Below, in pieces: positions 1-34,630 of a stretch of 34,630 bases of DNA. Made by a program: the position numbers and the translations under genes. The stretch is from a virus, in IMG/VR virus record IMGVR_UViG_3300030328_000745, positions 7,540 through 42,169 of that record; one strand, written 5' to 3'. A model generated the notes under the pieces. The model ran no database searches and was not told where the DNA came from. It saw only the letters and a program-made list of their open reading frames with translations. Within the stretch, counting starts at the first letter, position 1. Each line of letters starts with the position of its first letter.

Positions 1-1
1 C

Positions 2-184
2 AATAGAGAGCATCTTATTATTGAGTTGGGTGATGTTCTCTGGTATGTTGCACAAGCTTGTATGGCTTTGGAAGTATCATTTGATGATGTCGTAGAACGA
101 AATGTTGAGAAATTAAAAGCAAGATATCCAGGCGGTGAATTTGATGTTCACTATTCAGAAAATCGTCGGGAAGGAGACCTATAA
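2..184 (+). CDS. mazG: MazG-like nucleotide pyrophosphohydrolase, C-terminal part
   Basis: The reading frame is already open at the left edge and ends with TAA at 182-184, so the N-terminus lies outside the window. The visible 60 residues include ELGDVLWYVA, which matches the second metal-binding helix (ExxD) of MazG-type all-alpha NTP pyrophosphohydrolases. They are followed by a conserved tail with KLKARYPGGEFD. MazG enzymes hydrolyse (d)NTPs, and in some bacteria affect ppGpp, and are common in cyanomyoviruses. A role in nucleotide salvage or in altering host stress signalling is inferred from the family. The downstream peptide begins three bases after the stop. The first ExxE motif cannot be checked here. 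Confidence 0.85.
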   Translation, partial: NREHLIIELGDVLWYVAQACMALEVSFDDVVERNVEKLKARYPGGEFDVHYSENRREGDL

Positions 185-187
185 ATA
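180..187 (+). promoter_or_regulatory. T4-type late promoter octamer (TATAAATA)
   Basis: This is an exact match to the T4 late promoter consensus, but it overlaps the mazG stop codon and ends on the A of the ATG at 187. A transcript starting 5-7 bases downstream would begin inside the His-rich gene, so the site more plausibly serves the genes from 360 onward, or is a chance match. Confidence 0.45.
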
Positions 188-357
188 TGAGCACTGAACT
201 AAAAATTATTGCAAGTAGTCTTGAACGAATTGCAAAAGTTCTAGAAAATGGATCTGTTAAAGTTAACATAATTCATGGACACATAGAACATATTGATCAT
301 GTTGATCATGCCCATATAGATGATGGAGATATTGATGTTCACAATCATGCGTTTTAA
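187..357 (+). CDS. His-rich small protein
   Basis: This 56-residue product has an ordinary amphipathic N-terminal half (SSLERIAKVLENG). Its C-terminal half is dominated by His and Asp, with alternating motifs such as HIEHIDHVDHAHIDD and ending in VHNHAF. I count ten His in the last 27 residues. I do not recognise a family. The His/Asp pattern suggests metal binding, but that is inference. The ATG follows the mazG stop by two bases, and the next gene starts two bases after this stop, so it sits in a tight co-transcribed string. No strong Shine-Dalgarno sequence is visible beyond the GAAGGAG inside the mazG end. Confidence 0.7.
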   Translation: MSTELKIIASSLERIAKVLENGSVKVNIIHGHIEHIDHVDHAHIDDGDIDVHNHAF

Positions 358-359
358 TT

Positions 360-575
360 ATGGCAGAACCACAAAGAATTAAATTCTGTATTAGTCAGGA
401 TGGAACTGTAACTGAAGAAGTTATGGGTGTTAAAGGAACACAATGTCTAAATCTTACAGAGAAGATTGAAGAACAATTGGGTGATGTACAACGGAGAAAG
501 GAAACCCCCGAATACTACGAAAACGAAAATGTCACACTTCAGTACAATCAAAACAAAAATCAAGCACAAACCTGA
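360..575 (+). CDS. DUF2997 family protein
   Basis: This 71-residue protein contains ISQDGTVTEEVMGVKG, then a Cys-Leu-x-Leu-Thr segment, then an acidic stretch ending in TPEYYE. That is the characteristic layout of the small DUF2997 family found in cyanobacteria and cyanophages. The biochemical function is unknown. The family usually lies directly next to a Ycf35/DUF1257 gene, as here, where the two frames overlap by 47 bases, so the products probably act together. The tail after TPEYYE (Asn/Gln-rich) lies in the overlap and looks poorly constrained. Confidence 0.85.
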   Translation: MAEPQRIKFCISQDGTVTEEVMGVKGTQCLNLTEKIEEQLGDVQRRKETPEYYENENVTLQYNQNKNQAQT

Positions 576-918
576 ATTACAAGAAGCATTAGAACTTCTA
601 CAATATAATGTATTAGAAGATCAAGAACTCAGAGTTACTGGTTCTCATGGAATCAAACATGAAACTGTACTGGCCGATCTTGCTATTACTAAGGATATTG
701 GTTTTAGAATGAATCCAATGACAGGTGATTATGAATTAGTTTGTGATATGGAAACTTGGGATCAACCTATTCCAACACAAAGATTTATTGATAAGGTTAC
801 TCAACAGTATGCTCGTGTGACAGTACATAATACTGTTAAGAAAATGGGTTATACAGTTGAAGAAGAGTGGGAAATGGATGATAATAGTATTGAATTAACA
901 GTTACACGTTGGGATTAG
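529..918 (+). CDS. Ycf35 / DUF1257 family protein
   Basis: The product is 129 residues long from the ATG at 529 and starts MSHFSTIKTKI, the conserved beginning of the Ycf35 family. An in-frame upstream start at 466 would add 21 residues that do not resemble the family, so I reject it. Later conserved blocks are HETVLADLAITKDIGF and QRFIDKVTQQYA. Ycf35 proteins are encoded in algal plastids and cyanobacteria. Their function is not established, and their pairing with DUF2997 is retained here. The gene overlaps the DUF2997 gene by 47 bases and stops two bases before the next start. I am confident of the family, not of any role. Confidence 0.88.
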   Translation: MSHFSTIKTKIKHKPELQEALELLQYNVLEDQELRVTGSHGIKHETVLADLAITKDIGFRMNPMTGDYELVCDMETWDQPIPTQRFIDKVTQQYARVTVHNTVKKMGYTVEEEWEMDDNSIELTVTRWD

Positions 919-919
919 A

Positions 920-1588
920 ATGGAAGTTCATGAAGTTTTTCCTACTGTGGTGGCACAGGATAGGATTGATATACATGATGAATTTAAAAGTGAATACTTC
1001 AACGAACTAAAATCATTATGGTTTGATGGCTATAATAATGAGACACCAGAAAATTCTGGAAGATGTTCTCTCCACTTAAATAAAAGTTATCTTGAATTTT
1101 TTCAATCACTTAAAAGAAGTGTTTGGAGATACTTAGATCTTTTTGAAGTGGATCATGAAAAATTAAATATTAATTTTATCAAATCTTGGATTGGATATCA
1201 TAATAAAGATATACCAGCTCTTAATATGCATACGCATAACGGAGCTGATATATCTTTTACGTATTATCTTTCAACAGATGAGACTTCAGATAAATTTTGT
1301 GTTCATCAATTGAGTAACACAAATGAAGTATCGGGTGCTTTATTTCAACCAAGTGATAGATTTAATGTGATGAGAAAGTTTAACAGATATAATTGTCACA
1401 CTTATACAATTACTCCCCATGAAGGAACAGTTGTTTTATTCCCAAGTACTTTACAACACTCCACTTTAAAGAGAGAAAATACTGGAGATAGATATGTAAT
1501 CGCTGGAGATATTAAACTCTGTCTTAAGCCAGAATATAATCTGTACCATCAGAGTATGCCACATCCTGATATGTGGTTAACCTGTTAA
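920..1588 (+). CDS. 2-oxoglutarate/Fe(II)-dependent oxygenase-like protein
   Basis: This 222-residue protein has features of the double-stranded beta-helix 2OG-Fe(II) oxygenases common in T4-like cyanophages. It has a His-rich first metal motif (NMHTHNGADISFTYYL), a later LFPSTLQHST segment that could supply the distal His, and a basic residue in GDRYVIAGDI that could bind 2-oxoglutarate. These enzymes hydroxylate proteins, nucleic acids or small molecules; the substrate is unknown. The first motif reads HxH...D rather than a clean HxD, so activity needs testing. It starts one base after the ycf35 stop. Two further members of this fold lie at 18050 and 19923, with little similarity beyond the motifs. 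Confidence 0.7.
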   Translation: MEVHEVFPTVVAQDRIDIHDEFKSEYFNELKSLWFDGYNNETPENSGRCSLHLNKSYLEFFQSLKRSVWRYLDLFEVDHEKLNINFIKSWIGYHNKDIPALNMHTHNGADISFTYYLSTDETSDKFCVHQLSNTNEVSGALFQPSDRFNVMRKFNRYNCHTYTITPHEGTVVLFPSTLQHSTLKRENTGDRYVIAGDIKLCLKPEYNLYHQSMPHPDMWLTC

Positions 1589-1614
1589 ATAGCCCTATAA
1601 TATTAGCTAATATA

Positions 1615-3210
1615 ATGGCTAGGAAAAAACAACTGAGTATCACCAACTATAATGTACTTAGTACGGTAAAGAAAATATTAGCTGCTGTCACCAAGTTTGA
1701 CATGGGGTTCCATGAAGATTGGGAAATACGATCTACTGAAGCTGATATAGGTAAAAAGGTACAAGCTATATTGGTTGTTAGAGCTGAACAAGATAACCGT
1801 AAATCTGCAGCATCTGATCTAATTAAGAAAATTTCGAGTTACAAATATATACCGTCAAATAATGGTGGCCAAACTGGCGTTAGTCATTATGTCTATCCAC
1901 ATACTTCTGGTGAACAATTTGATGTTCAAGTTGGTGGCCCATCTGCTTCTAAAGAGTTACAGAAATTAGTAGTAAGAGTACTAGTAAAACCAGCTTCTAG
2001 TGGTGGATCTCGTGGTGGATCTGGTGGTGCAAGTGTTACCGAATCTGCTCAGGCCTTATATTGTGCATTAAGATTTAATGTATTTGATGGTGATATACCT
2101 GAACCAAGTGCAACTTGGACTGAGGATAATGCAAATGGTAATGCCTTAATAACATTAAATGATTTTTCAGCAGCAATGGCGTCATGTCAACTGAGTGAAA
2201 GTGATCTTGATAAACTTCTTGGTATTAATCTTAAGTGGCAAATATCATGTGTAAGAGGTGCAAATAAATTATATAATGCATTAAATAATCCTCCTAAAAA
2301 TTCCTATATGTTTACTAGGGGTCGTGGTGTAGACGCATTGATAAATGCGGCTTATCTACAAGTTAAAAGAACTCCTGGCGTTGGAGCATTTGAACCTGTA
2401 CCTGCATCGGAGGATAAATGGAACCCTGCTGATATATGGTTACTCAGAAATGATTATAATACTAATAGAATTCCAGAAGCTGCTCAAGCTGGATTTTCAC
2501 GTAACTTAAATAGAGAGATTGAATTAGCATTTGATGATAAAAAATTAATTGGTGTTTCTTTAAAACAAATAATGGGTACGGCTAGTTTAACTATTATTAA
2601 TAAAGATCCTATTAATGAGAGATCAAGAGGTATTGAATTTCAGGGCCAATCAACTAATCCAGCTCCAGGCCTTAAATCTATAGATACCTATTTGGAACTG
2701 GGTAAGGGATATCAGATGCAGTTTAGAAACTTTAGTGGATCAAAACAAGCATTCCAAGGTGAGTTAGCTGGTGCAGCTGCGGCACAAGGAAAGATCGGAG
2801 GAGGTCTAGTGTGGACTATACTTAATAAACATGGAGTTGCATTTAATTATAATCCAGAATTAATATGGCGTAGATGTGTACAAGAACCAGCTGCTATAGC
2901 AACTGAGATATTTAATTTAATATTACAACTACCAAAACAAAAGATGTCATCTCTTGTGGCGGGTAAGACTGAAGCTCAGAATAGAGAATTTATAGAAAGT
3001 ATGATAACAGGTACTAGAGCTGATATTGCCGACATCCATGAAGAGCCTGTTAAGTGGAGATATTCTAAGTATATTGGTCTTTCTCTTCTTGTAGGATTAC
3101 AAAATTTAGCGGCTAATAATAAAGCAGCTGCTGATGAAGCGTGTATTGATTTATATCTTTACGCTAGTTCTCAATCTGCTACATCTTCTATACACTGGAA
3201 GTTGCAATAA
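1615..3210 (+). CDS. Putative virion protein with a possible nuclease-like core
   Basis: This is a 531-residue protein from the ATG at 1615 (MARKKQLSITNY). Alternative upstream codons would extend back across the 2OG gene stop. About residue 135 there is a flexible Gly/Ser linker (SSGGSRGGSGGAS) separating an N-terminal domain from a larger C-terminal domain. The C-terminal domain contains DKWNPADIWLL and, about 65 residues on, KLIGVSLKQ. A spaced Asp followed by a (S/E)xK strand recalls PD-(D/E)xK nuclease folds, but that is only a resemblance. Position within a late structural block suggests a virion component. The gene is directly coupled to the next one (TAATG at 3208-3212). Function unknown. 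Confidence 0.6.
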   Translation: MARKKQLSITNYNVLSTVKKILAAVTKFDMGFHEDWEIRSTEADIGKKVQAILVVRAEQDNRKSAASDLIKKISSYKYIPSNNGGQTGVSHYVYPHTSGEQFDVQVGGPSASKELQKLVVRVLVKPASSGGSRGGSGGASVTESAQALYCALRFNVFDGDIPEPSATWTEDNANGNALITLNDFSAAMASCQLSESDLDKLLGINLKWQISCVRGANKLYNALNNPPKNSYMFTRGRGVDALINAAYLQVKRTPGVGAFEPVPASEDKWNPADIWLLRNDYNTNRIPEAAQAGFSRNLNREIELAFDDKKLIGVSLKQIMGTASLTIINKDPINERSRGIEFQGQSTNPAPGLKSIDTYLELGKGYQMQFRNFSGSKQAFQGELAGAAAAQGKIGGGLVWTILNKHGVAFNYNPELIWRRCVQEPAAIATEIFNLILQLPKQKMSSLVAGKTEAQNREFIESMITGTRADIADIHEEPVKWRYSKYIGLSLLVGLQNLAANNKAAADEACIDLYLYASSQSATSSIHWKLQ

Positions 3211-4430
3211 TGTCTAAGAATACTCATTTAGAACATGTTGAAGATGACATCATTATTGATGGTAAAGGTGGTGGTAAAAATGCCTTGGAATTCTTAAAAT
3301 CTCTTGGTGAGATGATGACTGTTAGTGGTACATCTACTGCTACAGTAACTACTAAATGGGATGGTGCTCCTGCTATTGTTTGTGGTGTCAATCCTTTAGA
3401 CGGTAGATTTTTTGTTGGTACTAAATCTGTTTTCAATAAAAAGAATCCAAAGGTTTGTACTAGTGATATGTCTATTGATTTTCATTATCCAGGCAGTTCT
3501 GATCTTAATAGAATACTTAAAAACTGTTTACATATCCTTCCAAAGTTAGGTATAAGTGGTGTTGTACAAGGTGATTATCTTTATGATAGTACTATACTGA
3601 AAACTAATTTTGTTGATGGTGAGTCTTGTTGGACTTTTAATCCTAACCCCAACTCTATTACATATGTTATACCTAAAGATAGTCCATTAGGTAATTCAGT
3701 TGCTAATTCTAAAATGGGAATTGCATTTCATACTTATTATACTGGTGATACTATACCTACAATGTCAGCGGTTCTTGGTTTTGATGCAAGGCCACTTCAG
3801 AATGTTGCAAATGAATGTGTTGTATTCTCTGCTATCTTTGAAGATAATAGTGATCAAGCCAAATTTTCTTTAACTGAAAAACAGAATTATGTATCGAAAC
3901 TTCGTATGTTAGAAGGTTCTTTAACTAAAGCCGCTACTTTTTTAGGTGAAGTATCAGGTGTTGGTCAGGGTAGATTTGCTTTGAAAGATATATGGAAAGA
4001 ATATATGAATACGTTTTATAGAGATCCAAATAAACAAATAATGAATACTGAGAATACTAAAAATGGGTTTGTTCAATTTTATAAAGCTAAATTAGATCAA
4101 CAGATCTTATCTTTAAAGATGAAATCGGCTATAGATAAATATATAAAGATACAAAGTGACGGATTAAAGTTTTTAAAAACTAATGACCGACCTTTGTATT
4201 TTGCTATGGCTGCATATAAGAATATTATTGAAGCCAAGCAATTAATCATAAAGAAGTTGGAGATAGTTAAAACTATAGGAACTTTTGTACAGACAGAAAG
4301 TGGATTTGAAACTGTTGCACCTGAAGGGTTCGTAGCTATTTCTGCCAGTGGTCGTGCTGTAAAACTAGTATCCAGATTAGAATTTAGCCGTCGTAACTTC
4401 AGTAGTGCTAAGAGTTGGGAAAAGGGCTGA
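3210..4430 (+). CDS. DUF6267-like cyanophage protein with a ligase-like KxDG motif
   Basis: This 406-residue protein resembles a conserved cyanophage family (DUF6267-like, from memory). Residues 49-55 read KWDGAPA. This matches motif I (KxDG) of the covalent nucleotidyltransferases, meaning ATP/NAD-dependent DNA and RNA ligases and capping enzymes, where Lys accepts AMP or GMP. Around residues 117-126 there is GVVQGDYLYD, resembling motif III, and near 169-176 MGIAFHTYY, resembling motif IIIa. A basic FYKAKL follows later. The motif order and spacing are ligase-like, but I cannot show the fold. Its stop-start coupling to the genes on both sides suggests a joint role in or on the virion. Alternative: a structural protein that only retains the fold. 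Confidence 0.7.
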   Translation: MSKNTHLEHVEDDIIIDGKGGGKNALEFLKSLGEMMTVSGTSTATVTTKWDGAPAIVCGVNPLDGRFFVGTKSVFNKKNPKVCTSDMSIDFHYPGSSDLNRILKNCLHILPKLGISGVVQGDYLYDSTILKTNFVDGESCWTFNPNPNSITYVIPKDSPLGNSVANSKMGIAFHTYYTGDTIPTMSAVLGFDARPLQNVANECVVFSAIFEDNSDQAKFSLTEKQNYVSKLRMLEGSLTKAATFLGEVSGVGQGRFALKDIWKEYMNTFYRDPNKQIMNTENTKNGFVQFYKAKLDQQILSLKMKSAIDKYIKIQSDGLKFLKTNDRPLYFAMAAYKNIIEAKQLIIKKLEIVKTIGTFVQTESGFETVAPEGFVAISASGRAVKLVSRLEFSRRNFSSAKSWEKG

Positions 4431-4432
4431 TC

Positions 4433-5818
4433 GTGAGTTTCTTCCGTAGAGTACAAACTATTTTAGAGGCCAATAAAACCTTGGCAGCCAAAGAGGCTCA
4501 AGCTAGGGGATGGTCTGATAGTGGTCATGGTGATTGGTATGACTCCGAAGGTAATCTTCGGGGTAAGACTGTTAATGGCAGACTTCAAATTTTTCAAGGA
4601 AAAGCAAAGAAGAAACCAGAGGAACCTGCAACTGAAAAAGATGAGAAAGGAAAAGAATTACAAATACGGAAGCCTGTACAAGGAGAAGGTAAGTTCGGAA
4701 CGTTCTCTGATGGATCTCCGAGAAGAATGCCTGTTCCTACTAAGAAGGATGGAACACCAAAAGAAGACAAAGGAACTATAACAATAGCATTTGGAAGATT
4801 TAATCCTCCTCATGCAGGGCACCAAAAGGTTTTTGATGCTGCAAGAGAAGCAGCAGGTGATGGAGACTTAAGAATTTATCCTTCACGTTCTGAAGGTAAA
4901 AGGACTGATCCATTAGATGCTAATACCAAGCATGATTATCTTACTAAGATGTTCCCAGATCATGCACCAAATATTATAAATGATCCTAAGATGAGATCAA
5001 TCTTTAATGTATTACAGAAAGCATATGACGATGGGTATAGTAGTGTTAAGATAGTAGCCGGTGATAAGAGAATACAAGAGTTTGATACGTTATCTCAAAA
5101 TTATAATGGTAAAGGCCAATATGATTTCGCTGGTATAGGAGCAATTAATGCTGGTCAAAGGGATGAAGGTAAGAAGGGTGCAGTAGAAGGAGCATCTGCT
5201 TCCAAATTAAGGAAAGCTGCGGAAGAAGATAGATTCCATACTACTTACTATCCAAAAGGTCATAAGAAAGCAGGTGAAATAGAACATGAAGGATTTGAAG
5301 AATATCTACCAAAGTCATTTCGTAAGGATGAAAAACTTGCAAGACAACTCTTTGATACTGTTCAAAAACAATTGAAGGGATTAAAACCAAAAGGAAAATC
5401 AAATGTTAAAGAAGGTCTATGGCAGATTGCTCCTAAGTTAGATCCAATAGGGTTGCGTGAGAATTATTTTAAAAAGATTATCTTTAACATAGGTGATATG
5501 GTAGAGAATCTTAATCATGGCCTTATTGGTAAGATAACCAGAAGAGGTACTAATCATATCATTGCAGTAACAGAAGATAATATTATGTTTAAGTCTTGGA
5601 TAAAAGATTTGAAAGAGTATACAGAGAAACATATGGAACGTAGGATGAGAGATAAGACACATCCTAATACTCTTGTAGGAACAGGTGGGTATAGAAAAAA
5701 TACAATGGCTGCAATTCCAGGCGGGTTAAAGAAGATTACAAACTTCAAAGAACAATATCCAATTATAAATAAACTTAGGCAACAGTATAGAAGTGCAAAA
5801 GGTAATGAAGGACTCTAA
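4433..5818 (+). CDS. HxGH nucleotidyltransferase-domain protein, probable virion component
   Basis: I choose the GTG at 4433, three bases after the previous stop with AAAGGG upstream; a TTG at 4415 is also possible. The product is 461 residues. Residues 25-60 (RGWSDSGHGDWYDSEG...) form a small domain seen in cyanophage structural-type proteins. Residues 116-265 form a cytidylyltransferase-like Rossmann domain: IAFGRFNPPHAGH carries the HxGH ATP-binding motif (127-130) and GASASKLR (253-260) is the equivalent of the ISSTxIR motif. Such enzymes transfer NMP from an NTP (NMNAT, PPAT and CCT types); the acceptor here is unknown. The C-terminal third is basic and unassigned. It is co-directional with virion-type genes. 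Confidence 0.75.
   Translation: MSFFRRVQTILEANKTLAAKEAQARGWSDSGHGDWYDSEGNLRGKTVNGRLQIFQGKAKKKPEEPATEKDEKGKELQIRKPVQGEGKFGTFSDGSPRRMPVPTKKDGTPKEDKGTITIAFGRFNPPHAGHQKVFDAAREAAGDGDLRIYPSRSEGKRTDPLDANTKHDYLTKMFPDHAPNIINDPKMRSIFNVLQKAYDDGYSSVKIVAGDKRIQEFDTLSQNYNGKGQYDFAGIGAINAGQRDEGKKGAVEGASASKLRKAAEEDRFHTTYYPKGHKKAGEIEHEGFEEYLPKSFRKDEKLARQLFDTVQKQLKGLKPKGKSNVKEGLWQIAPKLDPIGLRENYFKKIIFNIGDMVENLNHGLIGKITRRGTNHIIAVTEDNIMFKSWIKDLKEYTEKHMERRMRDKTHPNTLVGTGGYRKNTMAAIPGGLKKITNFKEQYPIINKLRQQYRSAKGNEGL
5764..5771 (+). promoter_or_regulatory. T4-type late promoter octamer (TATAAATA)
   Basis: This exact consensus lies inside the 3' end of the nucleotidyltransferase gene, 34 bases before the ATG at 5805. The spacing is right for a short leader. 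It would give the 777-residue gene its own late transcript. Confidence 0.6.
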
Positions 5819-8138
5819 ACAGATACGTGACGAGCATCAAAGTTTTGTTGATGCTTATAAGGAGATTTCAGAAAGAGCTGATGCTCAAGGAAATCAACTA
5901 ACCGATGGTGGCCAGGAATTCAACAGTGTGCCCGAGCCTGAAAAATCGAGACGTAGATGGGTAAAGGGTAATCCTAAAGGAGAGAAGACTATTCCTCTTG
6001 GTGGAGATCGTCGTCCTAATGAGATGGTTGCAGCTACTTACGAAACTGTTACTGTTCGTAAGGAAAATGCTTTCACGGAACAGGCTGAGAAATTTCAGAT
6101 GTCTGTTAAACAGTTTGCAAAATACGTAGAGGCCAATCAACTTTTATTCTCTGTAGAGACTCGTAAGAAAGCACAAGTTGCTAATGCTTTCCAAGGGTTT
6201 AAAGAAACTGTTCAGTGGGATGAGTTCTTTGGTGATTTAGAAGAGAATATTGTAAAGAAGGTTGATACTGCACTAGGTAATTATGGTAAGGCGGCTGAAA
6301 AGAAGGTTAAAAACGTTGTTAAGACTGGTGCTAATTTAGTAGGAAAGACTGTTGGACATGTTGTAAAGGGTTATAATAGTGTAAGTAAGGAGGATATTGA
6401 AGCACTTGACAACCTTTATAAGTTAGATGAATATACTATTACTAATGCTGATATAAAAGGAAACACACCAGCATATCAAGGATTCAAATCAGGTGCAACA
6501 AATAAGATAACTGGTGAACCTTTATACAAGTTAGCACCACATGTAAACCTTGCTAACTCTAATGAGTTGGAAGGAGAAGAACTTAAAGAGGTTACTACTA
6601 AAGAGACTAAGACAGGTACAAAGTATAAGGTACGTGTAAAACAGAAAGATAGTAACTCATCTTATATTCGTTATGCAACTAGGGAAATGATTGCTCAGAT
6701 GAGGAATGATCCCAAGATAGCTTCAGTTGAAATGACTGATGAAGGAGATGCCCCAGAAGATAAGGGTGAAAAGAAAGCTCAGGATGCAGGTGGTGGTTCA
6801 CCAACTGGCCATCAAGGTGGAGAGTTAAGTAAGGGTGAAGGTTTAGCAGCTAAAGTTAAGAAGAAAAGAAGTGTCACTACAGAGGCAAAAAAAGAAGAAG
6901 TAAAAAAGTGGCATGACGATGATGGTGATGGTATAAGTTATGAAGATGGTGAAGTTGATGGTTCTTTTAAGAAAAAGAAAAAAGTAAAGAAGGAAGGTTT
7001 CTCTGATTGGAGAGGTGACTTAATTGAAATTACTGATGACGAGGATCTAAAAAAAAAGATTCAAGAAAAAAATGTAAAAAATAAAGTTGAGATAATGCCT
7101 CAATTGGAGGCAAAACAAGAGGATTGTGATTGTGATTGTGGTAAAGTTCCTTGTATAGAGTGTGGTGGTAATCATCATGCAGTAAAGGAACATCATGAAA
7201 AGGACAAAGATGGTAATACCATTCCTCATGAAGAAACTAAAACTGAAGGTGTAGGTGCAGCTCTTCTTGGAGGAGCACTTGCAACTGGACTTGCAGCTAA
7301 AGGAATTCAGACTGCTAAGAAGGTTCATGATAATCTTAAGAGTGGAAAGGGCCCTATTGGTTCTGCTGCAAGAAAGAAAACTAATGCATTGAGAAATGCA
7401 GGCATGAGTGAAGACATTGCTGACATTCTTGCACGTTTAGAGAAGAAGAGAATTAGTAAGGGTGGAGATCCACAGGATTCACCATTACCTGCAATGCGTG
7501 ATTATCATAATCAAGCAAAAACAAAAGAGAATGAAGTAAAGAAAGCAGAACAGAAGAAGAAAACCAATCCTGAGACCGAACAGGCAACTCGTGCTGAAGA
7601 AGTTGGTGTTTCTACATCTGTTGAGATGGATAAGGCCAAGAGGGAAGCATTACTAAAGCAAAAGGAAGATGCCCTTGTAAAGAAAAAGAAAGACCTTGAG
7701 AACTCTAATGAGTTAGAAGGAGAAGTAGTACAAGAAGCAGATAGTTTATCAGCACAAGTTGATAGATGGGAAGCAGCTCGTCAGAAAAGGATGAAGCAGC
7801 GTCAAGCTTATGAGCGTCCTAGTTGGATTCCAAAAGATCAGGATCATGAAGATAACTGGGGATCAAGTAAAGGCGTTAAAGAAGAGGTAAAGTTACCTAA
7901 GATCAAGACTGATGTAAAGATGGTAACTGGTATTAGACAAGGTGTTTTACCTCTGAGTCAGACTAAGTTAAAAAATAATAAGTCACTTAAGGGTGAAGAA
8001 ACTGTTATGGGTTTAGTTAGGGAATGGGGTATTAAGTCTCATAATAAAGCTATTGAAAATAGGAAGATCCAGAATAGGAAAGCAGTTCCTTATGAAGCAA
8101 TGTTTGTTAAGAAAAATACAAAAAGTGAAGTAGGATGA
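5805..8138 (+). CDS. Large Lys/Glu-rich modular cyanophage protein, probable virion or prohead protein
   Basis: This is a 777-residue, very charged protein from the ATG at 5805 (MKDSKQIRDEHQ). It overlaps the previous stop and lies 34 bases behind a late promoter. Much of it looks disordered. Visible islands are an EF-hand-like acidic loop (WHDDDGDGISYEDGE) near residue 370; a Cys/His cluster (CDCDCGKVPCIECGGNHH) near residue 440 that could bind zinc; a Gly/Ala-rich hydrophobic stretch (GVGAALLGGALATGLAAKG) near residue 485; and an octapeptide NSNELEGE present twice, 382 residues apart. A lysine-rich late protein of this kind could be a prohead core or internal head protein, but no family assignment is firm. 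Confidence 0.65.
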   Translation: MKDSKQIRDEHQSFVDAYKEISERADAQGNQLTDGGQEFNSVPEPEKSRRRWVKGNPKGEKTIPLGGDRRPNEMVAATYETVTVRKENAFTEQAEKFQMSVKQFAKYVEANQLLFSVETRKKAQVANAFQGFKETVQWDEFFGDLEENIVKKVDTALGNYGKAAEKKVKNVVKTGANLVGKTVGHVVKGYNSVSKEDIEALDNLYKLDEYTITNADIKGNTPAYQGFKSGATNKITGEPLYKLAPHVNLANSNELEGEELKEVTTKETKTGTKYKVRVKQKDSNSSYIRYATREMIAQMRNDPKIASVEMTDEGDAPEDKGEKKAQDAGGGSPTGHQGGELSKGEGLAAKVKKKRSVTTEAKKEEVKKWHDDDGDGISYEDGEVDGSFKKKKKVKKEGFSDWRGDLIEITDDEDLKKKIQEKNVKNKVEIMPQLEAKQEDCDCDCGKVPCIECGGNHHAVKEHHEKDKDGNTIPHEETKTEGVGAALLGGALATGLAAKGIQTAKKVHDNLKSGKGPIGSAARKKTNALRNAGMSEDIADILARLEKKRISKGGDPQDSPLPAMRDYHNQAKTKENEVKKAEQKKKTNPETEQATRAEEVGVSTSVEMDKAKREALLKQKEDALVKKKKDLENSNELEGEVVQEADSLSAQVDRWEAARQKRMKQRQAYERPSWIPKDQDHEDNWGSSKGVKEEVKLPKIKTDVKMVTGIRQGVLPLSQTKLKNNKSLKGEETVMGLVREWGIKSHNKAIENRKIQNRKAVPYEAMFVKKNTKSEVG
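6555..6579 (+). repeat. In-frame direct repeat, copy 1
   Basis: This 25-base segment encodes NSNELEGE and matches 7701-7725 with one mismatch. The copies are 1146 bases apart and in the same frame of the 777-residue gene. Confidence 0.75.
7701..7725 (+). repeat. In-frame direct repeat, copy 2
   Basis: This is the second copy of the repeat at 6555-6579, with 24 of 25 bases identical. Near-identity at DNA level in otherwise divergent surroundings points to an internal duplication or recombination between copies rather than only protein-level constraint. Confidence 0.75.
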
Positions 8139-8401
8139 AACAGACTCTTAAACAATTCTTAGAAGCTGCTGGTCTAAATGATGCTCAGTTTGCTAAACTT
8201 TTAAAGAAGAAAGGTATGAAAACGCCTGGCTCTTCTGGTTTGAAAGTGGAGAAGACACTTACTGAGCCTGAAGAGGATGAAAAGGAGAGAGTTGTAAAGG
8301 GTATGAAGAAAGATAAAAGGGGTTTTAAGGATCGTTATGGTAGTGATTGGAAGAGTGTAATGTATGCAACTGCAACGAAAGTAGCTAAAAAGAACGCATA
8401 A
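8135..8401 (+). CDS. Small basic conserved cyanophage protein
   Basis: This 88-residue protein begins MKQTLKQFLEAAG, the type of N-terminus shared by several cyanophage virion-associated proteins. It ends with FKDRYGSDWKSVMYATATK, a tail motif I associate with other cyanophage structural-type proteins. It is rich in Lys and Glu and has no membrane segment. Its ATG overlaps the stop of the 777-residue gene (ATGA at 8135-8138), which indicates translational coupling and possibly a shared role in head assembly. The function is not known, and a shared C-terminal motif is only suggestive of a common interaction or processing site. Confidence 0.65.
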   Translation: MKQTLKQFLEAAGLNDAQFAKLLKKKGMKTPGSSGLKVEKTLTEPEEDEKERVVKGMKKDKRGFKDRYGSDWKSVMYATATKVAKKNA

Positions 8402-8432
8402 CCGCTATATAGAGTAGAGTTTTCTACTTAAA

Positions 8433-8621
8433 ATGATTAATTTTTTTATGCCTCTTGCAATCAGTATCATCAACAAGGCAGTTGATAAGATACCTGATGA
8501 TCTTGACTCTGTAATTAAGGATTTTCTAATTAAGTTGTTGAAGAAAGCAGCAGCTAAGACTGGTAATAAAGTGGATGATGAACTAGTGAACGCCTTAGCA
8601 AAGGCATTATTAGAATCATAG
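8433..8621 (+). CDS. Small amphipathic protein, function unknown
   Basis: The 62-residue product starts with a hydrophobic segment (MINFFMPLAISIINKAV) and continues as a helix-prone stretch with regular Lys/Ala/Leu spacing (FLIKLLKKAAAKTG). The first 17 residues could insert in or lie along a membrane, so a holin-like or peripheral role is conceivable but unsupported. There is no clear ribosome binding site. A small hairpin (8412-8429) lies just upstream of the ATG. The stop codon (8619-8621) is built into the stem of the terminator that follows, so this is the last gene of the unit. Confidence 0.55.
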   Translation: MINFFMPLAISIINKAVDKIPDDLDSVIKDFLIKLLKKAAAKTGNKVDDELVNALAKALLES

Positions 8622-8646
8622 GGGCTTCAAATAGGCCCCTTTTTCT
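8620..8646 (+). terminator. Intrinsic terminator
   Basis: AGGGGC (8620-8625) pairs with GCCCCT (8635-8640) around a nine-base loop and is followed directly by a T-rich run. It overlaps the stop codon of the 62-residue gene and separates it from the next late unit. Confidence 0.8.
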
Positions 8647-8654
8647 TATAAATA
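8647..8654 (+). promoter_or_regulatory. T4-type late promoter octamer (TATAAATA)
   Basis: This exact late consensus lies directly after the terminator and 35 bases before the ATG at 8689. An AAAGGGA ribosome binding site (8677-8683) lies between. It is the best-supported late promoter in the window. Confidence 0.8.
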
Positions 8655-8688
8655 AATTATAGGAAAATAATTATTAAAGGGACAAACC

Positions 8689-9264
8689 ATGGCTCTTTGG
8701 GGTAATAACGATAATGTAACGACTGCCAGTGCCGGTATTGTCACTGCTAGTGGTTTCAACGGGGAGGTACTGGGTACAGGAACAACCTTCACGAACTATG
8801 CTGTTGGTCAAGTTTTGACTGTAGGTAAAGGATCAGGTGCAAATACAGGTTCAGGTGGTACTAGCGGATTTGCAGTCATTGCTAGTATTGGTAGCACCGA
8901 AGAAATGCAACTGGTCTCTAATGACCTTGGTGCAATGGATGAGATTGTAGGTACATTTAATGGATCTGCGGATGCATTTATTGTTGGTGAAAGACCTAAG
9001 TTCTTAACAGACGATCCTAGTTTCGCACCAACATCAGCAAATAATCAGAGATCATTCACGGCTAAAGTGTATGGTGTAGATGAAACCATGCAAGCTGCTA
9101 GGAATACAACTTCCTCTCAGTTCAAACCTCCTCACGCTGGATGGGTTGGTGTTACAACTTATATGGATACACACGGTAACTTGAGAGTTAAGACAGAAAC
9201 ATTCGTAGCAATGTCTGGTATTTCAACTCAAACTCAGGCCGTAGCACAGGTAATGCCTGCTTGA
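8689..9264 (+). CDS. Probable virion structural protein
   Basis: This 191-residue protein is rich in Gly, Ser, Thr and Ala with almost no charge clusters, starting MALWGNNDNVTTASAGIVTA. The beta-rich, small-residue composition is typical of phage structural or decoration proteins. It contains GWVGVTTYMDTHGNLRVKTE, which looks like two strands. The gene has its own strong late promoter and ribosome binding site and is isolated by a terminator upstream, which fits a highly expressed late protein. I do not recognise a T4 counterpart. Its higher GC and preferred codons relative to neighbours also suggest high expression. Capsid decoration protein is a guess. Confidence 0.7.
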   Translation: MALWGNNDNVTTASAGIVTASGFNGEVLGTGTTFTNYAVGQVLTVGKGSGANTGSGGTSGFAVIASIGSTEEMQLVSNDLGAMDEIVGTFNGSADAFIVGERPKFLTDDPSFAPTSANNQRSFTAKVYGVDETMQAARNTTSSQFKPPHAGWVGVTTYMDTHGNLRVKTETFVAMSGISTQTQAVAQVMPA

Positions 9265-9270
9265 TAAATA
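9263..9270 (+). promoter_or_regulatory. Variant late promoter (GATAAATA)
   Basis: This differs from the late consensus at one base. It overlaps the TGA of the structural gene and lies 22 bases before the ATG at 9292. The same variant precedes the only minus-strand gene. However, it also occurs inside a coding region at 4134, so chance is possible. Confidence 0.4.
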
Positions 9271-9291
9271 AAGTCACATTGTTCGTGACTT

Positions 9292-9666
9292 ATGCAATTT
9301 CATGAGTTGAACGAAGCCAACTATATGATGTTCGCTGTAAAGAATTATGAGAATCCTCAAGCAATTACGCAAGAGGATTTTTATGATGATATAAAGCGTT
9401 TTAAATACATCAAACGTTTGCTTCGCAGATATAAAAAAACTGGAGTCCTTAAGACTCACTTATTATTAAATCACATTATTAGTGTTTATAATGTATTCGG
9501 TGATGGAGCTACTCCTTTACTCTTTTACAAAATAGATAAAGATCTATGGAGTGCAATGAAAGCCTTTGTGATTTATCTTGGGAGATTACCTGAAGTTCCT
9601 AAGACTTCATTACATGATATTATTGTTGATTTGGATGTGTACAAATCTTTAACGACGGAAGTGTGA
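9292..9666 (+). CDS. Conserved cyanophage protein, function unknown
   Basis: This 124-residue protein starts MQFHELNEANYMMFAVKNYE and continues with a basic helical region (DDIKRFKYIKRLLRRYKKTG) and LLLNHIISVYNVFGDGATPL. I recognise it as a protein recurring in T4-like cyanophages at a similar position, before structural-type genes. No enzymatic motif or membrane helix is evident. The Arg/Lys-rich segment could bind nucleic acid or a partner protein, but that is inference. Its TGA overlaps the next ATG by one base (TGATG at 9664-9668), so the two are translationally coupled. Confidence 0.72.
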   Translation: MQFHELNEANYMMFAVKNYENPQAITQEDFYDDIKRFKYIKRLLRRYKKTGVLKTHLLLNHIISVYNVFGDGATPLLFYKIDKDLWSAMKAFVIYLGRLPEVPKTSLHDIIVDLDVYKSLTTEV

Positions 9667-10448
9667 TGGACTATCGCCTCGACAAAGTTATAAAATATTT
9701 CAGAGAAGATCCTGAAAGGACTGACGAATATAAAGCAATGCAAGCAGCTTTATATCCAAGAGGTTCTACATTAGATGCAAAGCAGAGAGGTGACAATGCT
9801 ACTGCACATAGGGTAGGTGGATGGAAAAATCCTAAAGACCGTGGTAAGAAAAAGAAAGTAATGGGAGAAGAAGGAATGGTTGTGGGTGCTGATGGTGCTA
9901 CAGCCGCTGCAGATGATGCAGGCCCTCTTGCTGGGTTTGATCCCAAAATGAAAGGTAAGATGTTGAGGAGGAAGGTTATTGGTAGATGGTCTAGATCTTT
10001 AAGAAAAAAGAAGAAAGAAATAAAGGAGAGTTATAATAGTTCTGATTGGAGAGATGGTTACAGACCAACAGAGTTCGAGTCTGTTGACGTTATTAAACCA
10101 GAACCTTTACAACCAACTAAATCAATTCTGAATATTGAAGTCCCACAGACACAGACTGATTTTAATATGGGTTTGATGTTCAGGGATGAATTAGAAGAGA
10201 ATAGTGGAATGCTCTTCGCTTTCCAAGAAGAAGGCCAAAAATATTTTCACATGAAAGATACTACAATTCCTTTAGATATTGCATTTATTAATAAGGAAGG
10301 AATTATAGAAAGTATTAAAGAACTTATACCATTATCAACAGTCCCAGTTTCTTCTGATAGTACTGTGCTCTATGCACTGGAAGTAAACAGAGGATGGTTT
10401 GAGAAGAATGGTGTTGGTGTGGGAGATAAGGTATTGGATAATGGCTGA
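9666..10448 (+). CDS. Cyanophage protein with C-terminal DUF192 domain
   Basis: This 260-residue protein starts at the ATG at 9666; a GTG at 9663 is possible. Residues 1-130 are basic, with a KKKK patch, an Ala/Asp/Gly-rich linker and a second basic patch (RRKVIGRWSRSLRKKKK), and resemble cyanophage virion-type proteins. Residues about 160-260 match DUF192: FRDELEENSGMLFAF, YFHMKDTTIPLDIAFI, then ALEVNRGWFEKNGVGVGDKV. DUF192 proteins are small, often secreted proteins of unknown function in bacteria and archaea. Here the domain has no signal peptide and is fused to a basic region. It overlaps the following coiled-coil gene by eight bases. Confidence 0.75.
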   Translation: MDYRLDKVIKYFREDPERTDEYKAMQAALYPRGSTLDAKQRGDNATAHRVGGWKNPKDRGKKKKVMGEEGMVVGADGATAAADDAGPLAGFDPKMKGKMLRRKVIGRWSRSLRKKKKEIKESYNSSDWRDGYRPTEFESVDVIKPEPLQPTKSILNIEVPQTQTDFNMGLMFRDELEENSGMLFAFQEEGQKYFHMKDTTIPLDIAFINKEGIIESIKELIPLSTVPVSSDSTVLYALEVNRGWFEKNGVGVGDKVLDNG

Positions 10449-10872
10449 AACGGTTAATACTGCATTGTTGGAAAGGTTAGAACGTGTAATAGAAACCTTA
10501 AGTGAAAATTCAATTAAGATGGGACAGATGCTTGCTGTCCACGACGAAAAATTAGATAAACAGGATAGGATAGATGCAGTACTATTTGAGAAAGTTGAAT
10601 CGGTTCATAGAGAAGTAAATCGTCAAGCACAACAAATTAAGGAGGGATGTGAACGTGACATCAGAAAAGTCGATGAGCGTCTTCGAGTCATTGAAAAGAA
10701 GATGTGGACTATTTTTGGTGCTCTTAGTATTCTATCTTTCCTCGTTAGTGTGCCAGGACAAGGAGTCTTAAAAAAGTTGCAAGAATCGCCAAGATCTGGT
10801 ATAGTGGGCCCAACGGTTGCTGGCCCCATTGAATTACATAGACACAAAGTACATCAACCTAGTATCTGTTAG
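10441..10872 (+). CDS. Coiled-coil protein with one C-terminal membrane helix
   Basis: This is 143 residues from the ATG at 10441 (MAETVNTALLERLERVIETL). An earlier in-frame codon at 10399 lies deep in the DUF192 gene and is rejected. Residues 5-95 show heptad-like spacing of hydrophobic residues, indicating a coiled coil. MWTIFGALSILSFLVSVPG (about residues 96-114) is a single membrane helix, followed by a Pro/Gly-rich tail with His. This layout (coiled coil then one helix) resembles XhlA-like lysis accessory proteins, but similarity is architectural only. The last 44 bases overlap the primase gene. Confidence 0.68.
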   Translation: MAETVNTALLERLERVIETLSENSIKMGQMLAVHDEKLDKQDRIDAVLFEKVESVHREVNRQAQQIKEGCERDIRKVDERLRVIEKKMWTIFGALSILSFLVSVPGQGVLKKLQESPRSGIVGPTVAGPIELHRHKVHQPSIC

Positions 10873-11821
10873 ACTTAATAAGTTTGCTGAGAAGAAAAAG
10901 GGGTTATATAACTTTAGATGCCCTTACTGTGGGGATAGTCAAAAGTATAAAAATAAATGTAGGGGATATCTTTTTCAAAAAAAGAATGATATAATCTATA
11001 AATGCCACAACTGTGGTGTTGGGAGATCTTTAGCCAATTTTTTGAAGGATCAAGACAATAACCTTCATGATCAATATGTCATGGAGAGGTATAAGGAAGG
11101 ACTAACAGGTAAGGGTAGTAACACTCCCAATCCCGTCTTTACATTTCCTCAACCTAAGTTTAAATCTAAAGATATATGCTCAGGATTGAGCAAGGTATCC
11201 GATCTAAATAGTGAACACTTTGCTAAAGAATACCTTGTTGATAGAGGTATTCCTGACTTATCAAAGTTCTATTTTTGTCCTAATTTTAAGGAGTGGACTA
11301 ACAAATATAAAAGAACTTTTGATAGTATTGGTAAAGATGAACCACGTATTATCATTCCACTGAGGGATGAGAAAGGAGTTCTATTTGGATTCCAAGGTAG
11401 ATCTTTAACTGCATCGCAGTTAAGGTATATTACAATACTACTTGATGACACTAAACCAAAAATCTACGGTCTCGATGAAGTCAATTCAAAAAGACCAATC
11501 TATATCGTGGAGGGCCCGTTTGATTCCCTCTTCTTGGATAATTCCGTTGCGATGGCTGGGTCTGATATTGATTGTCGGACGTTTGGCTGGAGCAATTATA
11601 TTTGGGTTTATGATAACGAACCTCGTAACAGACAAATCGTCGAACGAATCACCAAGTCCATCGACAGAGGTGAAAAGGTTATCATCTGGCCAAATGCAGT
11701 AAAGGAAAAAGATCTAAATGATATGGTTCTTGCTGGACATAATGTGAAAAGTATTGTAAAATCAAATACATATGAAGGACTTGAAGCAAAACTTAAGTTA
11801 ACCGCATGGAAGAGAGTATGA
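10829..11821 (+). CDS. T4 gp61-like DNA primase
   Basis: This protein makes RNA primers for lagging-strand synthesis at the phage replication fork, with the gp41-type helicase (not in this window). The start is probably TTG at 10829, giving MNYIDTKYINL; a TTG at 10817 would add four residues. The product is 330 residues. Residues about 30-65 form a zinc-binding domain with paired cysteines (RCPYCGDSQK and KCHNCG). IYIVEGPFDSLF is the TOPRIM Glu motif, VYDNEPRN supplies downstream acidic residues, and KEKDLNDMV lies near the end. It overlaps nrdA by four bases (ATGA). Base composition becomes GC-richer from about 11500 to 11700, over the TOPRIM part. Confidence 0.9.
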   Translation: MNYIDTKYINLVSVRLNKFAEKKKGLYNFRCPYCGDSQKYKNKCRGYLFQKKNDIIYKCHNCGVGRSLANFLKDQDNNLHDQYVMERYKEGLTGKGSNTPNPVFTFPQPKFKSKDICSGLSKVSDLNSEHFAKEYLVDRGIPDLSKFYFCPNFKEWTNKYKRTFDSIGKDEPRIIIPLRDEKGVLFGFQGRSLTASQLRYITILLDDTKPKIYGLDEVNSKRPIYIVEGPFDSLFLDNSVAMAGSDIDCRTFGWSNYIWVYDNEPRNRQIVERITKSIDRGEKVIIWPNAVKEKDLNDMVLAGHNVKSIVKSNTYEGLEAKLKLTAWKRV

Positions 11822-14142
11822 CAAACGACGCTATTAACGTCAAGAAGAGAAATGGGAGGGGTATTGAACCTCTTGATCTCGAAAAAATGCATAAGATGGT
11901 TGAAGAGGCCTGTGATGGTGTTGCAGGTGTATCTGCAAGTCAGGTAGAAATTCAATCGGGTATTCAATTCTATGATGGAATTACCACAGGAGAGATCCAA
12001 GAGATACTTATAAAATCTGCTTCAGATCTTATTGATCTTGATCATCCTAATTATCAGTTCGTTGCTTCTAGACTTCTTCTTTTTGCCGTAAGGAAAAGTT
12101 TATATGGAAGGATGAGAGAAGTACCATCACTAGTTGATCATATTAACAATTGTGTTAATGCTAGAGTGTATGATAGAGAAATATATAACAAGTACTCCTT
12201 AGAAGAAATACAAAAGGTAGATACATGGATTGATCATGATAGAGATTTCCTATTTACGTATGCGGGCCTAAGACAGGTTTGTGATAAGTATCTTGTACAG
12301 GACAGAAGTACTGGGAAGGTGTATGAGACACCACAGTTCATGTACATGTTAATTGCCTTAACAATGTTTTCGGAGTATCCTAAAGAAACTAGATTAGACT
12401 ATGTTAGAAAGTACTATGACGCAATCAGCAGACACAAAATCAACATCCCCACCCCCATTATGGCGGGAGTCAGAACCCCCATTCGTCAATTTGCAAGTTG
12501 CGTTTTGGTTGATGCTGATGACACCCTCGATAGTATCTTTAGCAGCGATATGGCTATTGGCCGCTATGTCGCTCAAAGGGCAGGCATTGGTATTAACGCT
12601 GGTAGGATCAGGGGCATCAACAGTAAAATCAGGGACGGAGAAGTACAACACACAGGTGTCGTCCCTTTTCTCAAAAAGTTTGAAAGCACTGTCAGATGTT
12701 GCACTCAAAACGGCATCAGAGGTGGATCAGCGACAGTCCATTTTCCCATTTGGCACCAAGAAATCGAAGACATCATCGTCCTCAAAAATAACAAAGGAAC
12801 AGAAGACAACAGAGTTAGAAAATTAGATTATAGTATCCAGTTAAGTAAATTATTTTATGAAAGGTTTATTAATAACGAGGAGATCACGTTATTTTCTCCT
12901 CATGATGTGCCAGGGCTCTATGATAGCTTTGGTACTGAACGTTTTGATGAACTCTACGAACAGTTTGAGCAGAATACTTTCATCCCAAAACGTAGCGTTA
13001 ACGCTCAAGAACTCATACTTGATCTTTTAAAAGAAAGAGCTGAGACTGGTCGTGTTTATCTTATGAACATAGATCATTGTAATTCACATTCTTCTTTTAA
13101 AGATCATGTGTATATGAGTAACCTATGTCAAGAGATTACTCTACCAACATATCCTCTCCAACATATTGATGATGAGGTTAGTGAAATTGCTTTATGTATT
13201 CTTAGTGCAGTTAATGTAGGTAAGATTAAAAACTTAGAAGATCTTGAGGAACTATGTGATCTTGCTGTACGTGGACTTGAAGAATTAATTGACTATCAAC
13301 AGTACCCTGTTGCTGCTGCAGAAAGGGCCACAAAGGCGCGTAGATCCCTTGGAGTAGGGTTCATTGGTCTTGCACATTATCTTGCTAAGTTAGGTTATAA
13401 TTATGATTCACAAGAGGCATTTGATGCGGTTCATAAGTTGAGTGAATCATTCCAATACTATCTCCTTAAATCATCTAATAAGATTGCACAAGAAAAAGGA
13501 TGGTGTACTGATTTTGGTAGAACTAAGTATGCAGAAGGCATTCTTCCAATAGATACTTATAAGAAGGATGTGGATGAAATCGTACCTAATGACCTATCAC
13601 TTGATTGGGGAAGTTTACGGGAGGACATACTCGCTCACGGGTTACGACACTCAACGTTGTCGGCACAAATGCCATCGGAGAGTAGTTCGGTTGTGTCAAA
13701 TGCCACTAATGGAATCGAACCACCAAGAGATTACTTGTCCGTTAAAAAATCAAAGAAGGGGCCTCTTAAACAGATTGTACCACAGTATAATACGTTGAAA
13801 AATAATTACACTTTGTTATGGGACATGCCAAGTAACGATGGATATATTAAAATAGTATCAGTAATGCAGAAGTTCTTTGACCAAGCGATCAGTGGTAACT
13901 GGTCATACAATCCAGAGAACTATCCTGACAATGAAGTTCCTGTATCAGAAATGGCTAAGGATCTTCTTACTACATACAAGTACGGTTGGAAGACTTCTTA
14001 TTATCAGAATACATATGATGCTAAGAAGGACGTTGATGAACCTGCACATCCTATTGGTTGGAAGGATGATATACCTGTAGACAACCTAATAAACAAAATT
14101 CTAACTACTGAGGAAGAAACCTGTGAGTCCTGTGCAATCTGA
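11818..14142 (+). CDS. nrdA: Class Ia ribonucleotide reductase, large subunit
   Basis: NrdA reduces ribonucleoside diphosphates to deoxy forms for phage DNA synthesis, working with NrdB. The product is 774 residues from the ATG at 11818, normal for the family. Residues 1-90 form an ATP-cone (VKKRNGRGIEPLDLEK). Catalytic residues are present: C228 and C460 (redox pair), N435, C437 (thiyl radical) and E439 in SNLCQEI. Also present are the PSESSSVVSNATNGIEPPR signature near residue 630 and a terminal CESC pair for reactivation. No intron or intein interrupts it. Codon use shifts sharply to C-ending codons at about 12415-12800 and 13610-13730, both over active-site regions, suggesting recombination or conversion. 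Confidence 0.97.
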   Translation: MTNDAINVKKRNGRGIEPLDLEKMHKMVEEACDGVAGVSASQVEIQSGIQFYDGITTGEIQEILIKSASDLIDLDHPNYQFVASRLLLFAVRKSLYGRMREVPSLVDHINNCVNARVYDREIYNKYSLEEIQKVDTWIDHDRDFLFTYAGLRQVCDKYLVQDRSTGKVYETPQFMYMLIALTMFSEYPKETRLDYVRKYYDAISRHKINIPTPIMAGVRTPIRQFASCVLVDADDTLDSIFSSDMAIGRYVAQRAGIGINAGRIRGINSKIRDGEVQHTGVVPFLKKFESTVRCCTQNGIRGGSATVHFPIWHQEIEDIIVLKNNKGTEDNRVRKLDYSIQLSKLFYERFINNEEITLFSPHDVPGLYDSFGTERFDELYEQFEQNTFIPKRSVNAQELILDLLKERAETGRVYLMNIDHCNSHSSFKDHVYMSNLCQEITLPTYPLQHIDDEVSEIALCILSAVNVGKIKNLEDLEELCDLAVRGLEELIDYQQYPVAAAERATKARRSLGVGFIGLAHYLAKLGYNYDSQEAFDAVHKLSESFQYYLLKSSNKIAQEKGWCTDFGRTKYAEGILPIDTYKKDVDEIVPNDLSLDWGSLREDILAHGLRHSTLSAQMPSESSSVVSNATNGIEPPRDYLSVKKSKKGPLKQIVPQYNTLKNNYTLLWDMPSNDGYIKIVSVMQKFFDQAISGNWSYNPENYPDNEVPVSEMAKDLLTTYKYGWKTSYYQNTYDAKKDVDEPAHPIGWKDDIPVDNLINKILTTEEETCESCAI

Positions 14143-14152
14143 TATAAAGGGA

Positions 14153-15283
14153 ATGACGGTATTTAATACCGAAGAAGTTGATACTAAAAAGCAACCAATG
14201 TTTTTTGGTAAACCATTAGGTGTACAGAGATATGATTCATATAAGTACCCATCATTTGATAGATTGACTCAACAGCAATTAGGATATTTCTGGAGACCTG
14301 AAGAGGTATCACTCCAGAAAGATCGTGCTGATTATGGCCATCTAAATGATGCACAGAAACATATCTTCACCTCTAATCTAAAGTATCAGATATTATTAGA
14401 TTCTGTACAGGGTCGTGGGCCTAGTATGGCATTCTTACCATATTGTTCTCTACCTGAGTTGGAAGCATGTATGGAAGTATGGGGTTTCATGGAAATGATT
14501 CATTCCAGATCTTATACTCATATTATTAAAAATGTTTATCCAGATCCATCTGATGTTTTCGATAAGATATTAAATGATGAAAAGATTCTTTCTCGTGCTG
14601 AGTCGGTTACTAAGGCTTATGATGACTTTATAAACTATGCACAGGATTATGGTCAGAGTAATAGTTGGAAACCTGACATGTATGGTCATCCTAATTCAGA
14701 ATGGACAAGAAAAGATTTAAAAAGACACTTATACAGGGCAGTAGCTAATGTCAACATTCTCGAAGGTATACGTTTTTACGTTAGTTTCGCTTGCACTTTT
14801 GCATTTGGGGAACTCAAACTTATGGAAGGATCTGCTAAGATTGTATCCCTCATCGCAAGAGACGAGAATCAACACCTCGTACTTACCCAAACAATTCTTA
14901 AGAACTGGAGAGAGGGTGATGATCCTGAGATGATTGAAATAATGAAGGAAGAGGAAGAGAATGTATATGAGATGTTTAGGAAGTGTGTAGATGAAGAGAA
15001 AGAATGGGCAGAGTATTTGTTTAAGGATGGTAGTATGATAGGATTGAATGACAAGTTATTGGGCCAATATGTTGAGTGGATTGCCAATAAGAGAATGAAA
15101 TCAATAGGACTTAAACCTATATACGATGTACCTGCTAGAAACAATCCTCTGCCTTGGACTCAATTTTGGATTAGTTCTAAAGGCCTTCAGGTTGCACCCC
15201 AAGAAACGGAGGTAGAAAGTTATGTCGTCGGAGGAATTAAACAAGACGTTAAGAAGGACACCTTCTCAGGATTCAAACTCTAA
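14153..15283 (+). CDS. nrdB: Class Ia ribonucleotide reductase, small (radical) subunit
   Basis: NrdB holds the di-iron centre and tyrosyl radical that drives NrdA. I choose the ATG at 14153 (MTVFNTEEVD...QPMFFGKPLG), which matches T4 and E. coli NrdB N-termini; a GTG at 14123 would overlap nrdA and is less likely. The product is 376 residues. Iron ligands D83, E114, H117, E204, E238 and H241 are present, and the radical Tyr is Y121 in HSRSYTHI. The extreme C-terminus (DTFSGFKL) is the NrdA-docking tail. It lies 10 bases after nrdA. About 14745-14900, around E204 and E238, uses C-ending codons unlike the rest. The last 62 bases overlap a small membrane-protein gene. Confidence 0.97.
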   Translation: MTVFNTEEVDTKKQPMFFGKPLGVQRYDSYKYPSFDRLTQQQLGYFWRPEEVSLQKDRADYGHLNDAQKHIFTSNLKYQILLDSVQGRGPSMAFLPYCSLPELEACMEVWGFMEMIHSRSYTHIIKNVYPDPSDVFDKILNDEKILSRAESVTKAYDDFINYAQDYGQSNSWKPDMYGHPNSEWTRKDLKRHLYRAVANVNILEGIRFYVSFACTFAFGELKLMEGSAKIVSLIARDENQHLVLTQTILKNWREGDDPEMIEIMKEEEENVYEMFRKCVDEEKEWAEYLFKDGSMIGLNDKLLGQYVEWIANKRMKSIGLKPIYDVPARNNPLPWTQFWISSKGLQVAPQETEVESYVVGGIKQDVKKDTFSGFKL

Positions 15284-15461
15284 GGATAAAGTCATAGGTC
15301 TTATACGGATTGTGATATTATTCCAGTTAGGAATAGTAGGATCAACAATAATTGGGTGTTTTACTCTCAAACAATGTGACTCTGATACGAAACAACATAT
15401 AGCAAATATGATGACGGTAATTACTACATCAACATTTGCTCTTTATGCGGCTGAAAAATGA
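15222..15461 (+). CDS. Small membrane protein
   Basis: This 79-residue protein begins inside the nrdB 3' end (62-base overlap). It has a charged, Ser/Lys-rich N-terminus and a likely membrane helix, VIGLIRIVILFQLGIVGSTI (about residues 24-43). A second short hydrophobic stretch near the C-terminus ends TFALYAAEK. It stops four bases into the next gene (ATGA-type overlap), which supports it being translated. No family is recognised. Position after RNR genes and the small two-helix layout could fit a holin or membrane accessory, but nothing in the sequence proves this. Confidence 0.6.
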   Translation: MSSEELNKTLRRTPSQDSNSKDKVIGLIRIVILFQLGIVGSTIIGCFTLKQCDSDTKQHIANMMTVITTSTFALYAAEK

Positions 15462-15679
15462 CTTATGATGATTCCAATTGGAGAGAAGAACTCATCCCTT
15501 ATACAAATAGTAAAAGGGAACTTGAGTTACTAGAGAATGGCCCTAAGAGTCTTGCACAGTCTTGGCATATGGGTGCATTATATAATAAGTGGAAGAAGAT
15601 TAATGGTATCAAAGAACCTGAACCACCTGATTGTCAATCTTCATTCAAGGAATGGAACGATAATATAAATAATATATAA
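15458..15679 (+). CDS. Conserved small cyanophage protein
   Basis: This 73-residue soluble protein starts MTYDDSNWREELIPYTNSKR and contains LLENGPKSLAQSWHMGALYN, Trp-rich and well ordered, with a Pro-rich tail. I recognise this pattern as a recurring small protein downstream of nrdB in T4-like cyanophages; no function is known to me. The ATG overlaps the previous stop. The final codons contain the TATAAATA octamer that probably starts the next late transcript, so coding and promoter information coincide here. Confidence 0.75.
   Translation: MTYDDSNWREELIPYTNSKRELELLENGPKSLAQSWHMGALYNKWKKINGIKEPEPPDCQSSFKEWNDNINNI
15664..15671 (+). promoter_or_regulatory. T4-type late promoter octamer (TATAAATA)
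   Basis: This is an exact late consensus within the last codons of the 73-residue gene, 39 bases before the ATG at 15710. It marks the switch from the nucleotide-metabolism genes to a late unit. Confidence 0.65.
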
Positions 15680-15709
15680 CGACTTCTTATGCGTTTAACA
15701 GACATCCCC

Positions 15710-16063
15710 ATGAAAACATTTAAACAATTCAGTGAAGCAGCTAATGGTGAAGAAGTAGATGGGAAGTTCATGTCCTATGCTACAATGAAAGCAAAGGGTA
15801 TTAAACCTAAGAAGAGTGCTTTAGATACTGTTAAGGATAAGTATAAAGGTCAAATCTATGATGGTAAGTCAGAGAAACCTCCTTCTGCGGAATCGCAAGC
15901 GGCGGTTGCAGCAGCACGTAAGAAGAGACAGGATGATGACAATAAAGCCTTTGCTGATAGAGGAAAGAAAGCAGGATACAAAAATCCACAAGACTATGCT
16001 AATGTAGTAGCAAGGTATGGTAGTGAGGATAATTACAGAAAAGGTAAAGGACTGGGAACATAA
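15710..16063 (+). CDS. Lys/Ala-rich cyanophage late protein
   Basis: Starting at the ATG at 15710 the product is 117 residues and begins MKTFKQFSEAANG, the N-terminus typical of several cyanophage virion-type proteins; an ATG at 15689 would add seven residues. The middle is low-complexity (SAESQAAVAAARKKRQDDD) and the end is GKKAGYKNPQDYANVVARYG. It is strongly basic, with no catalytic motif. The preceding late promoter and the shared N-terminal pattern suggest a virion or assembly protein. Its stop is immediately followed by the TTG start of the HAD protein, so the two are coupled. Confidence 0.65.
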   Translation: MKTFKQFSEAANGEEVDGKFMSYATMKAKGIKPKKSALDTVKDKYKGQIYDGKSEKPPSAESQAAVAAARKKRQDDDNKAFADRGKKAGYKNPQDYANVVARYGSEDNYRKGKGLGT

Positions 16064-16774
16064 TTGAGAAAATATATATTTGACGTTGATGGGACACTAA
16101 CCCCTAGTCGCAAAAAAATTGAACACGAATTTTGGGCTCCGTTCCTAATATTTTGTCGTACCCATGATGTTTATCTTGTCACTGGTAGTGATAGACAGAA
16201 GACATTAGAACAATTAGGATTGGATATATGTTACACTGCTAAACGTGTATATAATTGTTCTGGTAGTGATGTATATGAGAAAGATAAGAATGTTTATAGG
16301 GATGATTGGGTATTACCGAAAGAGGTGGAGAGATTCTTAGAAGATGAATTAGCTTATAGCTGTTTTCCTATTCGTAATGGAGTACATATTGAGCTAAGGC
16401 CTGGTGGTGTGAACTTTAGTATCTTAGGTAGAGGTAAAGATACTCTACATGGTAGAGAAGAGTATGTTAAATGGGATAAAGAAAGATTAGAAAGAGTTGA
16501 TATAGCAGACAGACTTAAGAATCATTTTCCAGATTTAGAAGTACAGTTGGGTGGTCAGACTGGTATTGATCTAGCAGCAAAGGGAAGGAACAAAGGTCAG
16601 ATCCTAAGAGACTTTGATAAGACTGATGACTTACATTTCTTTGGTGACATGATGGAGGAAGGACAGAATGACTGGCCTTTAGCGATGGCAATAGTAGATA
16701 ATATGATGGGAACGGCTTATAATGTTCAGGATTATAAGGAGACTTGGCGTACACTAAATAAGATAGCGAAATAA
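16064..16774 (+). CDS. Phosphomannomutase-like HAD protein (eukaryotic PMM type)
   Basis: This 236-residue protein has no ATG; TTG at 16064 directly after the previous stop gives MRKYIFDVDGTLTPSR, with the HAD nucleophile D7 and acid D9. A cap region follows, with GVHIELRPGGVNFSILGR (106-123). That resembles the substrate-binding Arg and NxSxxGR segment of eukaryotic-type (HAD IIB) phosphomannomutases. FGDMMEEGQNDW is the final HAD metal motif. Such enzymes interconvert mannose-6-P and mannose-1-P, the precursor of GDP-mannose. That would feed the GDP-mannose epimerase-like enzyme at 20995. It could instead be a sugar phosphatase. It is followed after 10 bases by a nuclease gene of different composition. 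Confidence 0.75.
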   Translation: MRKYIFDVDGTLTPSRKKIEHEFWAPFLIFCRTHDVYLVTGSDRQKTLEQLGLDICYTAKRVYNCSGSDVYEKDKNVYRDDWVLPKEVERFLEDELAYSCFPIRNGVHIELRPGGVNFSILGRGKDTLHGREEYVKWDKERLERVDIADRLKNHFPDLEVQLGGQTGIDLAAKGRNKGQILRDFDKTDDLHFFGDMMEEGQNDWPLAMAIVDNMMGTAYNVQDYKETWRTLNKIAK

Positions 16775-16784
16775 AAATTATGAA

Positions 16785-17231
16785 ATGGAATCAACTGGTG
16801 AGGGAGATTATGAAAACCCCTGGCTATACAAAGGTTCAACTTTTTCTTCTGACGATATTGGCGACTTCTTCGGTTACGTCTACTGTATTACAAATCTCCA
16901 GACAGGGAAAAGATACATTGGACGCAAGTACTTTACCCAGCGTAGAAAGCCTAGAGGTGGGAAACGCCGTGTTACGTCTGAGAGTGACTGGAAACGCTAC
17001 TACGGAAGTTCTCCAGAACTTAAAGACGACGTTACAAAGTATGGACGAAACATTTTCAAGCGTGAGATCCTCAGTCTCCAACCCACCGCAGGCAGAGTAA
17101 ACTTTGAAGAGACTAGACAGTTGTTTTTAAATAATGTTTTATCTGAGGCTCTTGCCGACGGCACGCCAGCATACTACAATTCCAACATTCTAGGACGTTA
17201 TTACCGAAAGGATTACTTTAATCATGTTTAG
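16785..17231 (+). CDS. GIY-YIG family endonuclease (Seg-like)
   Basis: This is a 148-residue protein. YVYCITNLQTGKRYIGRK is the GIY-YIG signature (YVY and YIG) with the following Arg, and Glu residues at about 112-116 (NFEETRQLF) could be the metal ligand. SESDWKRYYGSS is conserved in phage members. It has no separate DNA-binding domain after about residue 130. GIY-YIG nucleases in T4-like phages often act as free-standing homing endonucleases that spread their own gene. This gene is GC-richer, uses C-ending codons, and lies between unrelated genes, all consistent with mobility. A second frame from 16780 is also open for 106 codons but looks like a by-product of base composition. Confidence 0.82.
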   Translation: MESTGEGDYENPWLYKGSTFSSDDIGDFFGYVYCITNLQTGKRYIGRKYFTQRRKPRGGKRRVTSESDWKRYYGSSPELKDDVTKYGRNIFKREILSLQPTAGRVNFEETRQLFLNNVLSEALADGTPAYYNSNILGRYYRKDYFNHV

Positions 17232-17760
17232 TCTTCTTGCCTCGTTGTCTGGAGTAGCAGTAAACATAGCTAATCCAGCATGGGAACTTCCTTATGGCAC
17301 AGAGAATGAAAAGTCAGTACTTGCCTATATACAGAACGTAACAAAAATTAACAATAGAAATGCCCTGGCAACGATTCTGGGTTCAATTAAACAGGAAAGC
17401 AACTTCCATCCCGACATCTGCGAAGGAGGTGCTAGAGTTAGCTTTAATGATTGCCGTCGGGGTGGGTATGGAATCGTCCAGTGGACTTATAAGAGTCGTT
17501 ATAATGGGTTAGGCCAGTTTGCTAAAAATAATAATTGTGATCCAAGTACTCTGACTTGTCAATTGGATTATATGATTAACGAACCAGAGTTTCAGGATGT
17601 ACTTCCAGAGTTCCAAATGCCTGATTGTACTATAGAAGAGTACAACGATATTGCCCATCGCTGGTTAGGATGGGGAGTTGAAGGTAACAGAGTTGAGTAC
17701 TCATATGAGTATAAGTCTAGACTAGAGGTCTCTACTGTTAACTCTTTTGCTTTTGATTAA
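17224..17760 (+). CDS. Phage lysozyme-like peptidoglycan hydrolase
   Basis: This 178-residue protein has a hydrophobic N-terminus (MFSLLASLSGVAVNIANPAW) that could be a signal or signal-arrest segment. After it, ALATILGSIKQESNFHPD places a likely catalytic Glu at residue 58, and GGYGIVQWTYKSRYNGLGQF and the RWLGWG region follow. This is the pattern of the phage tail-lysozyme fold. It probably cleaves peptidoglycan, either as an endolysin released at lysis or as a virion-borne lysozyme; the N-terminal hydrophobic segment slightly favours export for lysis. It overlaps the GIY-YIG gene by eight bases and ends against the only minus-strand gene, tail to tail with a four-base overlap. Confidence 0.78.
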   Translation: MFSLLASLSGVAVNIANPAWELPYGTENEKSVLAYIQNVTKINNRNALATILGSIKQESNFHPDICEGGARVSFNDCRRGGYGIVQWTYKSRYNGLGQFAKNNNCDPSTLTCQLDYMINEPEFQDVLPEFQMPDCTIEEYNDIAHRWLGWGVEGNRVEYSYEYKSRLEVSTVNSFAFD

Positions 17761-18026
17761 GACTCTCCAATATCATTTAACCATTTAGCTGGGAACCAGT
17801 GTTTGATTTGGAGTGCAAACTTCTTGAACTTTTCTAGTTTGTCTAGTCTTGCTGATATTGCCTCTTCTGCGCCTGGAGCTGCTATTGCTTCTAGAGCTGC
17901 AATGCGATTCTCTAGTTCTGCAAATCTCTCTTCGGAAATCTTATCGTATTTGGACATATATACGTCAGTAGTATCCTCAGAGATTATAACTGCAGCATCG
18001 TCAGCAGTCTTTTTTCTTCGGGCCAT
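17757..18026 (-). CDS. Small coiled-coil protein on the minus strand
   Basis: This is the only minus-strand gene I accept. The 89-residue product starts MARRKKTADDAAVIISED, a basic then acidic start, and continues with a heptad-like helix (ISEERFAELENRIAALEAIA) and LDKLEKFKKFALQIKHWFPA. Composition is that of a real soluble protein, whereas the opposing plus-strand frame encodes only Ser/Ala-rich sequence. A GATAAATA late-type promoter lies 27 bases upstream on the same strand. It converges on the lysozyme gene with a four-base overlap. No family is recognised; a small late structural or chaperone-like role is possible. Confidence 0.72.
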   Translation of the reverse strand: MARRKKTADDAAVIISEDTTDVYMSKYDKISEERFAELENRIAALEAIAAPGAEEAISARLDKLEKFKKFALQIKHWFPAKWLNDIGES

Positions 18027-18049
18027 AATTGAAATTCAATAATATTCTC

Positions 18050-18556
18050 ATGTATTTATCGGAGAGATATATTTCTGATGCTGACGCTGATGAAATAAAA
18101 AATATAATTGACGGTATAGCGAAAGATTCTCCTAGTCCAGAATGGTACTCTAGTACTATTGGTGGTGATGATTTTCATTTGATGCCTAGACAAGAAGAGT
18201 TGGGTGATATAATTGATCATTATGAACATATCTTAGGTCGTGAATTACAACTATTAAATGCTTGGAGTGTTTATGGTGATGAGGGTAATTTTCATCTCGT
18301 TCATAGACATCATAAGTTTCCTAAGTATATCTGTACGGTATTATTTCTAGACACCGAGGGGGTACAAAGTCCTCACGGTGATTTTTATGCCGTTCTTAAT
18401 AATAACGTATATCAATTCTCTCCTCAGAAAGGAGATCTATTGATATTTTCATCGGATGTTTGTCACGGTACTTACCCACAAGTAAAAGGCCTTAGACAGA
18501 CTTTAAATATGGATTTTAGAAATTTAGGTCAGAGAAATGTTAGTCGCAAGGTGTAA
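18050..18556 (+). CDS. 2-oxoglutarate/Fe(II) oxygenase-like protein
   Basis: The product is 168 residues from the ATG at 18050 (MYLSERYISDADADEI); a TTG at 18029 would add seven residues. The core resembles the small 2OG-Fe(II) oxygenases of cyanophages. FHLVHRHHKFPKYICTVLFL holds the first metal His, KGDLLIFSSDVCHGTYP holds the distal His, and GLRQTLNMDF holds the 2OG-binding Arg. An Asp of the HxD motif is not obvious, so the first motif may be degenerate. The substrate is unknown. The start is divergent from and very close to the minus-strand gene, leaving only 23 bases between them. The 3' end overlaps the next gene by 20 bases. Confidence 0.7.
   Translation: MYLSERYISDADADEIKNIIDGIAKDSPSPEWYSSTIGGDDFHLMPRQEELGDIIDHYEHILGRELQLLNAWSVYGDEGNFHLVHRHHKFPKYICTVLFLDTEGVQSPHGDFYAVLNNNVYQFSPQKGDLLIFSSDVCHGTYPQVKGLRQTLNMDFRNLGQRNVSRKV
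18053..18060 (-). promoter_or_regulatory. Variant late promoter (GATAAATA) on minus strand
   Basis: The plus strand reads TATTTATC here. It sits 27 bases upstream of the minus-strand ATG, at normal late-promoter spacing, and overlaps the first codons of the plus-strand 2OG gene. Confidence 0.5.
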
Positions 18557-18785
18557 GGTTTGTGGTACTGAAATTACAAGTACCTCAAAAGTTCAGTGTT
18601 GTGGATGCCCAAATATGATGACAGTGGAGGGTGATAAGATCTCAGCACAGGATTTAAGTAAAGTAGTGTTAAGTAAAACTAAAGAAAGTATTAAAAATGA
18701 GGGTTTCCTAACATCTGATGACCTAAAATACCAAGAGGCCCGGCGCCGTCGAAAAATTACAAAACTTACCTTCGAGGAACGATGA
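18537..18785 (+). CDS. Small Zn-ribbon-like protein
   Basis: This 82-residue protein has an N-terminal CKVCGTE...CCGCPN cluster (residues 6-24), giving two Cys pairs that could hold one zinc. It is followed by a helical, Lys-rich region and a basic end (EARRRRKITKLTFEER). The pattern recurs in T4-like cyanophages as a short Cys-cluster protein; the function is unknown. A zinc knuckle with a basic tail suggests nucleic-acid or protein binding. It overlaps the 2OG gene by 20 bases and the next gene by four (ATGA), so it is translated as part of a string. Confidence 0.72.
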   Translation: MLVARCKVCGTEITSTSKVQCCGCPNMMTVEGDKISAQDLSKVVLSKTKESIKNEGFLTSDDLKYQEARRRRKITKLTFEER

Positions 18786-19000
18786 TCAATCTGGATGAAA
18801 AATTTCACAGTTACTTAGAAACTGGACACACCAAAACATTTAAGATTGATGGTGTCAATGAACCTCTTACAGGTTATGGATATCATTGTGATGGTAATGA
18901 CATACAAGGCTATTGGGTATCGACAGAAAACTATAAGTTATACTATAATATGAATGAACAATTCATTAGGATGCACCCATTGAGGGAGCTTGCTAAATAA
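18782..19000 (+). CDS. Small hypothetical protein
   Basis: This is a 72-residue soluble protein, MINLDEKFHSYLETGHTKTF at the start, rich in Tyr, Gly and Asn (TGYGYHCDGNDIQGYWVSTE) and with no membrane helix or motif I know. It is accepted because it has normal codon use and a four-base overlap with the upstream gene, and ends 19 bases before the transaldolase start. No function can be proposed. The compact Tyr/Trp-rich middle suggests a small beta fold. Confidence 0.6.
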   Translation: MINLDEKFHSYLETGHTKTFKIDGVNEPLTGYGYHCDGNDIQGYWVSTENYKLYYNMNEQFIRMHPLRELAK

Positions 19001-19019
19001 AACGAGTCAATTTTACTCA

Positions 19020-19673
19020 ATGCAAATCTTTCTAGACACTGCCGAAATTGATGTGGTTAAAAGTCACATGGAAACCGGCTTGATAGATGGGGTCACAACG
19101 AACCCCAGTTTAATTCTGAAGTCAGGCGCAGAATTAAATCCACGGATAAAAGAATTAGTTGAGGCTGGAGTACCAGACATTAGTGCTGAGGTAGTTGGAG
19201 AAACTGCTGAAGAAATGTTATCTATGGCTGAAACTCTTGTCCCATTAGGTTCTTCCGTAACCATTAAAGTTCCATGTACAATGGAAGGTTTAAAGGCCTG
19301 TAGACAACTGAGTCTTCAAGGAACTAGGGTTAATGTAACTCTAGTTTTTAGTGTATCTCAGGCTATTCTATCTGCTAAGGCAGGTGCAGCTTATGTTTCA
19401 CCTTTTATTGGTAGATTGGATGACCAGAGATTAGGCGGAATCGATTTAGTGAAAGAGATCGCTACTCTGTATAGAGAACAATTGGTCAGAACTAAAGTTT
19501 TGGCTGCATCAACCAGATCTGTCTACGATGTAGAAAGAGCATTTGAGGTTGGTGCTGATGTAGTTACTATGCCTCCAAAACTATTCAAAGAAATGTACGA
19601 TCATGCCCTCACGGATCAAGGAATCGAAAAGTTCAATTCCGATTGGGAGGAAGCCATTAAAAGTAAAAAATAG
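19020..19673 (+). CDS. talC: Transaldolase, TalC / fructose-6-P aldolase-like type
   Basis: Transaldolase moves a dihydroxyacetone unit between sugar phosphates in the pentose phosphate pathway. Phage copies are thought to push host carbon towards NADPH and pentose for nucleotides. I choose the ATG at 19020 (MQIFLDTAEIDVV), since the family begins this way; a start at 18990 would run back into the previous gene. The product is 217 residues, normal for the short TalC class. D6, TTNPS (26-30), the Schiff-base K83 in TIKVPCT, and VSPFIGRLDD are all present. It lies a few kilobases downstream of RNR and upstream of psbA, matching the known metabolic gene set of cyanomyoviruses. No Shine-Dalgarno sequence is obvious. 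Confidence 0.95.
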   Translation: MQIFLDTAEIDVVKSHMETGLIDGVTTNPSLILKSGAELNPRIKELVEAGVPDISAEVVGETAEEMLSMAETLVPLGSSVTIKVPCTMEGLKACRQLSLQGTRVNVTLVFSVSQAILSAKAGAAYVSPFIGRLDDQRLGGIDLVKEIATLYREQLVRTKVLAASTRSVYDVERAFEVGADVVTMPPKLFKEMYDHALTDQGIEKFNSDWEEAIKSKK

Positions 19674-19683
19674 CAACAAGGAC

Positions 19684-19713
19684 TTGCCGGAAGAGTATTT
19701 GGCCTTGTATACT
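19684..19713 (+). promoter_or_regulatory. Possible sigma70-type promoter
   Basis: TTGCCG (19684) and TATACT (19708) are separated by 18 bases in the 89-base gap after talC. The start would lie about 43 bases before the ATG at 19763. This is a moderate match and would allow early or middle expression of the following genes. Confidence 0.45.
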
Positions 19714-19762
19714 ATCCTTAATGATGACGCCCCGTAACGTCGTTTAATCTTTAAACAGGAAA

Positions 19763-19981
19763 ATGTCTTTAGTACAAAAGTTCAAGAAACATCTTGACAC
19801 TCTTGCCCAGACTGCTGATAGAACGTTAGAATTAGACTATAAAGATCCAAAACTTTACAAAAAGATCCTACGATATTATAGGGATCATGACATAGAATTT
19901 TATGATGATCCATACGACACTTATGAACTCGTCGTCGAACTCCTCACAGAAGACCTCCACGAAACAGGGGTCTTGGCGTGA
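19763..19981 (+). CDS. Small acidic hypothetical protein
   Basis: This 72-residue protein is MSLVQKFKKHLDTLAQTADR at the start, then KKILRYYRDHDIEFYDDPYD, and ends LLTEDLHETGVLA. It is helical and acidic with several aromatic residues. I considered CP12, the Calvin-cycle inhibitor common in cyanophages next to talC, but the Cys pairs of CP12 are absent, so I leave it unassigned. A purine-rich AAACAGGAAA leader precedes the ATG. The last 60 bases overlap the next gene and are noticeably C-rich. Confidence 0.65.
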   Translation: MSLVQKFKKHLDTLAQTADRTLELDYKDPKLYKKILRYYRDHDIEFYDDPYDTYELVVELLTEDLHETGVLA

Positions 19982-20441
19982 TGTAAAGATATTCTATGAG
20001 GTTCTTTCTTCACAAGAAAGAGAGAACTTATTAGAACAATCTAAACCTTTATTAGGAAAGGTATCAGAATTACATCCAGGCTTACAAACAGATACTAATC
20101 TGAATGAGGTCTTTACTGGAAAAGAATTTTATAATCCTTTTCCAAAGTTTTGTGATCTGATTAATGTGGATGCAGAACTTGTCTCTGCTTGGGTCAATTG
20201 CATTGATTCAGAAGTTAAGTTATCATGGCATACACATACTGATTTTTATCCAGAGTACAGATATACATCTGTTTACATGCTGGATAATCCTGAAAGTTTA
20301 GGAACAGCATTTCTAATGGAGGATGCGGAGTATCATCTTCCGGCTCCCACAAATTCTCTATTAGTATTTCCTTCAAACTACACACATTCTAATCCTCTTG
20401 TACAAAGTACAAGATATACTCTTGCTATGGATTTCTCTTAA
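19923..20441 (+). CDS. 2-oxoglutarate/Fe(II) oxygenase-like protein
   Basis: I use the ATG at 19923 (172 residues); ATGs at 19902 and 19905 are equally open, and the first residues look unconserved (Ser/Asn/Thr-rich). The clear domain begins at WRDVKIFYEVLSSQE. LSWHTHTDFYPEYRYTSVYM has an HxHxD arrangement for iron, PSNYTHSNP supplies the distal His, and RYTLAMDFS the 2OG-binding Arg. This is the best-formed of the three oxygenases in the window. The substrate is unknown. The start overlaps the small acidic gene and the stop overlaps the next ATG (TAATG), implying co-translation with the HAD phosphatase. Confidence 0.75.
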   Translation: MNSSSNSSQKTSTKQGSWRDVKIFYEVLSSQERENLLEQSKPLLGKVSELHPGLQTDTNLNEVFTGKEFYNPFPKFCDLINVDAELVSAWVNCIDSEVKLSWHTHTDFYPEYRYTSVYMLDNPESLGTAFLMEDAEYHLPAPTNSLLVFPSNYTHSNPLVQSTRYTLAMDFS

Positions 20442-20755
20442 TGAAATATGTTTTTGATTTAGATGGTACTTTATGTGAGACTTTCTCTAATCCAGATGGT
20501 CATGGAATGAAGTACTTTGAAGCTACACCCTATAAGGATAGGATAGAAAAAGTTAATAAACTATGGGAGGAAGGTCACGAGATTATTATTGAAACTGCAC
20601 GAGGATGCGGTACAAAAATCAATCATTATGAAAGAACCTTTGATCAGTTAAGATCATGGGGATTAAAATTTACTACCTTAAGAACAGGTGTTAAATTTGG
20701 TGGAGATTTATTCATTGATGATAAAGGAATAAACAGTGAGGATTTTTTTAAATGA
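20441..20755 (+). CDS. Small HAD-family phosphatase
   Basis: This 104-residue protein begins MKYVFDLDGTLCETF, with the HAD nucleophile Asp and second Asp. ETARGCGT is motif II and LFIDDKGINSEDFF the terminal acidic motif. The size and motifs fit the capless HAD group found in capsule and LPS biosynthesis (KDO-8-P phosphatase-like). It probably removes phosphate from a sugar phosphate. This suits its place just ahead of the glycan cassette. Stop-start overlaps on both sides (TAATG and ATGA) show it is part of a continuous translation unit. Confidence 0.78.
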   Translation: MKYVFDLDGTLCETFSNPDGHGMKYFEATPYKDRIEKVNKLWEEGHEIIIETARGCGTKINHYERTFDQLRSWGLKFTTLRTGVKFGGDLFIDDKGINSEDFFK

Positions 20756-20979
20756 AATATACTACAATACATTCTCAAGGGCCATATCGTTTCGTTCATA
20801 CGGACAAACCTTTACCTAATGGAAAACTTGATTTTCGTATTCAAAAGATGGGACAATATTCTCCCAAGTACAAGGACATGTATCTCTTAGACAATCAAAT
20901 GCAATTAGATACTTGTTTAGAAGATCCTGAGTATACTAAATGGTTAGATCCAGAAGGTGTACCTGCATATCGTAAATAA
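20752..20979 (+). CDS. Small hypothetical protein
   Basis: This 75-residue protein starts MKYTTIHSQGPYRFVHTDKP and ends DPEYTKWLDPEGVPAYRK. It is rich in Tyr, Asp, Lys and Pro, is soluble, and has no known motif. It overlaps the HAD gene by four bases, so it is very likely translated. The stop is followed by a short AT-rich spacer with a TAAATAAATA stretch, possibly a weak late-type promoter, and a GAGGTAACG ribosome binding site for the epimerase. Function unknown. Confidence 0.6.
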   Translation: MKYTTIHSQGPYRFVHTDKPLPNGKLDFRIQKMGQYSPKYKDMYLLDNQMQLDTCLEDPEYTKWLDPEGVPAYRK

Positions 20980-20994
20980 ATACCGAGGTAACGA

Positions 20995-22119
20995 ATGGTG
21001 AAAATGAAGACAGCATTAGTTTTAGGAGCAGGTGGATTTATCGGTTCCCATATGGTAAAGAGACTCAGGAGTGAAGGGTATTGGGTCAGAGGTGTTGATC
21101 TAAAACATCCCGAATTCTCAAGACATCAAGCTAATGAGTTTGTATTAGGAGATTTAAGAGACAAGAGTTTCGTTAATAGGATAGTAGAATATAAAGGAGA
21201 ACTTGGTAATTTCTTTAATCAAGTTCCTTATAAAATGGTTGAAGGATTTGATGAGGTATATCAATTTGCTGCTGACATGGGTGGTGCAGGTTTTATTTTC
21301 ACAGGTGAAAATGATGCAGACATCATGCACAACTCAGCATCGATTAATATTAATCTTTTAGATGCTTTAGTTAAGAATAATAGTCAAGGACGTAAAATGC
21401 CTAAAGTCTTTTATTCTTCTTCTGCTTGTGCATATCCTTCAGAGATTCAAGAAGATGTAAACAATCCAGGCCTTCGTGAGGAGGATGCTTACCCTGCAAA
21501 CCCTGATTCAGATTATGGATGGGAAAAATTATTCTCAGAACGTCTCTACCATGCTTACGCTCGTAACCATGACTTTGATGTTCGCATTGCTCGTTATCAC
21601 AACATCTATGGGCCAGAAGGAACTTGGGATGGAGGTAGAGAAAAAGCTCCTGCAGCAATGTGCAGAAAGGTCGCACTTGTTGACTCTGGAGAAGGTGAAA
21701 TTGAATGTTGGGGTGATGGAGAACAAACTAGATCATTCTTGTTTGTAGATGATTGTATTGAGGCTACACGTAGACTCATGGAAAGTAATTGTTCTGATGT
21801 AATCAATATAGGTTCTGAAGAGATGGTTACTATTAATCAACTTATCTCTTATGCTGCTCAAGCTGCTGATAAGAAAATATCTATTAAACATATTGATGGC
21901 CCACAGGGAGTTCGTGGACGTAACTCACAGAATGATATGATCCGTGATGTTCTTAAGTGGGATTATACTGTTTCACTTAAAGAAGGTATTAAGAGAACGT
22001 ATGAATGGATAGAGGAACAAATATATGAGTTGGAAGAAATTCAAGATCATCAGTCTACACATTTGAAGACACTTGAAGAATTGGATAATGATCTATACGT
22101 TGGAGTTTTTGATTCGTGA
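20995..22119 (+). CDS. NAD-dependent sugar epimerase, GDP-mannose 3,5-epimerase-like
   Basis: This is a 374-residue short-chain dehydrogenase/reductase-type epimerase. Residues 11-18 (GAGGFIGS) bind NAD. VYQFAADMGGAGFI, FYSSSACAYP and the YGWEK Tyr/Lys pair form the active site, and RYHNIYGPEGTWDGGREKAP is highly characteristic of GDP-mannose 3,5-epimerases. Those enzymes make GDP-L-galactose (and L-gulose) from GDP-mannose. With the PMM-like gene and the GT11 gene that follows, this suggests an L-galactose or related residue in a phage-specified glycan. It is the first gene of the 9.6 kb cassette; GAGG precedes the ATG by a few bases. It overlaps the GT11 gene by four bases. Confidence 0.85.
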   Translation: MVKMKTALVLGAGGFIGSHMVKRLRSEGYWVRGVDLKHPEFSRHQANEFVLGDLRDKSFVNRIVEYKGELGNFFNQVPYKMVEGFDEVYQFAADMGGAGFIFTGENDADIMHNSASININLLDALVKNNSQGRKMPKVFYSSSACAYPSEIQEDVNNPGLREEDAYPANPDSDYGWEKLFSERLYHAYARNHDFDVRIARYHNIYGPEGTWDGGREKAPAAMCRKVALVDSGEGEIECWGDGEQTRSFLFVDDCIEATRRLMESNCSDVINIGSEEMVTINQLISYAAQAADKKISIKHIDGPQGVRGRNSQNDMIRDVLKWDYTVSLKEGIKRTYEWIEEQIYELEEIQDHQSTHLKTLEELDNDLYVGVFDS

Positions 22120-22934
22120 TTGGTTTTAATGCATTGGGTCAACTGGGACAGTTGGGAAACCAAATGTTCCAGATAGCTTCTCTACGAGGCATAGCTGCTA
22201 ATAGAGGATATAATTATTGTTTTCCAATTCATCAACATGTAACTGTAGATGCTTTAGGAAACAATCTTAGAATTGATATTCAAAACCCATTTACCTTACA
22301 GAATATCAATCCACTGAATATTCAGGCAATTGATCCTGATAGACCAGTGGTTAATGAAGATGGATTCCATTTCAATGAGGGTATCTTTAATGAGTGTCCT
22401 GATTGGGTGGATCTTCGTGGTTTCTTTCAGACAGAAAAGTATTTTGTTCACGTTAAAGATATGATACGTGAGATGTTTACATTCAGGCCTGAGATTCTTG
22501 ATCCTGCTCGTCAGATGGTTGAGAGTTTAAATAAGGTTCCTGTTGCTTTACATATTAGACGAGGAGATTTCTTAAGGAACTCTGGTAATCATCACAATCT
22601 TTCTATAGATTGGTATGGTAGAGCATTAGATAAGATTAATCTTGATGGTCGTCAGGTTGTTATCTTTAGTGATGATCCTGATTGGTGTAGAGAACAACAG
22701 GTGTTTGGAGATGATGATAAGTTTCTTGTAAGTGAAAGTAATAATCATTATACTGATCTTGCATTAATGTCATTGTGTAGTGGCCATATTATTGCAAACT
22801 CTACTTACTCATGGTGGGGTGCATGGTTAGCTGATAGTAAGGAAGTTATTGCGCCTGCAAAATGGTTTGGCCCTGATAACGAACATTTAAGTATAGAGGA
22901 TCTTTATTGTGATCATTGGGAGGTTTTAGAATGA
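22116..22934 (+). CDS. GT11 family (alpha-1,2-fucosyltransferase-like) glycosyltransferase
   Basis: This 272-residue protein starts at GTG (GTGA overlap with the epimerase). GQLGNQMFQIASLRGIA is the N-terminal GT11 signature, VALHIRRGDF the GDP-sugar-binding HxRRxD motif, and ANSTYSWWGAWL the C-terminal conserved block. GT11 enzymes transfer L-fucose, and some L-galactose, from the GDP sugar in an inverting reaction. GDP-L-galactose made by the upstream epimerase would be a natural donor, since L-galactose is the C6-hydroxy analogue of L-fucose. No membrane helix, so it is cytoplasmic or peripheral. Confidence in the family is high; the donor is inference from context. Confidence 0.88.
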   Translation: MIGFNALGQLGQLGNQMFQIASLRGIAANRGYNYCFPIHQHVTVDALGNNLRIDIQNPFTLQNINPLNIQAIDPDRPVVNEDGFHFNEGIFNECPDWVDLRGFFQTEKYFVHVKDMIREMFTFRPEILDPARQMVESLNKVPVALHIRRGDFLRNSGNHHNLSIDWYGRALDKINLDGRQVVIFSDDPDWCREQQVFGDDDKFLVSESNNHYTDLALMSLCSGHIIANSTYSWWGAWLADSKEVIAPAKWFGPDNEHLSIEDLYCDHWEVLE

Positions 22935-23647
22935 AAGTAGCCGTAGTGTTTATTGGTACAGAAAAGTACCTTGACTTTCTTCCTAGTTGGTATGAGAGAT
23001 GCGAAGAGAATCTTATGCCTGGAGTAGATAAAGATTATCTGGTATTTACTGATGGACAACTTGACGAAATGCCTGATAATGCATATTATTATCATCAAGA
23101 ACATCTTGATTGGCCTTACATTACATTGTATAGGTTTAAAATAATTGAGAAGGCAGCCAAACGGATTAAAGAATGTGATTATCTTTTATTCCTTGATGCA
23201 GATATGGCTGTAGTAGATACAGTTAAGAAAGAAGATGTTCTAACTGATAAACCTTACATTGGGGTTTGGCATCCATGTCACTTCCTTCAGTTCCCTCCTC
23301 ATAATAATGCGCCAGGATCCTTTGAGATCAATCCTTTATCATGTGCTAAAGTTCCAGAGGGATATGATTTTTCAACCTATTGGCAGGGTTGCCTGTGGGG
23401 TGGTAAGGTTCCTGAAGTACTTGGTATGATGAAAGAACTTCATAACCGTGTAGAGATAGATGAGAAGAATAAAGTAATTGCCAAGTGGCATGATGAGAGT
23501 CATATAAATTGTTTCTATGTAGAGCATAAGGATCAAGTTCATACACTTGGCCCTGAATATGCCTTCCCTGAAGTCTTTGCTGATTCATGTGACTTCCAAC
23601 CTAAAATTGTTCATCTAGCAAAAGATAATAGTAAGTATCATGTCTAA
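22931..23647 (+). CDS. GT6 family glycosyltransferase (ABO/alpha-1,3-GalT-like)
   Basis: This is a 238-residue catalytic domain from the ATG at 22931, overlapping GT11 by four bases. Motifs in order: VVFIGTEKYLDFLPSW, YLVFTD, the metal-binding DAD (residues 89-91), GVWHPCHF, YWQGCLWGGKV and WHDESH (186-191), then LGPEYAFPE. These match the catalytic core of GT6, the family of mammalian ABO transferases, without a membrane anchor or stem. GT6 enzymes add Gal or GalNAc alpha-1,3 with retention, often to a fucosylated acceptor, so following a GT11 is meaningful. The DxD matches metal-dependent members; many bacterial GT6 have NxN instead. A cyanophage GT6 is known, so the family is not new here. 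Confidence 0.87.
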   Translation: MKVAVVFIGTEKYLDFLPSWYERCEENLMPGVDKDYLVFTDGQLDEMPDNAYYYHQEHLDWPYITLYRFKIIEKAAKRIKECDYLLFLDADMAVVDTVKKEDVLTDKPYIGVWHPCHFLQFPPHNNAPGSFEINPLSCAKVPEGYDFSTYWQGCLWGGKVPEVLGMMKELHNRVEIDEKNKVIAKWHDESHINCFYVEHKDQVHTLGPEYAFPEVFADSCDFQPKIVHLAKDNSKYHV

Positions 23648-24290
23648 GATTGCCATTGTTTACTCTGGTCAACCCAGAGCTTTGAGAGAGTGTTATCCCA
23701 ATCATAAGAAATTTTTATTCGATCCTAATTCAAAGAATGAAATAGATTTTTTCTATCATCTATGGGTTACTGATGAAGATAAAACAATTGATTATTACTG
23801 TAAGGAATTATGGAATGTTAAGGATGGTGTCTGGGATAATCCTAAAGATTTTTCACACGACACTATTGTTCCTGACCCTGCAGCTCCTCATCCATTAAAC
23901 AACATTGTTTCACAGGCATATGGATTCCAAGAAGCGTTTGGGTTGATGGATAAATATGTCAAGGAGAACGGTGAATACGACATTGTTGTAAGAACCAGAA
24001 CCGACAATTGGTTCGTTGAAGAGATGGGAGATCTTTCAGATTATGATTCAGAAGGACTTCATATCACAGATATTACCAGTCATGAGGACTATGCATTAGG
24101 AGATACTTTTGCATGGGGTGACTATAAGTCAATGACATCTTACCTTAATTTGTACAACAACTTCGAGGAGATTGTTAACGAGGGGGCTAGAGTAAATCCA
24201 GAATGTCTGTTAGGATGGGCCATTAAGAGAGATAATATTAAGGTGCATAAGCACTCTATATACCCTAAACTTTTCCGTGATGTTGGATGA
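23640..24290 (+). CDS. GQPR-motif putative glycosyltransferase, paralog 1
   Basis: This 216-residue protein is MSKIAIVYSGQPRALRECYP at the start, with FFYHLWV and later NNIVSQAYGFQEA and VVRTRTDNWF. The order GQPR, D/F-Y-H-x-W, N-x-[IL]-x-SQ, R-x-D is shared with the genes at 25663 and 27438, so the three are paralogs. The RxD segment could be the nucleotide-sugar/metal site of a GT-A fold, which together with context makes a glycosyltransferase likely, but the family is not one I can name. It overlaps the GT6 gene by eight bases and the next by four. Confidence 0.65.
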   Translation: MSKIAIVYSGQPRALRECYPNHKKFLFDPNSKNEIDFFYHLWVTDEDKTIDYYCKELWNVKDGVWDNPKDFSHDTIVPDPAAPHPLNNIVSQAYGFQEAFGLMDKYVKENGEYDIVVRTRTDNWFVEEMGDLSDYDSEGLHITDITSHEDYALGDTFAWGDYKSMTSYLNLYNNFEEIVNEGARVNPECLLGWAIKRDNIKVHKHSIYPKLFRDVG

Positions 24291-25663
24291 CTAAACTTGT
24301 TATTTTTGACCTTGATGGGGTCTTGATTGATAGTAAGGATTTTCATTTCGATGCTCTTAACCTTGCATTGGGAGAGGAGTATGCGATTAGTAGAGAAGAA
24401 CATGTTAGTACCTATGATGGTCTTCCTACAACAGCCAAATTAAAACTTCTTACAGAGAAGAAAGGACTTCCTGTAGATAGTTACGAAACTATTTGGAACG
24501 AAAAACAAAAACAAACCTTCAAAGTCTTTAACGAACAGGTTCGTCAAGACTATGAGTTGATGGGATTCTTTCGTCAACTTAAAGATGAAGGTTATTCGAT
24601 TACTGTTGCGTCTAATAGTATTCGTAACACCGTAAAGATTATTCTCTTACGATTGGGACTTACTGAGTTTGTTGATTACTATGTTTCTAATGAGGATGTA
24701 GTTAGAAATAAACCATTTCCCTCTATGTACTGGCAGTGTATGATGACTATGGGTGCCTTACCCAAAGACACTGTTATAATAGAGGATAGTCATGTAGGTC
24801 GTCAGGGTGCTATTGATAGTAAGTGTCATCTAGTAGCTGTTGATGATCGTGCGGATCTTAATCAACAGAAGATTGATAAGATTAAATCCATTCTTAATGG
24901 GAAAACCAAGAAAAAAATTGCATGGAGGTCTGAGAAAATGAATGTATTGGTTCCTATGGCTGGTGCAGGTAGCCGTTTTGCTAGTCAAGGTTATACCTTC
25001 CCCAAACCATTGATTGAAGTGAGAGGAAAACCAATGATCCAAGTGGTCGTTGAAGGATTGAATGTTGAGGCCAAATATACTTACGTAGTTCAGAAGGAAC
25101 ATTATGAGAAGTATCAACTTGAATATCTTTTAAATCTATTAACTCCTGATTGTAATATTGTTCAAGTAGATGGTATCACAGAGGGTGCTGCATGTACTAC
25201 ATTACTTGCAAAGGAGTTTATTGATAATGATGAGTCATTAATTCTTACTAATTCCGATCAATTAATTCTATGGGATAGTAATGAAACTCTTTATGCATTT
25301 AATAATGATAATGCAGACGGTGGAATTATTACATTCCCTGCTACACATCCTAAGTGGTCTTTTGCAAAACTTGGTGAGGATGGATATGTATCTGAGGTTG
25401 CTGAGAAAAGACCTATCTCAGAACATGCAACTGCTGGTATCTACTACTGGAAGAAAGGATCTGATTATGTTAAGTATGCAGAACAGATGATTGAAAAAGA
25501 TATTCGTGTTAACAATGAATACTATGTTTGTCCTGTATATAATGAAGCTATAGAGGATGGTAAGAAGATTCGTATCAAGGAGATTGGTACACAAGATATG
25601 TGGGGATTAGGAACTCCAGAAGATCTTAAGTATTTCTTAGAGAATTATAAAGGAGAAGTCTGA
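24287..25663 (+). CDS. Fusion of HAD phosphatase and sugar nucleotidyltransferase
   Basis: This is one 458-residue frame with two domains. Residues 1-200 are a beta-phosphoglucomutase-like HAD: VIFDLDGVLIDSKDFHF, SNSIRNTVK, then RNKPFP and IIEDSHVGRQGA. Residues 218-458 are a sugar-phosphate nucleotidyltransferase: MNVLVPMAGAGSRF (P-loop-like), YTFPKPLIEVRGKPMIQ, LILTNSDQL and a late WGLGTPEDL. Together they could process a sugar phosphate and activate it as an NDP sugar. The second domain has its own ATG (24938) behind a good GGAGG ribosome binding site (24924-24928), so it may also be made alone. A short Lys-rich linker joins the domains. It is coupled by 4-base and 1-base overlaps to neighbours. 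Confidence 0.83.
   Translation: MTKLVIFDLDGVLIDSKDFHFDALNLALGEEYAISREEHVSTYDGLPTTAKLKLLTEKKGLPVDSYETIWNEKQKQTFKVFNEQVRQDYELMGFFRQLKDEGYSITVASNSIRNTVKIILLRLGLTEFVDYYVSNEDVVRNKPFPSMYWQCMMTMGALPKDTVIIEDSHVGRQGAIDSKCHLVAVDDRADLNQQKIDKIKSILNGKTKKKIAWRSEKMNVLVPMAGAGSRFASQGYTFPKPLIEVRGKPMIQVVVEGLNVEAKYTYVVQKEHYEKYQLEYLLNLLTPDCNIVQVDGITEGAACTTLLAKEFIDNDESLILTNSDQLILWDSNETLYAFNNDNADGGIITFPATHPKWSFAKLGEDGYVSEVAEKRPISEHATAGIYYWKKGSDYVKYAEQMIEKDIRVNNEYYVCPVYNEAIEDGKKIRIKEIGTQDMWGLGTPEDLKYFLENYKGEV
24924..24928 (+). promoter_or_regulatory. Internal ribosome binding site for the nucleotidyltransferase domain
   Basis: GGAGG lies nine bases before an in-frame ATG (24938) that starts exactly at the nucleotidyltransferase domain. 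It is one of the strongest Shine-Dalgarno matches in the cassette, although it sits inside a continuous coding frame. Confidence 0.6.
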
Positions 25664-26391
25664 TGAAAGTCGCCCTTTTATTTTTTGGTCAACCAAGGTA
25701 TCTTGATGATGAGAGGCCGTTTAATGATTATAAACGGCTAATTCTTGATCGTTATGACACCGATGTGTACATACATACATGGTTTGATGAAGAGGGTGGT
25801 AAATATGATGTATCAACATGGGCTGAAATGCATGGTGCTAAGAACTGTGTAATTCTTCCCGATGCAATTGAAAGACTTGAGAGATTATACAATCCTAAAG
25901 TTTTAGTTCATGAGAAACCTCAGAAGTTTGAACTCCCTCCAGATTGTAAAGCTTTTGTAGATGAAAAGTTTACTGGTAAACATCCTGAAGGACATTGGAA
26001 CTCAGGTAATTACAGTAATATTATGTCTCAGTTGAAAACTATTCAGAGAGTTGCAGAACTCTATGAAGAAACAGGTGACAGACATGATATAATAGTCTTA
26101 GCAAGACTTGATACTTACTTAGAGAATTTCCCTGAAGATCTATCTGAATTAGATCCTAATAAATTCTATCTACCAGGCCATCATCCAAGATTCCCAGATG
26201 TTATTCATGTATGTGGACGTAAATATCTTGGATGGATGAAAAATGCATTTACTGATATTAATCACCCAAGAGTATTCCATAATATATGGGAACCATCTCC
26301 TGAGGCCTTTAAAGGAAATGCATTTCTGTTAAGATATAGTCAATCTGATCTTGCTCCTCATCCAATGAATGCTCATACTATTCGCAAATGA
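25663..26391 (+). CDS. GQPR-motif putative glycosyltransferase, paralog 2
   Basis: This 242-residue protein starts MKVALLFFGQPRYLDDERPF and then has DTDVYIHTWFDEE, SNIMSQLKTIQRV and IIVLARLDTYLENFP, followed by GHHPRFPDVIHVCGRKY. It shares all four landmarks with the genes at 23640 and 27438 and is closest to the latter (KVA..FGQPR, D[TA]DVY, FPD). A role as glycosyltransferase is inferred from context and the RxD motif. It starts within the stop of the HAD fusion (TGATG) and overlaps the following HAD gene by four bases. Confidence 0.65.
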   Translation: MKVALLFFGQPRYLDDERPFNDYKRLILDRYDTDVYIHTWFDEEGGKYDVSTWAEMHGAKNCVILPDAIERLERLYNPKVLVHEKPQKFELPPDCKAFVDEKFTGKHPEGHWNSGNYSNIMSQLKTIQRVAELYEETGDRHDIIVLARLDTYLENFPEDLSELDPNKFYLPGHHPRFPDVIHVCGRKYLGWMKNAFTDINHPRVFHNIWEPSPEAFKGNAFLLRYSQSDLAPHPMNAHTIRK

Positions 26392-27065
26392 ATAATATAA
26401 AACTGTGTATCTTTGATGTTGATGGAGTGATTGTAAACAGTCGAGCACTTCATTATCCCTCAACTGCTTCTGCATTGAGGGACTTTGGTTGTGAATATTC
26501 TCGTGAGGAAGATGAAGCCTTTGGGACAATTCCTACTAGAGAAAAATTGGAGAGATTATCAGAATGTGGACAGATACAAGAAGAAGAGATTGAAAAAATA
26601 TGGCAGTTAAAGGACTATCACCTTTGTTTAAACTTCGACAAAGGAGTTCTTCTGAATAAAAATATTAAAAGTTTGTTTCAGGAGTTGAGATCCCGTGACA
26701 TATACATTGCCTTAGGATCAAATGCACGGTATAGTTTCTTAGAGAAGGTTGTAAAAGCTCTTGATGTTGCTCAATGTATTAATCATATAACGAGCGCACA
26801 AAATATGATCTCTAAACCAGATCCTTACATGTATGTTCAGGAGATGAAGAGGTTTGAGGTTGAACCAGATAATACTCTCATCTTTGAGGACAGTGAAGTT
26901 GGCCGACAAGCTGCATATTCTAGTGGAGCTTGGGTCTATGAAGTTGATTCTTATGACGAACTCTCAATTGAAATTCTAAATGAAATTAATAGCTCATCGG
27001 GCCAATTTAAACGGCCCTTGCCCATCTACAGAGAACAATCCAAAACAGATAGACTCGTGTATTGA
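26388..27065 (+). CDS. HAD-family sugar phosphatase/mutase-like protein
   Basis: This 225-residue protein has LCIFDVDGVIVNSRALHY as the HAD nucleophile motif, YIALGSNARYSF as motif II, ISKPDPYMY with the conserved Lys, and IFEDSEVGRQAA as the last acidic motif. It is a paralog of the HAD half of the fusion protein at 24287, sharing IEDS/FEDS-x-VGRQ-A. It most likely acts on a phosphorylated sugar; beta-phosphoglucomutase-like or phosphatase activity cannot be separated by eye. The last 86 bases overlap the GDPD-like gene. It starts on an ATGA overlap. Confidence 0.8.
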   Translation: MNNIKLCIFDVDGVIVNSRALHYPSTASALRDFGCEYSREEDEAFGTIPTREKLERLSECGQIQEEEIEKIWQLKDYHLCLNFDKGVLLNKNIKSLFQELRSRDIYIALGSNARYSFLEKVVKALDVAQCINHITSAQNMISKPDPYMYVQEMKRFEVEPDNTLIFEDSEVGRQAAYSSGAWVYEVDSYDELSIEILNEINSSSGQFKRPLPIYREQSKTDRLVY

Positions 27066-27441
27066 GTCTGGATATGATGTTGAGATTGATTTACGTTATG
27101 ATCAAGCCACTGATGTTCTATGGTTAGGTCATGATGAACCACAGTACTCAGTAACTTGGTGGTGGTTGTCTGGTAGAGCAGAGAATCTTTGGATACATTG
27201 CAAAGATCTTACTACCTTACATGAGTTCACTACTCAGACTAAAGGGTATAATTTCTTTTATCATAATAAGGATGATTATACTTTAACAAGTAAACAATTT
27301 ATTTGGGCATTTCCAGGCAAATCATATTCAGAGAATACTGTTGTTGTAATGCCTGAGTGGCAAGAAGATAGAGATTGGGATGTATTGAGAGCCACTAATT
27401 GTCATGGAGTTTGTAGTGACTTTGTGGAGAGATTGGTATGA
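26980..27441 (+). CDS. Glycerophosphodiester phosphodiesterase-like protein
   Basis: This 153-residue protein starts MKLIAHRANLNGPCPSTENN, with the HR and EN residues of the GDPD active site. GYDVEIDLRYDQATDVLWLG then HDEPQYSV supply the ExD metal ligands and the second catalytic His. It is shorter than typical GDPD proteins (over 220 residues): the C-terminal part of the barrel is reduced. Members of this kind occur in bacterial polysaccharide loci. It might cleave or transfer a glycerophosphate or other phosphodiester group on the glycan. It begins inside the HAD gene (86-base overlap) and overlaps the next gene by four bases. Confidence 0.72.
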   Translation: MKLIAHRANLNGPCPSTENNPKQIDSCIESGYDVEIDLRYDQATDVLWLGHDEPQYSVTWWWLSGRAENLWIHCKDLTTLHEFTTQTKGYNFFYHNKDDYTLTSKQFIWAFPGKSYSENTVVVMPEWQEDRDWDVLRATNCHGVCSDFVERLV

Positions 27442-28184
27442 AAGTAGCATGTTTATACTACGGTCAACCTAGATTTACTGACAATCCATATTGTTATGAG
27501 AGTCATAAGAAATTTATATTCGACAAGTATGATGCTGATGTTTATGCTCATCTCTGGTGGGATGAGGATGAAGATTATGATAGATCACATGTAACTGATT
27601 GGGAATTTTCTTCTTGGCTTCAGATGGAGAAATGCCCTAAAGATCCTAATGATCTTGAAAGGTTTGTTGATAAGTGGAAACCTCTAAAGATGAAGACCTC
27701 CAAACCAAAGGAGTTCTGGAATCAACCTATGTGGGATGAGATTGAAAAGAGATATGATACAGAGAGATTTCATAAAAAGAATTTTCATAATCAGTTATCA
27801 CAACTATATTCTGTTCAACAAGTTAGTGAACTTATAGGTGATAATATTAGAGATTATGATTTTGTTATCACTATCAGGACAGATATAAATATCTGGGACT
27901 ATCCAGATCTGAATCAATTACCGACGAATAAGTTATATCTTTCAAATCATGCGATGCCTTTTCCTGATTTAGGATTTATATTTCCGCCTAGATTTAGAAG
28001 ATTCCTTAGAACTTATGAACATTGTGAAAAGAATCTGGTGAATTGGGATGCTTGTTGGGCCCCTGTTGCAGAGGCCTTTAAGTATTCTTGTTTTAAACGT
28101 AATTATAGTGAGACGGATTTGTTGCGTGCTCCACTTCCGTTAAGACTAGTACGTGGTGTAGATTGTAAAGGGCCTACTTGGTAA
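27438..28184 (+). CDS. GQPR-motif putative glycosyltransferase, paralog 3
   Basis: This 248-residue protein starts MKVACLYYGQPRFTDNPYCY and has DADVYAHLWWDEDEDYD, FHNQLSQLYSVQQV, FVITIRTDINIWDYP and MPFPDLGFIFPPRFRRF. It is the third member of the in-window family with the genes at 23640 and 25663. Conserved spacing between GQPR and RxD suggests one fold with divergent acceptors. No membrane helix. It overlaps the GDPD-like gene by four bases and shares its stop with the next start (TAATG). Confidence is limited for the reaction, higher for the paralogy. Confidence 0.65.
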   Translation: MKVACLYYGQPRFTDNPYCYESHKKFIFDKYDADVYAHLWWDEDEDYDRSHVTDWEFSSWLQMEKCPKDPNDLERFVDKWKPLKMKTSKPKEFWNQPMWDEIEKRYDTERFHKKNFHNQLSQLYSVQQVSELIGDNIRDYDFVITIRTDINIWDYPDLNQLPTNKLYLSNHAMPFPDLGFIFPPRFRRFLRTYEHCEKNLVNWDACWAPVAEAFKYSCFKRNYSETDLLRAPLPLRLVRGVDCKGPTW

Positions 28185-28906
28185 TGAAAAAAGTTTCTGA
28201 TCATTGTTGGGGTACTCCCAAGTGCGGAATATCCTTACTAACAAATGTATTTGCTAAGATAGAGAAACCTGTTCAGTATAGGTTTCTTCTAGCTAGAAAT
28301 CCATACTATAGAGTGTTTAGTGTCTATACTGAAAAAGCCATTGATGTTAATGGTCGGTATGCTAAACAACATAAAATTAATAAAGACAATCATACCATTC
28401 GTGGTATTGAGATGAGGCGATCAACTGCTGAGGTTATTCCTATTGGAAGAATTGACAGAGTTGATAGAATGAGCTTCAAAGATTTTGTTTTGGCATTGAA
28501 TAGGAGTTGGTTGAATGAACATTCAACTGGTAATCTTCATATTGCCAGACAAGTTACAGATATGGCTCCATTCGTTTTTGATGATATCTTCTGGTTGGAA
28601 GATGTTCCTAACTGTTTTAAAATAGCTAGTGAAAAATTAGGATGTAAGCCAGGTGAGATACCTCTCGATAAGGATCTTCTATGGAAGATGGGTGGTACTG
28701 ATAACTGGAGGAAGGGTGATCATCATGGGACTCCTAGAAGTGATGATCTGAATAGATTAGCAGAACCATATAAGTTACCTGCTATGTTCTGGTGGAATGA
28801 GGATGCAGTTCCTTCTAATTATGATATAATGTTTGATGATGAGATGAGAGAACATATCTATGATCTCTATCATGAAGACTTCGATTACCTTGGAATAAAG
28901 AAATGA
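28184..28906 (+). CDS. Sulfotransferase-like protein
   Basis: This is 240 residues from the ATG at 28184, directly overlapping the previous stop; a TTG at 28178 is possible. Residues 11-17 (TPKCGIS) resemble the 5'-phosphosulfate-binding loop, and RNPYYRVFSVY (38-48) the 3'-phosphate-binding motif of PAPS-dependent carbohydrate sulfotransferases. The C-terminal IYDLYHEDFDYLGI resembles the end of the Sulfotransfer_2 family. If correct, it would add sulfate from PAPS to the glycan. The classical loop has Lys in PKxGxT; here Lys is retained (K13). It is coupled by ATGA to the GT4 gene. Family assignment is by motif only. Confidence 0.7.
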   Translation: MKKVSDHCWGTPKCGISLLTNVFAKIEKPVQYRFLLARNPYYRVFSVYTEKAIDVNGRYAKQHKINKDNHTIRGIEMRRSTAEVIPIGRIDRVDRMSFKDFVLALNRSWLNEHSTGNLHIARQVTDMAPFVFDDIFWLEDVPNCFKIASEKLGCKPGEIPLDKDLLWKMGGTDNWRKGDHHGTPRSDDLNRLAEPYKLPAMFWWNEDAVPSNYDIMFDDEMREHIYDLYHEDFDYLGIKK

Positions 28907-29853
28907 AGATTACACTGATTGGCCCTGGCATTATGCCCATACCTCCTACAGGTTGGGGTGCATGTGAAATCCTGATATGGGATACTAAACTTGCACTTGA
29001 AGAACTGGGCCATGAGGTTCAGATAATCAATACCAAGGATGGGCGACAAATTATTAATGAAATCAACAACTTTAGGCCGGACTTTGTACATGTTCACTAC
29101 GATGAGTTTATTCCCATCGTACCTTTTATACAATATCCCAACGCTATTACTAGTCACTTCGGATACCTTGAACGCCGTGAGATGTTTAATGGATACATCA
29201 ACGTGGCGAATGAGTTCATGCGTATTAAACCAAATATATTCTGCCTCTCAGAAGGCATCAAGAAGGTTTACAATGTTATGTTTGACGTACCTTCCAAGAA
29301 TACATGGGTTACTCCTAATGGTGTCAATACTGATACTTTCTCTTATGTTGACGATCCTCAGCACCCTGATAGGAGTCTCTACCTTGCCAAAATTGACCAT
29401 AGAAAACGACAACATTTATTTCAGTCGATATCTTCTCTGTGGTATGCTGGCAATATCGCTGACAATAGATTTGATACATCTAAGAATTATCTTGGAGAGT
29501 GGTCAAAAGACAAACTCTACAATGAACTAACAGAATATGGAAACCTAGTTCTCTTATCAGATGGTGAAGCTCATCCACTAGTTTGTATGGAGGCCTTGAT
29601 ATCTGGATTAGGTGTGGTAGTATGTGAGTGGGGTAAGGCTAATCTTGATACTGATAAGGAATTCATTACAGTTATTAATGAAAAGAATATTGAAGATCTT
29701 GGTTACTTAGAATATGAAATCGTAAAGAATAGAGAGTACTCTGTTGCCCATAGAGAAGAGATTAGAGAATATGGTAAACAGTTTGCATGGACAAACGTAC
29801 TTAAGAAACATTACATCCCTGCCGTTGAAGAGGTAATTGCCAAACATGGATAG
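28903..29853 (+). CDS. GT4-like (GT-B fold) glycosyltransferase
   Basis: This is a 316-residue protein. The N-terminal Rossmann half begins MKITLIGPGIMPIPPTGWGA with the Gly-rich acceptor loop, followed by PDFVHVHYDEF. The C-terminal half has VTPNGVNTDTF, YLAKIDHRKRQ and LLSDGEAHPLVCMEALISG, the EX7E-type donor-binding motif of retaining GT4 enzymes. It is slightly short for GT4 (usually 350-400), with a compact donor domain. It probably transfers a hexose from an NDP sugar to the growing glycan. It overlaps the sulfotransferase-like gene by four bases and the GT25 gene by eight. Confidence 0.85.
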   Translation: MKITLIGPGIMPIPPTGWGACEILIWDTKLALEELGHEVQIINTKDGRQIINEINNFRPDFVHVHYDEFIPIVPFIQYPNAITSHFGYLERREMFNGYINVANEFMRIKPNIFCLSEGIKKVYNVMFDVPSKNTWVTPNGVNTDTFSYVDDPQHPDRSLYLAKIDHRKRQHLFQSISSLWYAGNIADNRFDTSKNYLGEWSKDKLYNELTEYGNLVLLSDGEAHPLVCMEALISGLGVVVCEWGKANLDTDKEFITVINEKNIEDLGYLEYEIVKNREYSVAHREEIREYGKQFAWTNVLKKHYIPAVEEVIAKHG

Positions 29854-30610
29854 AAACAAAGCCGCTTATAAACTAAACGATTTTGGCCCTTTGTATATCA
29901 TCAATCTTGATGATCAACCAGAGAGATGGGATTGGATGAAGGAACAATTAGAATATTGGAACATAGAAAACTATGAAAGAATGTCTGCTTTTGATGGACG
30001 TAATAGTGATCTAAGTGAAATTCTTTCTGGTCGTTATCCAAATGCCGTATCTGCTCCTGAGATTGGTTGTGTAACATCTCATCTAAGATCTATTAAACAT
30101 TGGTACGATACCACTGACACTGAGTACGGTATCTTTATGGAAGATGACTGTGATCTTTGTTCGGTTTCCCACTGGCCCTTCTCATGGAGAGAAGTAATGA
30201 ATCGTATGCCATACGATTGGGATTGCTTTCAGATTGCAGTTATTAATCCAAGAAAGTTAGTTGCTAATATACATCCAAGATATGTTGATGATTATTCTAC
30301 TGCTGCCTTTGTTATTAATCGTAGATATGCCGAGAAGTTAATGCATTTCCATTGTAGAGGTGACAAATTTAAACTCGATAATGGGGTGCGGCCTCGTGCT
30401 GTGGCAGACGATTTAATATACAATGCTGGTAAGACCTATGCGATGCCACTTTTACTGTATAAGATCGAATTAGGGTCATCTATACATGAGGATCATGTAG
30501 ATAGTTTCCATAAGAATTCTAGAATTGGATTAGATCATTTCTGGACTAATCAAGCTACTGATCTTCCGATTGATCATTTCTTCCAGTACGATACACACGA
30601 ACTCGGTTAA
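29846..30610 (+). CDS. GT25 family glycosyltransferase
   Basis: This is 254 residues from the ATG at 29846, overlapping the GT4 stop; a TTG at 29837 is possible. YIINLDDQPERWDWM, EIGCVTSHLRSIKHW, GIFMEDDCDL (EDD at 99-101) and AVADDLIYN follow the order of GT25, the family of LPS beta-galactosyltransferases and collagen galactosyltransferases. It is the last gene of the cassette. A 12-base perfect palindrome (30603-30614) covers its stop codon, but there is no T-run, so termination there is uncertain. Confidence 0.87.
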   Translation: MDRNKAAYKLNDFGPLYIINLDDQPERWDWMKEQLEYWNIENYERMSAFDGRNSDLSEILSGRYPNAVSAPEIGCVTSHLRSIKHWYDTTDTEYGIFMEDDCDLCSVSHWPFSWREVMNRMPYDWDCFQIAVINPRKLVANIHPRYVDDYSTAAFVINRRYAEKLMHFHCRGDKFKLDNGVRPRAVADDLIYNAGKTYAMPLLLYKIELGSSIHEDHVDSFHKNSRIGLDHFWTNQATDLPIDHFFQYDTHELG

Positions 30611-30663
30611 CCGAATAACAAACTGGCACAAGCCCACTTGACCTTATGTTAAACCTCTGTTAA

Positions 30664-30671
30664 TATAAATA
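30664..30671 (+). promoter_or_regulatory. T4-type late promoter octamer (TATAAATA)
   Basis: This exact consensus lies in the 181-base gap after the glycan cassette. A transcript from here would have a leader of about 115 bases before the ATG at 30792, much longer than for other late genes here. Confidence 0.75.
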
Positions 30672-30749
30672 CATATTATACAAAGGACTCGAAATAATCG
30701 TAACCCTGCGTAGATGTAAACAGTTTCCCATGTCGGGGAAGCTATCATC

Positions 30750-30773
30750 CGCAAGGTTTTTTTTATTCTTGCG
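30750..30773 (+). other. Leader hairpin with T-rich loop
   Basis: CGCAAG (30750-30755) pairs with CTTGCG (30768-30773) around a 12-base loop containing eight consecutive T. It lies 18 bases before the outer-membrane-like gene, within its late mRNA leader. It could act on mRNA stability or translation. I see no terminator T-run after the stem. Confidence 0.55.
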
Positions 30774-30791
30774 AGATACCTTAAAACAAAC

Positions 30792-31184
30792 ATGTCTATT
30801 AAGTCAACAATCGCTGCTGTTGCAGCATCTCCATTCCTCCTAGCTGGTGCAGCATTTGCTGGCCCATACGTGAATGTCGAGAGCAATCTTTCATATCCTG
30901 ATGGAGATTATTCTTCTGCTACAACTGACATCCACGTAGGATACGAAGGTGTTTCAGCTGAAGGTAAGTTAGGATATTACGTACAAGGCGGCCCAGCTCT
31001 TGTTCATACTGAGTCAACTGACGATACAGAAACAGAACTTTCTGGTAAGGTTGGTCTAAGTTATGCTATTGCTGATGCAACTAGCGTATACGGTGAACTC
31101 TCTGGAGTTTCTAACGGTGAAGATTCAACTGGTGACACAATCGTTGATTGGGGCGCTAAGGCTGGAGTTAAGTTCAACTTCTGA
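30792..31184 (+). CDS. Outer-membrane beta-barrel-like exported protein
   Basis: This 130-residue protein has a clear signal peptide (MSIKSTIAAVAASPFLLAGA with cleavage near AFA). The mature part has alternating polar and hydrophobic strands (TTDIHVGYEGVSAEGKLGYY, ELSGKVGLSYAI, SVYGELSGVS) and ends with Phe (GVKFNF), typical of outer-membrane barrels. At about 108 mature residues it would be a very small barrel of perhaps six to eight strands. Similar small exported proteins recur in cyanophages. A role in altering the host surface during infection is inference. It has its own late promoter, a long structured leader and an excellent terminator, so it forms a single-gene transcription unit. 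Confidence 0.78.
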   Translation: MSIKSTIAAVAASPFLLAGAAFAGPYVNVESNLSYPDGDYSSATTDIHVGYEGVSAEGKLGYYVQGGPALVHTESTDDTETELSGKVGLSYAIADATSVYGELSGVSNGEDSTGDTIVDWGAKAGVKFNF

Positions 31185-31207
31185 TCACTAAAGTGATATA
31201 ATTATAA

Positions 31208-31231
31208 GGGAACCTTCGGGTTCCCTTTTTT
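31208..31231 (+). terminator. Intrinsic terminator with TTCG tetraloop
   Basis: GGGAACC (31208-31214), a TTCG loop and GGTTCCC (31219-31225) form a perfect stem followed by six T. It ends the outer-membrane-like gene. Confidence 0.95.
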
Positions 31232-31244
31232 ATTGGGAAAGTAT

Positions 31245-31445
31245 ATGAAATTCGAGGATTACTACAAAGAGTTCTGCGAAGTTTTTGGACATCCTTTATG
31301 GCATATGCCAATGATGTTGATAGGTGTATTTTTTATGATAGAACTAATGCATACAAATGAACATTACAATATGGAAAGAGGTGATGCTCATGGATATTGT
31401 GGTCAAAAAGAATGGGTTAAAAAATTACAAAATGAATATTATTGA
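31245..31445 (+). CDS. Small His/Met-rich protein with one membrane-like segment
   Basis: This is 66 residues from the ATG at 31245 (MKFEDYYKEFCEVFGHPLWH); a TTG at 31233 would begin inside the terminator region. MPMMLIGVFFMIELMH is a likely membrane-associated helix and is followed by a His/Gly/Tyr-rich tail (ERGDAHGYCGQKEW). No family is recognised. It has no close promoter of its own, so it depends on readthrough of the terminator or an unseen start. Its stop codon is within the TTGACA of the next promoter. It is accepted mainly on composition, so moderate confidence. Confidence 0.55.
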   Translation: MKFEDYYKEFCEVFGHPLWHMPMMLIGVFFMIELMHTNEHYNMERGDAHGYCGQKEWVKKLQNEYY

Positions 31446-31471
31446 CAGAATAATATATAATATGATATAAT
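31442..31471 (+). promoter_or_regulatory. Near-consensus sigma70 promoter
   Basis: TTGACA (31442-31447) and TATAAT (31466-31471) are separated by 18 bases. Transcription should start around 31478, essentially at the ATG at 31479, which implies a leaderless or nearly leaderless mRNA. Recognition by host RNA polymerase would allow early expression. Confidence 0.8.
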
Positions 31472-31478
31472 AATTGTT

Positions 31479-32030
31479 ATGAATACAAAATGGATATCGA
31501 TAAGTCTAGGAACAGTTCTAGGTTTATCCCATATAGGGATGATAGGAATGATTGCAAGGAGGTCTGACTTCCCTGTTGTTAATGTTCCTGTAGGTTCTTA
31601 TACATCTTACTCAGTAGAAGCGAGTAAGGATGGATATAGGATTCAATATCGTGCAAATGATCCTAAAGTAATGCGTGTGGAAAGGGATATAAAGAAAAAA
31701 GGTGGCTTTCTTGGGTTGGGTAACAACACAACTAGAACAACTGAAGAGTACACGATGGATGGGTCTGTCCACTTGGATCGTACATCAGGACAAGAAAGAA
31801 CTCAAGAGATTGCGAACCAAAGATCAGAGGCATGTATCAAGGCAATTGGATCAGGAGAAGGAACAGGTAGAATGGTCGGTGCCAGCGTTGGTGGTGCTGT
31901 TGCTACTACTGGTGTCGCCTCTATTCCTTATGTTGGTTGGGTACTTGCTGGTGCTGCTACGATGATAGGAATGGATCAGGGTGCAGAAATTGGTGGCCAA
32001 ATGGCCGAAGATATTAGTAAGGAGTGTTAA
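31479..32030 (+). CDS. Membrane protein with C-terminal glycine-zipper-like region
   Basis: This is a 183-residue protein. An N-terminal hydrophobic segment (WISISLGTVLGLSHIGMIGM) could anchor it. The middle is polar and basic (KVMRVERDIKKKGG). The C-terminal third is Gly/Ala-rich (GRMVGASVGGAVATTGVASI and VGWVLAGAATMIGMD), a glycine-zipper-like membrane region. The layout suggests an inner-membrane protein that oligomerises. It recurs, as I recall, in cyanophages without known function. It is read from a consensus promoter with almost no leader, so an internal start such as the ATG near residue 21 cannot be excluded. It is followed two bases later by the next small gene. Confidence 0.68.
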   Translation: MNTKWISISLGTVLGLSHIGMIGMIARRSDFPVVNVPVGSYTSYSVEASKDGYRIQYRANDPKVMRVERDIKKKGGFLGLGNNTTRTTEEYTMDGSVHLDRTSGQERTQEIANQRSEACIKAIGSGEGTGRMVGASVGGAVATTGVASIPYVGWVLAGAATMIGMDQGAEIGGQMAEDISKEC

Positions 32031-32031
32031 A

Positions 32032-32166
32032 ATGGAACTACCCATAGACAAGAAGGAATTTGATTACATTGTGCTAGCACTTTGGAAATGCCGTAAGAAT
32101 GCTGGCGAGCCACAATGTGCTGCATTATACGAAAAATTAAAATCAATACAAGAAAATTTGGATTAA
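32032..32166 (+). CDS. Very small hypothetical protein
   Basis: This is a 44-residue protein from the ATG at 32032 (MELPIDKKEFDYIVLALWKC), with AAGGAG about ten bases upstream inside the previous gene end. It is helical and has two Cys (WKCRKNAGEPQC) that could form a disulfide or hold a metal. A longer in-frame version from 31981 would lie in the upstream gene and lacks a ribosome binding site. Function unknown. Confidence 0.6.
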   Translation: MELPIDKKEFDYIVLALWKCRKNAGEPQCAALYEKLKSIQENLD

Positions 32167-32234
32167 TATTAGTCCATCTTATAGGAGTTATAAGACCTCT
32201 TTAATTCTGTTCGGATCTCCGAATGTAAAGTTTC

Positions 32235-32263
32235 TTGACATAATTTAATCTTTACTATATAAT
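32235..32263 (+). promoter_or_regulatory. Consensus sigma70 promoter for the hli genes
   Basis: TTGACA (32235-32240) and TATAAT (32258-32263) have ideal 17-base spacing. The start would be about 32270, 18 bases before the ATG at 32288. A small hairpin (TTCGG/CCGAA, 32209-32222) lies just upstream. The 121-base gap holds nothing else that I can see. Confidence 0.9.
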
Positions 32264-32287
32264 TATGTTACGTTTCTTTACAAACGA

Positions 32288-32497
32288 ATGACAACTTCTA
32301 CTCCAAGTATGAAGCGATACGAAACTACTGAGTATGGTAAGCAAAACATTTTTGCTCACGAGCCTCAGATAGAAGTACAAGACGTTGACTACTGGAAAAA
32401 CGCAGAGTTACTTAATGGTAGACTTGCCATGATCGGTTTCTTTGCAGCAGTTCATAACTATATCCTCTTTGGATCAGTTATGCCTGGCATATTTTGA
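32288..32497 (+). CDS. hli: High-light-inducible protein (full motif)
   Basis: This 69-residue protein has a variable polar N-terminus and one membrane helix containing ELLNGRLAMIGFFAAVHNY, a complete Hli chlorophyll-binding motif (ExxNGRxAMxGF), and ends in MPGIF. Hli proteins bind chlorophyll and carotenoid and protect photosystem II or its assembly intermediates. Phage copies are thought to keep host photosynthesis running. It is the first of three Hli-type genes and is read from a consensus promoter. No strong ribosome binding site is seen. This is the only copy here with both Glu and Arg. Confidence 0.93.
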   Translation: MTTSTPSMKRYETTEYGKQNIFAHEPQIEVQDVDYWKNAELLNGRLAMIGFFAAVHNYILFGSVMPGIF

Positions 32498-32518
32498 GAT
32501 AAAAAGGTCTCTTACACC

Positions 32519-32534
32519 ACTGGCTTAAGCCAGT
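32519..32534 (+). other. Perfect 16-base palindrome between hli genes
   Basis: ACTGGCTTAAGCCAGT reads the same on both strands. It lies between the first and second hli genes with no following T-run, so it is more likely an mRNA hairpin/processing site or a protein-binding site than a terminator. Confidence 0.6.
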
Positions 32535-32576
32535 TACTTTCTAACCCTATTAAATCTAACGAAAGGAGTTCTACAA

Positions 32577-32684
32577 ATGACACCCGAAGCAGAAAAGTTT
32601 AATGGCTGGATGGCCATGATCGGAATAGTAGCAGCACTAGGCGCCTACTCATTAACAGGTCAAATCATTCCAGGCATATTCTAA
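32577..32684 (+). CDS. hli: Hli-type 35-residue protein with Glu but no Arg
   Basis: This very short Hli protein starts MTPEAEKFNGWMAMIGIVAA and ends with a TGQIIPGIF tail usual for cyanobacterial Hli proteins. The binding motif reads ExxNGWxAMIG: Glu and Asn remain, while the Arg that salt-bridges to the partner Glu is Trp. NGW variants also occur in marine cyanobacterial Hli proteins as I recall, so this is probably functional. It has a clear AAAGGAG ribosome binding site. Its TAA overlaps the next ATG (TAATG), so the two 35-residue proteins are made together, consistent with a heterodimer. Confidence 0.88.
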   Translation: MTPEAEKFNGWMAMIGIVAALGAYSLTGQIIPGIF

Positions 32685-32791
32685 TGGAAAATACTAATAT
32701 CGCAATTTGGAACAGAGCAAACGGTAGGTTTGCAATGATTGCCTTTTGGGCAGTCGTAGGTGTTTACACTAAGTTCCAGTACTTCACATAA
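32684..32791 (+). CDS. Hli-like 35-residue protein with Arg but no Glu
   Basis: This 35-residue protein starts MENTNIAIWNRANGRFAMIA and continues as one membrane helix (FWAVVGVY) ending YTKFQYFT. The motif reads NRANGRFAMIAF: Asn-Gly-Arg-x-Ala-Met-Ile is kept, but the position of the chlorophyll-ligating Glu is Asn. It lacks the PGIF tail. It is translated by stop-start overlap from the preceding 35-residue Hli gene. I regard it as a divergent Hli-type protein; pairing with the preceding product would restore one Glu-Arg pair. It could alternatively be a decaying copy. Confidence 0.75.
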   Translation: MENTNIAIWNRANGRFAMIAFWAVVGVYTKFQYFT

Positions 32792-32830
32792 CTAAATAAC
32801 TATTCGTAACTTTTTTTAACGTACAATTAA

Positions 32831-33028
32831 ATGGGCGACTTATCAGCCGCATCAGATAGTATATCACCACTAGTAGCAGTCCTCTGGGTTTTTTATCCCA
32901 TGACTGCTTTAGTGTTGATAGAGTTATTTCTAAGGGCAATTAATAATGATGACGATGATGATACTAATGGAGGTAAAGGAGTGAGGGTTGGTCAAATGCA
33001 ACCCGTCGCTGTTCCTTCAGGTGCGTAG
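32831..33028 (+). CDS. Small membrane protein with acidic tail
   Basis: This 65-residue protein starts MGDLSAASDSISPLVAVLWV. One membrane helix (PLVAVLWVFYPMTALVLIEL) is followed by a run of five Asp within INNDDDDDTNGG and a Pro/Val-rich end (GQMQPVAVPSGA). It resembles small thylakoid-type proteins in size and layout, and sits among photosynthesis genes, but I cannot name it. A CTAAATAA stretch about 30 bases upstream might be a weak late-type promoter; no clear ribosome binding site is visible. Confidence 0.62.
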   Translation: MGDLSAASDSISPLVAVLWVFYPMTALVLIELFLRAINNDDDDDTNGGKGVRVGQMQPVAVPSGA

Positions 33029-33067
33029 GTATAAATACTCCTATATAAAAAGAAGAGTATTTTTACC
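33029..33067 (+). repeat. Inverted repeat overlapping the late promoter
   Basis: The arms 33029-33041 and 33055-33067 are 13 bases each and complementary except at one position, with a 13-base AT-rich spacer. The left arm contains TATAAATA. It could form a cruciform or, if transcribed from upstream, an mRNA hairpin. Confidence 0.7.
33030..33037 (+). promoter_or_regulatory. T4-type late promoter octamer (TATAAATA)
   Basis: This exact consensus lies two bases after the stop of the 65-residue gene and 33 bases before the ATG at 33071. It lies within one arm of an inverted repeat. Confidence 0.7.
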
Positions 33068-33070
33068 TAG

Positions 33071-33145
33071 ATGAATCAATTAATATTTGTTGGAATTTTG
33101 GCCCTCTACACATACATTGGTGGATTTCAATTCGCCTTTCAGTAA
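33071..33145 (+). CDS. 24-residue single-helix membrane peptide
   Basis: The frame encodes MNQLIFVGILALYTYIGGFQ followed by FAFQ, essentially one membrane helix. It has its own late promoter and is followed six bases later by a strong terminator, so a transcription unit of this size would encode nothing else. Photosystem and cytochrome b6f complexes contain peptides of 24-40 residues, but none that I know matches. Translation is inferred; the RNA itself could be the product. It lacks a clear Shine-Dalgarno sequence. Confidence 0.5.
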   Translation: MNQLIFVGILALYTYIGGFQFAFQ

Positions 33146-33150
33146 ATTTT

Positions 33151-33179
33151 AAGACTCCAACACACGGAGTCTTTTTTTA
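33151..33179 (+). terminator. Intrinsic terminator
   Basis: AAGACTCC (33151-33158) pairs with GGAGTCTT (33166-33173) around a seven-base loop, with a run of seven T overlapping the stem end. It separates the 24-residue peptide from petE. Confidence 0.93.
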
Positions 33180-33219
33180 TACAAATTCGTGATACATATT
33201 AATAGTTGTCTTGAACTTA

Positions 33220-33546
33220 ATGAAGTTTTTAATTACTCTATTTGCTATCATGACCTTTGCTTTACCCTCTTGGGCAGCAGAGATACAGATGGGATATGAT
33301 GGAAATCTTGTGTTCGAGCCATCTGAAGTTTCTATTGCGTCAGGAGAGGCCGTTACCTTTATAAACAACGACTTACCACCACATAATGTTGTGTTTGTTA
33401 ATGGTCACGACGAATTATCTCGTCCAGATTTAAACTTCACGAAGGGAGATGAGGTTCAAATAACCTTTGATGAACCAGGCGATTATGAATTTCAGTGTGA
33501 ACCTCACGCTGGAGCTGGCATGAAAGGTGTTATCCACGTTTCATAA
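33220..33546 (+). CDS. petE: Plastocyanin
   Basis: This copper protein carries electrons from cytochrome b6f to photosystem I in the thylakoid lumen. It is 108 residues from the ATG at 33220; a TTG at 33211 is less likely. Signal peptide MKFLITLFAIMTFALPSWA is followed by the mature AEIQMGYDGN. Copper ligands are H55 (PPHNVVF), C93, H96 and M101 (CEPHAGAGMKG). The mature domain (about 89 residues) is a little shorter than host plastocyanin (97-100), with a compact loop region. Phage petE is known in cyanomyoviruses near hli and psbA, as here. I see no obvious promoter in the 40 bases after the terminator. Confidence 0.96.
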   Translation: MKFLITLFAIMTFALPSWAAEIQMGYDGNLVFEPSEVSIASGEAVTFINNDLPPHNVVFVNGHDELSRPDLNFTKGDEVQITFDEPGDYEFQCEPHAGAGMKGVIHVS

Positions 33547-33600
33547 TATAACCCCCTTAAGCAAAAATTAAATTTGTAAATAACTACAGGAAGTGGTATA

Positions 33601-33804
33601 ATGAATTACGACCACATCCGATCTTGGTACGAACTAGAAGAGATCACCGAAAAACAAGAAAAGATGATTACTATCTACGAACAAGAGATCGAGACGTTGA
33701 AACAGGAAAAAGAAGAGCTTCGGAGAGAAGTATCAAAACTCAAGAAGCAACTTGAATCTCAATTCGCATTGGAGAAATATGATATTTCCCAGAAAGTATT
33801 CTAG
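33601..33804 (+). CDS. Small coiled-coil protein
   Basis: This 67-residue protein starts MNYDHIRSWYELEEITEKQE and is almost entirely a coiled coil (IETLKQEKEELRREVSKLKK), charged and Leu-spaced. A good AGGAAG ribosome binding site precedes the ATG, and a TAAATAA stretch upstream may be a weak late-type promoter. It overlaps the next gene by 26 bases. No family is recognised; coiled-coil dimerisation with a phage or host partner is likely. Confidence 0.7.
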   Translation: MNYDHIRSWYELEEITEKQEKMITIYEQEIETLKQEKEELRREVSKLKKQLESQFALEKYDISQKVF

Positions 33805-34003
33805 TTGCCCGTGGCCCGATTCGAGGTATAGAACTTATATGAACGGAAGACTTAAAAAAACTGATATGGAATCAAGACTCCTTAAGATAAAGAAGGGGAT
33901 TGATGATAAGGTTTGGTATCCTGATTGGGATGGTAAAGAAAGATGGGCAGCTCAGCAAGCACTTAATAATGCATTAGATGTTCTCAACGAGTTTGATTAT
34001 TAA
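33779..34003 (+). CDS. Conserved small cyanophage protein upstream of psbA
   Basis: This is 74 residues from the ATG at 33779 (MIFPRKYSSCPWPDSRYRTY), with GGAG a few bases upstream; an upstream TTG at 33752 would fall within the coiled-coil gene. It continues MNGRLKKTDMESRLLKIKKG and VWYPDWDGKERWAAQQALNN. I recall this type of protein in T4-like cyanophages, with no known function. The Trp/Pro-rich start and helical end suggest a small folded adaptor. It stops two bases before the psbA promoter -35 element. Confidence 0.75.
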   Translation: MIFPRKYSSCPWPDSRYRTYMNGRLKKTDMESRLLKIKKGIDDKVWYPDWDGKERWAAQQALNNALDVLNEFDY

Positions 34004-34004
34004 C

Positions 34005-34033
34005 TTGACAAATCCTTAACAAAAAGTTATAAT
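34005..34033 (+). promoter_or_regulatory. Consensus sigma70 promoter of psbA
   Basis: TTGACA (34005-34010) and TATAAT (34028-34033) have ideal 17-base spacing. The start would be about 34040, giving a leader near 148 bases. An AATAAATAA stretch overlaps the -10 region and resembles the late consensus, so early and late expression from the same place is possible. Confidence 0.88.
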
Positions 34034-34115
34034 AAATAAATCGATGGGGATTTCCTCATCATACTCTTCCCGTTTAACCGAGACCTATGGGAAGTAAACA
34101 ACGTCTCTCATCCTA

Positions 34116-34140
34116 CCTGTAGATTCAAGGGTACTACAGG
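34116..34140 (+). other. Hairpin in the psbA leader
   Basis: CCTGTAG (34116-34122) and CTACAGG (34134-34140) form a perfect seven-base stem with an 11-base loop, 47 bases before the psbA ATG. There is no T-run after it, so a stability or translational role is more likely than termination. Confidence 0.6.
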
Positions 34141-34187
34141 AATCTAGTATCGCTGATTCCCTATCAGCCCTACTTAAAGTTGGACTA

Positions 34188-34630
34188 ATGACAACTCTTT
34201 CAAAGAGAGAGCAAGGTTTATTAACAGGATGGTCTGAGTTCTGTGAGTGGGTAACATCAACTAACAATAGAATCTATGTTGGTTGGTTCGGGGTTCTAAT
34301 GATCCCATGTTTACTTGCTGCAGCTACTTGTTTCATCGTTGCTTTTATTGCTGCTCCTCCCGTCGATATTGACGGAATTCGTGAACCTGTTGCAGGTTCT
34401 TTCATGTATGGAAACAACATCATTTCTGGTGCTGTAGTTCCATCTTCCAATGCTATTGGACTACATTTCTATCCCATCTGGGAAGCTGCTACTCTAGATG
34501 AGTGGTTGTATAATGGAGGCCCATATCAGTTGGTTATCTTCCACTTCCTTATTGGAATCTCTGCTTACATGGGCAGACAGTGGGAACTATCATACCGTTT
34601 AGGTATGAGACCTTGGATCTGTGTTGCATA
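34188..34630 (+). CDS. psbA: Photosystem II D1 protein, N-terminal part
   Basis: This carries the first 147 codons of D1, the fast-turnover photosystem II core subunit; the rest lies beyond the window. It starts [20 protein letters not shown] and contains the highly conserved [31 protein letters not shown] and [16 protein letters not shown]. The residue equivalent to position 130 (131 here) is Gln, as in the low-light type of cyanobacterial D1. No intron or homing gene interrupts the visible part. Phage D1 replaces photodamaged host D1 during infection. Codon use is more C-rich in the conserved core than in neighbouring genes, in line with host origin and strong selection. A structured leader and consensus promoter precede it. 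Confidence 0.98.

Follow-up and report, generated by a model that had tools for sequence, protein, structure and literature searches.

The window analysed here (34,630 nucleotides from the genome of a cyanobacterial virus) carries a cassette of twelve consecutive genes (Table 1), which on balance we read as a modular operon for glycan decoration, in which a GDP-mannose 3,5-epimerase (GME), a GT11 and a GT6 glycosyltransferase would act in that order and the chain would be put on a pre-existing acceptor. Sequence comparison with relatives indicates that the front of the cassette is modular, donor genes being exchanged there: the same core is paired with GME (for GDP-L-galactose), with GMD plus GDP-fucose synthase (for GDP-L-fucose), or with neither. 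This modularity is new here, and the literature yielded no paper on the block as a single pathway or on donor-module exchange.

Table 1. Features of the cassette and its surroundings (positions in the window).
Feature	Position	Strand	Evidence and remarks
Transaldolase gene	18990-19673		just upstream of cassette
Small HAD-type phosphatase ORF	20441..20755	+	weak HAD_PNKP match, 0.006
75-aa ORF	20752-20979		4-bp overlap with small HAD ORF; ends 15 bp before GME
Twelve-gene cassette	20995-30610	+	consecutive ORFs
GME (P0001)	20995..22119	+	PDB matches, catalytic residues
GT11, alpha-1,2-L-fucosyl/L-galactosyl transferase-like (P0002)	22116..22934	+	PF01531, 4e-25
GT6, alpha-1,3-Gal/GalNAc transferase-like	22931..23647	+	PF03414, 2e-24; DXD motif (LDADM); start ATG 22931, alternative TTG 22916
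GQPR1, GT-A-fold glycosyltransferase by homology	23640..24290	+	phrog_13607; GQPR3 paralogue
HAD phosphatase fused to sugar nucleotidyltransferase	24287..25663	+	PF13419, 6e-24; PF00483, 2e-10
GQPR2, GT-A-fold glycosyltransferase by homology	25663..26391	+	phrog_13607, 4e-70
Second HAD phosphatase (beta-phosphoglucomutase-like)	26388..27065	+	PF13419, 3e-22
Short GDPD-like phosphodiesterase	26980..27441	+	profile matches to GDPDs 3i10, 7e0v
GQPR3, predicted GT-A-fold glycosyltransferase	27438..28184	+	structure model, pLDDT 86.5
Putative PAPS-dependent sulfotransferase (P0010)	28184..28906	+	Sulfotransfer_2; start ATG 28184, alternative TTG 28178
GT4-type glycosyltransferase	28903..29853	+	PF13439, 4e-7
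GT25 (LPS-type) glycosyltransferase	29846..30610	+	PF01755, 1e-8; alternative TTG start 29837
Cyanophage outer-membrane-protein (OMP)-like beta barrel	30792..31184	+	PF24653, 1e-41

The ORF coordinates confirmed the first-pass annotation, which had described twelve genes joined by overlaps of 1-8 bp and one of 86 bp: with ATG starts assumed at 22931, 28184 and 29846, the overlaps are, in order, 4, 4, 8, 4, 1, 4, 86, 4, 1, 4 and ~8 bp. The 86-bp overlap, between the second HAD gene and that of the GDPD-like protein, is genuine, as the start of the latter protein (M-K-L/I-I-A/S-H-R) is kept across relatives; it amounts to 98 bp in S-CAM9 and S-PRM1, whose annotations overlook the real start. There is likewise no convincing terminator within the cassette, as had been stated, the plus-strand matches at 22955, 25715 and 26621 lying within coding sequence and lacking a proper T run.

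The block recurs with unchanged gene order in the isolates S-CAM9, S-PRM1 and S-8S53/55/56, and viral contigs carry it too. In S-CAM9, S-PRM1 and S-8S55/56, as well as in L012, L013, L015 and L016 among other contigs, the spacing of the genes is kept together with their order, which puts the cassette far beyond chance; the proteins of S-CAM9, S-PRM1 and S-8S55/56 are 43-90% identical to those of the window. The glycan/LPS islands of T4-like cyanophages (S-CAM9, S-PRM1, S-8S53/55/56, DSL-LC03, Bellamy, S-SCSM1) occupy the same place, after nrdAB and before hli/psbA, and in many of them also downstream of talC. In these records the genes have been annotated one at a time, and several of them carry the label hypothetical.

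Profile, motif and structure evidence upheld the earlier family calls, with refinements. The Pfam cut-offs were reached for the GME-type epimerase, GT11, GT6, HAD_2 plus NTP_transferase, HAD_2, Sulfotransfer_2, GT4 and GT25, while profile and structure evidence was required for the GDPD and GQPR assignments. P0001 is nearer to GME than to other SDR epimerases, its best PDB matches being plant GME (2c59/2c54, E~1e-82; next family 1e-22). The GxxGxxG motif, catalytic Cys and Lys, YxxxK and Arg, taken for comparison from the Methylacidiphilum GME GM35E (PMC6678494), are all common to the phage enzyme and kept in 28 of 28 aligned phage GME sequences. The L-sugar donor step proposed at first pass is thereby supported at the sequence level, and the phage GME would convert host GDP-D-mannose into GDP-L-galactose. 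In plants, GME serves mainly ascorbate; unlike known GMEs, the present enzyme is encoded by a phage and coupled to a GT11. Since GME occurs in only 1 of 201 genomes of the host family (GMD in 129 of 201), the phage is predicted to supply a GDP-L-galactose step which its hosts almost never have.

The GT11 exceeded its Pfam cut-off and shares the H-x-R-R/G-x-D motif with 70 of 70 relatives; among PDB sequences it had no match. The GT6, which lies directly 3' of GT11 in most loci, scored 86 bits against a cut-off of 25, with BoGT6a and the ABO transferases as best PDB matches; at 168.6 bits against the cut-off of 250 for the NCBIfam subfamily NF041524, it is a GT6 family member outside that bacterial subfamily. 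Its DXD motif reads DADM, and DXD is present in 64 of 64 sequences; most bacterial GT6 carry NXN and lack the metal-dependent DXD, and one GT6 homologue takes a 2'-fucosylated acceptor, 2'-fucosyllactose (PMC3961637). This acceptor, the adjacency of the genes and the GT11 tree following the donor module all speak for the coupling of GME, GT11 and GT6 that had been postulated. By analogy, GT11 followed by GT6 fits the logic of ABO histo-blood-group synthesis, where a GT11 alpha-1,2-fucosyltransferase is followed by a GT6 alpha-1,3-Gal/GalNAc transferase; the phage has both families adjacent, with a DXD-type GT6, but its donor module would provide GDP-L-Gal in place of GDP-L-Fuc. GT11 would thus form the alpha-1,2 bond between the L-sugar and a galactose-like acceptor, and GT6 would next add Gal or GalNAc beside it, L-Gal replacing L-Fuc.

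Over 24 shared loci, donor type changes once on the GT11 tree, three times on that of GT6 and five times on that of the HAD-nucleotidyltransferase. GT11 had been expected to be alone in tracking the donor module. This was ruled out by GT4, which, at the far end of the cassette, follows donor type equally well (1 change on the common set); the argument linking GT11 to its donor was accordingly downgraded, as nothing beyond lineage or linkage may be needed to account for the pattern. It is indeed possible, if rather doubtful, that the donor swap reflects linkage recombination only, GT11 using any available GDP-L-sugar and donor identity having no functional meaning, an explanation that opposes the donor-specificity part of our reading and not the cassette overall. 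GT11 adjoins the donor genes, and GT4 behaves similarly; however, GT6, the next gene, tracks the donor less well, and the GT11 lineage of L071/L077/L079 is still accompanied by GME ~6-7 kb away. Moreover, loci devoid of donor genes fall almost exclusively within the GT11 clade of the fucose side (10 of 28, against 1 of 23 on the GME side; Fisher p=0.007, kinship ignored), which fits the frequency of GMD and rarity of GME in the hosts. There are exceptions: fucose-type L094 has a GT11 within the GME side, and L008 combines GME with a GT11 of the fucose side.

The three GQPR proteins are, according to a structure model, an unclassified family of GT-A-fold glycosyltransferases. Foldseek matched the GQPR3 model to GT6, B3GalT5 and glycogenin (best 2.6e-6), with modest TM-scores of about 0.45 that place the assignment at fold level only. 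The modelled GT-A fold has a DXD-like metal site, the invariant R147-x-D149 replacing D-x-D. The GQPR profile gave chance-level matches only against PDB sequences, and no relative was found in a scan of genome contigs. Together with GT4 and GT25, the three enzymes may extend the chain.

The HAD-nucleotidyltransferase fusion, whose NTP domain is nearest to PDB 4evw, is among the best-conserved cassette proteins across cassette types. Together with the GDPD-like protein it may provide a second activated building block, to which the second HAD might also contribute. The GDPD-like protein has invariant HR, E, ExD and HD motifs, and its partly confident model has a GDPD as best Foldseek match (1.6e-3); at 153 aa it falls short of a full-length TIM barrel, and the window protein has no Pfam match, for which reasons it is named only GDPD-like. 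The pair is present also in marine bacteria and archaea; its gene neighbourhoods in bacteria gave no clue to its substrate.

As to the sulfation considered possible at first pass, Sulfotransfer_2 was detected in 7 of 7 sequences (best relative 6e-9), and the 5'-PSB and 3'-PB motifs (conserved GTPKCGISL-type and RNPYxRxxSxY, compared by eye with the known consensus) are present. However, the window protein passes the cut-off by 0.9 bits (22.9 against 22), and the gene is accessory and fast-evolving; its profile found no sequence match in the PDB. The sulfotransferase might plausibly cap the chain.

No initiating sugar transferase, flippase/transporter, polymerase or oligosaccharyltransferase was found in the cassette or among the S-CAM9 annotations examined, and the block is not a self-contained polysaccharide locus of the Wzx/Wzy or ABC type. 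The earlier view that the phage builds its own oligosaccharide is therefore not supported, and the glycan probably decorates an existing acceptor. The cassette products lack hydrophobic stretches of the kind seen in membrane proteins, so that all look soluble, which, with no carrier, also argues for a pre-existing acceptor. The first candidate would be a host envelope glycan such as the LPS core: both GT4 and GT25 are families characteristic of LPS, and the GT25 and the neighbouring OMP-like gene appear to point to the envelope. These same features, as well as the lack of an oligosaccharyltransferase or obvious protein O-glycosyltransferase, make it less likely that the glycan is placed in the cytoplasm on virion proteins (tail fibres, capsid), altering adsorption or shielding the particle, although soluble enzymes, missing export genes, the short time a lytic phage has for envelope rebuilding and the three tail-fibre genes of S-CAM9 would suit this second destination.

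An auxiliary metabolic role, in which free nucleotide sugars or sugar phosphates are fed into central metabolism and no glycan is made, could draw on the transaldolase gene upstream and on HAD phosphatases freeing sugars from sugar phosphates, but is very improbable, as 7 of the 12 genes encode glycosyltransferases that would have no role in it. Modification of phage DNA has been proposed for the GT6 of DSL-LC02 and DSL-LC03 (PMC10611076). For the cassette this was rejected as exceedingly improbable: GT6 homologues act on glycans, and the nucleotide-sugar epimerase, GT11 and sulfotransferase would be left unexplained. To our knowledge, none of the glycosyltransferase families of the cassette is a DNA glucosyltransferase family.

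A speculative proposal is that the cassette is an exchangeable sugar cartridge with a conserved core, the first sugar being switched between L-galactose and L-fucose through joint exchange of donor module and GT11 and the sulfotransferase being an optional cap; host-unmakeable glycans on virion or host surface would then serve to escape or exclude competitors, a phage counterpart of ABO-like antigen variation. Glycan genes of cyanophages are usually listed singly as 'LPS genes', and the present comparison turns them into a specific pathway with testable chemistry, with the GQPR proteins now recognized as a predicted glycosyltransferase family. L-galactose would be a clean marker of phage action, since hosts almost never make its nucleotide sugar, and GME-type and fucose-type cassettes are natural pairs for probing the role of the glycan.

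The wcaG RNA (Rfam RF01761, PMC2864571) leads cyanophage exopolysaccharide genes and similarly lies just upstream of the cassette in many relatives, but none was found in the window or at its nearest GME-type kin. As a mark of the fucose type it was rejected, since it is present at L052, which is of the GME type, and missing from several loci of the fucose type. Because the small HAD ORF and the 75-aa ORF adjoin the cassette, the transcription unit probably begins upstream of GME, with the small HAD ORF as its 5' part. The OMP-like gene, which is downstream of the cassette in most GME-type loci, is probably a separate unit: it is preceded by a late-promoter motif, TATAAATA, at 30664 (7 occurrences in the window against 4.0 expected, no clear enrichment) and followed by a terminator-like hairpin at 31206.

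The window covers bases 7540-42169 of a parent viral record of 42,169 bases and derives from a T4-like cyanomyovirus, with S-CAM9, S-PRM1 and S-8S53/55/56 as closest annotated kin; one contig (L011/L027) carries cassette proteins 97-100% identical to its own. ORF calling reproduced the twelve ORFs and overlaps described in the first-pass annotation. The cassette has the same G+C content as the preceding sequence (0.369 vs 0.370), and composition therefore gives no sign of its recent import.

From their sequences, the first three proteins are assigned as GME (GDP-mannose 3,5-epimerase; P0001), GT11 (P0002) and GT6 (P0003). P0001 matched plant GME structures with E ~1e-82, the next family being 60 orders of magnitude weaker, and the catalytic residues of GME (PMC6678494) are kept in P0001 and in every one of the 28 aligned GME sequences. 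The DXD motif of P0003 (DADM) sets it apart from most bacterial GT6 enzymes, which have NXN instead (PMC3961637); DXD was present in 64/64 phage GT6 proteins compared.

The three GQPR proteins, so named for a motif, are paralogues within one PHROG of unknown function. A structure model of the third (P0009), built from 28 sequences (pLDDT 86.5, pTM 0.87), matched GT-A glycosyltransferases in Foldseek, namely GT6, B3GalT5 and glycogenin (best 2.6e-6, TM ~0.45), and an invariant R-x-D follows the strand that carries the DXD position in the GT-A fold. Because of these two features, all three are most likely further glycosyltransferases, and the class would then most likely account for seven of the twelve cassette genes.

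Family matches identified P0011 as GT4 and P0012 as GT25. P0010 lies narrowly above the Sulfotransfer_2 cut-off, and this profile matched 7/7 aligned sequences (best 6e-9). P0005 combines HAD phosphatase and nucleotidyltransferase domains in one protein (HAD-NTP), and P0007 is a second HAD. The short P0008 had no Pfam match; its catalytic GDPD motifs are invariant, and it is best called GDPD-like.

The pairing of a HAD-nucleotidyltransferase fusion with an adjacent short GDPD-like gene is also widespread in marine bacteria and archaea (L095-L162). Such fusions occur in SAR11, SAR86, Prochlorococcus, Poseidoniales, Lokiarchaeota and others, mostly at 45-70% identity, and often adjoin a GDPD-like gene amid apparent polysaccharide genes; within the main cluster the GDPD-like gene is present at 33 loci. 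Since the pair recurs across bacteria and archaea, it is an old two-gene unit for some activated building block.

Dozens of loci, gathered by a scan of viral contigs, were mapped together. Most share a core of GT11, GT6, GQPR, HAD-NTP, GDPD, GT4 and GT25 genes in nearly constant order, and the front varies: GME in 28 loci (duplicates counted), GMD plus GDP-fucose synthase in 28, and neither in 15. In the lake phage DSL-LC03, whose cassette has no sulfotransferase, GMD and the synthase occupy the exact position of the window's GME. Among the loci mapped, the sulfotransferase gene, the most divergent of the block (43-50% identity), was found in GME-type loci only, and is absent from L014, L028, L029 and L061 of that type.

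Gene-by-gene trees were compared for the 24 loci in which no main gene is incomplete. Donor type changes once on the GT11 and GT4 trees, twice on those of GQPR2 and GT25, three times on GT6 and five times on HAD-NTP; a larger GT11 tree requires three changes. This pattern fits a GT11 that would travel together with its donor module. Linkage or lineage may by itself account for it, in keeping with a GT4 tree that tracks donor type as well as GT11 does. On the GT11 tree, donor-less loci make up 10/28 on the fucose side vs 1/23 on the other, with a p-value that is indicative only, the sequences being related.

The supply of donors by the host was surveyed in 201 genomes of the picocyanobacterial host family, the one to which a Prochlorococcus single-cell genome belongs. 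GMD was found in 129 and GME in one; it is this contrast that counts, single-genome absence meaning little because genome completeness is not given. From the presence of GMD it follows that these hosts have GDP-mannose and probably GDP-fucose, and the sole GME copy (L169) looks like part of a genuine host surface-polysaccharide neighbourhood. GT6 occurred once, as a distant copy, and the sulfotransferase profile, searched without a positive control, matched 0/201. The host can often supply the donor for a fucose-type GT11, but usually not for a GME-type one.

As to the site of action, no transmembrane-like stretch was seen in the cassette proteins. Neither the cassette nor the S-CAM9 annotations up to 12 kb before the genome end showed an initiating transferase, a flippase or a polymerase. 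An outer-membrane-protein-like gene lies 3' of the cassette in most GME-type loci. We lean towards decoration of the host envelope, with decoration of the virion as a serious rival. GME, fucose and LPS genes of cyanophages have already been listed for S-SCSM1 (PMC9602691) and DSL-LC02/03 (PMC10611076); full-text searches, in which subscription journals are mostly missing and whose outcome is thus not proof, found no description of the block as a single pathway or of donor exchange.

The wcaG RNA (RF01761), proposed in 2010 as a regulator of cyanophage exopolysaccharide genes (PMC2864571), was not found in the window. It lies 5' of the cassette in DSL-LC03, L019, L021, L022, L024, L026, L038, L039, L043 and L052, and farther upstream in L054. 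In DSL-LC03 it is downstream of the annotated GMD start; as that start precedes the RNA, the first ~45 codons are probably RNA leader misannotated as coding. A 98-bp overlap between the HAD gene and the start of the GDPD-like gene explains why the latter has been annotated too short in both S-CAM9 and S-PRM1. In cyanophages, psbA usually comes next downstream of the PhotoRC-II RNA, and would, if this arrangement applies, lie just past the window end.

Coordinates of neighbouring elements and of annotation differences
Feature	Location	Strand	Remark
179-aa ORF	window 19902-20441		just 5' of cassette; 2OG-Fe(II) oxygenase likeness by eye, Pfam search without match
Three perfect sigma-70 consensus promoters (12/12)	window 31442-31471, 32235-32263, 34005-34033		among small genes 3' of cassette
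PhotoRC-II RNA (RF01717)	window 34054-34153	+	50 bits
GDPD-like gene, S-CAM9	L002 14988-15446		
GDPD-like gene, S-PRM1	L003 13888-14346		
Annotated GMD start and wcaG RNA, DSL-LC03	L031 10348-10453		
Group I intron match	L043 1357-1547		related viral contig; 66 bits
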